Shown one piece after another: positions 1 to 64,000 of a stretch of 64,000 nucleotides of DNA. The stretch is taken from the NCBI RefSeq assembly GCF_000771405.1, contig NZ_JDUI01000009.1, forward strand, positions 1-64,000, read 5' to 3'. Numbering within the stretch: the first letter of the stretch is position 1; every line of letters starts with the position of its first letter. The stretch is from Bifidobacterium pullorum DSM 20433 (GTDB taxonomy: Bacteria; Actinomycetota; Actinomycetes; Actinomycetales; Bifidobacteriaceae). The notes below the pieces were generated by a model, which saw nothing but the letters and a program-made list of their open reading frames with translations, was not told the origin of the DNA and made no database searches. A program made the position numbers and the translations under genes.

Positions 1-46
1 CTCTCCAAAACCTTGATATTGCAATGATTACTACCAGCCGCTCCCC

Positions 47-122
47 GAGTTGGACCGTTTTCGTTCCTAGAGTTGGACTGTTTTTGTTCCCAGAGTTGGC
101 CGGTTTTCATTTCACGGAGTGG
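47..122. repeat. 23-bp direct repeat, three copies plus a partial
   Basis: Three copies begin at 47, 70 and 93, each opening with GAGTTGG followed by a T-rich GTTTT core; a degenerate fourth start (GAGTGG) follows at 117. The period is exactly 23 bp. No gene covers it convincingly. Arrays of short direct repeats like this occur at the ends of some insertion sequences (the IS21 family, for example), but no transposase is visible inside the window, so that link is only a guess. Confidence 0.7.
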
Positions 123-139
123 AGACACTTCTCTCTTTG

Positions 140-254
140 CACGTTTTGATGGGTTAGGAATCGTCGATTTGTCACGTTTTGATGGGTTAGGAGATGCCGG
201 ATCGACACGTTTTGATGGGTTCAAATATCGTCAACCGTCACGTTTTGATGGGTT
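140..254. repeat. 33-bp-period array of a 16-bp word, four copies
   Basis: The word CACGTTTTGATGGGTT occurs at 140-155, 173-188, 206-221 and 239-254, exactly 33 bp apart, with 17-bp spacers that differ. Because 33 is divisible by three, one frame reads an 11-residue RFDG repeat, but that frame has no ribosome site and runs into the antisense of the neighbouring permease gene, so I treat it as non-coding. Together with the 23-bp array it fills the spacer downstream of the permease. The spacers are too short for a CRISPR array. Confidence 0.75.
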
Positions 255-426
255 TAGGACAGCGAAACCGCTTATTCCGGCACCCGAACCCCCGTTCCAC
301 GCCAACACGACGGTGCCATGGCCAGTCGTCATCGAACCGGCCATGACGCATGCCATACCATCGTCCGGGCGGCGTCCGCCCATCGGCACCAAGACCATCC
401 ATCGATGCCGATCCTCAGCCTTCCGA

Positions 427-1668
427 CTAGCGCACGCAGCGGATTGACCGGAACAACGCGGCCGCGACCAGCACCACCACGGCCTCGCCGACGAACACGC
501 CGCCGTACCCGACCGTATTGATGACCATCGCCGCCGCGAACGATCCGCCGACGCCGCCCAACGTGTTCGCCAGATTGAGGAAGCCCAGATCCTTGGCGAC
601 CGCGTTCGGATTCGGCAGCACCTCGACGCTGATCGTCTGGATCAGCGACGAGTTCGCGCCGTTACCGATGCCGACGATCACCGAGAATGCGATCAATCCC
701 GCCGGGGTCGGGAACAGGAAGGGGACAAGCGCACCGACGGCGATCATGCAGGCGGTGATGACCGTCAGTATCTTCGGCCGCCCGATCCGATCGGCGAGCG
801 GTCCGGCCGCCAGGCAGCAGACCAGCCCGATCGCCAGTGTGATCGACGAGTTGATGGACAGCATCCTCTGTGCACCGTCCTGGTCGAGGTGCAGGTAGTC
901 CTGCAGGATGTACAGCATGTAGTTCGAGATCATGCTGCTGCCCACCGTCAACAGGAACCGCGCCGCCAGCGTCTTATAGAAATCGCGCGCGCCGTGCGTG
1001 GGGAACATGAACATCCTCAGCAGCTCGTGCGGGTTGAACGGCGGCATCGGTTCGTCCAGGTTCGAACGTTCCCCCGCCAACAGCGCGGAGATGATGCCGC
1101 CGATCAGCGCGACCGCGGCGAAGGTCTCCACGCCCAGCGTCACATTCTCAAGGAACTGTGCGGCCACGAGAATCCCGGCCTGTCCGCCGATCATCTGCCC
1201 GAGGCCGTATGCAGAGGACACGGTGCCCCGCCATCGCGCCGACACCCGGTCGGACAGCTGCGCGATCATCGCGGCGGCGACGCCGTTGACCACCAACTCG
1301 TACAAACACCACCAGCCGAGCATCGCGCCGATGCCGTCGGCCCGGCCGAACGCGAACAACACCAGACAGGACAGGATCGAACAGCCGATGATCCACGGCT
1401 TGCGCTTGCCGAACCGCGTGCGGGTACGGTCCGAGCAGGCACCGAGCACGATGTTCGATACGAGCGCGACCAGCATCGCGATGGTCGAGAACATCATGAC
1501 CAGCGAAACCTTGTTCACCGGGTCGATCTCGGCTATCTTCTGCGGCAGCAGCGTGGCGATCCCCCCCTGATGCGGCAGCAGCCAGCTGGCCGGCCCGATC
1601 ACCAGCGAGACGACGAGCCTCCACGGCAGGCGCTCATCAGCATTCGCCACATCGACGTTCGATGTCAC
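427..1668 (-). CDS. MFS sugar-type permease
   Basis: Major facilitator superfamily permease of about 413 residues with roughly 12 hydrophobic segments. The loop after the second segment reads GACSDRTRTRFGKRKPW, the MFS signature as found in glycoside/pentoside-cation symporter-like proteins. It is a cytoplasmic-membrane transporter, and its place directly after a GH43 glycosidase and xylA suggests a pentose or pentoside substrate (inference). Both upstream in-frame starts are GTG; I chose 1668 because AGAGGGG lies just before it, and 1692 is the alternative. The start overlaps the end of the GH43 gene, implying translational coupling. A run of seven G near residue 34 (about 1561) lies in the coding frame and could be prone to slippage. 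Confidence 0.8.
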   Translation of the reverse strand: MTSNVDVANADERLPWRLVVSLVIGPASWLLPHQGGIATLLPQKIAEIDPVNKVSLVMMFSTIAMLVALVSNIVLGACSDRTRTRFGKRKPWIIGCSILSCLVLFAFGRADGIGAMLGWWCLYELVVNGVAAAMIAQLSDRVSARWRGTVSSAYGLGQMIGGQAGILVAAQFLENVTLGVETFAAVALIGGIISALLAGERSNLDEPMPPFNPHELLRMFMFPTHGARDFYKTLAARFLLTVGSSMISNYMLYILQDYLHLDQDGAQRMLSINSSITLAIGLVCCLAAGPLADRIGRPKILTVITACMIAVGALVPFLFPTPAGLIAFSVIVGIGNGANSSLIQTISVEVLPNPNAVAKDLGFLNLANTLGGVGGSFAAAMVINTVGYGGVFVGEAVVVLVAAALFRSIRCVR

Positions 1669-3481
1669 CGTTCCCCTCTTCCACCGGCACACCGGCCATG
1701 CAGCCGACGAAGCCGCCTGCCCACTCCGTGCTCAGGAACCGCGCGTCATACCGGTCGAGCGCCACGCCCGCGGCGCAACCGTCCTCGCCGGCGGCGAGGC
1801 ACGCGGCCACCTCGCGCACGTCGCCGTCATAGGCGAACAGCGTCAGCACATTGCGGTGCAGCAGCAGAGCCACACCCGCCATCCCGGGCTGCAGCGGGCC
1901 ATACTCATGCTCCTCAGCCTGGCCGGCCCGCACGATCGTGCAGGTCACCCGACGGCTGGATTCGGCATCGGCCGCCGACTCCACACGCACCGTGACATGA
2001 TGCGTGGAATTCTGACGGATGATCAGCGTGCCGCAAGCGGGCACGGGGATCACGCAGTCGTCGGACGTGACGCGGGCGTAACGCACGCCGCGCTCGGCGC
2101 GGATAATCTCCACGGCCGTGCCATCCACATCCATCACCGGGCGGGCTTCATCCGCCGACACCGGATCGGACACGGACGCGCCGATGGCGACGCGCGCGGC
2201 GCGATCGTCCTCGACCAGCACCATGTCGGCGGGCGGGAACTGCCCGGCCGGAACATCCTGCGCGATCGCAATGCGCTTGGGCAGGCGGCCCAGACCGGGG
2301 GCCACCACCGGCCACCCCGGATCGCCCTGCGGGGTGGAGGGGGCGCCGCCGCCATCCAGCTTCCAATCAGCGGGGTTGTGCTCCCAGGTCAGCGGGGCGA
2401 TGAACGGTTCGCGCCCCAGATAGCTCAGCAGCTCGCCGGGGTCGGCGCCCTTGGTCTCGCGCACGCCGAGGCTCACGATCCACCAGCCGAGCCGCGGGTG
2501 ATGGATCAGGTCGGTGTGGCCGACGCACTGCACCTGCTCGGCCAGGCCCAGCTGGCGGTGGGTCAGGATCGGGTTCTTCTTGTTCGCATGGAACAGGCGG
2601 CGGTGGGTGTCCAGCACGCAGCGCTCGTTGTCGCGCGGCGTGGGGATCGGCGTTCCGCCGGCCTGGACGTCACGCTCGAACTCCCCCATGGCCGCCTTCA
2701 GCCCGTTCGGGGCGAACACGCGCATGACCATCTCGCTGTGCTCGAAGCTGGTGCCGCCCTCGGCGGTCATCAGATACACGTAGTCGTCGATCCGGTACAG
2801 GTGCGGCCCCTCGGCCCACACCGCCTCGACGCCGTATCCGCGCCAGATCACGGTCTTGCCGCAGCCGGCCGCCTCACCATCGTCGACCAGCGTCCAAGTC
2901 TCGGGATCGATGCGCTGCGTCCAGACCTCGGTCTGTCCCTCCCACTGCGGGTCGACGGCGGGGCGGGTCTGCGTCCAGTACACCGAGCCGTCGGCGTCCT
3001 CGAAGACGTCCGGGTCGATGCCTTCGGCGCCGTCGATCCAGTACGGGCCGGACCACGGGCCCTCAAGCCGTTCCGCGGTGATGGCGAAGTTGCCTTCGGC
3101 ACGGGCCGCGGCCTCGAGCTCGTCGTCCGACACCCCACCGCGGCGCGCCGCATCGGCGTCGATGCGGGCGATGGTGCAGACGATCACGTACTTGCCGCCG
3201 ACCTTGCGCAGCGTCGGCGCGTACACGCCGCCGGAATCCTCGACGAACGGGATGAGCAGGCGGCGCGCCATCGCCTCGTCGATGGCGTCGGCGAGGTGCG
3301 TCCAGCGGCCCAGGTCGTCGGAGACGTGGATCGGCAGACCGGGGACCAGCTCGAACGAGGAGTTCACCATGGCGATCCGGTTGTTGTCGGCATCCCACAT
3401 CCAGGTCGGGTCGGGGTACATGCCGGTCAGGACCGGGTTGGTGATGGTGGTGATGGTGGAAGGGGTAGTGGTCATCGTCAT
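1637..3481 (-). CDS. Glycoside hydrolase family 43 (arabinofuranosidase/xylosidase type)
   Basis: About 614 residues with no signal peptide, so probably intracellular and acting on imported oligosaccharides. The N-terminus carries the GH43-type NPVLTGMYPDPTW block, whose Asp is the expected catalytic base of the five-bladed propeller; further propeller motifs (YWTQTRP, VWAEGPHLYR) follow over residues 100-330. The last ~200 residues look like the beta-sandwich domain common in beta-xylosidase-like members. Start: ATG 3481 or ATG 3475 both follow AAGGA; an upstream extension to 3628 lacks coding character. The gene precedes the MFS gene and follows xylA on the same strand, so the likely role is releasing xylose or arabinose. 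Exact linkage specificity cannot be read from the sequence. Confidence 0.85.
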   Translation of the reverse strand: MTMTTTPSTITTITNPVLTGMYPDPTWMWDADNNRIAMVNSSFELVPGLPIHVSDDLGRWTHLADAIDEAMARRLLIPFVEDSGGVYAPTLRKVGGKYVIVCTIARIDADAARRGGVSDDELEAAARAEGNFAITAERLEGPWSGPYWIDGAEGIDPDVFEDADGSVYWTQTRPAVDPQWEGQTEVWTQRIDPETWTLVDDGEAAGCGKTVIWRGYGVEAVWAEGPHLYRIDDYVYLMTAEGGTSFEHSEMVMRVFAPNGLKAAMGEFERDVQAGGTPIPTPRDNERCVLDTHRRLFHANKKNPILTHRQLGLAEQVQCVGHTDLIHHPRLGWWIVSLGVRETKGADPGELLSYLGREPFIAPLTWEHNPADWKLDGGGAPSTPQGDPGWPVVAPGLGRLPKRIAIAQDVPAGQFPPADMVLVEDDRAARVAIGASVSDPVSADEARPVMDVDGTAVEIIRAERGVRYARVTSDDCVIPVPACGTLIIRQNSTHHVTVRVESAADAESSRRVTCTIVRAGQAEEHEYGPLQPGMAGVALLLHRNVLTLFAYDGDVREVAACLAAGEDGCAAGVALDRYDARFLSTEWAGGFVGCMAGVPVEEGNGDIERRCGEC

Positions 3482-3530
3482 TGATCCTTGGGAGTGGCGG
3501 CCTGCGGCCGGTGATGGACGTTCTGGCTTC

Positions 3531-3571
3531 GAAACTTTCATACAGCGTTGTACCGAACAGTTGAAACTTTC
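3531..3571. promoter_or_regulatory. Pair of GAAACTTTC palindromic boxes upstream of the GH43 gene
   Basis: The odd palindrome GAAACTTTC occurs at 3531-3539 and 3563-3571, 32 bp (about three helical turns) apart, 50-90 bp upstream of the GH43 start. Boxes of the form CGAA-N-TTCG are bound by LacI-family xylan/xyloside repressors in other Actinobacteria, so a substrate-responsive operator pair is a reasonable inference. No LacI gene lies in the window. Confidence 0.5.
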
Positions 3572-3586
3572 GGCCCGCTGAAACGG

Positions 3587-3620
3587 GAGAACGCCCACGG
3601 GTTGCCCCGCAGGCGTTCTC
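3587..3620 (-). terminator. Hairpin between xylA and the GH43 gene
   Basis: Nine-base-pair stem GAGAACGCC / GGCGTTCTC with a 16-nt loop. It lies between xylA and the GH43 gene, next to the operator-like boxes. There is no good T-run, so it may be a processing or attenuation hairpin rather than a full terminator. Confidence 0.45.
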
Positions 3621-3677
3621 TCGATCAATCGGAAGGAAAAGGAGAAAGGAGTAAGAATAAATGACCGGCGATGGCCG

Positions 3678-3707
3678 CCGGCCGGACCTTACCGCATGTC
3701 CGGCCGG
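3678..3707 (-). terminator. Probable xylA terminator
   Basis: Perfect 10-bp stem CCGGCCGGAC / GTCCGGCCGG with a 10-nt loop, 41 bp past the xylA stop. On the minus strand it is followed after about 12 nt by a T-rich stretch. It probably separates xylA transcripts from the GH43 gene. Confidence 0.6.
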
Positions 3708-3747
3708 TGGCGTTCACCGTTTGGCACGGGCCCTGGGCCCGGCATCA

Positions 3748-5094
3748 TCACGCCTCGGCGAGGGCGTCGATGATGTAGTTGTTGATCGTGGCCTTGACGG
3801 ACTCGAGGTGATCCGACTTGGTGGCCTCGATGAGCTTGGCCTGCGGGATGTCGAGAGCGTACTCCTCCAGGGAGGCCAGCGTGGCGGTGCCGTCCTCGAT
3901 GGTGGCGCCGATGCCGGAGTCGTAGGAGGCATAGCGCTCGGCCTGCAGGTTCTGGATGAACTTGTCCTCGTGCATCTTCGCGGCGACCAGCAGGCCGGCG
4001 GCGAAGGTGTCCATGCCCGCGATGTGCGAACGGAACAGGTCCTCAGCGTCGAAGGAGGTACGACGCGGCTTGGCGTCGAAGTTCAGGCCGCCGTGGGGGC
4101 CGATCTGGCCCTCGTCGATGACCTCCCACATCACGGTGGTGGTCTCCATCAGGTCGGTCGGGAACTCGTCCATGTCCCAGCCGATGAGCTTGTCGCCCTG
4201 GTTCGCGTCGAGCGAGCCGAGCACGCCGGCCTCACGGGCCGTGCGAATCTCATGCTGGTAGGTGTGGCCGGCCAGGTTGGCGTGGTTGCCCTCGAGGTTC
4301 AGCTTCATGAAGTCGATGTCGTAGGTCTTCAGGAAGGCGATGGCGGTGGCGGCATCGAAGTCGTACTGATGCATCGTCGGTTCCTTGGCCTTCGGCTCGA
4401 TCAGGAACTGGGCGTCCAGGCCGATCTCCTTGGCATACTCATGGCACATGTGGAAGAACTTGGCCATGTGCTCCTGCTCACGCTGCATCTGCGTGTTCCA
4501 CAGGTTCTCGTAGCCTTCGCGGCCGCCCCAGAACACATAGTTCTCGGCGCCCAGGCGCTTGGCGATCTCGAGGCTGTGCTTCAGCTGGCCGCCGGCATAG
4601 GCGTAGATGTCGGCGAACGGCGAGGTGGAGGCGCCGGAGACGAAGCGCGGGTTGGTGAACAGCGAGGAGGTGTTCCACAGCAGCTTGACGCCGGTGGCCT
4701 TCATGTTCTCCTCGATCTTGTCGACGACCTTGTCCAGGTTGGCGTTGGTCTCACGCAGGGTGTCGCCTTCCGGAGCGATGTCGCGGTCGTGGAAGCAGAA
4801 GTACTCGGCACCGAGCTTGGTGAAGAACTCGAAGGCGTAGTCGACCTTGGCCAGAGCCTCGTCGAGCGGGTTGGAGTACTTGCCGTACCACGGACGGTGA
4901 GCGGTGCCGGTGCCGAACGGATCGACGAGCTCCTGATCGAAGGTGTGCCACCAAGCGACGCCGAAGCGCAGCCAATCCTTCATCTTCTTGCCGGCGACGA
5001 CGCGATCGGCGTCGTAGTAATGGAAGGCCAGGCCCTCCTGCGGTCCCTTCTGGCGACCGACGTATTCGATCTTGTCAACATCCCACAGACCCAT
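3748..5094 (-). CDS. xylA: Xylose isomerase
   Basis: Converts D-xylose to D-xylulose (EC 5.3.1.5) in the cytoplasm; in bifidobacteria xylulose enters the fructose-6-phosphate phosphoketolase route after phosphorylation. At 448 residues it has the length of the long (class II) xylose isomerases. The catalytic pair is visible in FCFHDRD (His102, Asp105); metal-ligand blocks include [23 protein letters not shown] and [10 protein letters not shown]. The start is set by AAAGGAG seven nt upstream. It has its own strong promoter (-35 TTGACA) and a downstream hairpin, so it seems to be transcribed separately from the GH43/permease pair although functionally linked. No xylulokinase gene is present in the window. 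Confidence 0.97.
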
Positions 5095-5162
5095 GGGTTG
5101 CTCCTTTGCTGTTGATTCGAGCTGTTATTGTGTCGGCGTCCTTGTGGTCCGCCGTTGCATAC

Positions 5163-5192
5163 ATAGTAAGACCATTTACCCAAGTATGTCAA
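5163..5192 (-). promoter_or_regulatory. xylA promoter
   Basis: On the minus strand -35 TTGACA (5187-5192) and -10 TACTAT (5163-5168) are 18 bp apart, 69 bp upstream of the xylA start. CATAC (5158-5162) and GTATG (5084-side at 5184-5188) form a small dyad across this promoter that could be an operator. Confidence 0.7.
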
Positions 5193-5289
5193 TTCGTTTA
5201 ACTTTATCGGCGTTTCGCGCCGTATGGCACCTTTTCAGCCGACCACATCCCAATCAATCACCCGCAGCTTCCCGGCCAGCCGCCCATCC

Positions 5290-5690
5290 TACTTACCACC
5301 GCCACAACCGCGTGGTACAAAATCCCACGGACGCCCCCCCAACATGTTCCGTACCGCAACCGCGTGGTACGGAACCATCCAAACTCCCCCAGAGAGGTTC
5401 CGTACCGTACCACACTCACCCCCATGATGCAGAAACCCCGAAATCCCAACACCCACCCAAAACCCAACGGCCCGTGGTACGGTACGGAACACCCAAACCC
5501 CGCTTCCGACATTCCGTACCACAACCACGTGGTACGGAACGGCCAAAACCCCGCCTCCAGCATTCCGTACCACAACTGCGTGGTACGGCATCCCCAAAAC
5601 GCGTCTTCCAACATTCCGTACCACAATCACGTGGTATGCAACCGCCCAAACCCATCAACGGGGTTCCGTACCGTACCACACCCACGGTTC
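5290..5690. repeat. Tandem stem-loop array, 51-bp period
   Basis: This part of the 834-bp spacer between the divergent xylA and flavin-oxidoreductase genes holds repeated dyads of the type TTCCGTACCAC-N6-GTGGTACGGAA. The arms are perfect over 11 bp at 5512-5539; related dyads start at 5347, 5563 and 5614. The last three copies are exactly 51 bp apart, with similar linkers rich in AAACCCCG. Two near-identical blocks with GTTCCGTACCGTACCACAC (about 5398 and 5663) bracket the core. Reading frames across it encode only 17-residue repeats, so I treat it as non-coding. In the rest of the spacer I see only the xylA promoter and the ribosome site of the next gene. Confidence 0.85.
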
Positions 5691-5928
5691 ATAGTCGTCA
5701 AGCGTTCTTCGCGCGTTCGCGTTTTGTACACTTGCCCCGCCGTCCCGTTGATGCGCCACACGCCATGCATCAATTACATGTTGCGCATATTTGTGGTGAT
5801 AATGTGCGCATCAACAGTGAAGTATTGACATCTCGAAGTTGAGATCCTCGCCTCACGGCACCCACAGCGTTGAGGCCGGCCGTCACCACGGCGCATCCAT
5901 CGTCCATCGACACGCAAAGGAGCACCAC

Positions 5929-7938
5929 ATGGCACTGCACACCCTGCTCGAACCGCTCGAGATCAACCATATGACCCTGAAGAACCGCATCATGTTCCCG
6001 CCGATGACCACCGGCTATGAGGCGCGCGACGGCTCCATCACCGAGCAGAGCATCAACTTCTACAAGCGCGTGGCCGAAGGCGGCGCCTCCTACATCGTGC
6101 TCGGCGACGTGACCCCCGTGCACACCATCTCCCCCACGCCCAAGCTCGTGACCGACGAGCAGATCCCCTCGTTCAAGGCGCTGGCCGATGCGCTGCACGA
6201 GTTCGATTGCAAGCTCGGCCTGCAGGTGTTCCACCCGGAGTATGACACGGTGGCCGTGGCCGAACTGTTCGCCAAGGGCGACATGGCCGGCGCACGCGCC
6301 AAGCTGCACCATGACATGCAGCACTACATCAACGAGGTCACCGGCGAACGGCTTCAGGAGATCCTCGGCCATATCACCGCACTGGCCCGCCGCGCCACGC
6401 AGGCCGGCGCGGACGCCATCGAGGTGCACGGCGACCGTCTGGTCGGCTCGCTGTGCTCGCCGCTGATCAACCAGCGCACCGACGAATACGGCGGCAGCTT
6501 CAAGAACCGCACCCGCTTCGCCCGCGCCGTCGTACGCGCCATCCGCGAGGGATCGCCGGACATCTGCATCGACTACAAGCTGCCGATTATCACCGAGGAC
6601 CCACAGCTCGGCCGTGGCGGCCTGTTCATCGACGAGGCGGTGGAACTCGCCAAACTGCTCGAGGCCGACGGCGTCGACACCTTCCATGTCGGTCAGGCCA
6701 ACCACACCGGCAATCTCAACGACACCATCCCCGCGATGGGCACGCGCCCCGAATGCTTCATGGCACCCTACGCCCGCCGTATCAAGGAGGCCGTGTCCGT
6801 GCCGGTCTCCACGGCGGGCCGCATCATGACCCCGGAGGACGGCGCCCGGCTCATCGAGGAGGGTGTGTGCGACTTCATCGGTCTCGGCCGCCCGATGCTG
6901 TGCGATCCCGATTACGCGAACAAGGTGGCCGCAGGCCAGGCCGATCTGATCCGCCCGTGCATCATGTGCAACCATGGCTGCACCGACGCCATCGCCAGCC
7001 GCCGGTTCATCTCCTGCGTACTCAACGCCGAGAACGGCTACGAGTACAAGCGCGTCATCACACCGGCCGAGACGCCGCGGAGGATCGCGGTGGTCGGCGG
7101 CGGCCCCGCGGGCATGGAGGCGGCGCGTGTCGCCGCGTTGCGCGGGCATGACGTGACGCTGTACGAGAAGACGGACCATCTCGGCGGCCAGCTCGGCATC
7201 GCCGCCGTGCCGCCGCGCAAGGACGAGATGAACCGTGCGACCCGCTGGTACGAGCGCGCCGTGGCCGCGGCGGGGGTCAACGTCCTGCTCGGCACCGAGG
7301 CCACGCCGGAACGGCTCATCGCGGACGGAGCCGACGAGGTCATCGTGGCGGTTGGCGGACGCTGCGCCACGCCGCCGATCGAGGGCGTGGACATGCCGCA
7401 TGTGATGGACTCCTGGAAGGTGCTGGCCGGCGAACAGCACCCGCATGGCCGCGTCGTGGTCATCGGCGGCGGCCTGGTCGGGGCGGAGACCGCCGAGTAC
7501 ATCGCCCAGGACGGCTGCGAGGTCACCATCGTCGAGATGATGGGGCAGATCGCCGCCGAGGAGTCGAGCACGGTCAAGCCGTTTATCATGGAGGATTTCG
7601 CGGCGCACAACGTGGTGGTCAAGACCAACACCAAGGTCGACCGCATCACCGCCGACGCCGTGGAGGCCACCGAAACGCTGAACCCGCCAGCTCCGGCCGG
7701 ACGCCCGGGCGCCCCCGCGCCGGTGCCCGCGGCCGACGCCCCGGAACCGCAGACCCAGGCGATCAGCATCCCCTGCGACTGCGTGGTCATCGCCTCCGGC
7801 ACGGCGCCGGTGGCCTTCGACACCGGCGCGCTTGAGGCACACGGCATCAAGGTCACGCTGGTCGGCGACTGCAACGGCAAGGCCGCGGACATCAACCGCG
7901 CCGTGGAGGAGGGCTACCTGGCCGCCACCGCCGCCTGA
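5929..7938 (+). CDS. NADH:flavin oxidoreductase, 2,4-dienoyl-CoA reductase type
   Basis: Cytoplasmic flavo-iron-sulfur oxidoreductase of 669 residues with the three-part layout of the old yellow enzyme / 2,4-dienoyl-CoA reductase / trimethylamine dehydrogenase family. An FMN-binding TIM barrel spans about 1-340 (NRIMFPPMTT near the start, RTDEYGGS in the middle). A [4Fe-4S] cluster motif CIMCNHGC with a fourth Cys follows near 345-365. Two Rossmann folds come last: VVGGGPAGMEAA (FAD) and VVIGGGLVGAETAEY (NAD(P)H). The start follows AAAGGAG by six nt; upstream in-frame extension is the repeat spacer. A Pro/Ala-rich insert sits near residues 585-610. The physiological substrate cannot be deduced; several bifidobacterial homologues are annotated only generically. 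Confidence 0.9.
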   Translation: MALHTLLEPLEINHMTLKNRIMFPPMTTGYEARDGSITEQSINFYKRVAEGGASYIVLGDVTPVHTISPTPKLVTDEQIPSFKALADALHEFDCKLGLQVFHPEYDTVAVAELFAKGDMAGARAKLHHDMQHYINEVTGERLQEILGHITALARRATQAGADAIEVHGDRLVGSLCSPLINQRTDEYGGSFKNRTRFARAVVRAIREGSPDICIDYKLPIITEDPQLGRGGLFIDEAVELAKLLEADGVDTFHVGQANHTGNLNDTIPAMGTRPECFMAPYARRIKEAVSVPVSTAGRIMTPEDGARLIEEGVCDFIGLGRPMLCDPDYANKVAAGQADLIRPCIMCNHGCTDAIASRRFISCVLNAENGYEYKRVITPAETPRRIAVVGGGPAGMEAARVAALRGHDVTLYEKTDHLGGQLGIAAVPPRKDEMNRATRWYERAVAAAGVNVLLGTEATPERLIADGADEVIVAVGGRCATPPIEGVDMPHVMDSWKVLAGEQHPHGRVVVIGGGLVGAETAEYIAQDGCEVTIVEMMGQIAAEESSTVKPFIMEDFAAHNVVVKTNTKVDRITADAVEATETLNPPAPAGRPGAPAPVPAADAPEPQTQAISIPCDCVVIASGTAPVAFDTGALEAHGIKVTLVGDCNGKAADINRAVEEGYLAATAA

Positions 7939-7948
7939 CACGGATTGC

Positions 7949-7984
7949 GTGTTTCTCCAGAGTCTCCGAACTCTGGAGAAACAC
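7949..7984 (+). terminator. Perfect 15-bp hairpin after the flavin oxidoreductase gene
   Basis: Arms 7949-7963 and 7970-7984 are fully complementary (core TTTCTCCAGAGT / ACTCTGGAGAAA) around the loop CTCCGA, starting 11 bp after the stop codon. It lacks a long T-run but sits exactly where a terminator is expected. Confidence 0.7.
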
Positions 7985-8054
7985 CCCCATGCCACATCCA
8001 ATAACCGTTACGCATTAAGCCATAACCGCATCGCGCGGACAGCAACCACAAAGA

Positions 8055-8084
8055 TTCGGTCATAGCCGAAACTTTTTGTATAAT
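8055..8084 (+). promoter_or_regulatory. Promoter of the DUF4143 ATPase gene
   Basis: A perfect -10 TATAAT (8079-8084) lies 44 bp upstream of the start. The -35 is poor (TTCGGT at 8055-8060, spacing 18), and that same segment forms a TTCGG-N6-CCGAA dyad (8055-8070), suggesting regulator control. Confidence 0.5.
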
Positions 8085-8127
8085 ACATAATAGTTTCAAT
8101 CATAACCGCAACTTCGTGGAGAGCATC

Positions 8128-9333
8128 ATGATCGTCGAACGCCCGACATATATCCAACAAATCACCCCTTTTATCGGAAAGAACGTCATCAAAGTCCTCA
8201 CAGGCGTTCGCAGATCCGGAAAATCCACGCTCCTGGACCTCATCAAACCCGTTCTCATCAGCCACGGGGCCGATGAAAGCAACATCCTGCATCTACGTTT
8301 CGAATCGGAGCGTTACGCCGATATCCGCACCGACAACGACCTCGTTGACTACGTTGCATCGCACACCGACGCAACCCGCCCGGTCACACTGTTATTCGAC
8401 GAAATCCAGGAAGTCGAACATTGGGAAAAAGCGCTACGATCATTCATGGTTGATTACAACGCCGATATGTACATCACCGGATCCAACGCGTATGTGCTTT
8501 CCAGTGACCTGGCGACATTCATTACCGGACGATACGTCACCATTAACGTCTTCCCCCTCTCGTTCAAGGAATTCCTTGCCGCCTTGCGCAACAACGAACC
8601 GGAAGTGGACTCCCATGCCGCGTTTCGCCGTTACGTCGAACAAGGCGGCTTCCCGTTCCAGACGGAACTCGAATTCGATCAATCCTCATCGTTGAAGTAT
8701 CTGGAAGACCTGTTCTCCACCATCCTGCTCAAGGACGTCGTCAAACGCAACAACATCCGTGACGTCGACCTGCTCGAACGAATCGTCCGGTACGCCATTT
8801 CGGAGGAGGGACACCTGATCACCCCGAAATCCATCGCCGATTATCTGAAAAGCGAGCGCCGTTCCACCTCTCAGGAAACCGTGGCCAGCTATCTCAACGC
8901 CGCCGAGCAAGCCTATCTGATCTACCGTGCACCGCGGCAGGATCTTATCGGCAAACGCATTCTGCAATTCAATGAAAAGTATTACGTGGTGGATCAGGGC
9001 CTCAGACAGGCCATCGGCATGAACAACACGGCCGGCATCGACCAGGTGCTGGAAGGAATCGTGTACATGGAGCTGCGCCGACGTGGATATCGTGTGGCAG
9101 TCGGCAAAGTCGGGCAAAAAGAAGTCGATTTCATCGCGACCAAAGATACGATGACGGAATATTACCAGGTCACGCATCTCTGTTCCGACAACGCGACACA
9201 GGAGCGAGAGTTCAGCTCCCTGGAAGCGATCAACGACAATTATCCCAAAACCGTTCTCTCCCTGGATCCATTCCCGTACTCCCGCAACGGCGTGATGGGG
9301 AAAAACATCGTGGATTGGCTGCTCGACGACTAA
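8128..9333 (+). CDS. AAA ATPase with DUF4143 C-terminal domain
   Basis: About 401 residues. The N-terminal AAA_14-type ATPase has a Walker A near residues 29-36 (GVRRSGKST) and a Walker B around LLFDEIQEV; a DUF4143 domain, probably nuclease-like, fills the C-terminal third (VVDQGLRQAIG, then EVDFIATKD, which resembles the Asp-x-Asp/Glu core of restriction-endonuclease-like folds). Such proteins are widespread in gut bacteria with no settled function; roles in defence or toxin-antitoxin-like behaviour have been suggested. The start ATG follows GGAGAG by four nt. The gene and its leader are visibly more AT-rich than both neighbours, which suggests acquisition by transfer. It is monocistronic between a hairpin and a convergent gene. 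Confidence 0.85.
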   Translation: MIVERPTYIQQITPFIGKNVIKVLTGVRRSGKSTLLDLIKPVLISHGADESNILHLRFESERYADIRTDNDLVDYVASHTDATRPVTLLFDEIQEVEHWEKALRSFMVDYNADMYITGSNAYVLSSDLATFITGRYVTINVFPLSFKEFLAALRNNEPEVDSHAAFRRYVEQGGFPFQTELEFDQSSSLKYLEDLFSTILLKDVVKRNNIRDVDLLERIVRYAISEEGHLITPKSIADYLKSERRSTSQETVASYLNAAEQAYLIYRAPRQDLIGKRILQFNEKYYVVDQGLRQAIGMNNTAGIDQVLEGIVYMELRRRGYRVAVGKVGQKEVDFIATKDTMTEYYQVTHLCSDNATQEREFSSLEAINDNYPKTVLSLDPFPYSRNGVMGKNIVDWLLDD

Positions 9334-9346
9334 GGCACGCCATTCC

Positions 9347-10363
9347 TCAGCCCAGCGTCAGACGGCGGTGGTGCTGGCGCAGCACGTCGACGGAGTAGAT
9401 CACCAGCGCCAGCCAGATCACCGTGAATGAGATGAACCGACTGGCCGGCACCTGTTCGCCCAGCACCGCAATGCCCAGCACCAGCTGGATCGTCGGCGTG
9501 ATGTACTGGCTGAAACTCACCGTGATGAACGTGGCGTGCTTGACCGCATACGAGGTCAGCACCAGCGGGATCACCGTCAGGATACCGCAGCCGGCCAGCA
9601 GCAGCCACCCCCACCACGACTCCCCCGCCGGCACGCCGAACCGCGGTTGCACGGCGAGCGCCACGAACGCGAACGGCGTCAGCACGCCAGTCTCGAACGT
9701 CAGCGATTCGAACGGGTCCAACGGCACGAAACGTTTGATCAGGCAGTAGCCGCTGTAGCTGAACGTCATCAGCATCGCCAACCCCGGGAACGCGCCCGTG
9801 TCCATCACGTACAGCACGCCGCCGGCCAGCGCCACCAGCATGGAGACGACGCCCGGCCCCGTCGTCCGCTCCCGCAGGAACACCAACGCCAGCAGCATGT
9901 TGATCAGCGGCATCAGGAAGTTCGCCGCACTGGCCTCGGAGGTGTGCCCGATCGACACCAGGTAGATGTACACCACCCAGTCGATCGTCACCAGCACGGC
10001 GGCGGCCACCGCGGCGGCGAACACCTTCGGGCGCGCCCACAGCGCCTTCACCGCGGCGACGAACCGCGGCCAGCGCCGCGTGGCCAGCATGAACAGCACC
10101 ATCACCACGGCGGCGGTCACGATGCGGTACAGCATCACGTTCATCGACGAGATATTCGCGAGCGCCGCCCAGTACAGCGGGAAGAACCCGTACACCACTT
10201 CGGCGACCACCATCGCCGTCACGCCCTGCGGGGTCTGCGTCACCTGGCGCCCGCCCGACACCGGTCGGCCCCCCTTGCCTGCGGCACCCCGCACGGCACC
10301 TGTTCCGATTCCGCCACGCATACCCTTGTTCGTCTTGTTCACCGGACGATGATAACGCGTCAT
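9347..10363 (-). CDS. RarD-like EamA/DMT-family permease
   Basis: About 338 residues with ten predicted membrane segments in the drug/metabolite transporter superfamily. Several blocks match the RarD subgroup: YGFFPLYWAAL near the start, ITVSFSQYITPTIQLVL near the end, and a middle IDWVVYIYLVSIGHTSEAS segment. RarD proteins were first linked to chloramphenicol resistance in Pseudomonas, but their substrate is not known. No clear ribosome site precedes any candidate start; 10363 is used and 10321 is possible. The first ~45 residues are polar and poorly conserved in character, so the true protein may begin later. It is convergent with the DUF4143 ATPase and divergent from metY. Confidence 0.8.
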   Translation of the reverse strand: MTRYHRPVNKTNKGMRGGIGTGAVRGAAGKGGRPVSGGRQVTQTPQGVTAMVVAEVVYGFFPLYWAALANISSMNVMLYRIVTAAVVMVLFMLATRRWPRFVAAVKALWARPKVFAAAVAAAVLVTIDWVVYIYLVSIGHTSEASAANFLMPLINMLLALVFLRERTTGPGVVSMLVALAGGVLYVMDTGAFPGLAMLMTFSYSGYCLIKRFVPLDPFESLTFETGVLTPFAFVALAVQPRFGVPAGESWWGWLLLAGCGILTVIPLVLTSYAVKHATFITVSFSQYITPTIQLVLGIAVLGEQVPASRFISFTVIWLALVIYSVDVLRQHHRRLTLG

Positions 10364-10518
10364 AGAAGATATGAATACCGGACCGCCGGTTTTCCGCGGG
10401 GCCGTGCCGCCGCCCGGTGCTAGAGTATGCGTAGCCAGGACCATGGCCGGCGATGCGGCCGTGCGCCGTCGAGACGACGCGGCGGAGCGGCATCGCGGCA
10501 ACAATAGAAGGAGCATCA

Positions 10519-11796
10519 ATGAGCGCGATCGATACCACATGCGTACAGGGCGGCTATCAGCCGGGCAACGGCGAGTCCCGTACCCCGCCGATCATCCAGG
10601 CCACGACGTTCAAGTACACGTCCAGCGAGCAGATGAGCCGACTGTTCGACCTGTCGGAGTCCGGATACTTCTACACCCGCCTGCAGAACCCGACGAATGA
10701 CATGGTGGCGGCGAAGATCTGCGAGATGGAGGGCGGCGCGGCCGCGATGCTGACCTCGTCCGGCCAGGCGGCGAACTTCTTCGCGCTGTTCAACATCTGC
10801 AATGCGGGCGACCACATCGTCGCCTCGTCAGCGATCTACGGCGGCACGTTCAATCTGATCAACGTGACGATGCGCAAGATGGGCATCGAGTGCACGTTCG
10901 TGAGCCCCGACTGCACGCCGGAGGAGCTGGACGCCGCGTTCCAACCGAACACCAAGGCCGTGTTCGCCGAATCGATCTCGAATCCGGCGCTGATCGTGCT
11001 CGACTTCGACAAGTTCGTCTCCGCCGCGCATGACCACGGCGTGCCGATCATCGTGGACAACACGTTCCCCACCCCGATCAACTGCCGTCCGTTCGAGTAC
11101 GGCGTGGACATCGTGACCCATGCGACCACCAAGTACATGGACGGCCACGGCTCCTGCGTGGGCGGTGCGATCGTGGACTCCGGCAACTTCGACTGGATGG
11201 CTCATGCGGACAAGTTCCCGGGCCTGACCACGCCGGATGACTCCTACCATGGCGTGACCTACGCGAAGGATTTCGGCAAGGGCGCGTTCATCACCAAGGC
11301 GACCGCGCAGCTGATGCGCGACTTCGGCTCCACCCCGGCGCCGATGAATTCGTGGATCATGGGCATGCATCTGGAGTCGCTGGCCGTGCGCATGCAGCGC
11401 CACTGCGAGAACGCGCAGAAGGTGGCCGAATTCCTGGCCGCCGATCCGCGCGTCAGCTGGGTGCAGTTCCCAGGCCTGCCCGGCGACAAGTATTACGAGA
11501 CCGCCAAGAAGTACATGCCGAACGGCACCTGCGGAGTGATCTCCTTCGGCGTGCCCGGCGGCCGCGACAAGGTCTCCGCGCTGCTCGACCACTTCAAGAT
11601 GATTTCGATCGCCACGCATGTGGCCGACGCTCGCAGCTGCGCGCTGTACCCGGCCGGCACCACGCACCGTCAGCTCACCGAGGAGCAGCTCGATGAGGCC
11701 GGCGTGGGCATCGATCTGGTGCGCCTGAGCTGCGGTATCGAGAACGCCGACGACATCATCGCCGACCTCAGGCAGGCGATGGACGCGGTGCTGTAG
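10519..11796 (+). CDS. O-acetylhomoserine sulfhydrylase-type PLP enzyme
   Basis: PLP-dependent Cys/Met-metabolism enzyme of 425 residues, the usual length of O-acetylhomoserine aminocarboxypropyltransferases (MetY). MetY makes homocysteine from O-acetylhomoserine and sulfide. The PLP lysine is in THATTKYMDGHG, with the preceding VDNTFPTP block supplying the Asp that contacts the pyridine ring; SSAIYGGTFNL and the C-terminal RLSCGIEN are also typical. The start follows AGAAGGAG by five nt. It appears monocistronic, with a strong terminator 25 bp after the stop. Methionine gamma-lyase or cystathionine gamma-synthase activity cannot be excluded from sequence alone, but the insertions favour MetY. 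No SAM-box-like leader is visible. Confidence 0.88.
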   Translation: MSAIDTTCVQGGYQPGNGESRTPPIIQATTFKYTSSEQMSRLFDLSESGYFYTRLQNPTNDMVAAKICEMEGGAAAMLTSSGQAANFFALFNICNAGDHIVASSAIYGGTFNLINVTMRKMGIECTFVSPDCTPEELDAAFQPNTKAVFAESISNPALIVLDFDKFVSAAHDHGVPIIVDNTFPTPINCRPFEYGVDIVTHATTKYMDGHGSCVGGAIVDSGNFDWMAHADKFPGLTTPDDSYHGVTYAKDFGKGAFITKATAQLMRDFGSTPAPMNSWIMGMHLESLAVRMQRHCENAQKVAEFLAADPRVSWVQFPGLPGDKYYETAKKYMPNGTCGVISFGVPGGRDKVSALLDHFKMISIATHVADARSCALYPAGTTHRQLTEEQLDEAGVGIDLVRLSCGIENADDIIADLRQAMDAVL

Positions 11797-11820
11797 TCGC
11801 ATTCCGCGCGATCATATACG

Positions 11821-11863
11821 ACGGTGAAGCCGCGGCAGGAACGTTCCGCCGCGGCTTCACCGT
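11821..11863 (+). terminator. Terminator of the MetY-type gene
   Basis: Perfect 16-bp stem (arms 11821-11836 and 11848-11863) around an 11-nt loop whose GGAACGTTCC is itself self-complementary. There is no T-run, but position and stability support a terminator. Confidence 0.75.
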
Positions 11864-11954
11864 ATCCGACTCGCGGACGTCGCGACTCCCGCGGTCGCCA
11901 TCGTCACGCATGCGTCGCCGCCGGCATAGGATAGTGGCAGGAGCCCACGGCAGA

Positions 11955-12052
11955 CGGAGTCAACCGGAATACAACCGGAGCCAGACGGAGTACAGACGGA
12001 GTCAACCGGAGTGCGACCGGAGTACAACCGGAGTCGACCGGAATACAACGTC
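11955..12052. repeat. Nine-copy 10/11-bp repeat (CGGAG/CGGAA) upstream of the AlbA-type gene
   Basis: CGGAG or CGGAA recurs nine times at alternating 10- and 11-bp intervals, with CCGGAGTACAA-like units averaging about one helical turn. It ends 35 bp before the start codon of the AlbA-domain gene. Translation in frame with that gene gives only RSQPEY-type repeats, and a ribosome site exists after the array, so it is taken as non-coding. All boxes face the same side of the helix, as in an array for a cooperative DNA-binding protein. Confidence 0.75.
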
Positions 12053-12086
12053 GCCGGGCAGCAATGACACACTCCCTGGAGACACG

Positions 12087-13628
12087 ATGGACAACGACGA
12101 CTACACGGCCAAAATGACCGAGCTCATCGAACTGATGCGCATCATCGGCAACGACACCCAACAGTGCGAGGTCAAGGAATGCAAGCGCAAGATCAGCTCC
12201 ACCATCACCGAAACGCTGTCCGCGTTCTCCAACGGCAACGGTGGGTACATCATCCTGGGACTGAGTGAGAAAGCCGGGTTCACGCCGGTCGAGGACTTCG
12301 ACGCCCGAGCGATGCAGGAGGCGCTGAGCCAGGCCTGCGAGAAGCTCACGCCGGTGGTCCGCCCGGTGATCGTGACCTGCCCGTTCGAGGGAGCGAACCT
12401 GGTGTTCGCCGTCATCGATGAGATGCTGCCGCGGGAGAAACCCTGCTTCATCTCTTCAATCGGCCCACACGGCGGCTCCTATATCCGCACCGGCGACGGC
12501 GACCGCAAGATGACCACGTATGAAGTCGATCGTCTGCTTGAGGAACAACGTCAGCCGGAGCATGACATCGCACTCGTGCCGGAAGCCACACTCGACGATC
12601 TGAACCCGACGCTCGTCCACGCGCTGCTCGAACGCGAACGTGAACGACACCCACACGTATTCGCGAACCGATCCGACGAAGACATGATGCTGGATCTGCG
12701 CATCCTGCGCCAACCACCCGTAGAAGAGGATGATGAAGACCAAAAGTCTCACAACGGAGCGCAAGTCCACGCTAGCCCCACGCTCGCCGGAATACTTGCC
12801 GTTGGTCGATATCCGCAGAAGTTCTTCCCCCGACTCGCCGTCACCGTCGCCGTATATCCCGGAACCTCACGCGATGACGTATTCAGGGGCGACGCGCAGC
12901 TCGTCGCATCCGAAACCATCACCGGCCCTATCCCGGTCATGATCGACGATGCAGTCACTTCGTTGATGGATTGGACCGCCAGCCCCACGGACGCCGAATC
13001 CGGCACGCATCCGACGCAGCCGCCGATGTATCCGCGACTGGTGCTGCGCGAGGCCATCGCCAACGCCCTGACGCATCGCGACTACTCCCCCGACGCGCTC
13101 GGCACGCCGGTGCACGTCGATGTGTTCACCGACCGCATCGAGGTCTCCAATCCGGGCGGCCTGTTCGGCGCGGTCTCCAAACGGCGGCTCACGCACGAGG
13201 CGTCCACGTCCGCGCGCAACGCGTTCCTGTTCTCCCTGCTGCAGTCCACCCCGTACCCGGACGGCGGCACCGTACTGCGGGACGACGGCACCGGATACCT
13301 GCAGATCAGCGCCGCGTTGCGCAGCGAGGCGCGCGAACCGGTACGCATCGAGAACGAGCTCGACCGGTTCCGCGTCATCATCCCCGGACGCGTGACCGAC
13401 GCCGCCATGACCGAACGCAAGTTCGCGCAGCGCATCCTGCAGCTGCTGGAACGCGAGCCGTCGGCCAGCGTGCGCGACATCATCCGCGATCTCGGCCTCT
13501 CGCCGATCGCCGTGGCGGCGGGATTGCGCAGCCTGATGAACAAAGGGCTGGTCGAATCGGGCGATGCCATACCCACGCCGCACAAATATTACCGGCTGTG
13601 CACCCGCGACGCCCGTGCACGCCGGTAA
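12087..13628 (+). CDS. AlbA/Schlafen-domain ATP-binding putative regulator
   Basis: About 513 residues. The N-terminal AlbA_2 (Schlafen-like) domain is marked by ECKRKISSTITETLSAFSNGNGGYIILG. A central part carries a GHKL-like segment, LREAIANALTHRDYSP followed by IEVSNPGGLFG, as in RecG-like / HATPase_c_4 proteins. The C-terminus (about 440-505) looks like a winged helix (SVRDIIRDLGLSPIAVAAGLR). Such proteins are annotated as putative transcriptional regulators. The start follows CTGGAG by five nt; a longer reading frame back to 11910 only translates the CGGAG repeat. The gene could regulate itself through that array (inference). It is convergent with the MATE gene, 34 bp away. Confidence 0.82.
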   Translation: MDNDDYTAKMTELIELMRIIGNDTQQCEVKECKRKISSTITETLSAFSNGNGGYIILGLSEKAGFTPVEDFDARAMQEALSQACEKLTPVVRPVIVTCPFEGANLVFAVIDEMLPREKPCFISSIGPHGGSYIRTGDGDRKMTTYEVDRLLEEQRQPEHDIALVPEATLDDLNPTLVHALLERERERHPHVFANRSDEDMMLDLRILRQPPVEEDDEDQKSHNGAQVHASPTLAGILAVGRYPQKFFPRLAVTVAVYPGTSRDDVFRGDAQLVASETITGPIPVMIDDAVTSLMDWTASPTDAESGTHPTQPPMYPRLVLREAIANALTHRDYSPDALGTPVHVDVFTDRIEVSNPGGLFGAVSKRRLTHEASTSARNAFLFSLLQSTPYPDGGTVLRDDGTGYLQISAALRSEAREPVRIENELDRFRVIIPGRVTDAAMTERKFAQRILQLLEREPSASVRDIIRDLGLSPIAVAAGLRSLMNKGLVESGDAIPTPHKYYRLCTRDARARR

Positions 13629-13662
13629 CGACGACTTGCCAGGCATGATCGCCCGTTAACGA

Positions 13663-15048
13663 TCAACGTCGCGACGTTTGTCCATCGTTTCCGTCCGCGA
13701 CACGCGGCGTGGAACCTTCCTTGCGGCGATACCATGCCATCATCACGAGGGCAACGAGCAGGGCGGCGATTTCGGCGACGGGGAATGCAAGCCAGATCCC
13801 GTTCAACCGGAACAGTCTATCCAGACACCATAACGCGGGGACGAGAAACAGCAACTGTCTGCACAGCTGGATCGCTATGCTCGAATATACCTTCTCCGTG
13901 GCCTGGAAATAGGTGGAGATCATCGTGGAGAGGCCACAGAACAGGTAGCTTGCCGCCATGATCCGCATGGCGGATATTCCGAACGAACGCATGGCTTCCG
14001 ATGCCATGAACAATCCCAGGATCTGCGCCGGGAGGAGGACGACGACCAGTGTCCCCAGCACCATCATGCCGGTGACCAAAACGGTTCCGTATCGGAAGGC
14101 CAAATGCAGCCTTTCCTTGTTCCCCGCGGCGTAGTTGAACCGCATGACAGGCAGGCAGCCTTGAATCAAACCGTTCACCGTCATGACGATCAACTGCTGC
14201 ACCTTGAAATACGCGCCGAAGAACGCGATTGCCGTATCGGAATACGCGACCAGAAACAGGTTGACGATGGTCACCATAAACGAGCTGAGGGCATTCATGA
14301 TGAACGACGGCAGCCCAAAGACGAAGATCCGGCCGATCATCCGCCTTTGCAGACGGAATCCTCTGACTTTCACCTGCACTTTCTGCTTCGTCCCCAGCAA
14401 CAGGGCGAACGCCAGGATCATGGATACCAAATAGCCCGACACGGTGGCCGACGCGGAACCGACTATGCCCATGGCCGGGAAGACGCCGATGCCGAATATC
14501 AGGACGGGGTTGAGAACGAAATTGACGACCACCCCCGCGATCTGGAACCACATGGGGGTCACCATATTCCCTGTGGCCTGTATCATCTTCTGGATCGCGA
14601 TATGCACCATGTTGGGAATCTGCATGAACGAACATACGCCCATATAGGCGATGCTCAGCCGATAGATCTCCTCATTGCCGGTGAACGCCCGAAAATAAGG
14701 CCTCATCATGCACAGCGACACCAGGGTGAGCAACGCGCCGATGCCGAAAGACAGCAGCAACCCGTGCGTGACGGCGGCGTTCGCCTTGTCCTGCTCTTTC
14801 CTTCCGAGATACCCGGCGATCAGCACGTTCACGCCGACGCCGATCCAGATGGAGGCCGCGTTCATCAGAGTCGTGATCGGGAACGACAGGGAGACCGCCG
14901 TCAGCGCATTCTCGCTCAGCTGCGCCACGAACGCACTGTCTATCAGGTTATAGGAATATTGCAGGAACATGGAAATTAGAGGCGGCAGTGACATTTGCCA
15001 AATGAGTTTTCCAACGGGCTCAACGGCCATTTTGTTTTCGGTTCGCAT
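13663..15048 (-). CDS. MATE-family efflux transporter
   Basis: Multidrug and toxic-compound extrusion transporter of 461 residues with 12 membrane segments in two related halves (PLLISMFLQYSYNLIDSAFV in the first, FGLPSFIMNALSSFMVTIVN in the second). It exchanges cationic drugs or metabolites for Na+ or H+ at the cytoplasmic membrane. The start is firm: AGGAGG lies five nt upstream, whereas the longer frame to 15213 overlaps the preceding gene out of phase. It is the second gene of an operon with the nitroreductase, 53 bp downstream of it, under a promoter whose leader holds a terminator hairpin. This suggests inducible detoxification. Confidence 0.92.
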   Translation of the reverse strand: MRTENKMAVEPVGKLIWQMSLPPLISMFLQYSYNLIDSAFVAQLSENALTAVSLSFPITTLMNAASIWIGVGVNVLIAGYLGRKEQDKANAAVTHGLLLSFGIGALLTLVSLCMMRPYFRAFTGNEEIYRLSIAYMGVCSFMQIPNMVHIAIQKMIQATGNMVTPMWFQIAGVVVNFVLNPVLIFGIGVFPAMGIVGSASATVSGYLVSMILAFALLLGTKQKVQVKVRGFRLQRRMIGRIFVFGLPSFIMNALSSFMVTIVNLFLVAYSDTAIAFFGAYFKVQQLIVMTVNGLIQGCLPVMRFNYAAGNKERLHLAFRYGTVLVTGMMVLGTLVVVLLPAQILGLFMASEAMRSFGISAMRIMAASYLFCGLSTMISTYFQATEKVYSSIAIQLCRQLLFLVPALWCLDRLFRLNGIWLAFPVAEIAALLVALVMMAWYRRKEGSTPRVADGNDGQTSRR

Positions 15049-15101
15049 ATTTTCCTCCTCTCCGCTTATCCGATGTAGGGAATCGCGCCGGATAACGGAT
15101 G

Positions 15102-15623
15102 TCAGACCCGTACGATGTAGTCTTGCTTCCGAGCCGCGGGCCGACCGGGCTCCCTGGCCGGATAACCCAATGCAATCGCCCCGACGCCGCGCAAGGTTTC
15201 CGGAAGCCCCCATTCCCGCAGAAGAGCCTTGCCTTTTTCTCCGTCAAAAATCTCACGCTCCCGATGCACCCACACGGTGCCCAATCCGAGCGCATGGGCG
15301 GCCAGCATCATATTTTCAAGAACGCAGCTCCCATCCTCCACAAAGGTATTCGCGGAGCCATTCGCCAAAACCAAAACCACAACGGGTGCGCCATGGTAAG
15401 GGTCCGTTTCGTTCCCTATCACTTCCGCGTTCAGTCTCGCTATCTCCTGCCGGTATTCGGGATTCGTGATCGCGACAATGACGGGAGATTGGCGTCCGCC
15501 GCCGGTAGGCGCGTAAGTTCCCGCTTCCAGTATGGCGTCCAGCACATCGGATGGTACCGGTTCATCTGTATAAGCCCTTACGGCGCGACGCGTCTTGATA
15601 AGAGACAGGAAGTCATTGTCCAT
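15102..15623 (-). CDS. Nitroreductase family protein
   Basis: FMN-dependent nitroreductase-family enzyme of 173 residues, typical of the short single-domain members. The FMN-phosphate motif is KTRRAVRAYTDEPV near the N-terminus; TYAPTGGGRQS, a second FMN-contact block, and ALGLGTVWVHR follow. These enzymes reduce nitroaromatics, quinones or flavins with NAD(P)H in the cytoplasm; the physiological substrate is unknown. ATG 15623 is chosen because GGAGG sits about eight nt upstream; 15638 is possible. As first gene of an operon with a MATE exporter, it may modify compounds that the exporter then removes (inference). Confidence 0.88.
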   Translation of the reverse strand: MDNDFLSLIKTRRAVRAYTDEPVPSDVLDAILEAGTYAPTGGGRQSPVIVAITNPEYRQEIARLNAEVIGNETDPYHGAPVVVLVLANGSANTFVEDGSCVLENMMLAAHALGLGTVWVHREREIFDGEKGKALLREWGLPETLRGVGAIALGYPAREPGRPAARKQDYIVRV

Positions 15624-15665
15624 AACACCATCCTCCATTCCATCGGCATTCCGAATGCGGACAAC

Positions 15666-15703
15666 AAAAAAGCCACGTGGCTATCACAAGATAGCCACGT
15701 GGC
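15666..15703 (-). terminator. Leader terminator / attenuator-like hairpin of the nitroreductase-MATE operon
   Basis: Perfect 14-bp stem (arms 15672-15685 and 15690-15703, loop of four) followed on the minus strand by six T. No minus-strand gene lies upstream, and a good minus-strand promoter lies at 15752-15780, so the hairpin is inside the 5' leader of the operon. Each arm contains GCCACGTGGC, which is itself a 10-bp palindrome, so the element could also be a double operator. Confidence 0.65.
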
Positions 15704-15751
15704 AAAAAGATGACCGAATCCGGAAAAGTCCACTTGAATTTTGCGGTTCTG

Positions 15752-15780
15752 ATTGTAGCGCGATTCCGGTAGACCGTCAA
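15752..15780 (-). promoter_or_regulatory. Promoter of the nitroreductase-MATE operon
   Basis: Minus strand: -35 TTGACG (15775-15780), 17-bp spacer, -10 TACAAT (15752-15757), close to consensus. The predicted transcript starts near 15745, giving a leader of about 120 nt before the nitroreductase start. Confidence 0.8.
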
Positions 15781-15834
15781 ACATCAATCATTTCCCGCGC
15801 CCGTGGCTATCATCGGTCGTGGGAGGTGTTGCGT

Positions 15835-16851
15835 ATGCCGTTGCTGCTTCTGGGAGTCATGGTCGGCGCCGTCACGCCGATCCAGACCGCCGTCAACAGT
15901 CGTCTGCGCATGGCCGTGGGGACGCCGTTCCGCGCATCGCTGGTCTCGTTCACCGTCGGGACGCTGGTGACGCTCGTCGCCTCGCTAACGCTGGGACCGC
16001 ACCCGCTGCTGCCGGCATCGGCGCTGGCCGGCCCGTGGTGGATGTGGCTGGCCGGTTTGTTCGGCGTGATCTTCATGACTGGGAACATACTGCTGCTGCC
16101 GAAACTGGGCAGCCTGCAGACCGTGATGATGCCGGTGCTGGGTCAGATTCTCATGGGCCTGCTCATCGACGAATTCGGCTGGTTCGGCAGTCCGCAACAG
16201 CCGATGACCGTGGCGCGCGCGATCGGCGCGGTGCTGGCGGCGGTCGGATTCGCACTGGCGATCGTCGTCGCCGACCTGGTGTACGGCGGCCGGCTACGGC
16301 CGCAACGCGGCGTCCGACGGACGGAGGGGCCCCGGGCCGATGGCGGCGGGGACGACGGCACGGGAACCGGCGTTCAGGTCCGTCGCGACGAGCGGATGTC
16401 CCCGGCGATATGGCTGTGGCGCGGGATCGGTATGCTGTGCGGCATGTGCTCGGCGGTGCAGACCTCAATACTCGGACGGCTGGGCACCGAGCTGGGTTCG
16501 CCGATCAAGGCATCGTTCGTCTCGTTCCTCGTGGGACTACTGACGCTGCTGGTGATCGTGCTGGTCCATGACCGCGGCTTCGGACTGCACCGGGCATTCG
16601 GCGGCGGCAACCCGTGGTGGATGTGGTTCGGCGGATTCCTCGGCTCGTTGGTGGTCCTGACCAATTCGGTGCTGTCGCCGCTGCTGGGCACGGGGCTGAC
16701 CGTGCTGGTCGCGCTGCTCGGCCAGGTGATCGGCGGCCTGCTCATCGATACGTTCGGATGGTTCGCGGTGGCCAGGCGCCGCGTCGGCGTCGTGCAGATC
16801 GCCGGCATCGTCGTCGCCGTCGCCGGCATCGCGTTGATCCGTCTGGGCTAG
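15835..16851 (+). CDS. DMT-family (DUF606/YdcZ) transporter, internally duplicated
   Basis: About 338 residues made of two tandem DUF606 units of roughly 140 residues each, joined by a polar Gly/Arg-rich linker (about 165-190). The halves repeat the same landmarks: PIQTAVNSRLRMAVGTPF versus AVQTSILGRLGTELGSPI, WWMWLAGLFG versus WWMWFGGFLG, and QILMGLLIDEFGWF versus QVIGGLLIDTFGWF. It is an inner-membrane protein of the drug/metabolite transporter superfamily with about ten segments; the substrate is unknown. The start follows GGAGG by eight nt. It is divergent from the nitroreductase operon. Confidence 0.88.
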   Translation: MPLLLLGVMVGAVTPIQTAVNSRLRMAVGTPFRASLVSFTVGTLVTLVASLTLGPHPLLPASALAGPWWMWLAGLFGVIFMTGNILLLPKLGSLQTVMMPVLGQILMGLLIDEFGWFGSPQQPMTVARAIGAVLAAVGFALAIVVADLVYGGRLRPQRGVRRTEGPRADGGGDDGTGTGVQVRRDERMSPAIWLWRGIGMLCGMCSAVQTSILGRLGTELGSPIKASFVSFLVGLLTLLVIVLVHDRGFGLHRAFGGGNPWWMWFGGFLGSLVVLTNSVLSPLLGTGLTVLVALLGQVIGGLLIDTFGWFAVARRRVGVVQIAGIVVAVAGIALIRLG

Positions 16852-16991
16852 CGGGTTCCCGCGCCGTCATTCGAGCCACGGGCCGGCCCGCCGCGACCGG
16901 ACCGGCATCCGGGCCGTCCGCGGACCACGGCCGCCCGTACAATGGGAGCCACCTGCCATCGACGAGGATGGCCGACATCAAGGAGGATGCG

Positions 16992-17762
16992 ATGGACACC
17001 CTGATTGTGTACGGCGGCAGATATGGCACCACTGAACGGTACGCCGACGAACTCGCGCGGCTGCTGGGCACCGCCGCGGTTCCCTATGTCACGGTCGACG
17101 ATGTCTCGCTGGTCACCGCGGACGTCATCGTGTATCTCGGCGCGGTGTTCGCCGGCGGCATGCCGGGTCTGAAGCGGACCATGGCGCGGCTCGTGCGCGC
17201 CACCGAGCGCATCCGCCGCTCCCCGCGCGACGACGACCCCGTCGCCGAGGCGAGCCGGCGTCCGCGCGTGATCGTGGTCACCGTCGGGCTGGGCGACCCG
17301 GCGATCCCGGGCAACGCCGAGCACCTGCGCGCCGTCGTCGACGGCCAGCTGCCGCCCGCCGTCGCGGCGCACGTCGAATGCTTCCATCTGCGCGGCGGCA
17401 TCGACTACGCGGCGCTGAGCCCGAAGCATCGGGCGATGATGTGGATGATGTGGCAGCACGAGAAACGGGTGCCCGAGGACGAGTGGACCGACGACACCCG
17501 CATGTTCAACGAGACGTACGGCGGCGCGGTCGACATGGTCGACTTCGCCACGCTGCGACCGGTTCTCGACGCGATCGCCGGGAGTGGGGACGCAGGAGCC
17601 GACGGGATCATGGATGTCGGAACGGCAAATGACCGGATCGTGGATGGCGGCCCGGCTGATTGCGGGACCGCGAACGACAGGATTGCGGGTAACGGGATGA
17701 CGGACAAGGGAACCACGGACGGCGGCACGGGGGACGACGGGCCTTCGCCGGCGGAGGATTAG
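16992..17762 (+). CDS. Flavodoxin-domain protein with low-complexity tail
   Basis: About 256 residues. Residues 1-180 form a flavodoxin fold: IVYGGRYGTTERYADELARLL is the FMN phosphate-binding start, with GAVFAGGMPGLKR later. This is the HemG-like or menaquinone-linked flavodoxin type; the electron partner is unknown. The start follows AGGAGG. The last ~60 residues are Gly/Asp-rich with imperfect repeats (GTANDRI twice) and look unstructured; this tail is probably lineage-specific. A -10-like TACAAT lies at 16938-16943. The serine hydrolase gene starts 13 bp after the stop, so the two form a small operon. Confidence 0.8.
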   Translation: MDTLIVYGGRYGTTERYADELARLLGTAAVPYVTVDDVSLVTADVIVYLGAVFAGGMPGLKRTMARLVRATERIRRSPRDDDPVAEASRRPRVIVVTVGLGDPAIPGNAEHLRAVVDGQLPPAVAAHVECFHLRGGIDYAALSPKHRAMMWMMWQHEKRVPEDEWTDDTRMFNETYGGAVDMVDFATLRPVLDAIAGSGDAGADGIMDVGTANDRIVDGGPADCGTANDRIAGNGMTDKGTTDGGTGDDGPSPAED

Positions 17763-17774
17763 AAGGGGGCCGTG

Positions 17775-18704
17775 ATGGGCTGCATCGAGACGTTCGACGA
17801 ATTCGTCCGGTACGCGGAGGACCGCGGCGGGCTGGGGATCGAGGGCGTCGCCATCGCCGACGGCGAGCGCGTCGTCAGGGAGCATCGCTTCGCGCCCGAT
17901 CTGGCGCGCAACATCTATTCGCACACCAAAAGCTACGTCGTCACCGCGATCGGCGTGGCGGTCGAGGAGGGGCTGCTGGGGCTGGACGACCGGCTGGCCG
18001 ACGCCTTCCCCGACTATGTGCCGCAGGACGCGCCGGAACGCCTCGGGCGCATCACGCTGCGGCATCTGCTGACGATGTCGAGCGGTTTCGACCACCCCTA
18101 TCTGATGAACGAGGACCGCCGCGCCGGTGTCGGGGCGCCGGACTATCTCGCCTACATGTTCTCGCAGCCGGTCGAGGCCGAGCCCGGCGAACGCTTCTGC
18201 TATTCGTCGGCTGACTCCGATCTGGCCGGGCGGATGCTCGAGCGGGCGACCGGCGAGCGTCTGGGCGAGTACGTGTTCCGCACGGTGTTCGACCAGCTCG
18301 ACCAAGGCTTCCCGCTGTGGGAGGCGGACCCGCAGGGGCACCACATCGCCGGCGGCGGCATACACATGACGCTGCGCGACATGCTGAAGATCGGGCAGGT
18401 ATACCTCAACGGCGGCCTCTGGCACGGCCGACGCATCGTGGGCGGGGACTGGGTGCGGCTCGCCTCGTCGAAGCGAATCGACACGCCGGTCACGAACGTG
18501 TGGACATGCGGGTACGGTCTCCAGTTCTGGATGTCGCCGTATCCGGGCGCGTTCCGCGCGGACGGCGCCTACGGGCAGATCACGACCGTGCTGCCGGAGC
18601 AGGGACTGGTCGTGGCGATGCAGTGCCATGAGACCGGCGACTTCGACAACGTGATCCGCCCCGCGGTACACGAACGGCTGATGCTGCCGCTGTGCGCCGG
18701 CTGA
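17775..18704 (+). CDS. Serine hydrolase, beta-lactamase / class C family fold
   Basis: About 309 residues of the beta-lactamase-related (PF00144-type) family. The SxxK motif is SHTK (within NIYSHTKSYVV, about residues 50-53) and the Tyr motif is YSS (FCYSSADSDLAG). A late GAYGQ segment near 265 takes the place of the KTG/HxG strand. There is no signal peptide, so it is probably cytoplasmic, an esterase or peptidase-like enzyme rather than a resistance beta-lactamase. ATG 17775 follows AGAAGGGGG; GTG 17772 is an alternative. It is coupled to the flavodoxin gene upstream, and the functional link is unclear. Confidence 0.8.
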   Translation: MGCIETFDEFVRYAEDRGGLGIEGVAIADGERVVREHRFAPDLARNIYSHTKSYVVTAIGVAVEEGLLGLDDRLADAFPDYVPQDAPERLGRITLRHLLTMSSGFDHPYLMNEDRRAGVGAPDYLAYMFSQPVEAEPGERFCYSSADSDLAGRMLERATGERLGEYVFRTVFDQLDQGFPLWEADPQGHHIAGGGIHMTLRDMLKIGQVYLNGGLWHGRRIVGGDWVRLASSKRIDTPVTNVWTCGYGLQFWMSPYPGAFRADGAYGQITTVLPEQGLVVAMQCHETGDFDNVIRPAVHERLMLPLCAG

Positions 18705-18866
18705 GCCGCGGATCACGACGGCCGCCATCGTTGCCTCTGTGAATCACGGAACTTCCGTCACGCACGCCACGGTTTGCGGATGGAGGGGGGGCCGGCCGAC
18801 ACCCGGACGGATCGGCCGCCGGCCGTCATCCGCATGCACCAAACGTGCGCTGACGAGAGCACGCAT

Positions 18867-18914
18867 CGACCGGAACATACACCGACGGGAACATGTGCCG
18901 ACGGGGACCGGTAA
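18867..18914. repeat. 16-bp direct repeat, three copies
   Basis: CGACCGGAACATACAC-type units start at 18867, 18883 and 18899, exactly 16 bp apart, in the 222-bp convergent spacer between the serine hydrolase and the YczE-type gene. Nothing else is evident in this spacer. Confidence 0.6.
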
Positions 18915-18926
18915 CGGTCCGTGCCC

Positions 18927-19613
18927 CTACTTGCGGACGGTGACCGTCTCGCGGTGGTCATCGTGGCTGAGCGCGAGCGCGCGGATGTGGTCCGGGAACC
19001 TGAACAGCTTGTTGATCGCGTTGATGAACAGGCCGACGATGATGGCCGAGATGATCGTGCCGATGCCGATGCCGTTCAGCCGGCCGAAGAAGATGAACGA
19101 GCAGATTGTCGCGATGACCATCAGCGTCACGTCGAACGCCACCTTGACGGTGCCGTAGCGCACCTTGGTGACGATCGACAGTGCGCGCACCAGCCCCTCG
19201 CCCGGCACGACGATGACGTTCGGCGCGACTTCGATGACGATGCCGAAGGCCAGGATCAGGCATCCGAGCACGACGCACAGCAGCCGCTCCCACAGCGCCT
19301 GCGGGTCAAGGAACCACAGGATGGCCGAGCTGACGTCGATGGCCGAGCTGAATAGGATGTTCGCGATAATCTGCAGGAACTGCGAGGGTTTGAAACGGCG
19401 GCGCAGCAGAACGACCTGGATCATGATGAACAGGATGTTCCAGATGAACGTGGTCATGCCGAAGCTCAGCTGCGGGAACGCGAGGCTGAACACGTACGGC
19501 ACGCTGGAGATCGGCGAGGTGCCGAGGTTGCCGACCGTGATCAGCACGATGCCGAACGAGTTGATGGCCACGCCCAGCACGAAGAACGCGAATCGCGCCA
19601 CGATATGGTTCAT
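18927..19613 (-). CDS. YczE/YyaS/YitT-family membrane protein
   Basis: Integral membrane protein of 228 residues with five or six hydrophobic segments. The N-terminal RFAFFVLGVAINSFGIVLITVGNLGTSPI pattern, with Gly-Thr-Ser-Pro after the first hairpin, is typical of the YczE/YyaS/YitT group, whose molecular role is unknown. The start follows a GAAGGGAG ribosome site. It lies 149 bp downstream of a MarR gene on the same strand. MarR plus a YczE-type protein is a recurring actinobacterial arrangement, so it is probably the repressor's target. Confidence 0.82.
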   Translation of the reverse strand: MNHIVARFAFFVLGVAINSFGIVLITVGNLGTSPISSVPYVFSLAFPQLSFGMTTFIWNILFIMIQVVLLRRRFKPSQFLQIIANILFSSAIDVSSAILWFLDPQALWERLLCVVLGCLILAFGIVIEVAPNVIVVPGEGLVRALSIVTKVRYGTVKVAFDVTLMVIATICSFIFFGRLNGIGIGTIISAIIVGLFINAINKLFRFPDHIRALALSHDDHRETVTVRK

Positions 19614-19762
19614 TGCTTGTTGCTCCCTTCTCCGTCATGGTTGTCATGTCGATCGTCGGACGCCGCCGGCATATCATCCGGCGATGCGGCCCACCGCCCG
19701 GCGTCCGTCTCCGCGTCATCGCCATCGGCATCCGCCGGCGCGGAGATCGACGGCGCGTGCCG

Positions 19763-20218
19763 TCAGGAGGCCGGCCGTTCCGGTCCGCGGCTCGTCTTGC
19801 ACCGGTCGAAGGCGACGGTCGCCCTGCGCAGCAGCGCGGCGAGCCGCCGGTAGTCCTCCTTCCCCAACGCCTCCATCGCCGCGTCGTCGACCCCGGCGAT
19901 GGACTCGCGCATGAGGCGCGCGATTTCGGCGCCGTGCGCGGTCAGCCATACCATCGATGCCCTGCCGTCGGTCTCGCTGCGGCGACGCTCGATGAGCCCG
20001 GCCGTCTCCATGCGGGACAGCAGGCTTGTCATCGTGGATTTGTCGAGCACGCAGCCGGCGCAGATGTCGGTGGCGCGGCTGCCGTCGTGCTCGGAAAGGT
20101 ATTCGAGCACCTTCGGCTGGCCGGGCAGCAGCCCCATCGCGCCGGTGCGTTCGACGACCGCGCGGTTGCTGCTGTTGAACGCCCGCATCAGCAGGAAGTG
20201 CACCTCGTCATCCAGCAT
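19763..20218 (-). CDS. MarR-family transcriptional regulator
   Basis: About 151 residues forming a winged helix-turn-helix with dimerisation helices at both ends. The recognition region reads DICAGCVLDKSTMTSLLSRMETAGLIERRRSETDGRA, split as Cys-rich helix, recognition helix and wing; the wing DGRA motif is characteristic of MarR. The ligand is unknown; the two Cys could make it redox-responsive (inference). The start follows AAAGGA by about six nt; longer frames upstream translate a 33-bp repeat. It probably controls itself and the YczE-type gene downstream. Confidence 0.87.
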   Translation of the reverse strand: MLDDEVHFLLMRAFNSSNRAVVERTGAMGLLPGQPKVLEYLSEHDGSRATDICAGCVLDKSTMTSLLSRMETAGLIERRRSETDGRASMVWLTAHGAEIARLMRESIAGVDDAAMEALGKEDYRRLAALLRRATVAFDRCKTSRGPERPAS

Positions 20219-20227
20219 GGCGGTCCT

Positions 20228-20385
20228 TTCCCGTGCACGGCTCCGGCCGCGCACGCCCCGTTTTCCCGCGCGCGGTTGCGACCGCTCGCGACGTATCTCC
20301 GCATACGGCTCCGACCGCGGGCGATATGTTTCCGCACATGATTGCGCCCGCATGCGGCTTCCGACCGCACGCGACGTCCGCCGCA
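20228..20385. repeat. Degenerate 33-bp repeat upstream of the marR-type gene
   Basis: The spacer between marR and the deformylase gene (397 bp) contains about five diverged units anchored on YCCGCAYRCGG-like words. Anchors lie at 20233, 20268, 20301, 20334 and 20367, i.e. 33 bp apart except the first step. The array covers the region where the marR promoter and operator should be. Outside it I see only the ribosome site of the deformylase gene. Confidence 0.6.
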
Positions 20386-20615
20386 TGCCAATTGGTTTGA
20401 TTGCAAACCATTTTTAGGACCGCCTCTCGACAACCGCCGCGAACCATCCGACGGCGGCGCCCCGGCACGGATTCCGCCCGCGACGCAACCGACCCGGCCA
20501 TGTCGGCGACCCCGACATAAGCTGGTGACACATCGCCGGTGGGCCGCAAACCGCCGCGACGCCGTCATCGCCGGCCCCGACCGACCGGCATCATTGTCCC
20601 TGTAAAGGAGTTCCT

Positions 20616-21035
20616 ATGCAGCGTCCCATCATGACGTCGCTTTCGTTCCTGCGACGGCCGGCCGAGCCGGCGACCGCCGACGACCTGCCCATCGCCGACG
20701 ACCTGCGCGACACGCTGGAGGCCAACCGCAGCCGCTGCGTCGGCATGGCGGCGAACATGATCGGCGAGGCCAAGGCGATCATCGCGTTCGTGGACGAGGA
20801 GATGGGCGGCCGCATCACCGTCATCTTCAACCCGCGCATCACCGCCGCCGACGGCGCGTTCGACACCTCCGAAGGCTGCCTGTCGCTCAAGGGCGAGCGC
20901 CGGACGCTGCGGTACCGACGCATCGAGGTCGACTACCAGGACCGCTGTATGCGCGACCGTCACGCCACGTTCACCGGCTGGACCGCGCAGATCATCCAGC
21001 ATGAGGTCGATCACTGCAACGGCATCATCATCTGA
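20616..21035 (+). CDS. Peptide deformylase (divergent motif 1)
   Basis: Metallopeptidase of 139 residues that would remove the N-formyl group from nascent proteins. Motifs 2 and 3 are intact: EGCLS (about 89-93) supplies the metal Cys and HEVDH (about 128-132) the two metal His and the catalytic Glu. Motif 1, normally GxGxAAxQ, reads CVGMAANM, so the first Gly and the conserved Gln are replaced; a CVGMAANMIG form is, to my knowledge, found in a subgroup of Gram-positive deformylase-like proteins. Activity is therefore likely but not certain. The start follows AAAGGAG by six nt. The protein ends soon after motif 3, so it lacks the long C-terminal helix of E. coli Def. Confidence 0.85.
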   Translation: MQRPIMTSLSFLRRPAEPATADDLPIADDLRDTLEANRSRCVGMAANMIGEAKAIIAFVDEEMGGRITVIFNPRITAADGAFDTSEGCLSLKGERRTLRYRRIEVDYQDRCMRDRHATFTGWTAQIIQHEVDHCNGIII

Positions 21036-21134
21036 GCCGACGCCCGCCATCCCCCTATAGCTGAAGTTAGGACCAACGTTTCCCGCCCGTAGCAGATGGC
21101 CTGACGACGTTCGCCCGGCCCGCAATCCGTTTTA

Positions 21135-21191
21135 GGGAATAATGGTGAACGTATGTGACCAATCGAATTCTTAGAGGATGGGGTCACTGTG
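21135..21191 (+). repeat. Upstream copy of the 57-bp ettA leader repeat
   Basis: Matches 22223-22279 at 54 of 57 positions, including AATAATGGTGAACGTATGTG and the ribosome-site region, and ends in GTG where ettA has its TTG start. The two copies are 1,088 bp apart and bracket a structured RNA, a DUF3800 gene and a short coding remnant. The frame after this GTG is not ettA. Confidence 0.9.
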
Positions 21192-21251
21192 ATTGAGATC
21201 ATCGCTTGTCCCAAGACCGTGTCATCTTGAGCAAACTTGTGCTAACGAGCT

Positions 21252-21340
21252 TCTGTAGATACACTACAGAGTGCTTTCTCTTAGCGATAAGGAAGGCTCC
21301 AAGCCGCCGGGGGTATTCCCCCGGCACTTCTTTTTCTTTG
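21252..21340 (+). ncRNA. Predicted structured RNA with terminal terminator, upstream of the DUF3800 gene
   Basis: Three consecutive hairpins. First, 21252-21270, TCTGTAG / CTACAGA with a five-nt loop. Second, 21273-21297, a ten-bp stem with one bulged T closed by a GCGA (GNRA) tetraloop. Third, 21306-21325, GCCGGGGG / CCCCCGGC around TATT, followed by a T-rich run to 21338, a textbook intrinsic terminator. The DUF3800 start codon is only 11 nt past the T-run, so read-through would control the protein. Computationally predicted RNA motifs have been reported beside DUF3800 genes in diverse bacteria; membership of one is likely but not verified. This is what the 315-bp spacer after the deformylase gene holds, besides the 57-bp repeat. 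Confidence 0.65.
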
Positions 21341-21350
21341 GGGGTCGACG

Positions 21351-22028
21351 GTGAACGAGTTGAGTATCATGGTCGACGAATCCGGCGAATGGGGCAAACT
21401 GTCCGAATACTATCTCATCACCTTGGTATTCCATGACCAGTCCGAGCTAATCAGTCCCCACGTCGAACGCTATGAACAACATCTCGCGGACGCTTCGTTA
21501 CCCAATATTCCTTTCCACGCCGGACTGTTGCTCAACGGGCATGACGACTATGAAGCCCTATCCATGGCCGACCGCAAACGCCTCTTCGTCGCATTCTTCA
21601 CATTGGCAAGGAACCTACCGTTCACATATGTGACGTTCGAACATCGCAAAAGTAAATTCGACGGAGACAAGAATCGTTTCGAAGCCCAACTAAAACGCGA
21701 TCTAGCCAACTACCTGCTCACACACCTCGACCGGTTCCAGTCATATGACGCCATCAAAATCTATTACGACAACGGTCAGCAGGTCGTCACCAATGCGTTG
21801 CAGGCCTCCATCGGCTACGCGCTCTCCAAGGACGCGGTCGTCTACCGTAAGGCCGATCCCAAAGACTATCGCCTTGAACAAGCCGCCGATCTCATGTGCA
21901 CCATTGAACTAACCGCCTTGAAATTCAAAGCCGGAGAAAGCACCAATACCGATCATAAGATGTTTGGAGACTGGCGTACGTTCAAGCAGAATTACCTCAA
22001 GGTATTGCGTCGCAAACTCGCATCGTGA
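21351..22028 (+). CDS. DUF3800 protein
   Basis: Protein of 225 residues. MVDESGEWG at residues 7-15 is the Asp-Glu-Ser-Gly signature that opens DUF3800, a family thought to have an RNase H-like fold; a second acidic strand is KIYYDNG and a third Asp lies in EQAADLM. Catalysis on nucleic acid is therefore plausible but unproven. GTG 21351 is used (GGGGG about seven nt upstream); ATG 21369 would still keep the signature. It sits directly behind a terminator-ended structured RNA, between 57-bp repeats derived from the ettA leader, and is more AT-rich than its neighbours. All of this points to a transferred cassette. Confidence 0.8.
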   Translation: MNELSIMVDESGEWGKLSEYYLITLVFHDQSELISPHVERYEQHLADASLPNIPFHAGLLLNGHDDYEALSMADRKRLFVAFFTLARNLPFTYVTFEHRKSKFDGDKNRFEAQLKRDLANYLLTHLDRFQSYDAIKIYYDNGQQVVTNALQASIGYALSKDAVVYRKADPKDYRLEQAADLMCTIELTALKFKAGESTNTDHKMFGDWRTFKQNYLKVLRRKLAS

Positions 22029-22109
22029 TCCGGTCCGACGAAGTCATCACGAAAACCGACTCACATTCTTCCAAGATATCAATTCAGAAAACATAGTAAG
22101 CACAGAGGT

Positions 22110-22230
22110 CCGCCGGACCGCAGACACCCGCACGTTTCTCGAGGCCTACGGCAACAACGTGTACTCGGTCGTTCTCGACACCCTGCAGCCGATTGCCAAG
22201 ACACTGCAAAGTAGACCGCTTGGGGAATAA
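22110..22230 (+). pseudogene. Coding-like remnant before ettA
   Basis: The stretch reads VRRTADTRTFLEAYGNNVYS, then VVLDTLQPIAKTLQ, with the GC-rich third positions typical of genuine genes here, but without its own start or upstream coding. It stops inside the second 57-bp repeat. It looks like the C-terminal end of an unrecognised gene cut off when the DUF3800 module arrived, or carried in with it. Confidence 0.4.
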
Positions 22231-22276
22231 TGGTGAACGTATGTGACCAATCGAATTCCTAGAGGATGGGATCACT

Positions 22277-22279
<3 letters not shown>
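22223..22279 (+). repeat. Downstream copy of the 57-bp repeat, the ettA leader
   Basis: Second copy of the repeat described at 21135-21191. It contains a possible -10 (AATAAT), the 5' leader with GAGGATGGGA and the TTG start codon of ettA, so the repeat covers everything needed to start ettA expression except a clear -35. Confidence 0.9.
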
Positions 22280-23953
<1,674 letters not shown>

Positions 23954-23971
23954 CGCCAGACATCCATACGA

Positions 23972-24023
23972 ACGAAACGCCGCCGAACGGTGTCCACTCC
24001 GGACCCGTCCGGCGGCGTTTCGT
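23972..24023 (+). terminator. ettA terminator
   Basis: Perfect 14-bp stem ACGAAACGCCGCCG / CGGCGGCGTTTCGT with a 24-nt loop, 19 bp after the ettA stop codon; the second arm ends in TTTCGT. Confidence 0.75.
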
Positions 24024-24032
24024 CATATACCA

Positions 24033-24150
24033 GCGACAACACGGACGCTGGAACGACCGCCGCACGCCGTGTTGTCGCATAAAGGCGACGACACGGACGC
24101 TGAGACACCACCTCACGTGCGTGTTGTCGCATGAAAACGACAACACGCAC
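24033..24150. repeat. 52-bp-period stem-loop array between ettA and the thioesterase gene
   Basis: GCGACAACACGG (24033-24044) pairs perfectly with CCGTGTTGTCGC (24067-24078). A second unit repeats this at 24085-24096 / 24120-24130 with one mismatch, and a third left arm follows at 24137. The period is exactly 52 bp. With the ettA terminator this array fills most of the 349-bp spacer; the rest holds the thioesterase ribosome site. Confidence 0.8.
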
Positions 24151-24302
24151 GCGGGAGTACAACAACCACACGGGAAACGGAGCCGTATGCGGCTCCAGCC
24201 CATACAAGCCTCCGACATGCACGGTCATGCGCCGTTACCATCAGCGACTAGACTGCATCACAGTACTTGATTCACAGTGTAAGCAATCGGAGGGAGCAAT
24301 CG

Positions 24303-25205
24303 ATGACCAACGAAACCACCGCCATGGAGCGTCTCCTCAAGGTGCTGGGGCTGGGAGAGCCGTCCGAAGATCGCGGCCACACCTACATCCAGGGTGAGGC
24401 GTTGTATTTCCCCACCGGCCGCGTCTACGGCGGCCAGGTCATCGCGCAGTCCGTGGTCGCGGCCTCGAAGACCGTCTCCCCCACCCGTCTGCCGCATTCC
24501 ATCCACGGGTATTTCATCAAGGCCGGCGACATCCACCAGGATCTGCTGTTCGACGTCGAATCGCTGCGCGACGGCCGTTCGTTCTCGGCCCGTCGGGTCA
24601 ATGTGACGCAGTCCGACGGTGCGATCCTCACCGCCATCGCCAGCTTCCAGGAGCACGGCCAGCATGGCGTGGAGTTCTCCGACCCGATGCCGGAGGACGT
24701 GCCCGACCCGGAGACGCTGACCAGCGCGCGCGAGTTGATGCAGCCGTTCGCCGACCAGTCGCCGTTTGCCCGATATTACGCCGAGAAGTCCCCGTTCGAC
24801 ATCCGCCATGTGACCCGCACCGTGATGCTGGGCGCGGACAGGAAGAGTGCCGCGAACGATTCCGGCAAGCAGATGGTGTGGATGCGCGCGGCCGGGCATG
24901 TGGACGCGCCGCAGATCATGCATCGGGCGATGCTGGCGTTGGGCTGCGACCAGATCATGCTGGAGCCGATTCTGCGCCGTGCGGGGCTGAGCCTGATGAC
25001 GCCGGGCATCTCCTACGCCTCGATCGACCATTCGATGTGGTGGTACCGCGACATCGACATCAACCAATGGCACCTGTATGTGCAGGACACCCCCACCGCC
25101 GGTCACGGCCGCGGTCTGGGCGCCGCGAAGGTCTACACGCAGGACGGTTCGCTGGTGGCCGTGATGGCCCAGGAGGCGATGATCCGAGTCCCCGAGGAAC
25201 ACTGA
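24303..25205 (+). CDS. Acyl-CoA thioesterase II (TesB family)
   Basis: Double hot-dog thioesterase of 300 residues, the normal TesB length. It hydrolyses acyl-CoA to free acid and CoA in the cytoplasm. The N-terminal hot-dog begins at RVYGGQVIAQSVVAASKTV, the family hallmark; SIHGYFIKAGD and SFSARRVNVTQ follow. The C-terminal domain shows SIDHSMWWYRD, containing the catalytic Asp position, then WHLYVQDTPTAGHGRGL. The start follows GGAGGGAG by about nine nt. It appears monocistronic with an intrinsic terminator after it. Physiological acyl chains are unknown. Confidence 0.92.
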   Translation: MTNETTAMERLLKVLGLGEPSEDRGHTYIQGEALYFPTGRVYGGQVIAQSVVAASKTVSPTRLPHSIHGYFIKAGDIHQDLLFDVESLRDGRSFSARRVNVTQSDGAILTAIASFQEHGQHGVEFSDPMPEDVPDPETLTSARELMQPFADQSPFARYYAEKSPFDIRHVTRTVMLGADRKSAANDSGKQMVWMRAAGHVDAPQIMHRAMLALGCDQIMLEPILRRAGLSLMTPGISYASIDHSMWWYRDIDINQWHLYVQDTPTAGHGRGLGAAKVYTQDGSLVAVMAQEAMIRVPEEH

Positions 25206-25229
25206 GACGGTTTGCTCCGCTTCACATAT

Positions 25230-25266
25230 GGCGTGCACCTTCCTTTGGAAGGGCACGCCTTTTTAT
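25230..25266 (+). terminator. Thioesterase terminator (bidirectional)
   Basis: GGCGTGC-A-CCTTCC, loop TTT, GGAAGG-GCACGCC, then six T on the plus strand. It overlaps the stop codon of the convergent DUF3180 gene, so it may serve both transcripts. Confidence 0.88.
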
Positions 25267-25799
25267 TCGGAGGTCTTGGCGGTGGCCTGCTGCATCCGGC
25301 GACGGCGTTCGGCGCGCTTGAGTTTGGGGTTCTCCGCGCCCTCGTCCGGCGGCAGCTGGCACAGGCTTTCGCTCACGATGCCGATGATCATGTCGATGAC
25401 GCAGATCACCAGCGCGATGACGCATTCCACGGCGGCGTCATGGTAATAGGAGGCCTCCACATGCATCAGGCACATCACGGCCTGTCCGCCGTACCATCCG
25501 GCGAGCGCCGCGCCGGCCAACCCCAGCGCCTTGGCGCACACCAGCGTCATCATGGCCCGCTGGGGGTTGATGAACGCGTGGGGCCGTTTGGCCGGGTCGG
25601 TGTTGGCGTAGGCGTGCACCTGCAAGGCCAGCACCAGCACCACGATGCCCAGCACCAACAGCAGCAGGTCCACGAACCATGGCGCGCCGAGCAGCGAGGT
25701 CGCCATGCGCTCGTCCACCACCGCCAGGCCGAGACCGCCCAACGCGCCGATGACCAACGCCACCGGGTAATACCACCATGGGGTTCGTTTGACGCTCAT
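25263..25799 (-). CDS. DUF3180 membrane protein
   Basis: Protein of 178 residues with four hydrophobic segments in two pairs (about 11-30, 40-60, 88-105, 120-140), an N-terminal VKRTPWWYYPVALVIGALGG start and a basic C-terminal tail (KLKRAERRRRM). This matches DUF3180, a small actinobacterial membrane family usually found next to folate genes, with no known role. The ATG overlaps the stop of the FolK-like gene by four bases (ATGA), so the two are translationally coupled. Its only neighbours are that gene and a shared terminator. Confidence 0.8.
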   Translation of the reverse strand: MSVKRTPWWYYPVALVIGALGGLGLAVVDERMATSLLGAPWFVDLLLLVLGIVVLVLALQVHAYANTDPAKRPHAFINPQRAMMTLVCAKALGLAGAALAGWYGGQAVMCLMHVEASYYHDAAVECVIALVICVIDMIIGIVSESLCQLPPDEGAENPKLKRAERRRRMQQATAKTSE

Positions 25800-26569
25800 A
25801 GCACCTCCCCGATGATCCAGTCATCGGATAGCACACCGACACGGCCGGCGTCGGGCGCCATCGCCAGGAGGAAGGACACCGGGTCCCCGCCCAGCCGGGC
25901 GTCCGGATCCATGTCGAACCACGGTGCCAGCACCTGGGCCCGTTGCGCGGCGGACGGCCATGGCACGCGGCAGTCCGGCTCGTCGCTGACGACGCCCTCC
26001 ATATCGATCAGGTCGCAGTCCAGCTGATCGGCGTGCGCCGCCTCGATCGCGCCCAGCGCCCCGATCAGGGCGCGCGCGTCAAGCCTGGTGGTCAGCTGTA
26101 CGACCGCGGCCATCGCATCGGGGCCGTCGAAGTTGGAGACGTGATACAACGGTGAAATGCCTTCGATCTCATTGCCGGGGATGGCGTCCAGCGACACGAT
26201 GGCGGAGCGGAACAGCGCCTCCGCCTCCGGGAGGGTGCTGTCCAGGGACACGACGGCGCGGCGCGGGACGGATTCGCCAACGTCGCCTGCGCCCTCACCG
26301 GCCCGCACGACGCCCCCATCGACGGACGGCGTGCCATCGTCCGCGGGAACGGCCGTCGCCGGAACGCCTGTGCCGGCCTGCATGAAACCGTCCGTGCCGG
26401 CCTGTGCGAAACCGTCCGTGCCGGCCCGTGTCAAACCGTCCGTGGCGGAGGCGTCGGGCATAAGCCGCACCACGACATCCACGGCCTGCCCCGCGGCAAG
26501 CGCCTGCGTCTGTTCCTCGGTCAACCGCACCGTCACGGTGATGGAGACCGGCCCGTGATTGTCGACCAT
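25796..26569 (-). CDS. Degenerate FolK-like (HPPK) protein
   Basis: About 257 residues. Residues ~110-257 resemble 6-hydroxymethyl-7,8-dihydropterin pyrophosphokinase: GISPLYHVSNFDGPDAMAAVVQLTTRL is the second-strand region, and a DxD pair survives in LDCDLIDMEG. However, the Gly-Ser-Asn start of HPPK is replaced (VVSLDSTL), and the Arg-rich GPRT segment before DxD is missing, so normal catalysis is doubtful. The N-terminus has no dihydroneopterin aldolase domain; instead it has a short VSITVTVRLTEEQ segment and repeats of AGTDGF. ATG 26569 is chosen for AAGGGGAAA upstream. The folE and folP genes usually found between ftsH and this gene in bifidobacteria are absent. Confidence 0.65.
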   Translation of the reverse strand: MVDNHGPVSITVTVRLTEEQTQALAAGQAVDVVVRLMPDASATDGLTRAGTDGFAQAGTDGFMQAGTGVPATAVPADDGTPSVDGGVVRAGEGAGDVGESVPRRAVVSLDSTLPEAEALFRSAIVSLDAIPGNEIEGISPLYHVSNFDGPDAMAAVVQLTTRLDARALIGALGAIEAAHADQLDCDLIDMEGVVSDEPDCRVPWPSAAQRAQVLAPWFDMDPDARLGGDPVSFLLAMAPDAGRVGVLSDDWIIGEVL

Positions 26570-26594
26570 CGTTGTTTCCCCTTGCTTCCTACGG

Positions 26595-26630
26595 CGAGGG
26601 GCGTGCCATCGTCGGATGGCATGCCCCTCG
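26595..26630 (-). terminator. ftsH terminator
   Basis: Sixteen-bp stem (26595-26610 / 26615-26630) with one G-T pair and a four-nt loop, between the ftsH stop and the FolK-like start. It indicates that ftsH transcripts end here. Confidence 0.7.
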
Positions 26631-26708
26631 TCATTGTTGTTCACAGTCCATCGGATGACCGGATTCGGAACGGATGCCGAACCGAAAGCATCGATCACCG
26701 GCCGTGGA

Positions 26709-28790
<2,082 letters not shown>

Positions 28791-28792
28791 AG

Positions 28793-29350
28793 TCACGCTC
28801 CTTGATACACTGCCGGTTTCAGCACGGCGATCGAGTCGAGATTGCGGTACCGTTCGGCGTAATCAAGGCCGAACCCCACCACGAACTCGTCGGGGATCTC
28901 ATACCCGCTGTATTTCACGTCCACGTCCACCTCGCGCCGGGACGGCTTCTGCAACAGGGCCATCACCTCCACCGAGGCGGCGCCGCGGCGCTTCAGCTCG
29001 TCGACCAGCCAGGCCAACGTACGTCCCGAATCAACGATATCCTCCACGATCAGAATGTGCCTGCCGCGAACATCGACGGACAGGTCCTGACGCACGGTCA
29101 CGGTGCCGCTGCTGGTCGTGCCGTCGCCGTAGCTGGACAGGCTCATGAAGTCCATCTGCACGGGAATGCTGAGCGCCTGGGAGAAGGCGACCAACGTGTT
29201 GACCGCCCCCTTGAGCACCGCCACCAGCAGGAGGTCACGCCCCCGATAATCCTCACTGACCTGCGCGGCCAATTCCGCGATTTTACTGTCGATCTGATCC
29301 CTGCTGACCAGCTCGTGGTCGATCTGGTCCTGAACATCCGCGATTTTCAT
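28793..29350 (-). CDS. hpt: Hypoxanthine phosphoribosyltransferase
   Basis: Purine-salvage enzyme of 185 residues that makes IMP or GMP from hypoxanthine or guanine and PRPP. The PRPP-binding signature is HILIVEDIVDSGRTLAWL (about 96-113), with the paired acidic residues and the SGRT loop. The flexible-loop SSYGDGTTSSG (about 73-83) and the base-binding region VGFGLDYAERYR near the C-terminus are also present. The start at 29350 (KIADVQDQIDHEL) matches the usual N-terminus. The upstream tilS frame continues 68 bases into this gene, an unusually long overlap that makes coupling likely. Confidence 0.94.
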   Translation of the reverse strand: MKIADVQDQIDHELVSRDQIDSKIAELAAQVSEDYRGRDLLLVAVLKGAVNTLVAFSQALSIPVQMDFMSLSSYGDGTTSSGTVTVRQDLSVDVRGRHILIVEDIVDSGRTLAWLVDELKRRGAASVEVMALLQKPSRREVDVDVKYSGYEIPDEFVVGFGLDYAERYRNLDSIAVLKPAVYQGA

Positions 29351-30431
29351 GCATTCCATCTTGGCACAGGCGAATGACGTGTTTCTGACGTTTCGCTGAA
29401 TATCCGCCGGGAAGGTTCACAGCCCCCTGCCCGTGCCAATCCGTGGCCAGACGTTCGATCGACTCGATCTGGCGCTGGTTGCCGGCGATGCCGACGGCGG
29501 CCAGCCCATGCGCTATGACGCGCCGGCGAATCGCCGGATGCAGCGCGTCCAACCCGGCCGCGTCGAACGACAACGCCGGCGTGCTCTCGCCTTCCGCGAA
29601 CCTCGCCACATCGGCCAGGGCACGCTCCGCCTCGGCGTCCAGATACGCCTTGTCATATTGCGCGGTCCGCGCGCCACGCGCCAGCATCGCGGCCACATCG
29701 GCCCGCGCGAACCGCGTCAACGCGGGCATCAGATCATGCCGGATGCGGGAACGCAGCGGATATCGCCCGTCGAGTTCCCCTTCCGCATCCTCGCCGTTGG
29801 TCGGATCGTCCCACCACGTCAGGTCCGACTGCCGGCAGATCGCCGTCGTATCCTCGCGGCTCAGGTCCAGGAACGGTCGGACGAACACCATCCCGTCACG
29901 ACGGAACGCAGGAGGCATCCCCGCAATCGCATCAACACCGCCGGACCGCAGCAGCCCCAACAGCACCGTCTCCGCCTGATCGTCACGCGTGTGGGCCAGC
30001 AGCACCGCCGCCGCGCCGCACTCCAGGGCCGCCGCAGCCAATGCGTGGTATCGGGCGTCCCGGGCGGCGGACTCCATACCCGCGCCGTCCCGTCGCACCT
30101 GAACCGTGCGCACCAGCACCGGGGCAAGCCCCAGGCTTCCGCAGAGCCGTGCCGTACATCCCGCGACATCCGCGGACCCCTCCTGCAGGCCGTGGTCCAC
30201 GATCACCGCACCGCACCGCACCCCCAGCGAGGCGCACACGATTCGCGCCACGGCAGCCAACGCCATCGAATCCCGCCCGCCCGAGCATGCGACCAGCACC
30301 AGCGGCGCGTCCGGCAACGGGTCATGTTCGCCGTGGCGGGTGAACCGCCGATCCTGCACGCCCAGTCCCACGCCGGCCAACGCCGTGCGCACCATGCCCA
30401 CCGCGGCCCGCATCTGCCTGCTGTACGCCAT
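29283..30431 (-). CDS. tilS: tRNA(Ile)-lysidine synthetase
   Basis: N-type ATP pyrophosphatase of about 382 residues that converts C34 of tRNA-Ile(CAT) to lysidine. The PP-loop is ACSGGRDSMAL (about 49-59). AVIVDHGLQEGSADVA and LLAHTRDDQAETVLLGLLRSGG are the other family landmarks. The C-terminus is short with a basic tail, as in actinobacterial TilS without the full TilS_C domain. ATG 30431 lies five bases after the dacB stop with no clear ribosome site, so re-initiation is likely; ATG 30413 is another candidate. The 3' end overlaps hpt by 68 bases. Confidence 0.92.
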   Translation of the reverse strand: MAYSRQMRAAVGMVRTALAGVGLGVQDRRFTRHGEHDPLPDAPLVLVACSGGRDSMALAAVARIVCASLGVRCGAVIVDHGLQEGSADVAGCTARLCGSLGLAPVLVRTVQVRRDGAGMESAARDARYHALAAAALECGAAAVLLAHTRDDQAETVLLGLLRSGGVDAIAGMPPAFRRDGMVFVRPFLDLSREDTTAICRQSDLTWWDDPTNGEDAEGELDGRYPLRSRIRHDLMPALTRFARADVAAMLARGARTAQYDKAYLDAEAERALADVARFAEGESTPALSFDAAGLDALHPAIRRRVIAHGLAAVGIAGNQRQIESIERLATDWHGQGAVNLPGGYSAKRQKHVIRLCQDGMHENRGCSGPDRPRAGQQGSDRQ

Positions 30432-30436
30432 CCGAC

Positions 30437-31891
30437 TCAAAGCCCCGGCAAGTCGGCGATGAACGCGTCCACGGCGCGGGCCGCCTCCCACGCGTTCTCG
30501 GGATTGTTGACCACGACGGCGAAGCACAGCACGCCGCCATTGGTGCGGGAGACGTTGCCGACCATGGCGGTCACGGCGTCCAGTGTGCCGGTTTTCACGC
30601 GCAGCAGCCCCGCCGCGGCGTCATCGTCGAGCCGGTCCACCGCGGTGCCGGTGAGCCCGGGCACGGACATGCCCTCAATCAGGGACGAAGCTGATCCGCC
30701 GGCCAGCGCGGCGGCCTGCACGCCGATCAGCGTCCGCACGTTCAGTCTGGAGCCGGGGGCAAGCCCCGAACAGTCGGCCATCGTCAGCTGGCCGGTATCC
30801 ACGCCCAGCCCGCTGACGATGTCGGCCACCGCCTGCGTGGCACCCGACGGCGAATTGTCGTATCCGGCGGCGATCGCGGTCAGCCGCCCGAATTCCTCGG
30901 CCAGCGTGTTGTCGGAATGACGCATCATGAACGCCATGACCTCGCTCAGCTGGGCGCCGCTGACGCTCGTCAGCGGCGACAGCCCCTCCGGCACGTCCCC
31001 GGCGGAAGGCTCTCCCTCCACCGTGATGCCGTACTCCCCCAGCCGTGTGACGAAGGTCGCGGCGGCCTCCGCGGCGGGTTGCGTCGACAGTTCCGGATAC
31101 CCGGTGTATTGGTCGGGATCCTCCGGCTGCCCGTCCTCCCAGTGACGGCCACCGTCCACCGCCATCGCCGAGACCGGCGCGTAGTACAGGTTGCCGGGGT
31201 TGTTGCGTTCGATGTTCGCCGGACTGCGCCGGTCGCCGAACAACGTGTCGTCGTAGACGAGGCGCACACGGTCGATGCCGCGCTGGAGCAACGCTTCCGC
31301 GGTGCGTTCGGCCAGCGTGCCCAGGCCCGCACGACCGTTGACGTGGCGGGGATCGCTGGCGCCGGCGCCGAGCAGCATGTCGCCGTTGCCGTTGAGGATC
31401 AGCGTCGGCGTCTGCCCTTCGCGCTGGTCCAGGTAGGTTTCGGTGTCCAGGGTGTCCGACAGGTCCAGCGTGGCGGACGCGGCCAGCGCCGTCAGCGTCT
31501 TCAATGTCGAGGCGGGCTCCCGTGCCGTGCCGATGTTGCGTTCCGCGACGATGGTGCCCTCCGCGTCCGCTATGGCGACGGACAGGTCATCGCCGACGCC
31601 GTCGGCACCCGTCAGTGTGTCAATGAGCGCGTTCGCGGCCGCCTGGTCGATGACGGCCGCACGATCGACGTCGCCGACGACGTCGCCGGATGCGATCGCC
31701 GCGCGGGCGTCCGGGACCACGGGGATCCGCGCCGGACGCAACGTCAGCGGACCGGGCAGCACGTCGGTCAGGTCGGCAACCAGATACCCGAACGCGAGCA
31801 CGACCGTAGCCGCCGCGGACACCGCGACGGTGACGGCACGACGGGATACCGCCGGCACACGCCGACGCCGTCTTGCCGCCCTCCGTGCCAC
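30437..31891 (-). CDS. dacB: D-alanyl-D-alanine carboxypeptidase / endopeptidase (PBP4 family)
   Basis: Class C penicillin-binding protein of 484 residues. An Arg-rich start and one hydrophobic segment (~19-40) form a signal-anchor that places it outside the membrane. The catalytic motifs are SxxK in PASTLKTL (~128), SxN in RHSDNTL and KTG in VKTGTLDAV. It trims D-Ala or cuts cross-bridges in peptidoglycan. The large domain insert typical of PBP4 lies between motifs 1 and 2. The start is GTG 31891, which follows AAGGGGAG. It heads the dacB-tilS-hpt-ftsH cluster, an order shared with other Actinobacteria. Confidence 0.92.
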   Translation of the reverse strand: MARRAARRRRRVPAVSRRAVTVAVSAAATVVLAFGYLVADLTDVLPGPLTLRPARIPVVPDARAAIASGDVVGDVDRAAVIDQAAANALIDTLTGADGVGDDLSVAIADAEGTIVAERNIGTAREPASTLKTLTALAASATLDLSDTLDTETYLDQREGQTPTLILNGNGDMLLGAGASDPRHVNGRAGLGTLAERTAEALLQRGIDRVRLVYDDTLFGDRRSPANIERNNPGNLYYAPVSAMAVDGGRHWEDGQPEDPDQYTGYPELSTQPAAEAAATFVTRLGEYGITVEGEPSAGDVPEGLSPLTSVSGAQLSEVMAFMMRHSDNTLAEEFGRLTAIAAGYDNSPSGATQAVADIVSGLGVDTGQLTMADCSGLAPGSRLNVRTLIGVQAAALAGGSASSLIEGMSVPGLTGTAVDRLDDDAAAGLLRVKTGTLDAVTAMVGNVSRTNGGVLCFAVVVNNPENAWEAARAVDAFIADLPGL

Positions 31892-31918
31892 GCTCTCCCC
31901 TTCCTGATGGATGAACGA

Positions 31919-33553
31919 TTACTTCTGCAGGGATGCGAACGAATCGACCGTGGCGATGATCGACAACATCCGAGCATCCATCAGCTTACCGCCAAGCCAC
32001 GAACCAAGGATCAGGAACCCGACGCCGTTGGCCAGGCCGACCGGGATCAGCGCCCAGTACAGGTCCCCGTTGCCGCTCAGCAGCAGCGCGCCGCCGACCA
32101 GCGCGGTCGGTACCATCAGCACGAACATGCCGAGGATCTGCACGAACGGGAAGAACCCCTGCGCCACGGCGCGTCCCTGCGGGGTGGAGAACGGCTTGTC
32201 CATCGACGGCACCGGATACATCAGCACGCAGGAGAGCACCTCGGCAAGGCCCAGGCTGCACAGGGCCAGGCCCGTCGAACAGGCGGCGAAGGTCAGGCCC
32301 ATCAGTATGCCGTCCGGCGTGCGCCAATCCCCAGTCACGATAAAGCAGACGACGGTGAGTATCAGCATGTACGGCACGATGATGCCCGCGTAGACGCGCA
32401 CGCGGCCGTGCCGGTCATCCACGCCGCGCACGCCGCTGATCGCCTGCATGGTCAGGCCGCGGCCGTCATAGGCCAGACCGTTGGATTCGGTCAGGGCCAG
32501 GAACATGGAGGACATGATCATGGCGCTCCACACCATCGGCGTGACGCCGTGCGCCTGCAATGCGAACAGGACCACGAAGATCAGCGGGAACACGAACATC
32601 GGGCTCTGGCGCGGATCGCGCTTGAGGTAGGTGAGCAGTCGGGCCGACACCGCTCCGGAGACGCTGTCCGGCATCCAGGAGAACGCCCCGATGCCCTTGA
32701 GGGACACCGCAGTCGTGGAGGCGCCGGCGACCAGCCGCTCATGGCGCAGACACCAGGTCGATGCCATGAAGCAAAGCACCCAGGTGGCGGCCAGGATCGC
32801 CAGACGCGCGGCCAACGGCCCCCATGCGCCATGCAGGACGTCGAACGGCAGTTGGAAGGCCGCCCCGAACGGCGTCCATGCGAACACGGCGGCCGGCGCG
32901 GCGAGGGTCTCGACATCGAAACCGTCGAGATCCGCGGACGAGTTCAGCGTGATGCTGGGCACATAGCACACCGACACGAACACGATGGTGACAATCAGAT
33001 AGAACAGGTTCTTGCCCTGGTTCGACTTGACGAGCGTGGTGGCCGCGTTGATGATCATCTTCGAAACGCTCATCAACGTGATGACGGCCAACGGCGCGGC
33101 GATGACGGCCGTAATCACCACGCCCGCGCCCATCCACCGGTAGGCCATCGCCCACAGCATCAGCGCCACGGTGGCGCAGACGGCGGGGATGCCCGACAAT
33201 CCGGACACCAGCAGACCGGCCTGCAGGATCCGGTCGGGGATGCCGTACAGCTCGAGCCGGCGCGGGCTCATCGTGGAACTCTCGCCGATGAGCATGAGTT
33301 GCGCGAATGCGGTCATCACCATGGCGAACGAGCCGATCAGCACCACCGCCACCTCCAGGCCAACGGCGAACCCCTGCACCTGGCCCACGACCTCCGAGTC
33401 GCCCAGGAACCAGGCGAGCACGCCGGCACCGACGACCACGGACAGTCCCATCAGCATCGAGATCACGTATCCGATCGTCTGCCACACCGATTTGCGCAAC
33501 GCGGCCCAGGTCAGCGCCCACCGCAGCCGGACGATGGTCAGCACTGTATTCAT
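31919..33553 (-). CDS. ABC transporter permease
   Basis: Large membrane subunit of about 544 residues with roughly 12 hydrophobic segments in two groups (about 20-240 and 330-540). No periplasmic domain is obvious, so it resembles the fused ABC-2-type exporter permeases that pair with one ATPase. ATG 33553 is preferred because GGAGG is four nt upstream; 33556 is possible. The start overlaps the stop of the ATPase gene, so both are made together. A long reading frame continuing to 34144 is a shadow of the ATPase gene. The substrate is unknown; expression would follow the variable G tract upstream of the ATPase. Confidence 0.85.
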   Translation of the reverse strand: MNTVLTIVRLRWALTWAALRKSVWQTIGYVISMLMGLSVVVGAGVLAWFLGDSEVVGQVQGFAVGLEVAVVLIGSFAMVMTAFAQLMLIGESSTMSPRRLELYGIPDRILQAGLLVSGLSGIPAVCATVALMLWAMAYRWMGAGVVITAVIAAPLAVITLMSVSKMIINAATTLVKSNQGKNLFYLIVTIVFVSVCYVPSITLNSSADLDGFDVETLAAPAAVFAWTPFGAAFQLPFDVLHGAWGPLAARLAILAATWVLCFMASTWCLRHERLVAGASTTAVSLKGIGAFSWMPDSVSGAVSARLLTYLKRDPRQSPMFVFPLIFVVLFALQAHGVTPMVWSAMIMSSMFLALTESNGLAYDGRGLTMQAISGVRGVDDRHGRVRVYAGIIVPYMLILTVVCFIVTGDWRTPDGILMGLTFAACSTGLALCSLGLAEVLSCVLMYPVPSMDKPFSTPQGRAVAQGFFPFVQILGMFVLMVPTALVGGALLLSGNGDLYWALIPVGLANGVGFLILGSWLGGKLMDARMLSIIATVDSFASLQK

Positions 33554-34422
33554 CATGCCTCCGAATCCGACGCCTGCGCGGCGGGCTCGTCGGCGCCGCC
33601 GTCCAGCCACGACAGGTGCGCGGCGGCATGACGCCCGCCGACCAGTTGCAGGAACCGGTCCTCCAGCTCCTCGCCCGCGGCGACCTCGTCCACGGTGCCG
33701 GCGGCGCACACCTGGCCCTGGTTGATGACGGCCACATGCGTGCACATCTTCTCGACCAGCGACATGACGTGGGAGGAGATGATCACCGTGCCGCCGGTAT
33801 GCGCGTACTCGATGAGGATGTCCTTCAGGTTGGCGCTGGAAACCGGATCGACCGATTCGAACGGTTCGTCCAGCACCAGGATGCGCGGGCTGTGGATCAT
33901 CGCCGCGGCCAGGCACACCTTCTTGGTCATGCCGGCCGAATAGTCGGCGACCATCTTGCCTGCGGCCTGTTCCAGATCGAACGCGGCCAGCAGGTCCTTG
34001 GCCCGCTTGACGGTTTCGGCGCGCTTCATGCCGCGCAGCATGCCCGAATACACCAACAGCTGCATGCCGGTCAGCCGGTCGAAGATCTGCTCCGGCTGCG
34101 GCATCACGCCGATGATGCGCTTGGCGCGGTTGACGTCGCTCCACACGTCATGCCCCAGGATCATGGCGGTGCCGGCGTCCGGGACCAGCAACCCGGTCAG
34201 CATGTTCAGCGTGGTCGTCTTGCCGGCGCCGTTCGGCCCGACCAGACCGTAGAACGAGCCCGTCGGGATGTCCAGGGACAGGCCGTTGACGGCCACCTTC
34301 TTCTCGAACCTTTTGAACAGGCCACGGATCGATACGGCCGCCGACGGGTCCGCCGGCACCACGGGCACCGGCGCCGGACCAAATGCGGCAGATGGCATTG
34401 CATTGTCTAATGTCATGCTCAT
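33553..34422 (-). CDS. ABC transporter ATP-binding protein
   Basis: ATPase subunit of 289 residues. Walker A GPNGAGKTT (~62-70), Q-loop in GVMPQPEQ, signature YSAGMTKK (the variant seen in ABC-2-type exporters), Walker B ILVLDEPFE and the switch His in VIISSHVMS. The first ~28 residues are Pro/Ala-rich and the C-terminal tail is acidic. It forms a two-gene exporter with the overlapping permease gene. The region normally holding the ribosome site is a run of ten G on this strand, 10-19 nt before the ATG, followed by TATACG, so expression could switch when the run changes length. Confidence 0.9.
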   Translation of the reverse strand: MSMTLDNAMPSAAFGPAPVPVVPADPSAAVSIRGLFKRFEKKVAVNGLSLDIPTGSFYGLVGPNGAGKTTTLNMLTGLLVPDAGTAMILGHDVWSDVNRAKRIIGVMPQPEQIFDRLTGMQLLVYSGMLRGMKRAETVKRAKDLLAAFDLEQAAGKMVADYSAGMTKKVCLAAAMIHSPRILVLDEPFESVDPVSSANLKDILIEYAHTGGTVIISSHVMSLVEKMCTHVAVINQGQVCAAGTVDEVAAGEELEDRFLQLVGGRHAAAHLSWLDGGADEPAAQASDSEA

Positions 34423-34431
34423 AAGCGTATA

Positions 34432-34441
34432 CCCCCCCCCC
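34432..34441 (-). promoter_or_regulatory. Ten-base G homopolymer at the ABC exporter start
   Basis: Ten consecutive C on the plus strand (G on the coding strand), 10-19 nt upstream of the ATPase ATG. It is either the Shine-Dalgarno itself or the spacer just upstream of a TATACG -10. Homopolymers of this length slip during replication and commonly cause phase variation. Confidence 0.6.
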
Positions 34442-34487
34442 GCGGCTTCCCCGGCGTGTTATCCGAATGTTCGCGATGTGGAAACAA

Positions 34488-35714
34488 TCAGGACCCTTTG
34501 TGCACGATCGGTTTCCATTCGGCCTTGGAGAAGATCGCCTGGAAGGAGATCGGCACGTAGCTCAGCATGTAGATCGGGAAACTCAGCACGTAGGCGAACA
34601 GCTCCTTGTTCGTGGCGCCGATCTGGTCGCGTTCCACGATGATCGTCAACGCCGCGAGCGCCATCAGCGAGAGCATGCTGCTGAGGATCACGGAGAACCA
34701 GCTGGTCATGGATACCAGCTGACTGGGCCAGGTCACGAAACCGAACGCCGCGAACAGCAGTCCCAACACCACACGGACGACGCCGAGCACCGTGAACGGG
34801 CAGATCAGCAACGTCAGATCCACGGCGGAGAAGTCGCGCTCCCTCACCGCGCGTTTGATCAACGCGGGCCCGTAATAGCGGAACACCTGCAGGAACCCCT
34901 TGCTCCAACGCAGACGCTGCCGCCAGCTCTGACGGAACGTGACCGGCTGCTCGTCATACAGGATCGCCGTGCCGCAGTACCCCACGCGGTCGCCATGCAG
35001 CACCGAGTCCATCGTGAATTCCAGGTCCTCGGTCAGCAGGTGGAACTTCCAGCCCTTGTTGCGGTTCATGATCTCCCGGGAGAACATGAACCCGGTGCCG
35101 CCCACATGGCAGCTGGTGCCCAGGCGCATGCGCGAGGAATTCAGGAACCGGGATTCCCTGATGAACCACAACGCCGAGCCGGAGGAGACCCAGTTGTCGG
35201 ACAGGTTCACGGAGTTGCGGTAGCTGGTCAGGATGCGGAACCCGGATTGGAACGCCTTGTTCATCTCGGCAACATAGTGCGGGTCAAGCCGGTTGTCGGC
35301 GTCGAAGACGAAGAACGCGTCGTACCGCTGGGCGTCGCCGGTGGACTGCATGCGGTTGAGCAGATAGGTCAGCGCGTAGCCTTTGCCGATCTGCTCCTGG
35401 TTGAACCGTTCGATGACGTGGCAGCCGCGGCCGCGGGCCACGTCGGCGGTGTCGTCGGTGCAGTTGTCCGCCACCAGCCAGATGTCGATCAGATCGGTCG
35501 GGTAGGTCTGCGCGTGAATCGAATCGATGAGATTGCCGATGACGTTCGACTCGTTGCGCGCGGAGATCAGCACCGCGAAGCGCTTATCCATCGGTGCCTC
35601 CGGGAAGCGCACCGGTTTGCTGAACAGGGAGATCAGGATGCACACGCCCTGATACAGCAATCCCGCGGCGCCGACAATGGCCAGCAGAACATCCAGTACA
35701 CTCAGCAGCACCAT
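34488..35714 (-). CDS. Membrane glycosyltransferase family 2
   Basis: Processive-type GT2 enzyme of about 408 residues. An N-terminal membrane segment (~2-30) is followed by the GT-A catalytic domain with DNCTDDTADV, DADNRLD (metal DxD), TEDLEFT (catalytic base) and QRLRWSKG, the QxxRW motif of cellulose/chitin/hyaluronan synthase-like enzymes; three or four C-terminal membrane segments follow (~275-390). It would polymerise a sugar nucleotide and extrude a cell-surface polysaccharide. The product is unknown. ATG 35714 overlaps the stop of the AI-2E-type gene (TGATG), so the two are coupled. The longer frame to 36740 is a shadow. Confidence 0.9.
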   Translation of the reverse strand: MVLLSVLDVLLAIVGAAGLLYQGVCILISLFSKPVRFPEAPMDKRFAVLISARNESNVIGNLIDSIHAQTYPTDLIDIWLVADNCTDDTADVARGRGCHVIERFNQEQIGKGYALTYLLNRMQSTGDAQRYDAFFVFDADNRLDPHYVAEMNKAFQSGFRILTSYRNSVNLSDNWVSSGSALWFIRESRFLNSSRMRLGTSCHVGGTGFMFSREIMNRNKGWKFHLLTEDLEFTMDSVLHGDRVGYCGTAILYDEQPVTFRQSWRQRLRWSKGFLQVFRYYGPALIKRAVRERDFSAVDLTLLICPFTVLGVVRVVLGLLFAAFGFVTWPSQLVSMTSWFSVILSSMLSLMALAALTIIVERDQIGATNKELFAYVLSFPIYMLSYVPISFQAIFSKAEWKPIVHKGS

Positions 35715-37210
35715 CAGCGCCACCCGCTTCTGGGATTGTCGACGTTCGGCTTGGGCGCGGCGGCATCCGAGTCGACCGAAGCCGCGGCGGTATCGGCACC
35801 ATCCGCGTCGGTGGCATCCCCGGCATCCGTCTCGGCGCCCGACAGCACGGGTTTGCCGTTGGACGCGGACGGCGTGCGCTTGGGGATGGCCACGGTCTGA
35901 GAACCGTCGAGGTCTTCGGAGGTGGGCATCTGATACAGCTCGCGCAGCCGTTCGAAATTGTCGTCGGAGGGCACGCGGGCGCTCGACCCCTTCGCCGCGC
36001 GCGGCATATGGTCGCTCACCGGTTTGATGACATGGTCGCTGAACGCCTCTGCACCGGCGACGATTCTCGATTTCTTCACCGGCTTCGGATCGTTCATCAG
36101 CGGGGAGTCGACCAGATCGTAACGGATGGTGTACACCTTGAAGATCGCCTGCAGGCTGGCCGTGATCGGCAGGGCCAGGAACGCGCCCAACGCGCCGAAC
36201 ACGCCGCCGAACACCAGCACGGCGAGGAACGCGATCGCCGGGTTGAGGTCCATCGTGCGCTGGGAGATCTTCGGGGAGAGGATCAGGTTCTCGATCTGCT
36301 GATAGACCACGATGTAGACGAGCACGCCCACCGCATACATGATGCCGTTCGCCCCCCAGGCGAACAGCACCGGCAGCGCGCCGCCGATGTAGGTGCCGAC
36401 GGTGGGGATGAACTGGGAGACGATGCCGCAGAACAGGGCCAACGGCAGCCAGTACGGCACATGGATCAGTTCCAGGAAGACCGCGGTGCACGCCGCGTTG
36501 ATGGCGGCCAGGATCGTGCGGGAGAACAGGAAGTTCGAAATCTGATCCTGCACGATGGTCCAGCCGAGCAGGAAACGGCGCTGCGTGGCCGGTCCGAGCC
36601 ACTGGCACAGGCTGCGGCGCAGCTTGGGGCCGGCGGCGGACAGATAGTAGGTGACCATGACCACGGTCAGCAGGTCGAGCAAGAAGCTGAACAGGCCGAC
36701 CGTGGTGCTCAGCGCCTGGCCGGCGAAATTCGTGACCCACGAGGTCTGGATGTTGTTGAGGATTTCGCTGCCGAGGCGCTGCATCTCCGGCAACTTGAAC
36801 GACGTATACTGCGCCACCGTGCGGGAGATCTCATCGTAGATGGTGGGCAGCCCCTTGACCATCGAAATGGCCTGCTGGACGAACATGTTGCCGAACAGCC
36901 CCAGCAGCGCCGCGATCACCGCGCCCAGCCCGACCAGGCTGACCGCCGAGGCCACGCCGCGCTTCCACCCGTGACGCACCAGGAGCAGCACCACCGGTTC
37001 GATGGCGAGCGCCAGGAACAGGGAGATGACCACATCGAGCACGACGCCTGAGACCTTGCCCCACGACTGCCACGCGAAATAGGCCAGGAACACGGCGATG
37101 GCGGTGTACAGCAGGGCGCGGCCGTACCATTCCGGGGGGCGGCGGGCGTCGCCCTTCGCGGGGAACACCGAGGCGAAATCGATTTTCAGGTCATCCTGGT
37201 CATTGCTCAT
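35714..37210 (-). CDS. AI-2E family transporter
   Basis: Membrane protein of 498 residues with about eight segments and the family's C-terminal block PTVGTYIGGALPVLFAW plus NPAIAFLAVLVFGGVFGALGAFLALP. AI-2E permeases include the AI-2 exporter TqsA and several Na+/H+ antiporters; the substrate here is unknown. The last ~130 residues are a polar Ala/Asp/Ser-rich tail. There is no ribosome site; a -10 TACAAT (37219-37224) lies eight nt before the ATG, suggesting a leaderless transcript. It is the first gene of a pair with the overlapping glycosyltransferase gene, so it may act in polymer export (speculative). Confidence 0.85.
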   Translation of the reverse strand: MSNDQDDLKIDFASVFPAKGDARRPPEWYGRALLYTAIAVFLAYFAWQSWGKVSGVVLDVVISLFLALAIEPVVLLLVRHGWKRGVASAVSLVGLGAVIAALLGLFGNMFVQQAISMVKGLPTIYDEISRTVAQYTSFKLPEMQRLGSEILNNIQTSWVTNFAGQALSTTVGLFSFLLDLLTVVMVTYYLSAAGPKLRRSLCQWLGPATQRRFLLGWTIVQDQISNFLFSRTILAAINAACTAVFLELIHVPYWLPLALFCGIVSQFIPTVGTYIGGALPVLFAWGANGIMYAVGVLVYIVVYQQIENLILSPKISQRTMDLNPAIAFLAVLVFGGVFGALGAFLALPITASLQAIFKVYTIRYDLVDSPLMNDPKPVKKSRIVAGAEAFSDHVIKPVSDHMPRAAKGSSARVPSDDNFERLRELYQMPTSEDLDGSQTVAIPKRTPSASNGKPVLSGAETDAGDATDADGADTAAASVDSDAAAPKPNVDNPRSGWR

Positions 37211-37281
37211 GAGGCCCTATTGTACGGCGGGGTACGGGCGGGAACCTCCGATGTGCCAATGGCGAAGAGGCCCGGAGTCCG

Positions 37282-37440
37282 TTTGATGCATAAACAGCAT
37301 GACCCTGCAGCAAAAGGGCCAGAAACGCCATGCAAAATGAACCATTTGACGCACGAACACCGCACCAGTGCAACAAAAAGACCAGAACCACCACCCGAAA
37401 TGAACCATCTGACGCATAAACACCGGAATCATGCATCAAA
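37282..37440. repeat. 63-bp-period repeat between fucO and the AI-2E-type gene
   Basis: Units anchored on TTGATGCA / TTGACGCA / CTGACGCA start at 37283, 37346 and 37409, exactly 63 bp apart. Each contains a downstream TGCATCA- or TGCAGCA-like partner and a shared AATGAACCAT end, so each can form an imperfect hairpin. A minus-strand frame translates as three 21-residue repeats but lacks a ribosome site. It occupies most of the 283-bp spacer. Confidence 0.8.
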
Positions 37441-37441
37441 A

Positions 37442-37471
37442 GGGCCCGTTCCGGAGAAACGGAACGGGCCC
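37442..37471 (-). terminator. fucO terminator
   Basis: Perfect 12-bp stem GGGCCCGTTCCG / CGGAACGGGCCC with loop GAGAAA, 22 bp past the fucO stop, followed on the minus strand by TTTT. Confidence 0.85.
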
Positions 37472-37493
37472 GGACGCTATGGCGTCGATCGGA

Positions 37494-38645
37494 TCACATC
37501 AGCGACTTATAGATCGCGTAGATGTCCTCCTCGGTGGCCTGACGCGGGTTGCCCGGCGTGCACACGTCGTTGAACGCGTCGTGGGCCAGGCCCTCCAAAT
37601 CGGCCTCGGTGGCGCCGACCTCGGAGATCGTGGTCGGGTTGCCGAGATCCTTGGTGAGCTTGCGGACGGCCTCCACGGCCTCGTCGCGCACATGCTCGAG
37701 GTCGCCGGTGTAGGCATCCTCCACGCCGAACGCGTCGGCGATGTCGCGGTACTTCTCGCCGGTGTAGTCCTTGTTGTACTCCATGACCGGCGCCAGCAGG
37801 ATGCCGTTGGCCACGCCGTGCGCCACGCCGAGACGGCCGCCCAGCGGGTGCGCCATGCCATGCACCAGACCCAGGCCGACGTTCGAGTAGGCCATGCCGG
37901 TGATGTAGGAGGCGTAGGCCATCTGCTCGCCGGCGGGGATGTCGCCGTCCGCGGACTTGGCCAGGTTCTTGGCAATCATGCGGATGGTCTGCATCGACAG
38001 GCAGTCGGACAGGCTCCACGCGCCCGGGGTGATGTAGCCCTCAATGGCGTGGGTCAGCGCGTCCAGGCCGGTGGCGACCTTCAGGCCGCGCGGCTGGGTG
38101 TCGGTCAGATCCGGATCCACGAATGCGACGATCGGGATGTCATGCGGGTCGACGGCCACGAACTTGCGCTTGTTCTCGGTATCGGTGATCACGTAGTTGA
38201 TCGTGGTCTCCGAAGCGGTGCCCGCGGTGGTCGGCACGCCGAAGATCGGCACGGACGGGTTCTTGGTGGCGGCCACGCCCTCCAGCGACAGCACGTCGGA
38301 GAACTCCGGGTTGGCGGTGACGATGCCGATGCCCTTGCAGGTGTCCTGCGGGGATCCACCGCCCAGGCCGATCAGGAAGTCGGCGCCGGAATCGGCGAAC
38401 TTGGCCACGCCGTCCTTGATGCATTCGACCGGCGGGTTCGGCTGCACATTGCTGAAGATCTCATACGGCATGCCGGCCTCGTCGAGCACATCGGTGACCT
38501 TCTTGACGGTGCCGGTCTCGATCAGCACCGGATCGGTGACGATGAATGCCTTGGTGAAGCCGTGCGCCTTGGCCACATCCGGGATCTGCTTGATCGCACC
38601 ACGGCCGAAGTACGCCTCCTGGTTGAGAATCATGCGATAGACCAT
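37494..38645 (-). CDS. fucO: Lactaldehyde reductase / 1,2-propanediol oxidoreductase
   Basis: Group III iron-dependent alcohol dehydrogenase of 383 residues, the FucO length. It interconverts L-lactaldehyde and 1,2-propanediol with NADH, a fermentation step from fucose or rhamnose. The nucleotide motif is GLGGGSPQDTCKGIG. Metal ligands are in GLDALTHAIEGYI (Asp and first His) and LVHGMAHPLGGRLGVAHG (two further His). The start follows AAAGGAGG by six nt. It is monocistronic with a strong terminator, and a GTTTCAT-N7-ATGAAAC dyad lies upstream. No other fucose gene is in the window. Confidence 0.93.
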   Translation of the reverse strand: MVYRMILNQEAYFGRGAIKQIPDVAKAHGFTKAFIVTDPVLIETGTVKKVTDVLDEAGMPYEIFSNVQPNPPVECIKDGVAKFADSGADFLIGLGGGSPQDTCKGIGIVTANPEFSDVLSLEGVAATKNPSVPIFGVPTTAGTASETTINYVITDTENKRKFVAVDPHDIPIVAFVDPDLTDTQPRGLKVATGLDALTHAIEGYITPGAWSLSDCLSMQTIRMIAKNLAKSADGDIPAGEQMAYASYITGMAYSNVGLGLVHGMAHPLGGRLGVAHGVANGILLAPVMEYNKDYTGEKYRDIADAFGVEDAYTGDLEHVRDEAVEAVRKLTKDLGNPTTISEVGATEADLEGLAHDAFNDVCTPGNPRQATEEDIYAIYKSLM

Positions 38646-38709
38646 ACAAGACCTCCTTTGAGTCTGTGTCATATGACTGCGGGCCGCTCGCCATCGAGGG
38701 CGGCCAACG

Positions 38710-38730
38710 GTTTCATTCTAACGATGAAAC
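38710..38730. promoter_or_regulatory. Dyad between fucO and the HD-domain gene
   Basis: GTTTCAT (38710-38716) and ATGAAAC (38724-38730) form a perfect seven-bp inverted repeat with a seven-nt centre, 65 bp upstream of fucO and 77 bp upstream of the divergent HD gene. It resembles a repressor operator. Confidence 0.4.
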
Positions 38731-38806
38731 TGGGAAATCGCTAGGTATCGCAGGCATGTTGCGCGCCGCACGACCACATGCCACACCTTATATATTAGGA
38801 GTCATG

Positions 38807-39292
38807 ATGCTCCATACCACGAACCTGCTGAAACTCGCCGAACGTCTGGCCCGGGAACGTCACGCCGGCCAGGTGGACAAGGCCGGCGCCGACTATTGGA
38901 CGCATCCGCAGCGCGTCTCGCAGGGGTGCACGTCCCCGGAAGGCCGCATCGCGGGATGGCTGCACGATCTGCTGGAGGATACCGACACGACCGCCGACGA
39001 ACTGCTGGCCCTCGGATTCCCCGCCGAGATCGTGGCGGCCGTCCAGCTGGACACGCGAAGGCCCGGCGACTCCTACATGGACTATGTGCGCCGCATCGCG
39101 GACGCCTGCGCCTCCGGCGATCCAGCCGTCGCCCATGCCGGACGCATCGCCCGCGAGGTCAAGATGAGCGACCTGCGGGACAACATGAACCTCAGCCGTC
39201 TGCGCACCGTGACCGACGAGGATCGCCGCCGCGTCGAGAAATACCGCATGGCCTACGCCACGCTCGAACAATCACACGGCATCGCGCTCTGA
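38807..39292 (+). CDS. HD-domain hydrolase, RelA/SpoT-hydrolase-like (MESH1 type)
   Basis: Small protein of 161 residues containing only an HD phosphohydrolase domain. RERHAGQVDKAGADYWTHPQRV supplies the first His, GWLHDLLEDTDTT is the HD motif with the following Glu-Asp, and KMSDLRDNMNLSRL is the third ligand block. This pattern matches the ppGpp hydrolase half of RelA/SpoT and the single-domain SAH/MESH1 proteins, but the substrate is not certain. ATG 38807 is preferred (AGGAG five nt upstream) over 38804. Its 3' end overlaps the convergent carboxymuconolactone-type gene by 21 bases, so transcripts are antisense there. Confidence 0.82.
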   Translation: MLHTTNLLKLAERLARERHAGQVDKAGADYWTHPQRVSQGCTSPEGRIAGWLHDLLEDTDTTADELLALGFPAEIVAAVQLDTRRPGDSYMDYVRRIADACASGDPAVAHAGRIAREVKMSDLRDNMNLSRLRTVTDEDRRRVEKYRMAYATLEQSHGIAL

Positions 39293-40039
39293 CAGCAGAT
39301 CCTTGCAGGCGTTCAACGCGTTGAACAGACGCGGAATACCCATGTAGCAGCCGGCGTGCACGAGTGCGCAGACGATCTGTTCCTTGGAGTTGCCCGCCTT
39401 CAACGCGCCCTCCACATGGCTCCTGACCTGCACCTCGGCGCCGCCCAACGCGGCCAGCAGCACCACGGTCAGCAGTTCACGCGTCTTGCCGTCCAGACCG
39501 CCACGGCTCATGTAGTCGCCGAAGCACAGCTCGGTGAGCATACGCGGCACGAATGCGGCGAAGTCGCCGGGCAGCCACGTGTATCGGTCCTTGATCTCCG
39601 TGCCGTATAGCGGCGCCTGCAGCTCCAGCCCCTTCTCCTGGCGCGTGTCCTCGGTCACCGTGGCCTGCTCGGGCAACGGCAACGTGATGTCTGCGGCCTG
39701 GAACGCCTCGTTCATGGCACCGATGGCGTTGAGCGTCTTCGGGAATCCGATGAACGGCGCGCACTGGTAGACGGCTTCACGAATCTCCACCGGCGTGCAA
39801 CCGACGTTCAATGCGGCCTGCGTGTGCGCCTGGAGCTGCGGCAACGTGTTGAGCGTGGCCAGTACGGTGACGGTCACCAGCTCGCGCATCCGGTTGTCCA
39901 AACTGCCGGTGTGGCAGACATCGCCGAAGATGAAGCGCTGCAGGATGCGCATGAACTCCGGGTCCGCGCCCTCCGTGGTGACGGCGGGCTGGTGGAACAG
40001 CTCCTGCATCGTGGCTTCCGTGCGTTCGATTCTATCCAT
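39272..40039 (-). CDS. Carboxymuconolactone decarboxylase family protein, two-domain
   Basis: About 255 residues made of two tandem carboxymuconolactone decarboxylase/AhpD-like domains: residues 30-110 (MRELVTVTVLATLNTLPQLQAHT) and 155-245 (TRELLTVVLLAALGGAEVQVRSH). The AhpD CxxC redox pair is not present; single Cys occur instead (CAPFIGFP, HAGCYMGIP). Its enzymatic role is therefore unclear; such proteins are often induced by LysR regulators. The start follows AAGGAGG. A LysR gene lies 234 bp upstream on the same strand and may control it. Confidence 0.82.
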   Translation of the reverse strand: MDRIERTEATMQELFHQPAVTTEGADPEFMRILQRFIFGDVCHTGSLDNRMRELVTVTVLATLNTLPQLQAHTQAALNVGCTPVEIREAVYQCAPFIGFPKTLNAIGAMNEAFQAADITLPLPEQATVTEDTRQEKGLELQAPLYGTEIKDRYTWLPGDFAAFVPRMLTELCFGDYMSRGGLDGKTRELLTVVLLAALGGAEVQVRSHVEGALKAGNSKEQIVCALVHAGCYMGIPRLFNALNACKDLLSERDAV

Positions 40040-40273
40040 GGTTCCTCCTTCACCGTGATTCGTCAATCCATCGACTGTATCCGCACAGCCCGGGCCGGGC
40101 CAATGTCCGTCGGGCCGTGTCGCCCATACGTGCCGGGCATGACTCAATCCGGCGATTGCGAACTGTGAGCCATCGGCATCGCCTTGGAATATTGACTACA
40201 ACCTGCCCGGGAGCGTCGAATCGCAACCCATCGGGATGTCCATGCGCGCCGGGTATGGCCTGATCGTTCACAG

Positions 40274-41242
40274 TCAGCAGGCGATATGCCGTCCTTCGGT
40301 GCGCAGGAACTCCACGAAGGCGGCTGCGGCCGGGCTCAACGTCCTCCCCCGTTTCCAGATGACGGCGCCACCGGATTCCAGTACGGGATTCAACGGTTTG
40401 AAGCGCAGGTCCTCGGCGACGCCGAGACCGAACGACATGGCCAGCCCGACCCCGCCGCGCACCATCGTCATCACGTTGATGCTCAGGTCGCATAGGCCGG
40501 CGACCGCCACCGAACGCAACGACCCGCCCATCCAGCTGATGAGCTCGCTGCGCACCTCCTCGCGGAATGGCAGAATCAACGCCCTTCCGTCCAAATCATC
40601 GGGGCGGATCTCATCCAGTTCCGCCAACGGATCGTCGGCGCGCATCAGCACGCCCCACCTGTCATCGATGTGCGTGCGCAGGTAGTCGTATTTGCTCACA
40701 TCCAATGGTTCGGTGACCAATCCCAGATCGGCCAGCCCCTGTTCCAACCGGTCACCCGTCACGTCGGCCGTGCAGGTGCGCACTTCGAATTCCACCTCCG
40801 GGTACCGCCGCCGGAACGCCGCGATGCACCGGGCCAGCCAATCCATGCTGTGCGTCTCCGCGCAACCGATGGCGATGATTCCGGACAACGAACCATGCAG
40901 CTCCCGCACCTCACGCTCCATCTTGTCCGCCAACTGCACCAGTTCCTGGGCGCGTTCGCGCAGCAGCCGGCCTTCCGGCGTCAACGAAATCTGATGCGGG
41001 CCGCGATGGAACAGCGTCACACCCAGCGCATCCTCCAATCCCTTGAGCTGCCGGGAGAGGGTGGGCTGTGAAATCCGCAGCAGCTCGGCGGCCCAGGTGA
41101 TGTTGCCTTCATCGGCGACCGCCAGGAAATACCGCAGGACGCGCAGGTCGATGTTCGAGCGGCCGCCGCTTCGGTCGTCATCCAGCAACGCCAAGTCCGA
41201 AGACGTGAACGACATGCCGCTGTCCGCCGATGATGTGCCCAT
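40274..41242 (-). CDS. LysR-family transcriptional regulator
   Basis: About 322 residues. A winged helix-turn-helix begins after a ~27-residue leader: LRVLRYFLAVADEGNITWAA, then ELLRISQPTLSRQLKGLEDALG, the usual LysR signature. A periplasmic-binding-protein-like effector domain follows (IAIGCAETHSMDWLA onward), with typical closing WKRGRTLSPAAAAFVEFLR. The effector is unknown. ATG 41242 follows GGAG by eight nt; the longer frame to 41554 runs into the cation-efflux pseudogene. It is upstream of and co-oriented with the carboxymuconolactone-type gene, its likely target. Confidence 0.9.
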   Translation of the reverse strand: MGTSSADSGMSFTSSDLALLDDDRSGGRSNIDLRVLRYFLAVADEGNITWAAELLRISQPTLSRQLKGLEDALGVTLFHRGPHQISLTPEGRLLRERAQELVQLADKMEREVRELHGSLSGIIAIGCAETHSMDWLARCIAAFRRRYPEVEFEVRTCTADVTGDRLEQGLADLGLVTEPLDVSKYDYLRTHIDDRWGVLMRADDPLAELDEIRPDDLDGRALILPFREEVRSELISWMGGSLRSVAVAGLCDLSINVMTMVRGGVGLAMSFGLGVAEDLRFKPLNPVLESGGAVIWKRGRTLSPAAAAFVEFLRTEGRHIAC

Positions 41243-41346
41243 ATCCGTCTCCGTTCTCCGATCGCTCCGCTCCGCCCGGCATCCTCGAGCCGGATTCCGG
41301 TGTTGTCCAGTGTAGACAATCATGCCGCTGGTGGCGCAATACGAGC

Positions 41347-41380
41347 AAGGCCGCGGACTCCTTTCGGATTCCGCGGCCTT
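41347..41380 (-). terminator. Terminator after the cation-efflux pseudogene
   Basis: Perfect 11-bp stem AAGGCCGCGGA / TCCGCGGCCTT with a 12-nt loop, six bp past the pseudogene stop. It separates it from the LysR gene. Confidence 0.7.
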
Positions 41381-41385
41381 CCGTA

Positions 41386-42056
41386 TCAGTCGTCGGATGC
41401 GCCCCGCCACTCGCCGGTCTTGCGCCACAGGTCGGGCTCCACGTAGATCTCCCACTCGTACCAGGGCAGCGCCTTGCGGATGTTGGCCTCGATCTTGTTG
41501 ACCGTGTCGACGTCGAAGTCGCGATCCAGCTTCGAGGTCTGCACCTTCAGGCACAGCAGCACCGCGTCCTCGTCCATGTGCAGGGCCTGCATGTTGATCA
41601 GGCGCTCCACGCCCTCGGTCGACTCGACGGCGGCGACGACACGGCCACGCGTGCGGTCGCTGATGCTCTCGCCCAGCAGCAGCGACCCGGATTTGAACAT
41701 CAGCGCCGCCGAGCCGGCGATCAGCACCAGACCGACCAGCAGGCCGCCGATCGCGTCATACAGTTCGTCCCCGGTGATCATCGACAGGCCGATGCCCAGT
41801 CCGGCGAACGCCAGACCGATCAGGGCGAGCGTGTCCCCCATCATCACCGAGGCCAGTTCCGTCGACTTGGTGCGCCGCCAGAAGCCGATCAGCGACCCCT
41901 CCTCGACCTTCACGCGCCGCAGCGCTCATGCGCCTCGCGGATGGAGGTGTGCAGCCCCCATCCCTCCAGGCAGGCGGAGACGATCACGACCGCGAGCGCG
42001 GCCTTGACCGCCGCACCCGTCGACTGCGGCTCGTTGACGCTCTTGTCGTCCGTCAT
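41386..42056 (-). pseudogene. Cation diffusion facilitator (CDF) transporter, broken
   Basis: Two frames together encode a shortened CDF metal exporter. From ATG 42056 the first frame reads a polar start, then AALAVVIVSACLEGWGLHTS, IREAHER, CGA and a stop at 41910-41912. The next frame continues from about 41913 with KVEEGSLIGFWRRTKSTELAS to the end. Restoring one C near 41922-41926 would join them as EAHERLRRVKVEEG, so a one-base deletion is the likely cause. In addition the N-terminal part lacks about 100 residues carrying the first membrane segments, implying an earlier in-frame deletion. The C-terminal cytoplasmic domain is intact. A functional exporter is very unlikely. Confidence 0.8.
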
Positions 42057-42110
42057 ATCCGTTCCTCTCTCATCGCCCTCCCCATTCGGGGAACATGGGC
42101 CGGAATACGA

Positions 42111-42136
42111 GAAAAGCCCGCCGAAGCGGGCTTTTC
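42111..42136 (-). terminator. tRNA-Glu terminator
   Basis: Perfect 11-bp stem GAAAAGCCCGC / GCGGGCTTTTC closing on a four-nt loop, eight bp beyond the tRNA 3' end on the minus strand. Confidence 0.85.
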
Positions 42137-42143
42137 AGGTTTG

Positions 42144-42215
42144 TACCCCCAGAGAGAGTCGAACTCTCGTTGTCAGATTGAAAGTCTGGTGTCCTAACCG
42201 TTAGACGATGGGGGC
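42144..42215 (-). tRNA. tRNA-Glu (TTC)
   Basis: Cloverleaf of 72 nt on the minus strand: acceptor GCCCCCA / TGGGGGT, D-arm with TCTAACGGTTAGGAC, anticodon loop CTTTCAA giving TTC, T-arm GAGAGTTCGACTCTC. The CCA end is not encoded. Confidence 0.95.
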
Positions 42216-42269
42216 AACGAAATAGAAAGTATAGGCGAGCGCCATCGCACTCGCAACACGGCGTGTCGC

Positions 42270-43151
42270 CTATACGGTGCGGTAGGCGAAGTCATGGATC
42301 ACACGGCCGGCCTCGAGTCCCTTGCGCTCGAAGTTGGTCAGCACGCGCCCCTCGAACCGGGGCGATTCCACGAAGTCGGCGTGCGGCAGGTCCACGGCCA
42401 GGTCGGCGTTGCCCTTGCCGACATGCTCGGTCGGCAGGCTCACGGTCACGCCGCCCACGTTCTCGAAGCCCGGCATCGCGTCCATCACCTCATGGACGTG
42501 CAGCGCGTAGTCCTCGATGTCGGTGGCGATGCGCCATACGCCGCCGGGCACCAGCGCACGATGGACCAGCCCGGCGAGCTCCGGCTGCACGATGCGGCGC
42601 TTGTGGTGCCTCATCTTGGGCCAGGGGTCGGGGAAGTACGTCCATACCTCCTGTGCCACGCCGTCCGCCATGACCTTGAACAGTTCCGGCGCGTTGACCT
42701 GGGCGACGCGCAGGTTGCCGAGCCCCTGCTTGCCGGCCAGCAGCAGGGTGTGGGCGACGCCCGGATCGTACACCTCCAGCGCCAGGAAGTTGAGTTCGGG
42801 GTGCGCGGCCGCGGCCGCGACGACGTTCTCGCCCTGCCCGGTGCCGATCTCCACGATCAGCGGGTTGTCATTGCCCCACATCTCGCGCACGTACGCACCG
42901 TCGAACGTCACGCCGGGACGTACAGTCAGCGACCCCTCGCCGGCGTTCACGTCCAGCAGATACTCCCCCGCATACCTGTCCCACGCCCGCTGCAGGCGCG
43001 CGTCCAGACGCCCCGAGCGCCGGACGAACGAAAGCACCGGACGGCCGCGCCGCGCCTCCTGCCCCGCATCGCCGTCGGACCGCGACGCCTCCTGCGGCGT
43101 CACGTCCGCGGACAGCTGGGATTCCTCTTGTTCACGAATGTCTTCCTGCAT
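42270..43151 (-). CDS. trmB: tRNA (guanine-N7-)-methyltransferase
   Basis: SAM-dependent enzyme of 293 residues that makes m7G46 in tRNAs. The SAM motif is [12 protein letters not shown] (about 98-109), and the diagnostic TrmB block [17 protein letters not shown] follows near 170-185, with an N-terminal polar extension of ~60 residues common in Actinobacteria. No spaced ribosome site precedes the ATG; a -10-like TATAAC (43159-43164) lies seven nt upstream, so translation may be leaderless. It is next to tRNA-Glu and divergent from galE. Confidence 0.92.
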
Positions 43152-43176
43152 ACCCTTAGTTATAGAGGAAACGCGC

Positions 43177-43218
43177 GAACGAACACACGTTTGTGCGTTC
43201 GTGTTCTCATGCTATACT
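43177..43218 (+). promoter_or_regulatory. galE promoter with overlapping dyad
   Basis: -35 TTGTGC (43191-43196), 16-bp spacer, -10 TATACT (43213-43218). An imperfect 24-bp palindrome, GAACGAACACAC / GTTTGTGCGTTC (10 of 12 positions), covers 43177-43200 and thus the -35, as a repressor operator would. Confidence 0.55.
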
Positions 43219-43315
43219 GAAACTGTTCAAAAAATAACAAAACTGGAGCAAAAGTGAACAGCGGATGTTCACACGGCATCCGCACACCAAACTCCGATGA
43301 ATGAAAGGTCGGAAC

Positions 43316-44326
43316 ATGACTGTTCTCGTCACCGGCGGGTGCGGCTACATCGGCGCCCACGTCGTTCACGCCCTCCATCAGACCGGTCAGCAGGTCGTCG
43401 TCGTCGACGACCTGAGCTATGGCAAGCCCACCCGCATCGAAGGCTCCCGCCTGTACGGCATGGATGTCTCGGCCCCCGGCGCCGGCGAGCGCCTGGCCGA
43501 GATCATGAAGGCCGAAGGCGTGGAAGCCGTCATCCACTTCGCCGCCCGCAAGCAGGTCGGAGAATCCGTCGAGAAGCCGCTGTGGTACTACCAGCAGAAC
43601 ATCAACGGCATGCTCAACGTGCTCGTCGGCATGCGCGACGCCGGTGTCAAGAAGCTCGTCTTCTCCTCCTCCGCGGCCACCTACGGCGTCCCGCCGGTCG
43701 ACGTGGTGCCCGAGGACGTGGTGCCGATGCTGCCGATCAACCCGTACGGCCAGACCAAGCTGTTCGGCGAGTGGATGGCCCGCGCCTGCGAGACCGCCTA
43801 CGACATCCGCTTCTGCGGCCTGCGCTACTTCAACGTGGCCGGCTGCGGCCCCGTGGAGCTTGAGGACCCGGCCATCCTCAACCTGATCCCGATGCTGTTC
43901 GACCGCCTGAAGAAGGGCAAGGCGCCCGCGATCTTCGGCGACGACTACCCCACCGACGACGGTACCTGCGTGCGTGACTACATCCACGTCTCCGACCTTG
44001 CCGACGCGCATGTGGCCGCCCTCGACTACCTCGACCGCGACGAGCGCAAGTACGACGTGTTCAACGTCGGCACCGGCGAAGGCACCTCGGTCCGCCAGAT
44101 CGTCGACGAGGTCAAGAAGGTGACCGGCCTGCCGTTCACCGAAACCGTCATGCCGCGCCGCGCCGGCGACCCGCCGCACCTGATCGGCTCCCCGAAGCGC
44201 ATCAACGAGGAGATGGGCTGGCACGCCAAGTACAACGTCGAGGACATCGTCAAGTCCGCCTGGGAGGCCTGGCAGGCCAACCCGGAGCATCACATCGACG
44301 TCGAGACCTGGAAGCAGGCCGACTGA
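43316..44326 (+). CDS. galE: UDP-glucose 4-epimerase
   Basis: NAD-dependent short-chain epimerase of 336 residues interconverting UDP-galactose and UDP-glucose (possibly also the N-acetyl forms) in the Leloir and galacto-N-biose pathways of bifidobacteria. The NAD motif is TGGCGYIG (residues 6-13). The catalytic Ser/Tyr/Lys set lies in SSSAATYG and NPYGQTKLF. FNVAGCGPVELEDP is close to the usual substrate loop. ATG 43316 follows AAAGG by eight nt; ATG 43301 is possible. It is transcribed alone from a promoter with an operator-like dyad and ends at a strong terminator. Confidence 0.95.
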   Translation: MTVLVTGGCGYIGAHVVHALHQTGQQVVVVDDLSYGKPTRIEGSRLYGMDVSAPGAGERLAEIMKAEGVEAVIHFAARKQVGESVEKPLWYYQQNINGMLNVLVGMRDAGVKKLVFSSSAATYGVPPVDVVPEDVVPMLPINPYGQTKLFGEWMARACETAYDIRFCGLRYFNVAGCGPVELEDPAILNLIPMLFDRLKKGKAPAIFGDDYPTDDGTCVRDYIHVSDLADAHVAALDYLDRDERKYDVFNVGTGEGTSVRQIVDEVKKVTGLPFTETVMPRRAGDPPHLIGSPKRINEEMGWHAKYNVEDIVKSAWEAWQANPEHHIDVETWKQAD

Positions 44327-44358
44327 CGCATCCCTTCCGGCCGATGCCGGCAACGTGG

Positions 44359-44392
44359 TCGGGGCGCGGTTCCGCATGGGGCCGCGCCCCGA
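44359..44392 (+). terminator. galE terminator
   Basis: Eleven-bp stem TCGGGGCGCGG / CCGCGCCCCGA with a 12-nt loop, 32 bp after the galE stop. Confidence 0.75.
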
Positions 44393-44453
44393 TCGCATTC
44401 CATCCCGCAACCCCGCAATCGCGATGCACCGGCGTTGCGGGTACTCTGGAATC

Positions 44454-45233
44454 ATGACAGATTCGAATCCCTTCGCACCGCAGCAGAACGGCCCGGACGG
44501 CACCCCGCAGTATGGGGCCGCGCCCTCCGACCAGCAGTCCTTCACCCCGCAGCCCGAACAGCCGTACACCCAGCCCTCCCAGCAGCCGTACACCCAGCAA
44601 TACGGCGCCGCATACCAGCAGGGAGCCCCCTACCAGAACGGCTACCAGCAGCAGGGCACGACGTATCAGAACGGCTACCAGCAGCAGGGCACGACGTATC
44701 AGAACGGCTACCAGCAGCCCGGCGCCTACGGGGCGCCGTACGGGGCGCAACCCTACGGCTATTATTACGGACAGCCCACGCAAGTCGACCGTTGGAACGG
44801 CCTGTGCATCGCCGGATTCGTGCTGGCGTTCATCATTCCGCCGGTCGGCCTGATCCTCTCGGTCATCGCACTGGTCCAGATCAACAAATCCCATGAGAAG
44901 AGCAAGGGGTTGACCATCGCCGGTATCGTCATCAGCGCCCTGGGCACGCTGTTCTTCGTGGCCGTCATCGCCCTGGCCGTATGGGCGGTCGGTTTCACGG
45001 TCGATTACGTCGAGGAGCACCCCGAGGTCTGGTACGAATCCGGCGACTATTCCCAGCTTGACGGGCAGCTCTGCCTGCCGGACGGCACCTGCGTCGACAC
45101 ACGGGACCTTCCCGACGGATACGACTGGTCCGACCTGCTTGACGATTTCGGCTCGCACGACGGCACCGAATGGACGGACCATTGGCAGACCGCCCTCGGC
45201 AGCATCCCGATCGAAATGGCGCTTGTCGACTGA
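44454..45233 (+). CDS. DUF4190-type membrane protein with Gln/Tyr repeat N-terminus
   Basis: About 259 residues. The first ~105 are a Pro/Gln/Tyr/Gly-rich disordered stretch with three copies of YQNGYQQQGTT; the DNA underneath is a 33-bp tandem repeat (about 44630-44720). Two hydrophobic segments follow (about 118-138 and 160-185), separated by INKSHEKSKGLTIAGI, the DUF4190 pattern, then an acidic extracellular-type tail. Function is unknown; such proteins are common in Actinobacteria. No ribosome site is seen; TACTCT (44442-44447) lies six nt before the ATG, suggesting a leaderless mRNA. The repeat number may vary between strains. Confidence 0.75.
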   Translation: MTDSNPFAPQQNGPDGTPQYGAAPSDQQSFTPQPEQPYTQPSQQPYTQQYGAAYQQGAPYQNGYQQQGTTYQNGYQQQGTTYQNGYQQPGAYGAPYGAQPYGYYYGQPTQVDRWNGLCIAGFVLAFIIPPVGLILSVIALVQINKSHEKSKGLTIAGIVISALGTLFFVAVIALAVWAVGFTVDYVEEHPEVWYESGDYSQLDGQLCLPDGTCVDTRDLPDGYDWSDLLDDFGSHDGTEWTDHWQTALGSIPIEMALVD

Positions 45234-45294
45234 CGCGACCGCAGGTTTCCCGAACCCCCCAAAACCGCGAAATTCCAACGCGACACGCGGTAAC

Positions 45295-45322
45295 TTGCGC
45301 TCTGCGCCAATCTGAGTAATAT
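45295..45322 (+). promoter_or_regulatory. Promoter of the first tRNA-Asp
   Basis: -35 TTGCGC (45295-45300), 16-bp spacer, -10 TAATAT (45317-45322), 32 bp before the tRNA. Confidence 0.7.
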
Positions 45323-45354
45323 TTCTATTCGGCTTCTCGTTCAGAGAACACCAC

Positions 45355-45428
45355 GGCCCCGTAGCTCAGTTGGTTAGAGCGCCGCCCTGTCACGGCGGAG
45401 GTCGCCGGTTCAAGTCCGGTCGGGGTCG
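45355..45428 (+). tRNA. tRNA-Asp (GTC), copy 1
   Basis: Cloverleaf of 74 nt: acceptor GGCCCCG / CGGGGTC, anticodon loop CTGTCAC with GTC, T-arm GCCGGTTCAAGTCCGGT. The CCA end is not encoded. Identical to the copy at 45721. Confidence 0.96.
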
Positions 45429-45440
45429 CGAATGGTTAAG

Positions 45441-45463
45441 ACCCGGTTTTTACCGGGTTTTTT
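45441..45463 (+). terminator. Terminator between tRNA-Asp and tRNA-Phe (copy 1 only)
   Basis: ACCCGGT, loop TTTT, ACCGGGT, then a T-run. It lies between the two tRNAs of the first pair and is missing from the second pair. Confidence 0.88.
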
Positions 45464-45474
45464 CAACTGTTCAT

Positions 45475-45550
45475 GGCTCTGTAGCTCAGTTGGTAGAGCG
45501 AACGACTGAAAATCGTTAGGTCAGCGGATCGATGCCGCTCGGAGCCACCA
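45475..45550 (+). tRNA. tRNA-Phe (GAA), copy 1
   Basis: Acceptor GGCTCTG / CGGAGCC, anticodon loop CTGAAAA with GAA. The 3' CCA is encoded (45548-45550). Confidence 0.96.
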
Positions 45551-45553
45551 CCA

Positions 45554-45575
45554 CCCCGCCTTGTGCGGGGTTTTT
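45554..45575 (+). terminator. Terminator after tRNA-Phe copy 1
   Basis: CCCCGC / GCGGGG with a five-nt loop, then TTTTT. Confidence 0.88.
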
Positions 45576-45659
45576 GCTTTCACCCCCTCCCCCGAGAAAC
45601 GGATGACGGCCGAAACACCTTCATTCGGAAGCAGGCGGAAGACACGCCGGCGACACGAT

Positions 45660-45687
45660 TTGCATAATGCGCAGAACCATGTAATAT
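45660..45687 (+). promoter_or_regulatory. Promoter of the second tRNA-Asp
   Basis: -35 TTGCAT (45660-45665), 16-bp spacer, -10 TAATAT (45682-45687), the same geometry as copy 1. The following leader is also related to that of copy 1. Confidence 0.7.
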
Positions 45688-45720
45688 CTCTTCTTGGCTT
45701 CTTTTCCGAAAGAACGCCAC

Positions 45721-45794
45721 GGCCCCGTAGCTCAGTTGGTTAGAGCGCCGCCCTGTCACGGCGGAGGTCGCCGGTTCAAGTCCGGTCGGGGTCG
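45721..45794 (+). tRNA. tRNA-Asp (GTC), copy 2
   Basis: Identical in sequence to the copy at 45355-45428; only five nt separate it from the next tRNA. Confidence 0.96.
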
Positions 45795-45799
45795 CTCAT

Positions 45800-45875
45800 G
45801 GCTCTGTAGCTCAGTTGGTAGAGCGAACGACTGAAAATCGTTAGGTCAGCGGATCGATGCCGCTCGGAGCCACCA
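45800..45875 (+). tRNA. tRNA-Phe (GAA), copy 2
   Basis: Identical to the copy at 45475-45550, with an encoded CCA. It is co-transcribed with tRNA-Asp copy 2 because no terminator intervenes. Confidence 0.96.
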
Positions 45876-45880
45876 CCGTC

Positions 45881-45904
45881 GCCCCGCCATCGCGCGGGGC
45901 TTTT
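45881..45904 (+). terminator. Terminator after tRNA-Phe copy 2
   Basis: GCCCCGC / GCGGGGC stem, then TTTTCC and a T-rich stretch. Confidence 0.88.
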
Positions 45905-46019
45905 CCTTTTCCTTTTCCTTTGCGAGCTGGCCCCGCCCTTATAACCCATGATGGCCGGTCGCATTCCTGCGACCGGCCATCACTGATGCCATCACGGATG
46001 AATCGGCAGACTCACACTG

Positions 46020-46532
46020 TCAAGCGAGCTGGCGTTCGACCCAGTCGGCGATATACGGGGCCACATGCTCGATCTGGTCAATGGCGACCTCGAACTCGTG
46101 GGTGCCGCCGTACCAGGGGTCGACCAGGTCGATCTCATCCTCGCGACCGGCGGCCGGCTGCCGCAGGTCCGGATCGAAGCTGCGGTACATGTGGACTTCA
46201 GCCTGCTTGTCCGCCGGCAGCTGTCGCTTCAGCGCACGCATGTGCGACGCGGTCATCGGCAGGAACAGGTCGGTTTCGGCAATCTCGTCAGGCTCGATAC
46301 GGTGGGCGAAATGCCGCGTGGGAAGCTCGTAGCCCCGCGCCTTGAGCACGCGCACCGCGCGACGGTCGATCGGATTGCCGTATTCCTCGTCGCTGACGCC
46401 GCTGGACATCACGCGCACGCGGTCGGCCAGCCCGCGACGCTCGAACTCGGCGCGCAGGATGATCTCGGCCATCGGGGAACGGCAGATATTGCCGGTGCAA
46501 ACGGTCATCACGGTATACGGGTGGGTGGTCAT
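46020..46532 (-). CDS. Low-molecular-weight protein tyrosine phosphatase
   Basis: About 170 residues. The catalytic P-loop CTGNICRSPMAE (residues 11-22) has the CX5R nucleophile and arginine; the general-acid Asp lies in DPWYGG near 137-142. Such phosphatases dephosphorylate tyrosine residues, often on polysaccharide-assembly kinases, though no such kinase is in the window. The start follows GGAGGATT by nine nt. It lies 22 bp downstream of folA on the same strand and may share its transcript. Confidence 0.92.
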   Translation of the reverse strand: MTTHPYTVMTVCTGNICRSPMAEIILRAEFERRGLADRVRVMSSGVSDEEYGNPIDRRAVRVLKARGYELPTRHFAHRIEPDEIAETDLFLPMTASHMRALKRQLPADKQAEVHMYRSFDPDLRQPAAGREDEIDLVDPWYGGTHEFEVAIDQIEHVAPYIADWVERQLA

Positions 46533-46554
46533 GGTGAAAATCCTCCGTCAAGCG

Positions 46555-47214
46555 TCAGCGGGTTTTGCGATAGGTGACATACCGGAATCCGCGGATTCCG
46601 TCACCGGTTTTCGCGGGCATCAGCCACGGCGATTTCTCGGCCTCCTGCCACAGGCCGGATTCGACCAGCGCCTCCATGTCGGGCGCGTACGTATCCGCCT
46701 CCACATCGGCGCGAATCTGCGTCACGAACGCCTTATCGGCCTGCGGCAGCGCCTCGGTGAACAACTGGGCGCCGCCGATGATCCAGATTTCGCTGCGGTC
46801 CATGCCGTCGTCCGGAATCGCCTCCTGACGGGCCAGGTCGAGCGCGGCTTCGAGGTCGCCGACCACGATCGCGCCGGGGGCCGCATAGTTCGTGTTTCGG
46901 GAAACCACGATGTTGTCGCGGTTCGGCAACGGCCGGTACTTGGCGCTAAGCGATTCCCAGGTGCGCCGGCCCATGATGACCGGGTGGGAGATCGTCAGCT
47001 CCGTGAAATGTTTGAGGTCCTCGGGCAGGTGCCACGGCATGCCGCCGTTGACGCCGATTGCGCCGGCGTGACCTTCCTTGTCATGCGCCTCCGCCCAAAT
47101 CAGGTTCACCGAGAACGTCTTGGGGAAATCATCGCCCCAATCCTCAGCTTCCTCAAGCCCGGCTGTCCCGGGCTCGGGTTCGTGATAGCCGCTGAGGCTA
47201 CTATCGTGCTCCAT
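46555..47214 (-). CDS. folA: Dihydrofolate reductase
   Basis: Reduces dihydrofolate to tetrahydrofolate with NADPH. About 219 residues, longer than the usual ~160 owing to a ~35-residue acidic start and a C-terminal extension. Visible motifs: IWAEAHDKEGHAGAIGVNGG and MPWHLPEDLKHF (substrate site), GRRTWESL (NADPH), IWIIGGAQLF near 150. ATG 47214 follows AAGGAG by eight nt. thyA lies 51 bp upstream on the same strand, the common thyA-folA pairing, since the synthase generates the dihydrofolate that this enzyme recycles. Confidence 0.94.
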   Translation of the reverse strand: MEHDSSLSGYHEPEPGTAGLEEAEDWGDDFPKTFSVNLIWAEAHDKEGHAGAIGVNGGMPWHLPEDLKHFTELTISHPVIMGRRTWESLSAKYRPLPNRDNIVVSRNTNYAAPGAIVVGDLEAALDLARQEAIPDDGMDRSEIWIIGGAQLFTEALPQADKAFVTQIRADVEADTYAPDMEALVESGLWQEAEKSPWLMPAKTGDGIRGFRYVTYRKTR

Positions 47215-47265
47215 TTCATTCACTCCTTGGGTAACGTGGAACTGGCACTTAGTGTATAGGGCGGC

Positions 47266-48138
47266 TCAGACCGCGACCGGTGCCTTGATAGCGGGGTGAT
47301 GCTGGTAGTTCACGATCTCGAAATCGTCGTAGTCGTACTCGAAGAGCGAATCGGCCTTGCGGATGCGGATCTGCGGATAGGGGTACGGATCACGCCCCAG
47401 CTGTTCGAGCACCTGGTCGATGTGGTTGTCGTACACATGGCAATCGCCACCGGTCCACACGAACTCCCCCGGTTCCAGACCGGCCTGCTGCGCCATCATC
47501 AGCGTCAGCAGCGAATAGGAGGCGATGTTGAACGGCACTCCCAGGAACATGTCGCAGCTGCGCTGATACAGCTGGCAGGACAGCCTGCCGTCGGCGACAT
47601 AGAACTGGAACAGGGCGTGGCACGGCGGCAGCGCCATCCGCTCCACCTCGGCCGGGTTCCAGGCGCTGACCACCATGCGGCGCGAATCCGGATTGGTGCG
47701 GATCAGGTCGAGCACGTTGCCGATCTGATCGATGGTGCGATTCGGATCCTCGGGTGTCGGGGCGGGCCAGCTGCGCCACTGCACGCCGTACACCGGGCCC
47801 AGGTCGCCGTTCTCGTCGGCCCATTCGTCCCAGATGTGCACGTTGTGCTCCTGCAGCCAACGCACGTTGCTCGACCCCTTGAGGAACCACAGCAACTCGT
47901 AGGCGATGCCCTTGAAGAACACGGTTTTGGTGGTCAGCAGGGGGAACGACTCGGACAGGTCGAAGCGCATCTGCTGCCCGAACAGCGAGATGGTGCCGGT
48001 ACCGGTGCGGTCGGATTTCAGCGTGCCTTCGGTCAGGATCTTGCGGACCAGGTCCTCGTACGGCATCGGGATGTCCGTCTGCGGACGGGCGGGGATGCGG
48101 GTGCGGATGTCTGCGAGCTGTTCGGGTGTCAAAGCCAT
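47266..48138 (-). CDS. thyA: Thymidylate synthase
   Basis: Makes dTMP from dUMP with methylene-tetrahydrofolate. About 290 residues. Signature motifs: [13 protein letters not shown] with the phosphate-binding Arg near residue 44, [12 protein letters not shown] with the catalytic Cys, [18 protein letters not shown] for dUMP. ATG 48138 is preceded by TAGACT (48146-48151) seven nt upstream, which suggests a leaderless mRNA; a GAGG is also present but very close. The upstream extension to 48195 lacks support. It is paired with folA downstream. Confidence 0.96.
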
Positions 48139-48293
48139 GCACCTCAGTCTAGCGGGACGCATGCCTGAACACGGGCCCGTCCGTCCACGGCGCAACCGAC
48201 GGCGCTGCTGTTCGCGGACGGCTCACCATGGATGCGCGCCGATTCGGATACATTGGATATGTACCTGCGTACAACGACCAAGGAGGTTTAGGC

Positions 48294-48707
48294 ATGGGCA
48301 AGCGACTGTGGGTGGAACGCAACAAGGATGGTTCCTGGGACGCGTTCAGCGAGGACGGCGCGCACATCAAGTTCGGCAAGGACAGGGGGCAGTTCACGCC
48401 GGGAGATCTGATGAAGATCGCCCTGGCCGGCTGCGCGGCGCTGTCCAGCCAGTTCGCCATCGAGCATACGCTCGGCGAGGGCAAGGGGGCGCGCATCGTG
48501 GTGGACGGCACCTACGACGGCGACGACAACTCCTATATCAATTTCAACGAGCAGCTTGTGGTGGATGCCACGGACGCCTCGCTGAGCGAGGAGGACGCCG
48601 AGAAGCTCAAGGAACGCATCAAGCGGCATATCGACAAGGGGTGCACCGTGTCACGCACCTATGTGCATGACACCCCGGTGCGCCTGGACGTGACCGTACG
48701 CCGCTGA
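48294..48707 (+). CDS. OsmC/Ohr-family protein
   Basis: About 137 residues of the OsmC/Ohr fold. The two family cysteines are in LAGCAALSSQ (about 45) and KGCTVSRTY (about 119), matching the peroxidatic and resolving Cys of hydroperoxide reductases. It would reduce organic hydroperoxides in the cytoplasm, helping an anaerobe without catalase. The start follows AGGAGG by seven nt. It shares a bidirectional terminator with the convergent universal stress protein gene. Confidence 0.88.
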   Translation: MGKRLWVERNKDGSWDAFSEDGAHIKFGKDRGQFTPGDLMKIALAGCAALSSQFAIEHTLGEGKGARIVVDGTYDGDDNSYINFNEQLVVDATDASLSEEDAEKLKERIKRHIDKGCTVSRTYVHDTPVRLDVTVRR

Positions 48708-48747
48708 TCGGCGCCGCGCGGTGCCGATCGACAGCACCGTGGACACG

Positions 48748-48786
48748 GCGATGGGGGCTGGTTCCTGACGGACCAGCCCCCATCGC
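48748..48786. terminator. Bidirectional terminator between osmC-like and usp genes
   Basis: Fifteen-bp perfect stem (48748-48762 / 48772-48786) with a nine-nt loop, centred between the two convergent stop codons. Confidence 0.8.
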
Positions 48787-48853
48787 GCATCGACGGGATG
48801 TGTTCCCGTTTCGTACGGGTTCCCGGCGCCCCTCAGAGGGCGCCGGTGCCGGA

Positions 48854-49894
48854 TCAATCCTTGTGCAACGGATCGATGGCGGATTCGATGTCGTGGGCCT
48901 GCTCCGCGCCGGCGGTCGGCACCGACACCTCCTCGACGCCGCTGATGTCGTCGATCGGCTTGGCCGGAACGTCGGCCGGGGAGCTGGGCACGGTATCCAG
49001 ACGGCTTTCGGCCGCCTCCACGTACTTGCGGGGTACCACATACACCGGGTTGATGGCGTGCTGGATCAGTCCCTGGCTGGTCGAGCCGAACAGCAGACCG
49101 GTGAACCCGCCGCGCCCGCGGGAGCCGACCACGACCACGTCATGGTCGCGGCTGGCCGCCGTCAGTGCGTCGACGGCGGACCCGGGCACCACCGACTTGG
49201 TGATCCGCAGGTTGGGATGTCGTTCCAGAATCGGCGAGATCCGCACGTCCAGGTCTTCCTTGAACGAGTCCATCACGCCCTCGTCCCCCTCGACGCCCTG
49301 CATCTTCGGCACGGCGGAGATGACATCGAGCTCGGCGTCCCAGGTGGCGGCGAAATCGGCCGCGATCTCCAACGCCTTGATGCCCCACTTGGATTCGTCC
49401 GACCCCACGGCCACCTTGGTGATGGTGTTGTTCAGATGCATCGGGTTGCCGTCGTCGTCGGTGTAGGGCACCACCACGATCGGGCAGTAGGCGTATGCCG
49501 GCAGGCTGGAGCTCGTGGTGCCCAGCAGCCGCTCGGCCAGACCGCCCTTGCCGCGGTTGCCGATGACGATCAGGTTGTAGTTGCGCGACAGCTCCACGAA
49601 TACGGAGGCGGGGTCGCCGGTGACGATCAGCGTGACGGCCTCGACGCCCTGTTCGTCGGCGATGGCCTTGGCCTTGGACAGGATCTCCTGCGCATCGCTG
49701 TGTGCCGCGTTGTCATCCCCCATCGCGGTGTAGGTGGCATCGAACGAAACCGCCGCATAGCTCGGCAGCGAATACGCGCAGACGATCTGCAGGGTCAGCC
49801 CGGCGTGCTTGGCATAGTTCGCGGCCCACCACGTGGCCTTATAGCTGGCGTGGGATCCATCCACGCCCACAAGAATGGCTTTGTCGTTGATCAT
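48854..49894 (-). CDS. Tandem universal stress protein
   Basis: About 346 residues with two UspA domains (about 1-145 and 155-305) and an acidic Pro/Ser-rich tail. Both carry the ATP-binding Gly motif: IGNRGKGGLAERLLGTTS and VGSRGRGGFTGLLFGSTS, so it belongs to the nucleotide-binding class. Each domain starts with a hydrophobic strand and acidic residue (ILVGVDGS; VAVGSDES). It acts in the cytoplasm under stress or energy limitation; partners are unknown. The start follows AAGGAGG by five nt; a longer frame to 49927 is unsupported. Confidence 0.92.
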   Translation of the reverse strand: MINDKAILVGVDGSHASYKATWWAANYAKHAGLTLQIVCAYSLPSYAAVSFDATYTAMGDDNAAHSDAQEILSKAKAIADEQGVEAVTLIVTGDPASVFVELSRNYNLIVIGNRGKGGLAERLLGTTSSSLPAYAYCPIVVVPYTDDDGNPMHLNNTITKVAVGSDESKWGIKALEIAADFAATWDAELDVISAVPKMQGVEGDEGVMDSFKEDLDVRISPILERHPNLRITKSVVPGSAVDALTAASRDHDVVVVGSRGRGGFTGLLFGSTSQGLIQHAINPVYVVPRKYVEAAESRLDTVPSSPADVPAKPIDDISGVEEVSVPTAGAEQAHDIESAIDPLHKD

Positions 49895-49999
49895 GACGAC
49901 CTCCTTGGTTGTCGGCGACGCCGCCATGCGCCGCCTTTAGCACTACCTTACCGCGTCATGCCGCGTTGCAGGCATATCTGCCCTGGGGAAACACCAAAG

Positions 50000-50027
50000 A
50001 AAAAAGGACGCGCCTTATGGCGCGTCC
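50000..50027 (-). terminator. Terminator of the NlpC/P60 gene
   Basis: GGACGCGCC / GGCGCGTCC with loop TTAT; on the minus strand six T follow directly. Confidence 0.9.
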
Positions 50028-50048
50028 CTGACGATTCTGCCGGCCCTC

Positions 50049-50822
50049 TCAGACCACGCGACGGATGGCGTACCCGCCGGTGAACACCCAGGAGACGGGC
50101 GCGGTGTCGGTACCGGAGCTGGTGGTCATGGCGTTCATCACCATGCCGTTGCCGATGTAGATGGCGGCGTGGCCGGCGTTGGCGATGATATCGCCGGGCT
50201 GCGCCTCGGCCAGGCTGCCCACGGGGGAACCGACGCTCATCATCGCACCGGAGGTACGCGGCAGCGAAACGCCGAACTGGGCGAACACATACTGCACGAA
50301 GCCGGAGCAATCCCAGCCGGACGGCGAGGTGCCGCCGTACACGTACGGATAGCCCTTGAACTGCAGCGAGTACTGCGCGATCGCCGAACCGGTCGCGCTG
50401 CCGGCCGGCGCGGACACCGTCGACGTCTGGGCGGCGGAGGTGTCGGTCTCACTGGAGGAGGAGGTGACGGACTCACGATACGAGGAACGGCTCGCGGCGG
50501 CGGCCTGCTGCTGCGCGGCGGCGGCAGCGGCCTGCTGACGGGCCTGCTCGGCGGCCTCGGCCTCGATCTCGGCCGGGGACTTGGTCTGCGGGACATCAAG
50601 GCTCTCGATGCCGCCCCAGTCGGCACCGCCGTCCACCTCGGTGGAGGTGGATTCGGAGAGCAGATCCTTGCGAACGGTGGTCACCTTGGGGAAGGAACGG
50701 GTGGAGGTGGTCGCCTCGCTCTGATCGGCGTCCGCCGAGGCGAGGGGCACAACGGCGACGGACAGCAATCCGGCCGCAACGAAAGCGGTGGCAATCGAAA
50801 CAGTCTTCTTTACGATACTCAT
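50049..50822 (-). CDS. Secreted NlpC/P60 peptidoglycan hydrolase
   Basis: About 257 residues: signal peptide (1-31, KKTVSIATAFVAAGLLSVAV, cleavage near ASA-DAD), a linker with RSFPKVTTVRKDLL and WGGIESLDVPQTKS, an Ala/Gln-rich coiled coil (about 80-110), a Ser/Thr stretch, and the C-terminal NlpC/P60 domain with catalytic Cys in WDCSGFVQY and His in GHAAIYIGNG. It cuts D-gamma-glutamyl-diamino-acid bonds outside the cell. The N-terminal half is clearly related to that of the next gene. Nine nt before the ATG is TACAAT (50832-50837), pointing to a very short leader. Confidence 0.92.
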   Translation of the reverse strand: MSIVKKTVSIATAFVAAGLLSVAVVPLASADADQSEATTSTRSFPKVTTVRKDLLSESTSTEVDGGADWGGIESLDVPQTKSPAEIEAEAAEQARQQAAAAAAQQQAAAASRSSYRESVTSSSSETDTSAAQTSTVSAPAGSATGSAIAQYSLQFKGYPYVYGGTSPSGWDCSGFVQYVFAQFGVSLPRTSGAMMSVGSPVGSLAEAQPGDIIANAGHAAIYIGNGMVMNAMTTSSGTDTAPVSWVFTGGYAIRRVV

Positions 50823-50891
50823 CGTTGCCCGATTGTACTGAATCACGTGTACAAAAACCCTTCCGCAACAGCCCGATCAGCGAATACGGCA

Positions 50892-50923
50892 GCGGGCGCG
50901 TCCCTATTGGGGAACACGCCCGC
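50892..50923 (-). terminator. Hairpin after the first CHAP gene
   Basis: GCGGGCG (50892-50898) pairs with CGCCCGC (50917-50923), with an inner TCCC/GGGA stem. It lies between the CHAP gene and the NlpC/P60 gene on the minus strand, without a T-run. Confidence 0.6.
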
Positions 50924-50956
50924 ATCCCATGACCGGCATCGATCAACGACGCCGAA

Positions 50957-51775
50957 TCAGAAGTGAATGTACTGGTAGTTGCCGGTATCGGAGAACACAC
51001 GGCTGGAGCAGAACCCGCCGGCGAATCCGGAGCCCATCTCGGAGACGCGCACGCTGCCGTCCGCATAGATCTCCTCGACGATCGCCACATGGCCGTACCC
51101 CCAGGAGGACCCCGCCTGGCCGCCCTGGAAGACCATGATGTCGCCCACCATGCGCGGCGTGCTGTCGACCCAGTAGCCCATGGCACTGGCGGAGGCGGCC
51201 CACTGCGCGCCGTTGCCGAAGAACGAACCCACGGGCAGACCCAGCTGGTGGCGGCGCTCATACGCCCACCAGGTGCAGTTGCCGCCGGCGTAACGGTTGC
51301 CGACATCCCCGATCTCATGGTTCGGGTTGAAGCCCGCGGGAGCGATGCTGTAGTCGAGGGAGGCGCCCCCGGCCAGACCGCTATCGGAGCTGGTGCGCAC
51401 CTCGGAACGGCTGGCGGCTGCCGTGGACGACGACCTGGAGGCGGTGGCGGCGGCAGCGGCCTGCTGCTCGGCCTGGCGCTTGGCCTCCTCCTCGGCGCGC
51501 TTCTGCGCGGCTTCGGCGTCCTTCTCGGCCTGGGACTTGGTCTGGGGCACGTCAAGCGACTCGACCCCGCCCCAGTCGATGTCGTCCTCGACGGACACGG
51601 ACGATGCCTCGGCGAACAGGTGTTCGCCGCCTTCGATCACGCCGGGGAACGACCGGACGGAGGTCACGGCATTGGACTGCTCACCGTACGCGGCGGCAGG
51701 CAACACGGCAAAACCCACAACGCCGACCATGCAGGCGACGGCGGCCGAAACACACGTCTTGGTAAAGCTCTTCAT
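50957..51775 (-). CDS. Secreted CHAP-domain peptidoglycan hydrolase
   Basis: About 272 residues: signal peptide (1-31), the same VRSFPGVIEGGEHLF and WGGVESLDVPQTKS linker as the NlpC/P60 neighbour, a charged coiled coil rich in Glu/Lys/Ala (about 80-110), a Ser stretch, then a CHAP domain with catalytic Cys in GGNCTWWAYERR and His in YGHVAIVEEI. CHAP enzymes are amidases or endopeptidases of peptidoglycan. Its C-terminal domain is very close to that of the gene upstream (FNPNHE.GD.GN, LGLPVGS, MGYWVD.TPR). TATCGT (51785-51790) lies nine nt before the ATG. Confidence 0.92.
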   Translation of the reverse strand: MKSFTKTCVSAAVACMVGVVGFAVLPAAAYGEQSNAVTSVRSFPGVIEGGEHLFAEASSVSVEDDIDWGGVESLDVPQTKSQAEKDAEAAQKRAEEEAKRQAEQQAAAAATASRSSSTAAASRSEVRTSSDSGLAGGASLDYSIAPAGFNPNHEIGDVGNRYAGGNCTWWAYERRHQLGLPVGSFFGNGAQWAASASAMGYWVDSTPRMVGDIMVFQGGQAGSSWGYGHVAIVEEIYADGSVRVSEMGSGFAGGFCSSRVFSDTGNYQYIHF

Positions 51776-51869
51776 CGGAACTTCACGATACCATCACGTC
51801 CGCCCATGAACGGACGCCCACCTGCGCGGCTGGGCCGCGATACCGCACGACACGCCGTAAGGGTGGAAA

Positions 51870-52919
51870 TCAGTAGTGGATGAACTGGAAATCGCCCGGG
51901 TTCGTATACGTGCGGGAGTAGGTCTTGCCGTTCATCACGGCGCCGCACTCGGAGGTGACGATCGAACCGTCGGGATTGATCTGCTCGACGATGGCCACAT
52001 GGCCGTAGTAGGCGTCGGAACCGGCCTGGCCGGCGGCGAACACCATGATGTCGCCCACATGGCGGGGGGTGTTGTCCACCCAGTAGCCCAAGGCGCGGGC
52101 CGAGTTGGCCCACATGTTGCCGTTGCCCATGTAGGAGCCGACCGGCAGGCCGAGCTCGTGACGGCGCACGTACACCCACCAGGTGCACTGGCTGAACGAA
52201 TAGGCGTTGCCGCTGTCGCCGGTGGCGTGGTTGGGGTTGAAACCCTCGGGCAGCGCGCCCTGATCCCGATCCATCAGCGTGGCGACCTGCGGATTGTTCG
52301 CCAGCGAACGCGACATCTGCTCCACATCGAGCTGGGAGGCGTCGCCGGTGGCGTGCCATTCGCCTTCGCTGGAAACCTGCACGGTATCGGCGAGAGGCTG
52401 CTCGTCCTGCGCGGCCTGATCCGGCTGCGGAGCGGCCTGGGACTCCTGGTCCTGCTGATCGCCCGACTGGGCCTCCGCCACAGCCTGGTTCACCTCGCTC
52501 AGCGGCGTACGGTCCTGCGAACGGGAGACCACGTCCGTGGTGATGCGCTTGAGCTGGGTGGTGGTTGTGGGGTCGGCATCGGCCAGGATGCTGCCTTCGA
52601 TGTCCTCGGGGCCGGCCAGGGCCACGGCGGTGGCGGCGGTGCCCACGAGCGCCGCCAGCGATGCGGACGTAAGGATATGGGAGCGACGTTCGGCGGCGCG
52701 CGTCGCCTCACGCAACGCACGACGGGTCTGGGGGGCGACCTCGTTCAGTCGATCGATGACGGCCTGGTCGAGGCCGACCATGGCGCCATTGGACTGCGCC
52801 ATCTGCACCGCGCGCACGGCCTTGGCGCTGTGGGCGCCGCTGGTCGCGGAAAACAGCGAACGGGAGGTACAAATGGACTGACGTGAGCTGTTGGCTGCCT
52901 TATGGGCTGCATGCCTCAT
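51870..52919 (-). CDS. CHAP-domain cell-wall protein with N-terminal anchor
   Basis: About 349 residues. It has no simple signal peptide: a basic, Arg-rich start of ~75 residues precedes one membrane segment (SLAALVGTAATAVALAG, about 88-104), so it may be membrane-anchored. A Gln/Asp-rich linker with acidic stretches follows, then a C-terminal CHAP domain with Cys in SQCTWWVYVRR and His in YGHVAIVEQI, closely matching that of the neighbouring gene. The start follows AAGGAG at ten nt. It is the first of three consecutive wall-hydrolase genes on this strand. It probably acts in septum splitting or wall turnover. Confidence 0.9.
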   Translation of the reverse strand: MRHAAHKAANSSRQSICTSRSLFSATSGAHSAKAVRAVQMAQSNGAMVGLDQAVIDRLNEVAPQTRRALREATRAAERRSHILTSASLAALVGTAATAVALAGPEDIEGSILADADPTTTTQLKRITTDVVSRSQDRTPLSEVNQAVAEAQSGDQQDQESQAAPQPDQAAQDEQPLADTVQVSSEGEWHATGDASQLDVEQMSRSLANNPQVATLMDRDQGALPEGFNPNHATGDSGNAYSFSQCTWWVYVRRHELGLPVGSYMGNGNMWANSARALGYWVDNTPRHVGDIMVFAAGQAGSDAYYGHVAIVEQINPDGSIVTSECGAVMNGKTYSRTYTNPGDFQFIHY

Positions 52920-53240
52920 ATCTCAACTACTCCTTAGGCGAATTGCCGACGTCTCTTTTCGGTGCAGCGTCTTACGCCACGATTGACAACCGTACAACGC
53001 ACCCCGCCCAAAATGGGACATCCGTCCCGCCAAACACCGCCGGAACGCGCCCGAGAACACCCCGGAACCGTTGCAATACCGCCGATGCACCGATTCTTCA
53101 CATTCCCGCCGCCGGCAGTTCAGCATCGACCATCATTCCGGGCGTGTCACCCCGGCCGAGGAAACGGATACCTTCCCCGAACACGTCCATTTAACGGTCA
53201 GCTCCCGCTGCAATCCGCAACCGACGCTAGGCTGGGGTGC
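52920..53240. other. Divergent intergenic region, no gene seen
   Basis: 321 bp between the CHAP gene (minus) and serC (plus). Apart from the AAGGAG ribosome site of the CHAP gene (52930-52935) and a TAGGCT -10 candidate (53228-53233) for serC, I see no open frame with a ribosome site, no strong hairpin and no repeat. Confidence 0.6.
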
Positions 53241-54380
53241 ATGGCCAACATCGTTATCCCTCCATCCATGCTGCCCGAGGACGGACGCTTCGGCGCCGGC
53301 CCCAGCAAGATCCGCACCGAACAGGTCCAGGCGTTGGACGCCGGCGCGACCGACGTCCTGGGCACGTCGCACCGCCAATCGACCGTCAAGCAGATCGTCG
53401 GGGGGATCCGCGAGGGACTGGCCGAGTTTCTGCAGTTGCCCGACGACTATGAGATCGTGCTGGGCAACGGCGGCGCCACGGCGTTCTGGGACATCGCCTG
53501 CGCCTCGCTGATCACCCGCCGCGCCGCCTTCGGCGTCTACGGATCGTTCAGCGCGAAGTTCGCCGCATCCGCCACATCCGCACCGTTCCTCGAGGAACCG
53601 GTCATCTACCGGTCGGAACCGGGCACCTGCCGCCTGCCCGAGTATACGGAGTACGTCGACGCATACTGCTGGGCCCATAACGAGACCTCCACCGGCGTGG
53701 CCGCACCAGTGCGCCGCATCGACGGCAGCCGGGAGCAGGGGGCGCTGACGATCATCGACGCCACCAGCGCGGCGGGCGCGCTGCCCGTGGACATCGCGCA
53801 GACCGACGCCTATTACTTCTCCCCGCAGAAGGCGTTCGGGGCCGATGGCGGCATGTGGATCGCCGCGCTCTCCCCCGCCGCCATCGACCGCGCCTACGGC
53901 ATCGAGCACAGCACCTCGCTGGAGGGGGTGCTGCGGTGGATTCCGCCGTTCCTGTCGCTGAAGTCCGCCATCGAGAACTCCCGCAAGGACCAGACGCTCA
54001 ATACGCCCGCCATCGCCACGCTGATCATGCTCCACGAGCAAGTGCATTGGCTGAACAACAACGGCGGCATGGCCTGGGCGACCGCCCGCTGCGCCAAGTC
54101 CGCGTCCCTGCTCTACCAGTGGGCGGAACACTCCGACTATGCGCGGCCGTTCGTCGCCGATCCGGCGCTGCGGTCGAACGCCGTCGTCACCGTCGACATC
54201 GACGAGCGGATCAACGCCAAGCAGATCGTCACCACCCTGCGCGAAAACGGCATCCTCGACACCTCCGGATACCGCAAGCTGGGACGCAACCAGCTGCGGT
54301 TCGGCGTGTTCCCCTCCGTGGAGCCCGCCGACGTCGCCGCGCTGACCGCCTGCATCGACTACGTTGCGGAACGGCTGTGA
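53241..54380 (+). CDS. serC: Phosphoserine aminotransferase
   Basis: PLP enzyme of 379 residues that makes 3-phosphoserine from 3-phosphohydroxypyruvate and glutamate, in serine and (with vitamin B6 needs) phosphohydroxythreonine metabolism. It is the actinobacterial SerC type, beginning IPPSMLPEDGRFGAGPSKIR. The PLP lysine is in YYFSPQKAFGADGGMW, with IIDATSAAGALPVD upstream. ATG 53241 has no ribosome site; a TAGGCT sequence seven nt upstream suggests a leaderless transcript. The extension to 52962 is not coding in character. The small membrane gene follows 43 bp later. Confidence 0.94.
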   Translation: MANIVIPPSMLPEDGRFGAGPSKIRTEQVQALDAGATDVLGTSHRQSTVKQIVGGIREGLAEFLQLPDDYEIVLGNGGATAFWDIACASLITRRAAFGVYGSFSAKFAASATSAPFLEEPVIYRSEPGTCRLPEYTEYVDAYCWAHNETSTGVAAPVRRIDGSREQGALTIIDATSAAGALPVDIAQTDAYYFSPQKAFGADGGMWIAALSPAAIDRAYGIEHSTSLEGVLRWIPPFLSLKSAIENSRKDQTLNTPAIATLIMLHEQVHWLNNNGGMAWATARCAKSASLLYQWAEHSDYARPFVADPALRSNAVVTVDIDERINAKQIVTTLRENGILDTSGYRKLGRNQLRFGVFPSVEPADVAALTACIDYVAERL

Positions 54381-54423
54381 CGATCAACTACCCTTATCCG
54401 GTATACCGCGTTAGAGTAATGGC

Positions 54424-54678
54424 ATGAAAATCGCTCCGATCATCGACCCCGGCGCACGCAAACCGGCGCCCAAACCCGTGCGCGTCGATTTGCGCAAGGC
54501 GTTCGTCATCGGCACGACGCTGTGGCTGCTGGCCACCATCGTCTGCCTGGTGCTACAGGCAGCGGGGCTGGTTTCGGTCAAGGTGACGCTGGTGTGCGGC
54601 ATCGGCGTCGTCATCGGATTGATGATGCTCGTCTGGGAGCACTTCGACCGCTGGGACTACCGCCGACTGGGCGAATGA
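54424..54678 (+). CDS. DUF2530 small membrane protein
   Basis: Protein of 84 residues: a basic Pro-rich start (APKPVRVDLRKAF), two hydrophobic segments (about 28-47 and 52-70, WLLATIVCLVLQAAG and VTLVCGIGVVIGLMML) and a charged end WEHFDRWDYRRLGE. This fits DUF2530, an actinobacterial family of unknown role often near serC or SenX3-type genes. TAGAGT (54412-54417) lies six nt before the ATG, so the gene may have its own leaderless transcript. It ends six bp before the convergent kinase stop. Confidence 0.7.
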   Translation: MKIAPIIDPGARKPAPKPVRVDLRKAFVIGTTLWLLATIVCLVLQAAGLVSVKVTLVCGIGVVIGLMMLVWEHFDRWDYRRLGE

Positions 54679-54684
54679 CGCCGG

Positions 54685-55962
54685 CTAGCGCGCGACCGGC
54701 AACGACAGCGTGAACGTGCTGCCCTGACCCACGCGGCTCCACACCGACGCGGCGCCGTGGTGCGTCAGCGCCACGTGCTTGACGATGGCCAGCCCCAGTC
54801 CGATGCCGTCCGCAGTGCGCTCGTTCTGGTTGCTGCCGCGGTAGAACCGCTCGAATACATGCGCCTGCTCCCGCTGCGGGATGCCGCAGCCGCGGTCGAT
54901 CACCCGGATCTCGACCTTGTCGCCGTCCTCGCTGGCTCGTACGGTCACGCTCACGGCACCGCCATCATCCGAATACGCCACGGCGTTATCCACCAATTTG
55001 GCGACGGCGGTGCGGATCTGATCCGCGTCCCCATGCACCTTCAGATCGACATCACCCGTAAGCGTCAGCTGAATAGACCGGTCCGCGGCGGTCGGGCCCG
55101 CCGCGGCGACGACCGCCGCCAACGGGTCACGCAGCGCGATGGCGTTCGCAGCGGACGGCGTGATGGGCTCCTGCGCCTTGATCAACAGCAGCAGATCCGA
55201 CACCATGCGGTTCAGATGGCCGCAGGCCGCACGAACCTGTCGGGCGTCACGCTCGATGCGTTCCCGGCTGGAGTCGCCCTGTTCCAGGGAATCGGCGAGC
55301 GCCATCAGCGCCTCCGTGGGTTTCAGCAGCTGCTCGGAGACGTTCGTGATGAACGAATCGCGTGTCTGGGCGAACCGGATGACATCGCTCAGGTCCTCGA
55401 CCATCACCACCACGAACCGCTCGCTGATGCGGCCCACTGTGACCTTCAGCCAATTCGGACGGCTCACCGATCGGCGGCGACGGCTCTCCTTGGCCTCGTC
55501 GCCCAGATTGTCGAACGCGTGCTCGTACTGCCAGGGGGTATGGGTCTCCACGTTGAACTGCACGCGGCCGCCACTCGAACGGACATGATGGATCTCATCC
55601 AGTACGCGTTCGTTGGCGATCGCGTCGTCGACGACCACGCCCAAGGTATAGGCCGCGGGGCTGGCGCGGACGACCTCGTCATCCTCATCCACCACGATCG
55701 ACGACCCCGGGATCAGCGACAGCAGCAGCGCCGTGGAATCCTCCAGATCGTCCTGCGTCTGTTCCTCCGGCTGTCGGCGGCGGGGCAGGACGCGCTGCAC
55801 CTCGGCCTCCAGCCTGCTCACCGGCGAAGCCCCGCCGAACAGCTTGGCCACCACCGGGCTGATGCGGTCCATCAGGAAGAATCCGACCAGTACGGCCACC
55901 GCGATGGCCACGATGCCGAACGCCACGAAGATGAGCACACTGGGGTCGTTGAATTGAGGCAT
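54685..55962 (-). CDS. SenX3-like sensor kinase lacking the phospho-acceptor histidine
   Basis: About 425 residues. One N-terminal membrane segment (~8-30), a PAS-like region (~75-200), a dimerisation helix, then a complete HATPase domain: N box LVDNAVAYSDDG (~324), G1 DRGCGIP (~356), G2 GIGLGLAIVKH (~386). This is the SenX3 layout, and phoU and gpmA lie next to it as in other Actinobacteria. But where the H box should read SHELKTP, it reads SEQLLKP: Glu210, encoded by GAG at 55333-55335, replaces the His. No response-regulator gene is adjacent. It may bind ATP but cannot autophosphorylate in the usual way; it could be a phosphatase or regulatory pseudokinase. No ribosome site is evident before ATG 55962. 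Confidence 0.85.
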   Translation of the reverse strand: MPQFNDPSVLIFVAFGIVAIAVAVLVGFFLMDRISPVVAKLFGGASPVSRLEAEVQRVLPRRRQPEEQTQDDLEDSTALLLSLIPGSSIVVDEDDEVVRASPAAYTLGVVVDDAIANERVLDEIHHVRSSGGRVQFNVETHTPWQYEHAFDNLGDEAKESRRRRSVSRPNWLKVTVGRISERFVVVMVEDLSDVIRFAQTRDSFITNVSEQLLKPTEALMALADSLEQGDSSRERIERDARQVRAACGHLNRMVSDLLLLIKAQEPITPSAANAIALRDPLAAVVAAAGPTAADRSIQLTLTGDVDLKVHGDADQIRTAVAKLVDNAVAYSDDGGAVSVTVRASEDGDKVEIRVIDRGCGIPQREQAHVFERFYRGSNQNERTADGIGLGLAIVKHVALTHHGAASVWSRVGQGSTFTLSLPVAR

Positions 55963-56051
55963 AGGGTCATTCTCGCACAATCGGGCCAAAATGAATGACA
56001 GGTAAACCATCCGATGAATTTTCAGCCAACGGCGGGTGGCCATTGACTACG

Positions 56052-56080
56052 TTGCCGGTAAATCGGCCGTGCCGAATATT
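56052..56080 (+). promoter_or_regulatory. phoU promoter
   Basis: -35 TTGCCG (56052-56057), 17-bp spacer, -10 AATATT (56075-56080), 46 bp before phoU. A second TTGACT lies just upstream at 56043. Confidence 0.5.
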
Positions 56081-56125
56081 ACACTGGATGAGGTTGTACA
56101 GCACTACCCATGAAAGGCATGAACA

Positions 56126-56806
56126 ATGCGCGTTATTTTCGACGAGGAGCTCAAAGCCGTTGCCGATGACCTCGATCGCATGGTGCAGGATGTGCGCAAG
56201 GCGATCAACGGCGCGGGCAACGCGCTGCTGAACTCTGACCTTGAAGCCGCCCAGGCCGTCATCGACGGCGACATCGAGATCGATGCGCTCGAGTCGAGCG
56301 TCATCGACCAGTGCGTCAAGCTGCTGGCCAAGCAGAACCCCGTGGCCACCGATCTGCGCGTGGTCGTCTCCACGCTGCGTCTGGCCGCCACCTTCGAACG
56401 CATGGGCGATCTGGCCCGCCACATCGCGGAGACGGCCCGCCGCACCTATCCGCAGTCCCCGCTGACCGATGACGCCAAGGCGCTGTTCACCGAGATGCAG
56501 GAGTTCCTGACGATGACCGCCGACCGCATGGTCGCCATGCTGCAGGACCGCAACACCGCCATCGCCGAGCAGGTGATCGTGGACGATGACAAGCTCGACG
56601 CCCTGCATCAGAAGACCTTCGACCTGATGCTCTCCGACGAGTGGCAGGGCACCAAGCAGCAGCTCATCGATCTGGTGCTGTTGGGCCGCTACATGGAACG
56701 TCTCGGCGACCACGCCGTTTCGGCGGCCCGCCGCGTGGTGTTCATCGTCTCCGGTTTCGATCCGTCCAAGGAACCGTCCCGCGACGAGGACGGCAGCGTC
56801 TACTGA
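56126..56806 (+). CDS. phoU: Phosphate uptake regulator PhoU
   Basis: All-helical protein of 226 residues with two PhoU three-helix bundles. Each has the metal-binding E(R)xxD pattern: FERMGDLARHI near 92-102 and YMERLGDHAVSAA near 189-201. PhoU links the Pst phosphate transporter to the PhoR/SenX3 sensor at the membrane and restrains the phosphate-starvation response. It is divergent from the SenX3-like gene; no pst genes lie in the window. The start is ATG 56126 with GAAAGG upstream. A strong terminator follows 32 bp after the stop. Confidence 0.93.
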   Translation: MRVIFDEELKAVADDLDRMVQDVRKAINGAGNALLNSDLEAAQAVIDGDIEIDALESSVIDQCVKLLAKQNPVATDLRVVVSTLRLAATFERMGDLARHIAETARRTYPQSPLTDDAKALFTEMQEFLTMTADRMVAMLQDRNTAIAEQVIVDDDKLDALHQKTFDLMLSDEWQGTKQQLIDLVLLGRYMERLGDHAVSAARRVVFIVSGFDPSKEPSRDEDGSVY

Positions 56807-56838
56807 TCGTCGGCGCTCCGCCGAACACGAGTCACAGC

Positions 56839-56872
56839 AAAACCGCCGGGTGCCCATCCACCCGGCGGTTTT
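56839..56872 (+). terminator. phoU terminator
   Basis: Perfect 14-bp stem AAAACCGCCGGGTG / CACCCGGCGGTTTT with a six-nt loop; the descending arm ends in TTTT. Confidence 0.9.
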
Positions 56873-56920
56873 CCATACCCGACACCCCACCCCAGCTACG
56901 TAGCCCGCACCGCATCCCCG

Positions 56921-57092
56921 CAACACGCCCACCCTCTGCGCAACACGCCCGCCCTCTGCGCAACACGCCCGGCCTCTGCGGACTGTGATGCATCGTGACT
57001 CTGACACATTCCACAAAACGTTGAAATATCAAGGTTTTGAACTTGCATCACAGTCACAAAAGTGTCAGAGTCCGCAGAGGCCGGGCGTGTTG
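56921..57092. repeat. 20-bp triplicate and nested inverted repeats between phoU and gpmA
   Basis: CAACACGCCC-N-CCCTCTGCG occurs at 56921, 56941 and 56961 (period 20). The last copy (56961-56982) has a perfect 22-bp inverted partner at 57071-57092. Between them are two further perfect pairs: ACTGTGATGCA (56982-56992) with TGCATCACAGT (57044-57054), and GACTCTGACAC (56997-57007) with GTGTCAGAGTC (57062-57072). These two cross each other, so an RNA could adopt alternative folds. No gene is present in this 529-bp spacer. Confidence 0.85.
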
Positions 57093-57113
57093 TTAGGTCG
57101 GGGCCACGGCCGT

Positions 57114-57236
57114 GGAACGAAATGGCCACAGTTGCGGAGCGAAGCGACCAAGACTGTGGAGCGAAACGGCCACGGTTACGGGGCGAAACGGCCAAGACTG
57201 TAGAGCGAAACGGCCATGGTTGTGGAACGCGAGGGG
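57114..57236. repeat. 22-bp tandem repeat, six copies, upstream face of gpmA terminator
   Basis: GGAGCGAAACGGCCA-type units start at 57114, 57136, 57158, 57180, 57202 and 57224, exactly 22 bp apart, with alternate units more alike (44-bp higher order). Open frames across it are compositionally repetitive and lack ribosome sites. Confidence 0.85.
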
Positions 57237-57276
57237 TGGAGAGGAGCAAGATACAGCGACGGTGCTGCGATACGAC

Positions 57277-57310
57277 ATAGGGGTTGCACGAGATATCGTG
57301 CAACCCCTAT
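57277..57310 (-). terminator. gpmA hairpin
   Basis: Perfect 15-bp stem (57277-57291 / 57296-57310) with loop GATA, 25 bp past the gpmA stop on the minus strand. There is no T-run. Confidence 0.75.
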
Positions 57311-57335
57311 ATGAGAAGCGGTGAAGCCTAATGCA

Positions 57336-58076
57336 TCACTTCTGGCCCTGGGCGGCGACGGCGGCGGCACCGGCGGCGGCGGCCTCCGGGTCCAGGTACT
57401 CGCCACGCGGCTTGATCGGCTTGAAGTTCTCATCCAGCTCGTACAGCAGCGGGATGGCGGTCGGGATGTTGACCTTGGCGATCTCCTCCTCCGACAGGCC
57501 GTCGAGCATCTTGACGATGGCACGCAGCGAGTTGCCGTGGGCGGCGATCAGGACGGTCTTGCCGGCCTTGAGCTCCGGGATGATCTCCGACTCCCAGTAC
57601 GGGGTCACGCGCTCGACCACGTTGGCCAGGGCCTCGGTCTCCGGGACCGGGTCGCCGGCGTAACGCGGATCGTTGTTCTGGGCGTACTGGTCGTTCGGAT
57701 CGATCTCCGGCGGCGGGGTGGCATAGGAGCGGCGCCAGATCATGAACTTCTCGTCGCCGTACTCCTCGCGGATCTCGGTCTTGTTCTTGCCCTGCAGAGC
57801 GCCGTAGTGACGCTCGTTGAGACGCCAGTTGCGCTTGACGGGGATCCACAGGCGATCGGCCTCGTCAAGGGCGATGTTGGCGGTGTTGATGGCACGACGC
57901 AGCAGCGAGGTGAAGACGATGTCCGGCAGGACGTTCTTCTCCTTGAGCAGCTGACCGCCGCGCTTGGCTTCCTCGACACCCTGCTCGGTCAGCGGGACGT
58001 CGACCCAGCCGGTGAACTGATTGGTTTTATTCCATGCGCTCTGTCCATGACGGAGCAGTACTAGTTTGTAAGTCAT
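57336..58076 (-). CDS. gpmA: 2,3-bisphosphoglycerate-dependent phosphoglycerate mutase
   Basis: Glycolytic enzyme of 246 residues interconverting 3- and 2-phosphoglycerate. The catalytic His is in [12 protein letters not shown] (residues 5-16), the general acid in [14 protein letters not shown] (Glu near 88) and the second His in [10 protein letters not shown] (~183). An Ala-rich tail ([13 protein letters not shown]) follows the usual end. It sits beside phoU and the SenX3-like gene as in other Actinobacteria. The ATG has no ribosome site; TAGACT (58083-58088) lies six nt upstream, suggesting a leaderless mRNA. Confidence 0.96.
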
Positions 58077-58141
58077 GCACCCAGTCTACGCGACAAACCC
58101 GACGATACGGCGCATCCCGGGCCGTATGCCGGAAACACCCC

Positions 58142-59191
58142 TCACGCCAGGGTGACGCCGATGACGAATGCCGACGCCGTGCACAGTCCGGTCAGGGCGT
58201 ACAGGGTCCGCGCCAGCGCCCGTTTGCCGACATGGCAGGCCATCGCCGCGCACACGCCAAGAGGCAGCGCGACCACCGCCACAATCAGCCCCGCCGTCGA
58301 CAACGCCGGAAGCAACCCGTCGGGCGAGCAGGACGCGATTCGCTGCCCCGACCCGTCCACCGAAAACTGCGGACACAGCCGCGTGCCCGTGCGCGTCGCC
58401 ACGGTCGAGGATTCCTGCAACGACCTGATGGCGTTGTACGCCATCATCCATTGGATGATGAAGGCCACGACACCGCGCGCCGTGGAGATGCGCCGGTCCG
58501 TGGCGGCCAGTTCGCCGGAGGCGTCGACGTCGCCATCGGTCACGGTGGCGATCGCCCATGAACAGCACGCGGCCAGTACCGCCCCGACCACGCCGCCGCC
58601 GAACGTCACGTGAAAGCAGACCAGCGCGTGGGTAATCAGCGCGACGCCAAATCCCCAGACCGCCGCCAACATGTCATTCGCCGTGCGAGTCGCCAACGAC
58701 AGCCCGATCCGGTCGCACACATGCCAGGTGGCCTGCAGCCACACCACAGCGAACGCCACGGCCCACACCAAAGGCAGCCACACCGCGCCTGTCAGCACCG
58801 CTAAAGCGATCCCCACCGCCAGGAACGCCGGCAGCGTCCAGAGCATCGCGTTCCGCGCCCGACGCGCCGAACGGGACATCACACCGCCGGCACGCACCCC
58901 ACCGGCGACATCCAGCCGTACCGCCATCTCGCAATACACGGCGAACACCACGGCCAGCATCAGGCACAGCAGAGAGACGGTCGCGAACCACGGCAGCGGG
59001 GAGACGCACAAACCGGCGTCCCCTTGAGGATCGTCGACGCTGTGCCCGCCGATCACGGGACACATATAATGGTTCGCGGTCCCGCCCCAATTATCCAGAT
59101 ACAACGGCGCGAACGACGTGCCGGCACCGATCAGCACCGCGATGGCGGCTGATGCGGACAGCCAGGGCCACACCGAATGTGAATACCGCAT
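58142..59191 (-). CDS. Multi-pass membrane protein of unknown function
   Basis: Not recognised. About 349 residues with roughly eight hydrophobic segments: one near the N-terminus (~8-28), then after an extracytoplasmic loop containing two Cys (HYMCPVIGG and GLCVSP, possibly disulfide-linked) segments at ~68-90, 115-150, 170-195, 215-235, 260-275 and two near the end. No enzymatic motif is visible. A second pair of Cys (RLCPQF and IASCSPDG) lies in another loop. The start follows GGGAGGGAG. It is downstream of menA on the same strand, 77 bp away, so a role linked to quinone or membrane biology is possible but unsupported. Confidence 0.7.
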   Translation of the reverse strand: MRYSHSVWPWLSASAAIAVLIGAGTSFAPLYLDNWGGTANHYMCPVIGGHSVDDPQGDAGLCVSPLPWFATVSLLCLMLAVVFAVYCEMAVRLDVAGGVRAGGVMSRSARRARNAMLWTLPAFLAVGIALAVLTGAVWLPLVWAVAFAVVWLQATWHVCDRIGLSLATRTANDMLAAVWGFGVALITHALVCFHVTFGGGVVGAVLAACCSWAIATVTDGDVDASGELAATDRRISTARGVVAFIIQWMMAYNAIRSLQESSTVATRTGTRLCPQFSVDGSGQRIASCSPDGLLPALSTAGLIVAVVALPLGVCAAMACHVGKRALARTLYALTGLCTASAFVIGVTLA

Positions 59192-59268
59192 GAGGTCTCC
59201 CTCCCCTTCCTCGACACCCCGATTATAGGACGGTTCCGCCGCGGTATTCCGCGCCACGGGGGGCATCG

Positions 59269-60369
59269 TCACAATACGGCCATGCCGACGTACCCCATCG
59301 CGCACACCAGCAGCGACAGGCTGGTCAACGGCAACGCGCGGGCATGGTCGCGGCCCAGGATCGCGCAACCATTCACCATCGCCAGTATCAGACTCACCGC
59401 CCCCGTCAGCCCGATCACCCATCCGCTGCCGTACGACACTGCCGCCGGATAATGCCCCACCTGTATGGCAAACATCGCCAATAACGCCAGCTCCAGCATC
59501 ATCGACGGGCAAACGCCGACCCAATACGTCACCACCGTCAGAATACGTGCGCGACGCGCCCCCAGCCGCACCGCCAACGTACGTTTGCCGTGCACGCGGT
59601 CCGCATCGACATCGCGCAGATTGTTGACCATCAGCAACGCGCAGGACAGCAGACCGGCCTGCACCGCGCCCACCACCCCCATCGTGGTGACGGTTCCGCA
59701 CAGCACGAACTGGGTCCCCAGCACCGCCACCAGACCGAAGAACACGAACACGAACAGCTCGCCCAGTCCCGCGTAGCCGTACGGGTGCCGGCCTCCGGTA
59801 TAGCACCAGCCGGCCAGCAGACAGCACACGCCGACCGCGAGCAGCCACCAGTGGCCGGTGATGAGGATGACCGCCAGTCCGCACAGGCAGGCGAGGCCCG
59901 CCGCGATGCCGGCCGCCGCCAGTACCCGCTTCGGCGGCACGCCGGAGGCGACCAGACGCGCGGGTGCATGGATGGGGGTTGCCGCAACGCCGTCGCACCG
60001 GCCCGAGGGGACGACCGCTGTGGGCGGGATGCCGTGCGACTCGGACGATGTCGGCGATGCGGACAACGCCGCCCCGCGCCCTTCGTCCGTGCCGCGGACG
60101 CCGTCGGAGTAGTCGTTGGCAAAGTTGACGGCAATCTGCAGAAACAGGGCGACCAGCGCGCACAGGATCGCCAACGGCCAGAACCGCGATTCCAACATGG
60201 TTTGCGTGGCACGATTGATTGCGCAGGATTCCGGCGCGGGGTAGATTAGTGAGCATACGCCGAGCTGTCGGACGGAAGTCCATGCCGCGGCCGCGCCGAT
60301 GACCACCGGCGCCACGCTGGCCGGCAGCGTCTGCGGCCGCATCCCCTTCAACCAGATCGCGATTCCCAT
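59269..60369 (-). CDS. menA: 1,4-dihydroxy-2-naphthoate polyprenyltransferase (UbiA family)
   Basis: Membrane prenyltransferase of about 366 residues. The two Asp-rich motifs of the UbiA family are visible: NFANDYSDGVRGTDE (about 92-106) and NNLRDVDADRVHGKRTLAVRLG (about 243-264). These and the RPQTLPASVAPV start fit MenA, which attaches the prenyl chain in menaquinone synthesis. Two Pro/Ser-rich inserts, near 35-55 and 107-145, make it longer than typical MenA. ATG 60369 has no good ribosome site. No other men genes are in the window, so the pathway may be incomplete. Confidence 0.85.
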   Translation of the reverse strand: MGIAIWLKGMRPQTLPASVAPVVIGAAAAWTSVRQLGVCSLIYPAPESCAINRATQTMLESRFWPLAILCALVALFLQIAVNFANDYSDGVRGTDEGRGAALSASPTSSESHGIPPTAVVPSGRCDGVAATPIHAPARLVASGVPPKRVLAAAGIAAGLACLCGLAVILITGHWWLLAVGVCCLLAGWCYTGGRHPYGYAGLGELFVFVFFGLVAVLGTQFVLCGTVTTMGVVGAVQAGLLSCALLMVNNLRDVDADRVHGKRTLAVRLGARRARILTVVTYWVGVCPSMMLELALLAMFAIQVGHYPAAVSYGSGWVIGLTGAVSLILAMVNGCAILGRDHARALPLTSLSLLVCAMGYVGMAVL

Positions 60370-60490
60370 ACCGCTATGGTCTCGCAGAGGATGGATATCG
60401 TCGGCGTCGAGGCCACTGCAGCCATACGCACCCGCGGCGACGGATGCCGGCATGGAACGTAAGAGTCTGTCCGCGGCATGAGCCCGCGGC

Positions 60491-60527
60491 AACAACAAGA
60501 CCTCCCCATCCGCATGAGACAGGGAGG
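60491..60527 (-). terminator. Possible lysS terminator
   Basis: CCTCCC (60501-60506) pairs with GGGAGG (60522-60527); on the minus strand the hairpin is followed by the T/G-rich CTTGTTGTTG. It is weak compared with the other terminators. Confidence 0.4.
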
Positions 60528-60569
60528 CCTGAAGGATGACACGCGGCGCGGCCGCGATTCCCGCCGTTC

Positions 60570-62255
60570 CTACTGCAGATTGAGCGGCTTGACCAGCGGG
60601 AAGGTGATGGTCTCGCGGATCGTGGCGCCGGTCAGGGCGATGAGCAGACGGTCGATGCCCATGCCCATGCCGCCGGCCGGCGGCATGCCCACGCCCAAGG
60701 CCTCAAGGAAGTCCTCGTCGATATCCATCGCCTCGGCGTCGCCGGCGAGCGCGTCCTTGGCCTGGGCCACGAAGCGTTCGCGCTGCACGACCGGGTCGTT
60801 GAGCTCGGAGTAGCCGGTGGCCAGCTCGAAGCCACGCACGTACAGATCCCACTTCTCCACCACGCCGGGCTTGGTGCGGTGCGATTTGACCAGCGGCGAG
60901 GTCTCGACCGGGAAGTCGCGCACGAACACCGGCTCGTAGAGCTTGTCCTCGTAGAAGTGCTCCCACAGGTGCTCGACGAGCTTGCCGTGGTTCTCCACGT
61001 CATCGCGCTCCACGCCGAGCTTGTCGGCGATCGCGCCCAGATGCTCCACGCTGGTGCCGGGGGCGTCCGGACCGCCGTTCGGGATGATCTCCTCGCCCAG
61101 GGCCTCGGAGAGCGACTCGTACATGCTGATGGTCTTCCATTCGCCGCCGAAGTCGTATTCGGTGCCGTCCAGCAGCGTGACCTTCAGCGAGCCGAACACG
61201 TCCATCGCGGTCTGCTGCACAAGCTCCTTGGTCAGCTGGCCGATGGTGTCGTAGTTGCCGTAGGCCTGGTAGGCCTCCACCATCGTGAACTCGGGGGCGT
61301 GCGTGGCGTCGACGCCCTCGTTGCGGAAGTCGCGGTTGATCTCGAAGACGCGGTCGATGCCGCCGACCAGGCAGCGCTTCAGGAACAGCTCCGGGGCGAT
61401 GCGCATGAACAGGTCGATGTCGAAGGCGTTCATGTGCGTGGTGAACGGACGGGCCGCGGCGCCGCCGTGCACGGTCTGCAGCATCGGGGTCTCGACCTCG
61501 ATGAAGTCATGGTTGTCGAAGGTGCGACGCAGCGAGGCGACGGCCTTGGAACGGTTGCGCACCATGTTGCGGATGCGCTCGTCGGCGATCATGCCGAGGT
61601 ACGGCTTGCGCGTACGCGTGTCGTCATTGAGCTCCTTGTGCAGGGCGGGCAGCGGCTGCAGCGCCTTGGCGGCGATGGCCCACTCGGAGGCGAACACGGA
61701 CAGCTCCCCCGTCTTGGAGGCGATCACGCGGCCCTTGATGAACAGGTGGTCGCCCAGATCCACCAGCTGCTTGAACTGCTTCAACGAATCCGCACCGATC
61801 TCCTTCTTGGAGATCATGCCCTGGATGGTGGTGCCGTCGCCGGCGGACAGCTGCACGAAGCACAGGCCGCCCGCGTTGCGCAGGAACAGCACACGGCCGG
61901 CGATGCCGACCACGTCCTCGGTCTCCTGCCCTGCCTCGAGCTTGCCGTCGTAGGCGGCGCGCACCTGTTCGATGGTGTGGGTCACCCCCACCTCGACCGG
62001 GTACGGGTTGACGCCTTCCTTCAGCATCATCGCGCGCTTGGCCACGCGCATCTGCACCTGTTCGGGATGCGCCAGCGGACCGAACTCCTTGTTGCCCGGG
62101 TCCACGGCCTCGTCCAGGGTCGCCCCCTCATCCACGCGCGCGGCGATGGCCGCGTCCTGCGCCATCAGCATCTCGGCGCGCTCGATGGTGGTCATCGTGG
62201 GAACGGCGGCCTCTTCCTCGTTCTGATTCTCAACGTTTTCAGTCATCTCACACAT
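60570..62255 (-). CDS. lysS: Lysyl-tRNA synthetase, class II
   Basis: Charges tRNA-Lys. About 561 residues: an acidic N-terminal extension of ~70 residues, an OB-fold anticodon-binding domain (about 120-230), and a class II core with motif 2 [15 protein letters not shown] and motif 3 [15 protein letters not shown]. The N-terminus also has an actinobacterial [13 protein letters not shown] helix. I chose ATG 62255 because a -10 TACACT (62264-62269) lies eight nt upstream, with TTACGG 18 bp further, indicating a leaderless transcript; ATG 62246 is possible. The reading frame to 62348 overlaps the promoter and tRNA. Confidence 0.95.
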
Positions 62256-62350
62256 AAGCCACCAGTGTACCGAGACGCCAATACACGCCGTAAGACACGC
62301 CGGTTGCATTTGTCGACGGTTTCGTTGTATTATCTTCTGCGTTGCCAAAA

Positions 62351-62424
<74 letters not shown>

Positions 62425-62430
62425 CAACTC

Positions 62431-62466
62431 AAAGGGAATCACTGGTTACAGTGATTCCCTTTTTCC
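62431..62466 (+). terminator. tRNA-Pro terminator
   Basis: Perfect 14-bp stem AAAGGGAATCACTG / CAGTGATTCCCTTT with loop GTTA, followed by TT. Confidence 0.9.
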
Positions 62467-62496
62467 ATGGTTAGGCAATATCCAAGGAACAACGGT

Positions 62497-63669
62497 ATGA
62501 AAAGAAGCATCCTGGCCCTGGCCTCGGGCGCGTTCGTGCTCGGCGCCGCGGAATTCGTGATGATGGGCATCCTGCCCCAGGCCGCCGCGGCGATGGGCGT
62601 GGACATCCCCACCGCCGGCAACTACATCTCCTCCTATGCGATCGGCGTGTGCATCGGCACGCTGATGCTGGTCTTCGGCCGCCGCGTGCCGCCGAAGAGG
62701 CTCATCGTCCTGTTCATGGCGATCGCGCTCGCCGGCAATCTGCTCAGCGCCGTGTCGTTGAATTCGCCGATGCTCATCGCGGCGCGCTTCATCGCCGGCC
62801 TGCCCCACGGCGCCTTCTTCGGCACCGCCACGCTCATCGCCAAGACCTTGGCCGACAAGGGCAAGGAGGCGCAGGCCGTCTCGATGATGGTGACCGGCCA
62901 GACCGTGGCGAATATGCTCGGCGTGCCGGCGGGCACGATGATGGCCGAGTTCATGTCCTGGCGTCTGGCCTTCGGCATTCTGGCGGCGTGGGCCGCCATG
63001 ACGGTTGTGCTGGTGCTGACGTGGGTGCCGCGCGTCGAGCCGATTCGGGATGCGGGCCTGGCCGGCCAGTTCCGGTTCCTCAAAAAGCCCGGCCCGTGGA
63101 TGGTGCTGATCGCCGTGTTCACCGGCAACGCCGGCATCTTCTGCTGGTGGAGCTACGTGTCCCCGTGGCTGACCGAGGTGGGCGGCTATGCGTCGGGCGT
63201 GGTGCCGCTGCTGATGATGCTCGCGGGCTTCGGCATGGTGGTCGGCGGTCTGGTCGGCGGCCGTATCTGCGACCGTTGGCGTCATGCGGGCACCGCCGCG
63301 CTCGGTCAGGCGGTCTCCGGCATCGGTCTGCTGTTCGTGTTCCTGGTTCCGGGTTCCCCGGTGATCTGCGCCATCCTGACCTTCTGGATCGCGTTCGGGT
63401 TGTTCTTCGTCTCCTCGCCGCAGCAGTTGCTGATGGCGGAGGCCGGCAAGGGCGGCGGCGAGCTGCTTGGCGGCGCCACCGTACAGGTGGCGTTCAACTT
63501 CGGCAATGCGGTCGGATCGATCATCGGCGGCGCCATGCTGACCGTCTCCGGCATGAACTACCACTACCCCGCACTCGGCGGTCTGCCGCTGGCGGTGATC
63601 GCCGTGGCGCTGCTGGCGATTTTCTCCCGCCTTTACGAAGGCCAGAAATCCTCAAGACAGCGGCAATGA
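62497..63669 (+). CDS. MFS transporter, DHA1 (AraJ/Cmx-like)
   Basis: About 390 residues with 12 hydrophobic segments. The N-terminal LGAAEFVMMGILPQAA is the hallmark of the drug:H+ antiporter-1 group containing AraJ, YdhP and chloramphenicol exporters; FGRRVPPKR is the loop 2-3 motif and GLPHGAFFGTATLIAK follows. It exports a drug or sugar-like metabolite; specificity cannot be inferred. ATG 62497 follows AAGGAA; the upstream ATG 62467 overlaps the tRNA terminator. It is not part of an operon. Confidence 0.88.
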   Translation: MKRSILALASGAFVLGAAEFVMMGILPQAAAAMGVDIPTAGNYISSYAIGVCIGTLMLVFGRRVPPKRLIVLFMAIALAGNLLSAVSLNSPMLIAARFIAGLPHGAFFGTATLIAKTLADKGKEAQAVSMMVTGQTVANMLGVPAGTMMAEFMSWRLAFGILAAWAAMTVVLVLTWVPRVEPIRDAGLAGQFRFLKKPGPWMVLIAVFTGNAGIFCWWSYVSPWLTEVGGYASGVVPLLMMLAGFGMVVGGLVGGRICDRWRHAGTAALGQAVSGIGLLFVFLVPGSPVICAILTFWIAFGLFFVSSPQQLLMAEAGKGGGELLGGATVQVAFNFGNAVGSIIGGAMLTVSGMNYHYPALGGLPLAVIAVALLAIFSRLYEGQKSSRQRQ

Positions 63670-63699
63670 CGGTTATGTAGGCAGTTCAGCGCTGATGTA

Positions 63700-63734
63700 G
63701 GCGGCCCGTGGAGAGGTACCTTCCACGGGCCGCC
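63700..63734 (+). terminator. Terminator of the DHA1 transporter gene
   Basis: Perfect 13-bp stem GGCGGCCCGTGGA / TCCACGGGCCGCC with a nine-nt loop, 30 bp after the stop. Just upstream, the word TGTAGGC occurs twice (63675 and 63695). Confidence 0.8.
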
Positions 63735-63853
63735 TTGATATTCCGCCGTCGCCAACAGCCACTGTCGCCGACGACCTGCCTACTTAACGCGAAATCTGCT
63801 CACTAAACGCCGCCGGCAACCGTACACTGGTCGTATCAAGGCAAGGAGCGGGC

Positions 63854-64000
63854 ATGAATGAGGATGCGCTGAAGGCAGCACTGGCCGCGTGGGCCAATGG
63901 CGAGGATGGACACGATAGATCAGAGTCCGGTAATGGGACGGGGGCCGGCGAGCGGGCCAACTCGAGCGCCCGTAATGACTCAGGCATAGTTGGCCACTCG
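63854..64000 (+). CDS. Start of an unknown protein (truncated by window end)
   Basis: ATG 63854 follows AAGGAG by six nt and the frame is open to the window edge (49 codons). The beginning MNEDALKAALAAWANGEDG has a short acidic helix and is followed by a Gly/Ser/Asn/Asp-rich, probably disordered, stretch. No domain is recognisable in this part. A TACACT-like -10 lies near 63823. Confidence 0.7.
   Translation, partial: MNEDALKAALAAWANGEDGHDRSESGNGTGAGERANSSARNDSGIVGHS

Follow-up and report, generated by a model that had tools for sequence, protein, structure and literature searches.

The window analyzed here is a stretch of 64,000 nucleotides from Bifidobacterium pullorum DSM 20433 (contig C38 of an assembly with 38 contigs and 2.1 Mb). 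On its minus strand, at 54685-55962 with the ATG at 55962, lies a gene for a SenX3/PhoR-like protein of 425 aa, referred to below as the pseudokinase. It is flanked on one side by phoU, with gpmA beyond, and on the other by serC and a small DUF2530-like gene. The features of the locus are as follows:

54424-54678, plus strand: gene for a DUF2530-like membrane protein of 84 aa, convergent with the pseudokinase gene (Pfam 22.6 bits, slightly below the cut-off of 25.5)
54685-55962, minus strand: pseudo-histidine kinase gene, 425 aa, with orthologs compared in 145 genomes
54694-55131, minus strand: ATP-binding (CA) domain, residues 278-423 (HATPase_c; AlphaFold2 model)
54985-54999, minus strand: N box KLVDN, residues 322-326, with Lys322 (54997-54999) for the first Asn and with Asn326 retained
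55177-55389, minus strand: DHp-type two-helix region, residues 192-262 (AlphaFold2 model; HisKA match below threshold)
55318-55344, minus strand: degenerate H box NVSEQLLKP, residues 207-215, with His replaced by Glu210 (55333-55335), the acid by Gln211, and Thr by Lys214
55393-55740, minus strand: PAS-like domain, residues 75-190 (AlphaFold2 model), with the family-specific residues T140, R168, N170, and W171
55840-55944, minus strand: single N-terminal transmembrane-type helix, residues 7-41 (AlphaFold2 model)
55992-56019, no strand assigned: PHO-box-like triple repeat TGAAT-N6-TAAAC-N7-TGAAT in the gap between phoU and the pseudokinase gene (score 14/15)
56126-56806, plus strand: phoU, divergent neighbor of the pseudokinase gene (TIGR02135 161.4 bits against a cut-off of 130.25)
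57336-58076, minus strand: gpmA, conserved neighbor beyond phoU (gpm match in 18/21 SenX3 loci outside the family)

No response regulator gene adjoins the pseudokinase gene in its neighborhood. An antisense open frame of 413 aa (window 54757-55998, plus strand) spans most of the gene and probably reflects codon usage at high G+C. Elsewhere on the minus strand (window 50049-52919), three adjacent genes probably encode secreted proteins, whose C-terminal parts, as judged by eye, resemble NlpC/P60 or CHAP cell-wall hydrolases. The nearest of four named loci in a scan of close relatives, which may not include the records closest to the window genome itself, belongs to Bifidobacterium pullorum subsp. 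gallinarum (pseudokinase protein 83% identical). The matches listed in the other families of the order share 31-43% identity with it.

Orthologs of the pseudokinase were found in 96 of the 112 genomes searched in the genus, the gene being absent from 16 (G012, G013, G025, and G081-G093), and the search of the family (189 genomes) added 49 carriers in other genera. The resulting alignment includes 145 genomes, one per species (96 from the genus and 49 from other genera). Window residue 210 is Glu, encoded by GAG (ctc on the plus strand at 55333-55335), which confirms the claim of an earlier note on this DNA that Glu stands in place of the phosphorylated His of the H box; none of the 145 genomes has His in this column. 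The same note had proposed to check whether Glu is conserved across the genus, and this holds in part: Glu is the commonest residue (116 of the 145 genomes), but Gln (13), Arg (7), Asp (3), Val (2), Asn (2), and Thr (2) also occur. A special role for Glu210 is thus unsupported, and that of an essential phospho-mimic was rejected as a rule, as 29/145 genomes carry another residue. By the alignment, the loss of His is old and shared, with Glu common and not required.

Three further catalytic positions are altered. The acid at H+1 is replaced by Gln in 137/145 genomes and is Glu or Asp in none, whereas at H+4, where the window has Lys, Thr is kept in one genome and Asn in four. The Thr counterpart at H+4 serves phosphatase activity in HisKA kinases. 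The first Asn of the N box is Lys in 141/145 genomes and Asn in none. At the same time, N326, D356, G358, G360, F370, and G388 are conserved in all 145 genomes, with the G1 and F boxes, the glycine of the G2 box (G388), and the second Asn of the N box retained throughout. The ATP-binding boxes had been described as intact, which is correct for these pocket residues but not for the first N-box Asn, which is Lys322 in the window. ATP-lid residues that are fixed in PhoR, e.g., R at column 380, are missing from the pseudokinase family. Two extra phoU-linked copies (L269 and L270, with Leu and Lys in column 210) have the first N-box Asn; their assemblies, G169 and G167, are small and only 68 and 85% complete. 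The His, E(+1), T(+4), and first N-box Asn are intact in 35/35 His-bearing paralogs examined within the family (30 best matches and 5 others) and in 21/21 SenX3 proteins from outside it (20 selected in the order's other families and 1 more).

Domain searches give a similar picture. The window protein matches HisKA with 18.5 bits, under the Pfam gathering cut-off of 26.9, and only 25/53 family members match HisKA at all (best E 0.0018), while HATPase_c is matched in 53/53 members (window E = 2.4e-27). The altered positions can be compared with those of an engineered kinase: the EnvZ variant H243A/D244A/T247A/N343K is described as built to abolish all catalytic activity, and N343K as a kinase knock-out (PMC8971529). 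In our alignment, H243, D244, T247, and N343 of the K-12 EnvZ correspond to window residues 210, 211, 214, and 322, and N347 to residue 326. The suggestion of a non-phosphorylating kinase-like protein beside PhoU is thus upheld at the level of sequence, with four catalytic positions changed in the 145 genomes, except for the few that have Thr or Asn at H+4.

The refuting cases raised in the earlier note, a sequencing error at 55333-55335 or another conserved His in the dimerization helices acting as acceptor, both fail. The former is contradicted by the lack of His in all 145 genomes. As for the latter, column 252 has His in 79/95 genus sequences, the window protein having Arg there, while column 249 has His in the window but in only 34/95 genus sequences, and neither was accepted as an alternative phosphoacceptor. 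A sequencing error, or a senX3 leftover in decay, is hardly credible in general. The long stem branch (1.15) and the variability of column 210 could be taken in its favor; against it stand the missing His, the range of dN/dS from 0.05 to 0.30 for the whole pseudokinase in 14 close pairs within the genus, which indicates that the gene is under purifying selection (0-0.42 for the DHp region alone), and 11 residues that occur in at least 90% of the family but rarely in either comparison group. Of these 11 residues, four are in the PAS-like domain (T140, R168, N170, and W171), and two are catalytic replacements (Q211 and K322). Judged by these features, the family to which the window protein belongs is a family of pseudo-histidine kinases, neither a sequencing error nor a decaying gene.

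The AlphaFold2 model, built from 53 sequences (pLDDT 86, pTM 0.62), contains a single N-terminal helix followed by PAS-like, DHp-type, and CA domains, the domain names being our own reading. The helix probably has a membrane role, because its sequence is hydrophobic. Pfam PAS_9 matches the PAS-like domain in 5/53 members, weakly (best E 0.0085). Among the best solved structures, the fold matches to HK853 (Z 23.5) and DivL (Z 22.8; rmsd 4.0 over 219 residues) are effectively tied, and by sequence, too, DivL ranks with the nearest solved structures (E = 6.1e-20). The fold comparison is uninformative for residues 1-171, to which few matches extend.

Sites of response regulator specificity were taken from PDB titles, in which the interface mutants A268V, A271G, and T275M of HK853, with its His at H260, correspond to H+8, H+11, and H+15. 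In the 34 genomes that have both proteins, the entropy at these sites is 0 in PhoR and 1.19, 2.23, and 2.20 bits in the pseudokinase. Mean entropy is also higher in the pseudokinase than in PhoR for the DHp region (1.13 vs. 0.45) and the CA domain (1.22 vs. 0.88), whereas for the PAS domain it is nearly the same (1.44 vs. 1.47). Helix positions 204, 207, 208, 212, 215, and 222 are fixed or nearly so in both proteins. The predicted regulator-docking face of the pseudokinase has therefore lost constraint, in a DHp region that is looser overall; its predicted PAS side, by contrast, is not loosened relative to PhoR.

A scripted comparison found phoU divergent from the pseudokinase gene in 142/145 loci; of the three exceptions, G023 is divergent by coordinates, and G047 and G076 have phoU on another contig. 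The statement that phoU and gpmA keep their normal neighborhood around the window gene stands. All 21 loci examined from beyond the family have a His-bearing senX3 divergent from phoU, with regX3 on the same strand as the kinase gene; gpm is found in 18 of these loci and pstS in 4. The simplest reading is that the pseudokinase gene occupies the ancestral senX3 place and that regX3 was lost from it. In the tree, the pseudokinases (32 rows) form one clade beside the SenX3-like kinases (SH-aLRT 100). A possible duplication inside the family, by which its PhoR would be the duplicate of the pseudokinase, has a support of only 81, but an alternative tree that places PhoR and the outgroup together is likelier (p-AU 0.83). 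The best explanation is descent of the pseudokinase from a phoU-linked gene of the senX3/phoR type. Three loci of a sister genus (L212-L214, from G162, G163, and G164) have the order phoU, pseudokinase, pstS, with pstS directly after the pseudokinase gene, and no regX3 match was found in the fetched stretch; in G163, another pstS adjoins the canonical PhoR-PhoP (L223).

The canonical two-component system is encoded elsewhere in the window genome. Contig C6 (locus L125) carries a PhoR/SenX3 with a proper H box FVTNVSHELKTP, followed by PhoP/RegX3 and then by pstS, pstC, pstA, and pstB. This PhoR is 34% identical to the pseudokinase over residues 81-424. The proposed absence of RegX3 is therefore refuted by the genome search, which found the complete PhoR-PhoP-pstSCAB cluster on another contig. 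The related claim that the kinase-like protein has no partner regulator is true locally, where none adjoins the gene, but not genome-wide. Since the window genome keeps PhoR-PhoP, phosphate signaling there is not replaced by the Glu-bearing protein. The idea of signaling rewired around PhoU accordingly does not apply to this genome, with its normal two-component pair, but it fits the 50 of 145 genomes without a PhoP match. A complete senX3-regX3 pair, with gene numbers adjacent to those of pstS, pstA, and pstB, is also reported for B. longum (PMC7917626). The bifidobacterial PhoR-PhoP system shares the window genome with the pseudokinase and differs from it in having the complete H box, the adjacent PhoP, and the link to pstSCAB. 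In L225 (G023; 2238-4399), PhoR and PhoP are on opposite strands and do not form one operon. Three genomes (G007, G039, and G063) contain two closely similar pstB genes (90-93% identity to the query) approximately 4 kb apart, which suggests a doubled pst operon.

PhoP was identified in 78/112 genomes of the genus (79 matches at 1e-50 minus one 43%-identical paralog in G093) and in 97/189 genomes of the family. The genomes with the pseudokinase (n = 145) include 95 with PhoP and 50 with no PhoP match (18 from the genus and 32 from other genera), some of the latter being incomplete assemblies. On the tree of the pseudokinases, the absence of PhoP requires a minimum of 12 changes. The reverse situation, PhoP without the pseudokinase, was observed for 2/97 genomes (G170 and G184, 91 and 89% complete). 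By raw counts, Glu is found at column 210 in 88/95 genomes with PhoP and in 28/50 without it; a link between the loss of PhoP and the loss of Glu was unsupported after correction for shared ancestry (sign test on 10 independent pairs, median p 1). Eight genomes without PhoP have between 5 and 16 response regulators each, so that a partner regulator encoded elsewhere in them is conceivable. Both phoU and PstB are nearly universal in the genus (110/112 genomes each). The 16 genus genomes without the pseudokinase (G012, G013, G025, and G081-G093) also have neither PhoR nor PhoP; 14 of them retain phoU and 15 retain pstB, so that phosphate uptake apparently proceeds in them without any PhoR-type sensor.

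A PHO-box-like repeat in the gap between phoU and the pseudokinase gene was sought with the pattern TGAAY-N6-TGAAY-N7-TGAAY at a threshold of at least 13/15. Three of the 96 genus regions were dropped, as the locus had no divergent phoU or the gap length was out of range. The repeat was found in 64/76 regions from genomes with PhoRP and in 1/17 regions from genomes without it. Dinucleotide shuffles (20 per region) reached the threshold in 0.26 and 0% of cases, respectively, a figure that flatters the motif, since the pattern had been derived from these very regions. More weight attaches to the contrast between genomes with and without PhoRP, in which close relatives are nevertheless counted repeatedly. 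Upstream of phoR and pstS, the triple spacing was found on the sense strand in 0/30 regions each, and on the other strand in 1/30 pstS regions; with different spacings and strands, the number was 0 to 5 of 30; a two-unit GTTCA-N6-GTTCA is present in 20/30 pstS regions. In a B. breve study of PhoRP (Appl. Environ. Microbiol., 2012), PhoP reportedly binds at pstSCAB and phoU.

We consider a PhoU-linked, nucleotide-binding, non-catalytic membrane adaptor to be the best reading of the pseudokinase, with a probability of roughly 55%. The phoU neighbor, the PAS-like region, and the nucleotide pocket have been retained, while the transfer chemistry and the conservation of the regulator face have been lost; most plausibly, therefore, the protein still meets PhoU and acts by binding, perhaps by storing PhoU, by delivering it to Pst, or by responding to the nucleotide level. 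PhoU is the presumed partner because of the synteny and the behavior of SenX3 and PhoR. Pi sensing by SenX3 is described as dependent on its PAS domain, and the kinase as being shifted to phosphatase by purified PhoU1 together with Pi (PMC12301784). In the proposed mechanism, the pseudokinase would perform no phosphotransfer. It would sit at the membrane, where its PAS/CA side would bind PhoU, as is thought for SenX3 and PhoR, and nucleotide binding would set its shape. The pseudokinase would retain or position PhoU and so control how much of it reaches other targets, which would be the canonical PhoR in genomes that have one and perhaps also the Pst transporter. Where a species has PhoRP, PhoP might act through the PHO-box-like repeat to adjust phoU, and perhaps the pseudokinase gene, as a feedback.

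Several observations restrain the adaptor reading. The Pi sensing of M. smegmatis SenX3 is reported to need neither the Pst system nor membrane localization of SenX3 (PMC12301784), so that the roles proposed for Pst and for the membrane are less secure. The entropy raised across the whole DHp region counts against it, because positions beyond the regulator face vary as well. The change to Lys322 may reduce ATP binding as such, since DivL, in which the first N-box Asn is also missing, binds an ATP analog weakly; nor is this change universal, given the Asn of L269 and L270. The retention of phoU in 14 of the 16 genus genomes without the pseudokinase implies that PhoU can work without it. A bolder reading, considered rather unlikely, is a two-component sensor converted to a stand-alone phosphate/adenylate gauge, in which ATP or ADP in the pocket and Pi-loaded PhoU on the PAS side would set Pst uptake directly via PhoU with neither phosphotransfer nor a response regulator. 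If this were true, the pseudokinase would be the remaining PhoU-linked sensor in lineages without PhoRP.

Other ways of working without the His were also weighed. Mixed dimers with the canonical PhoR could alter its kinase/phosphatase balance, as proposed for a ChrS pseudokinase and HrrS. We regard this as unlikely: the pseudokinase and PhoP do co-occur in 95/145 genomes, and native ChrS and HrrS are reported to heterodimerize in two-hybrid tests (PMC9491836), but the remaining 50 genomes have no PhoP match, several DHp positions fixed in PhoR differ in the pseudokinase, and the same source reports no significant heterodimers for truncated ChrS (PMC9491836). The lack of PhoP in 50/145 genomes equally burdens a model drawn from DivL, in which the DHp region would bind a response regulator (PhoP or another) and the state of the protein would be relayed to another kinase such as PhoR. 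DivL is close to the window protein by both sequence and fold (E = 6.1e-20 and Z 22.8) and is likewise without the His; nevertheless, it keeps the H+1 Glu and the H+4 Thr, which the pseudokinase family does not, and the regulator-facing positions that vary in the pseudokinase are invariant in PhoR of the same 34 genomes, which makes the DivL model quite improbable. The invariance of N326, D356, G358, G360, F370, and G388 in 145/145 genomes might point to a CA domain that, although its own His is absent, acts as a protein kinase on another target, e.g., PhoU or the His of PhoR in trans. This is very doubtful given the Lys at the first N-box Asn in 141/145 genomes (Asn in none), a change described as removing kinase activity in EnvZ (PMC8971529), and the loss of PhoR-fixed ATP-lid residues such as R at column 380. 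The PhoU-linked adaptor is the preferred reading.

The pseudokinase is widespread (96/112 genomes) in a genus much used for probiotics, and the His-bearing sister present in many of these genomes provides a built-in control. The family makes testable a role of PhoU on a sensor kinase beyond the switching of phosphotransfer. As the pseudokinase resembles active SenX3/PhoR by similarity alone, counts of two-component systems in bifidobacteria may wrongly include it. A search of the titles and abstract beginnings of open-license PMC literature found no earlier report of the family. Natural bacterial pseudo-histidine kinases are few in the literature searched, DivL being the main example, with a laboratory-evolved ChrS variant and plant receptors in addition.

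Among known systems, the pseudokinase can be compared with SenX3/PhoR, the Pi-sensing kinase of Actinomycetota, with DivL, and with the engineered EnvZ. It shares with SenX3/PhoR the order of the PAS-like, DHp, and CA domains (by the model) and the location divergent from phoU and near gpm. Unlike SenX3/PhoR, it has lost the His, the H+1 acid, the H+4 Thr, and the first N-box Asn, has no RegX3 alongside, presents a variable regulator-facing surface, and is predicted to have one transmembrane-type helix. DivL of Caulobacter, with Tyr550, is likewise a histidine kinase fold without the phosphorylated His and with the first N-box Asn replaced; it is described as lacking kinase and phosphatase activity, as binding DivK~P, and as binding an ATP analog weakly (PMC4211667). 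DivL keeps E(+1) and T(+4), both of which have been lost from the pseudokinase family, and the latter, unlike DivL, has no conserved regulator face and is linked to phoU. The EnvZ quadruple mutant is altered at the same four positions, including the identical change of Asn to Lys; it is, however, a laboratory construct, whereas the changes in the pseudokinase are natural and found in 145 genomes, few of which keep Thr or Asn at H+4.
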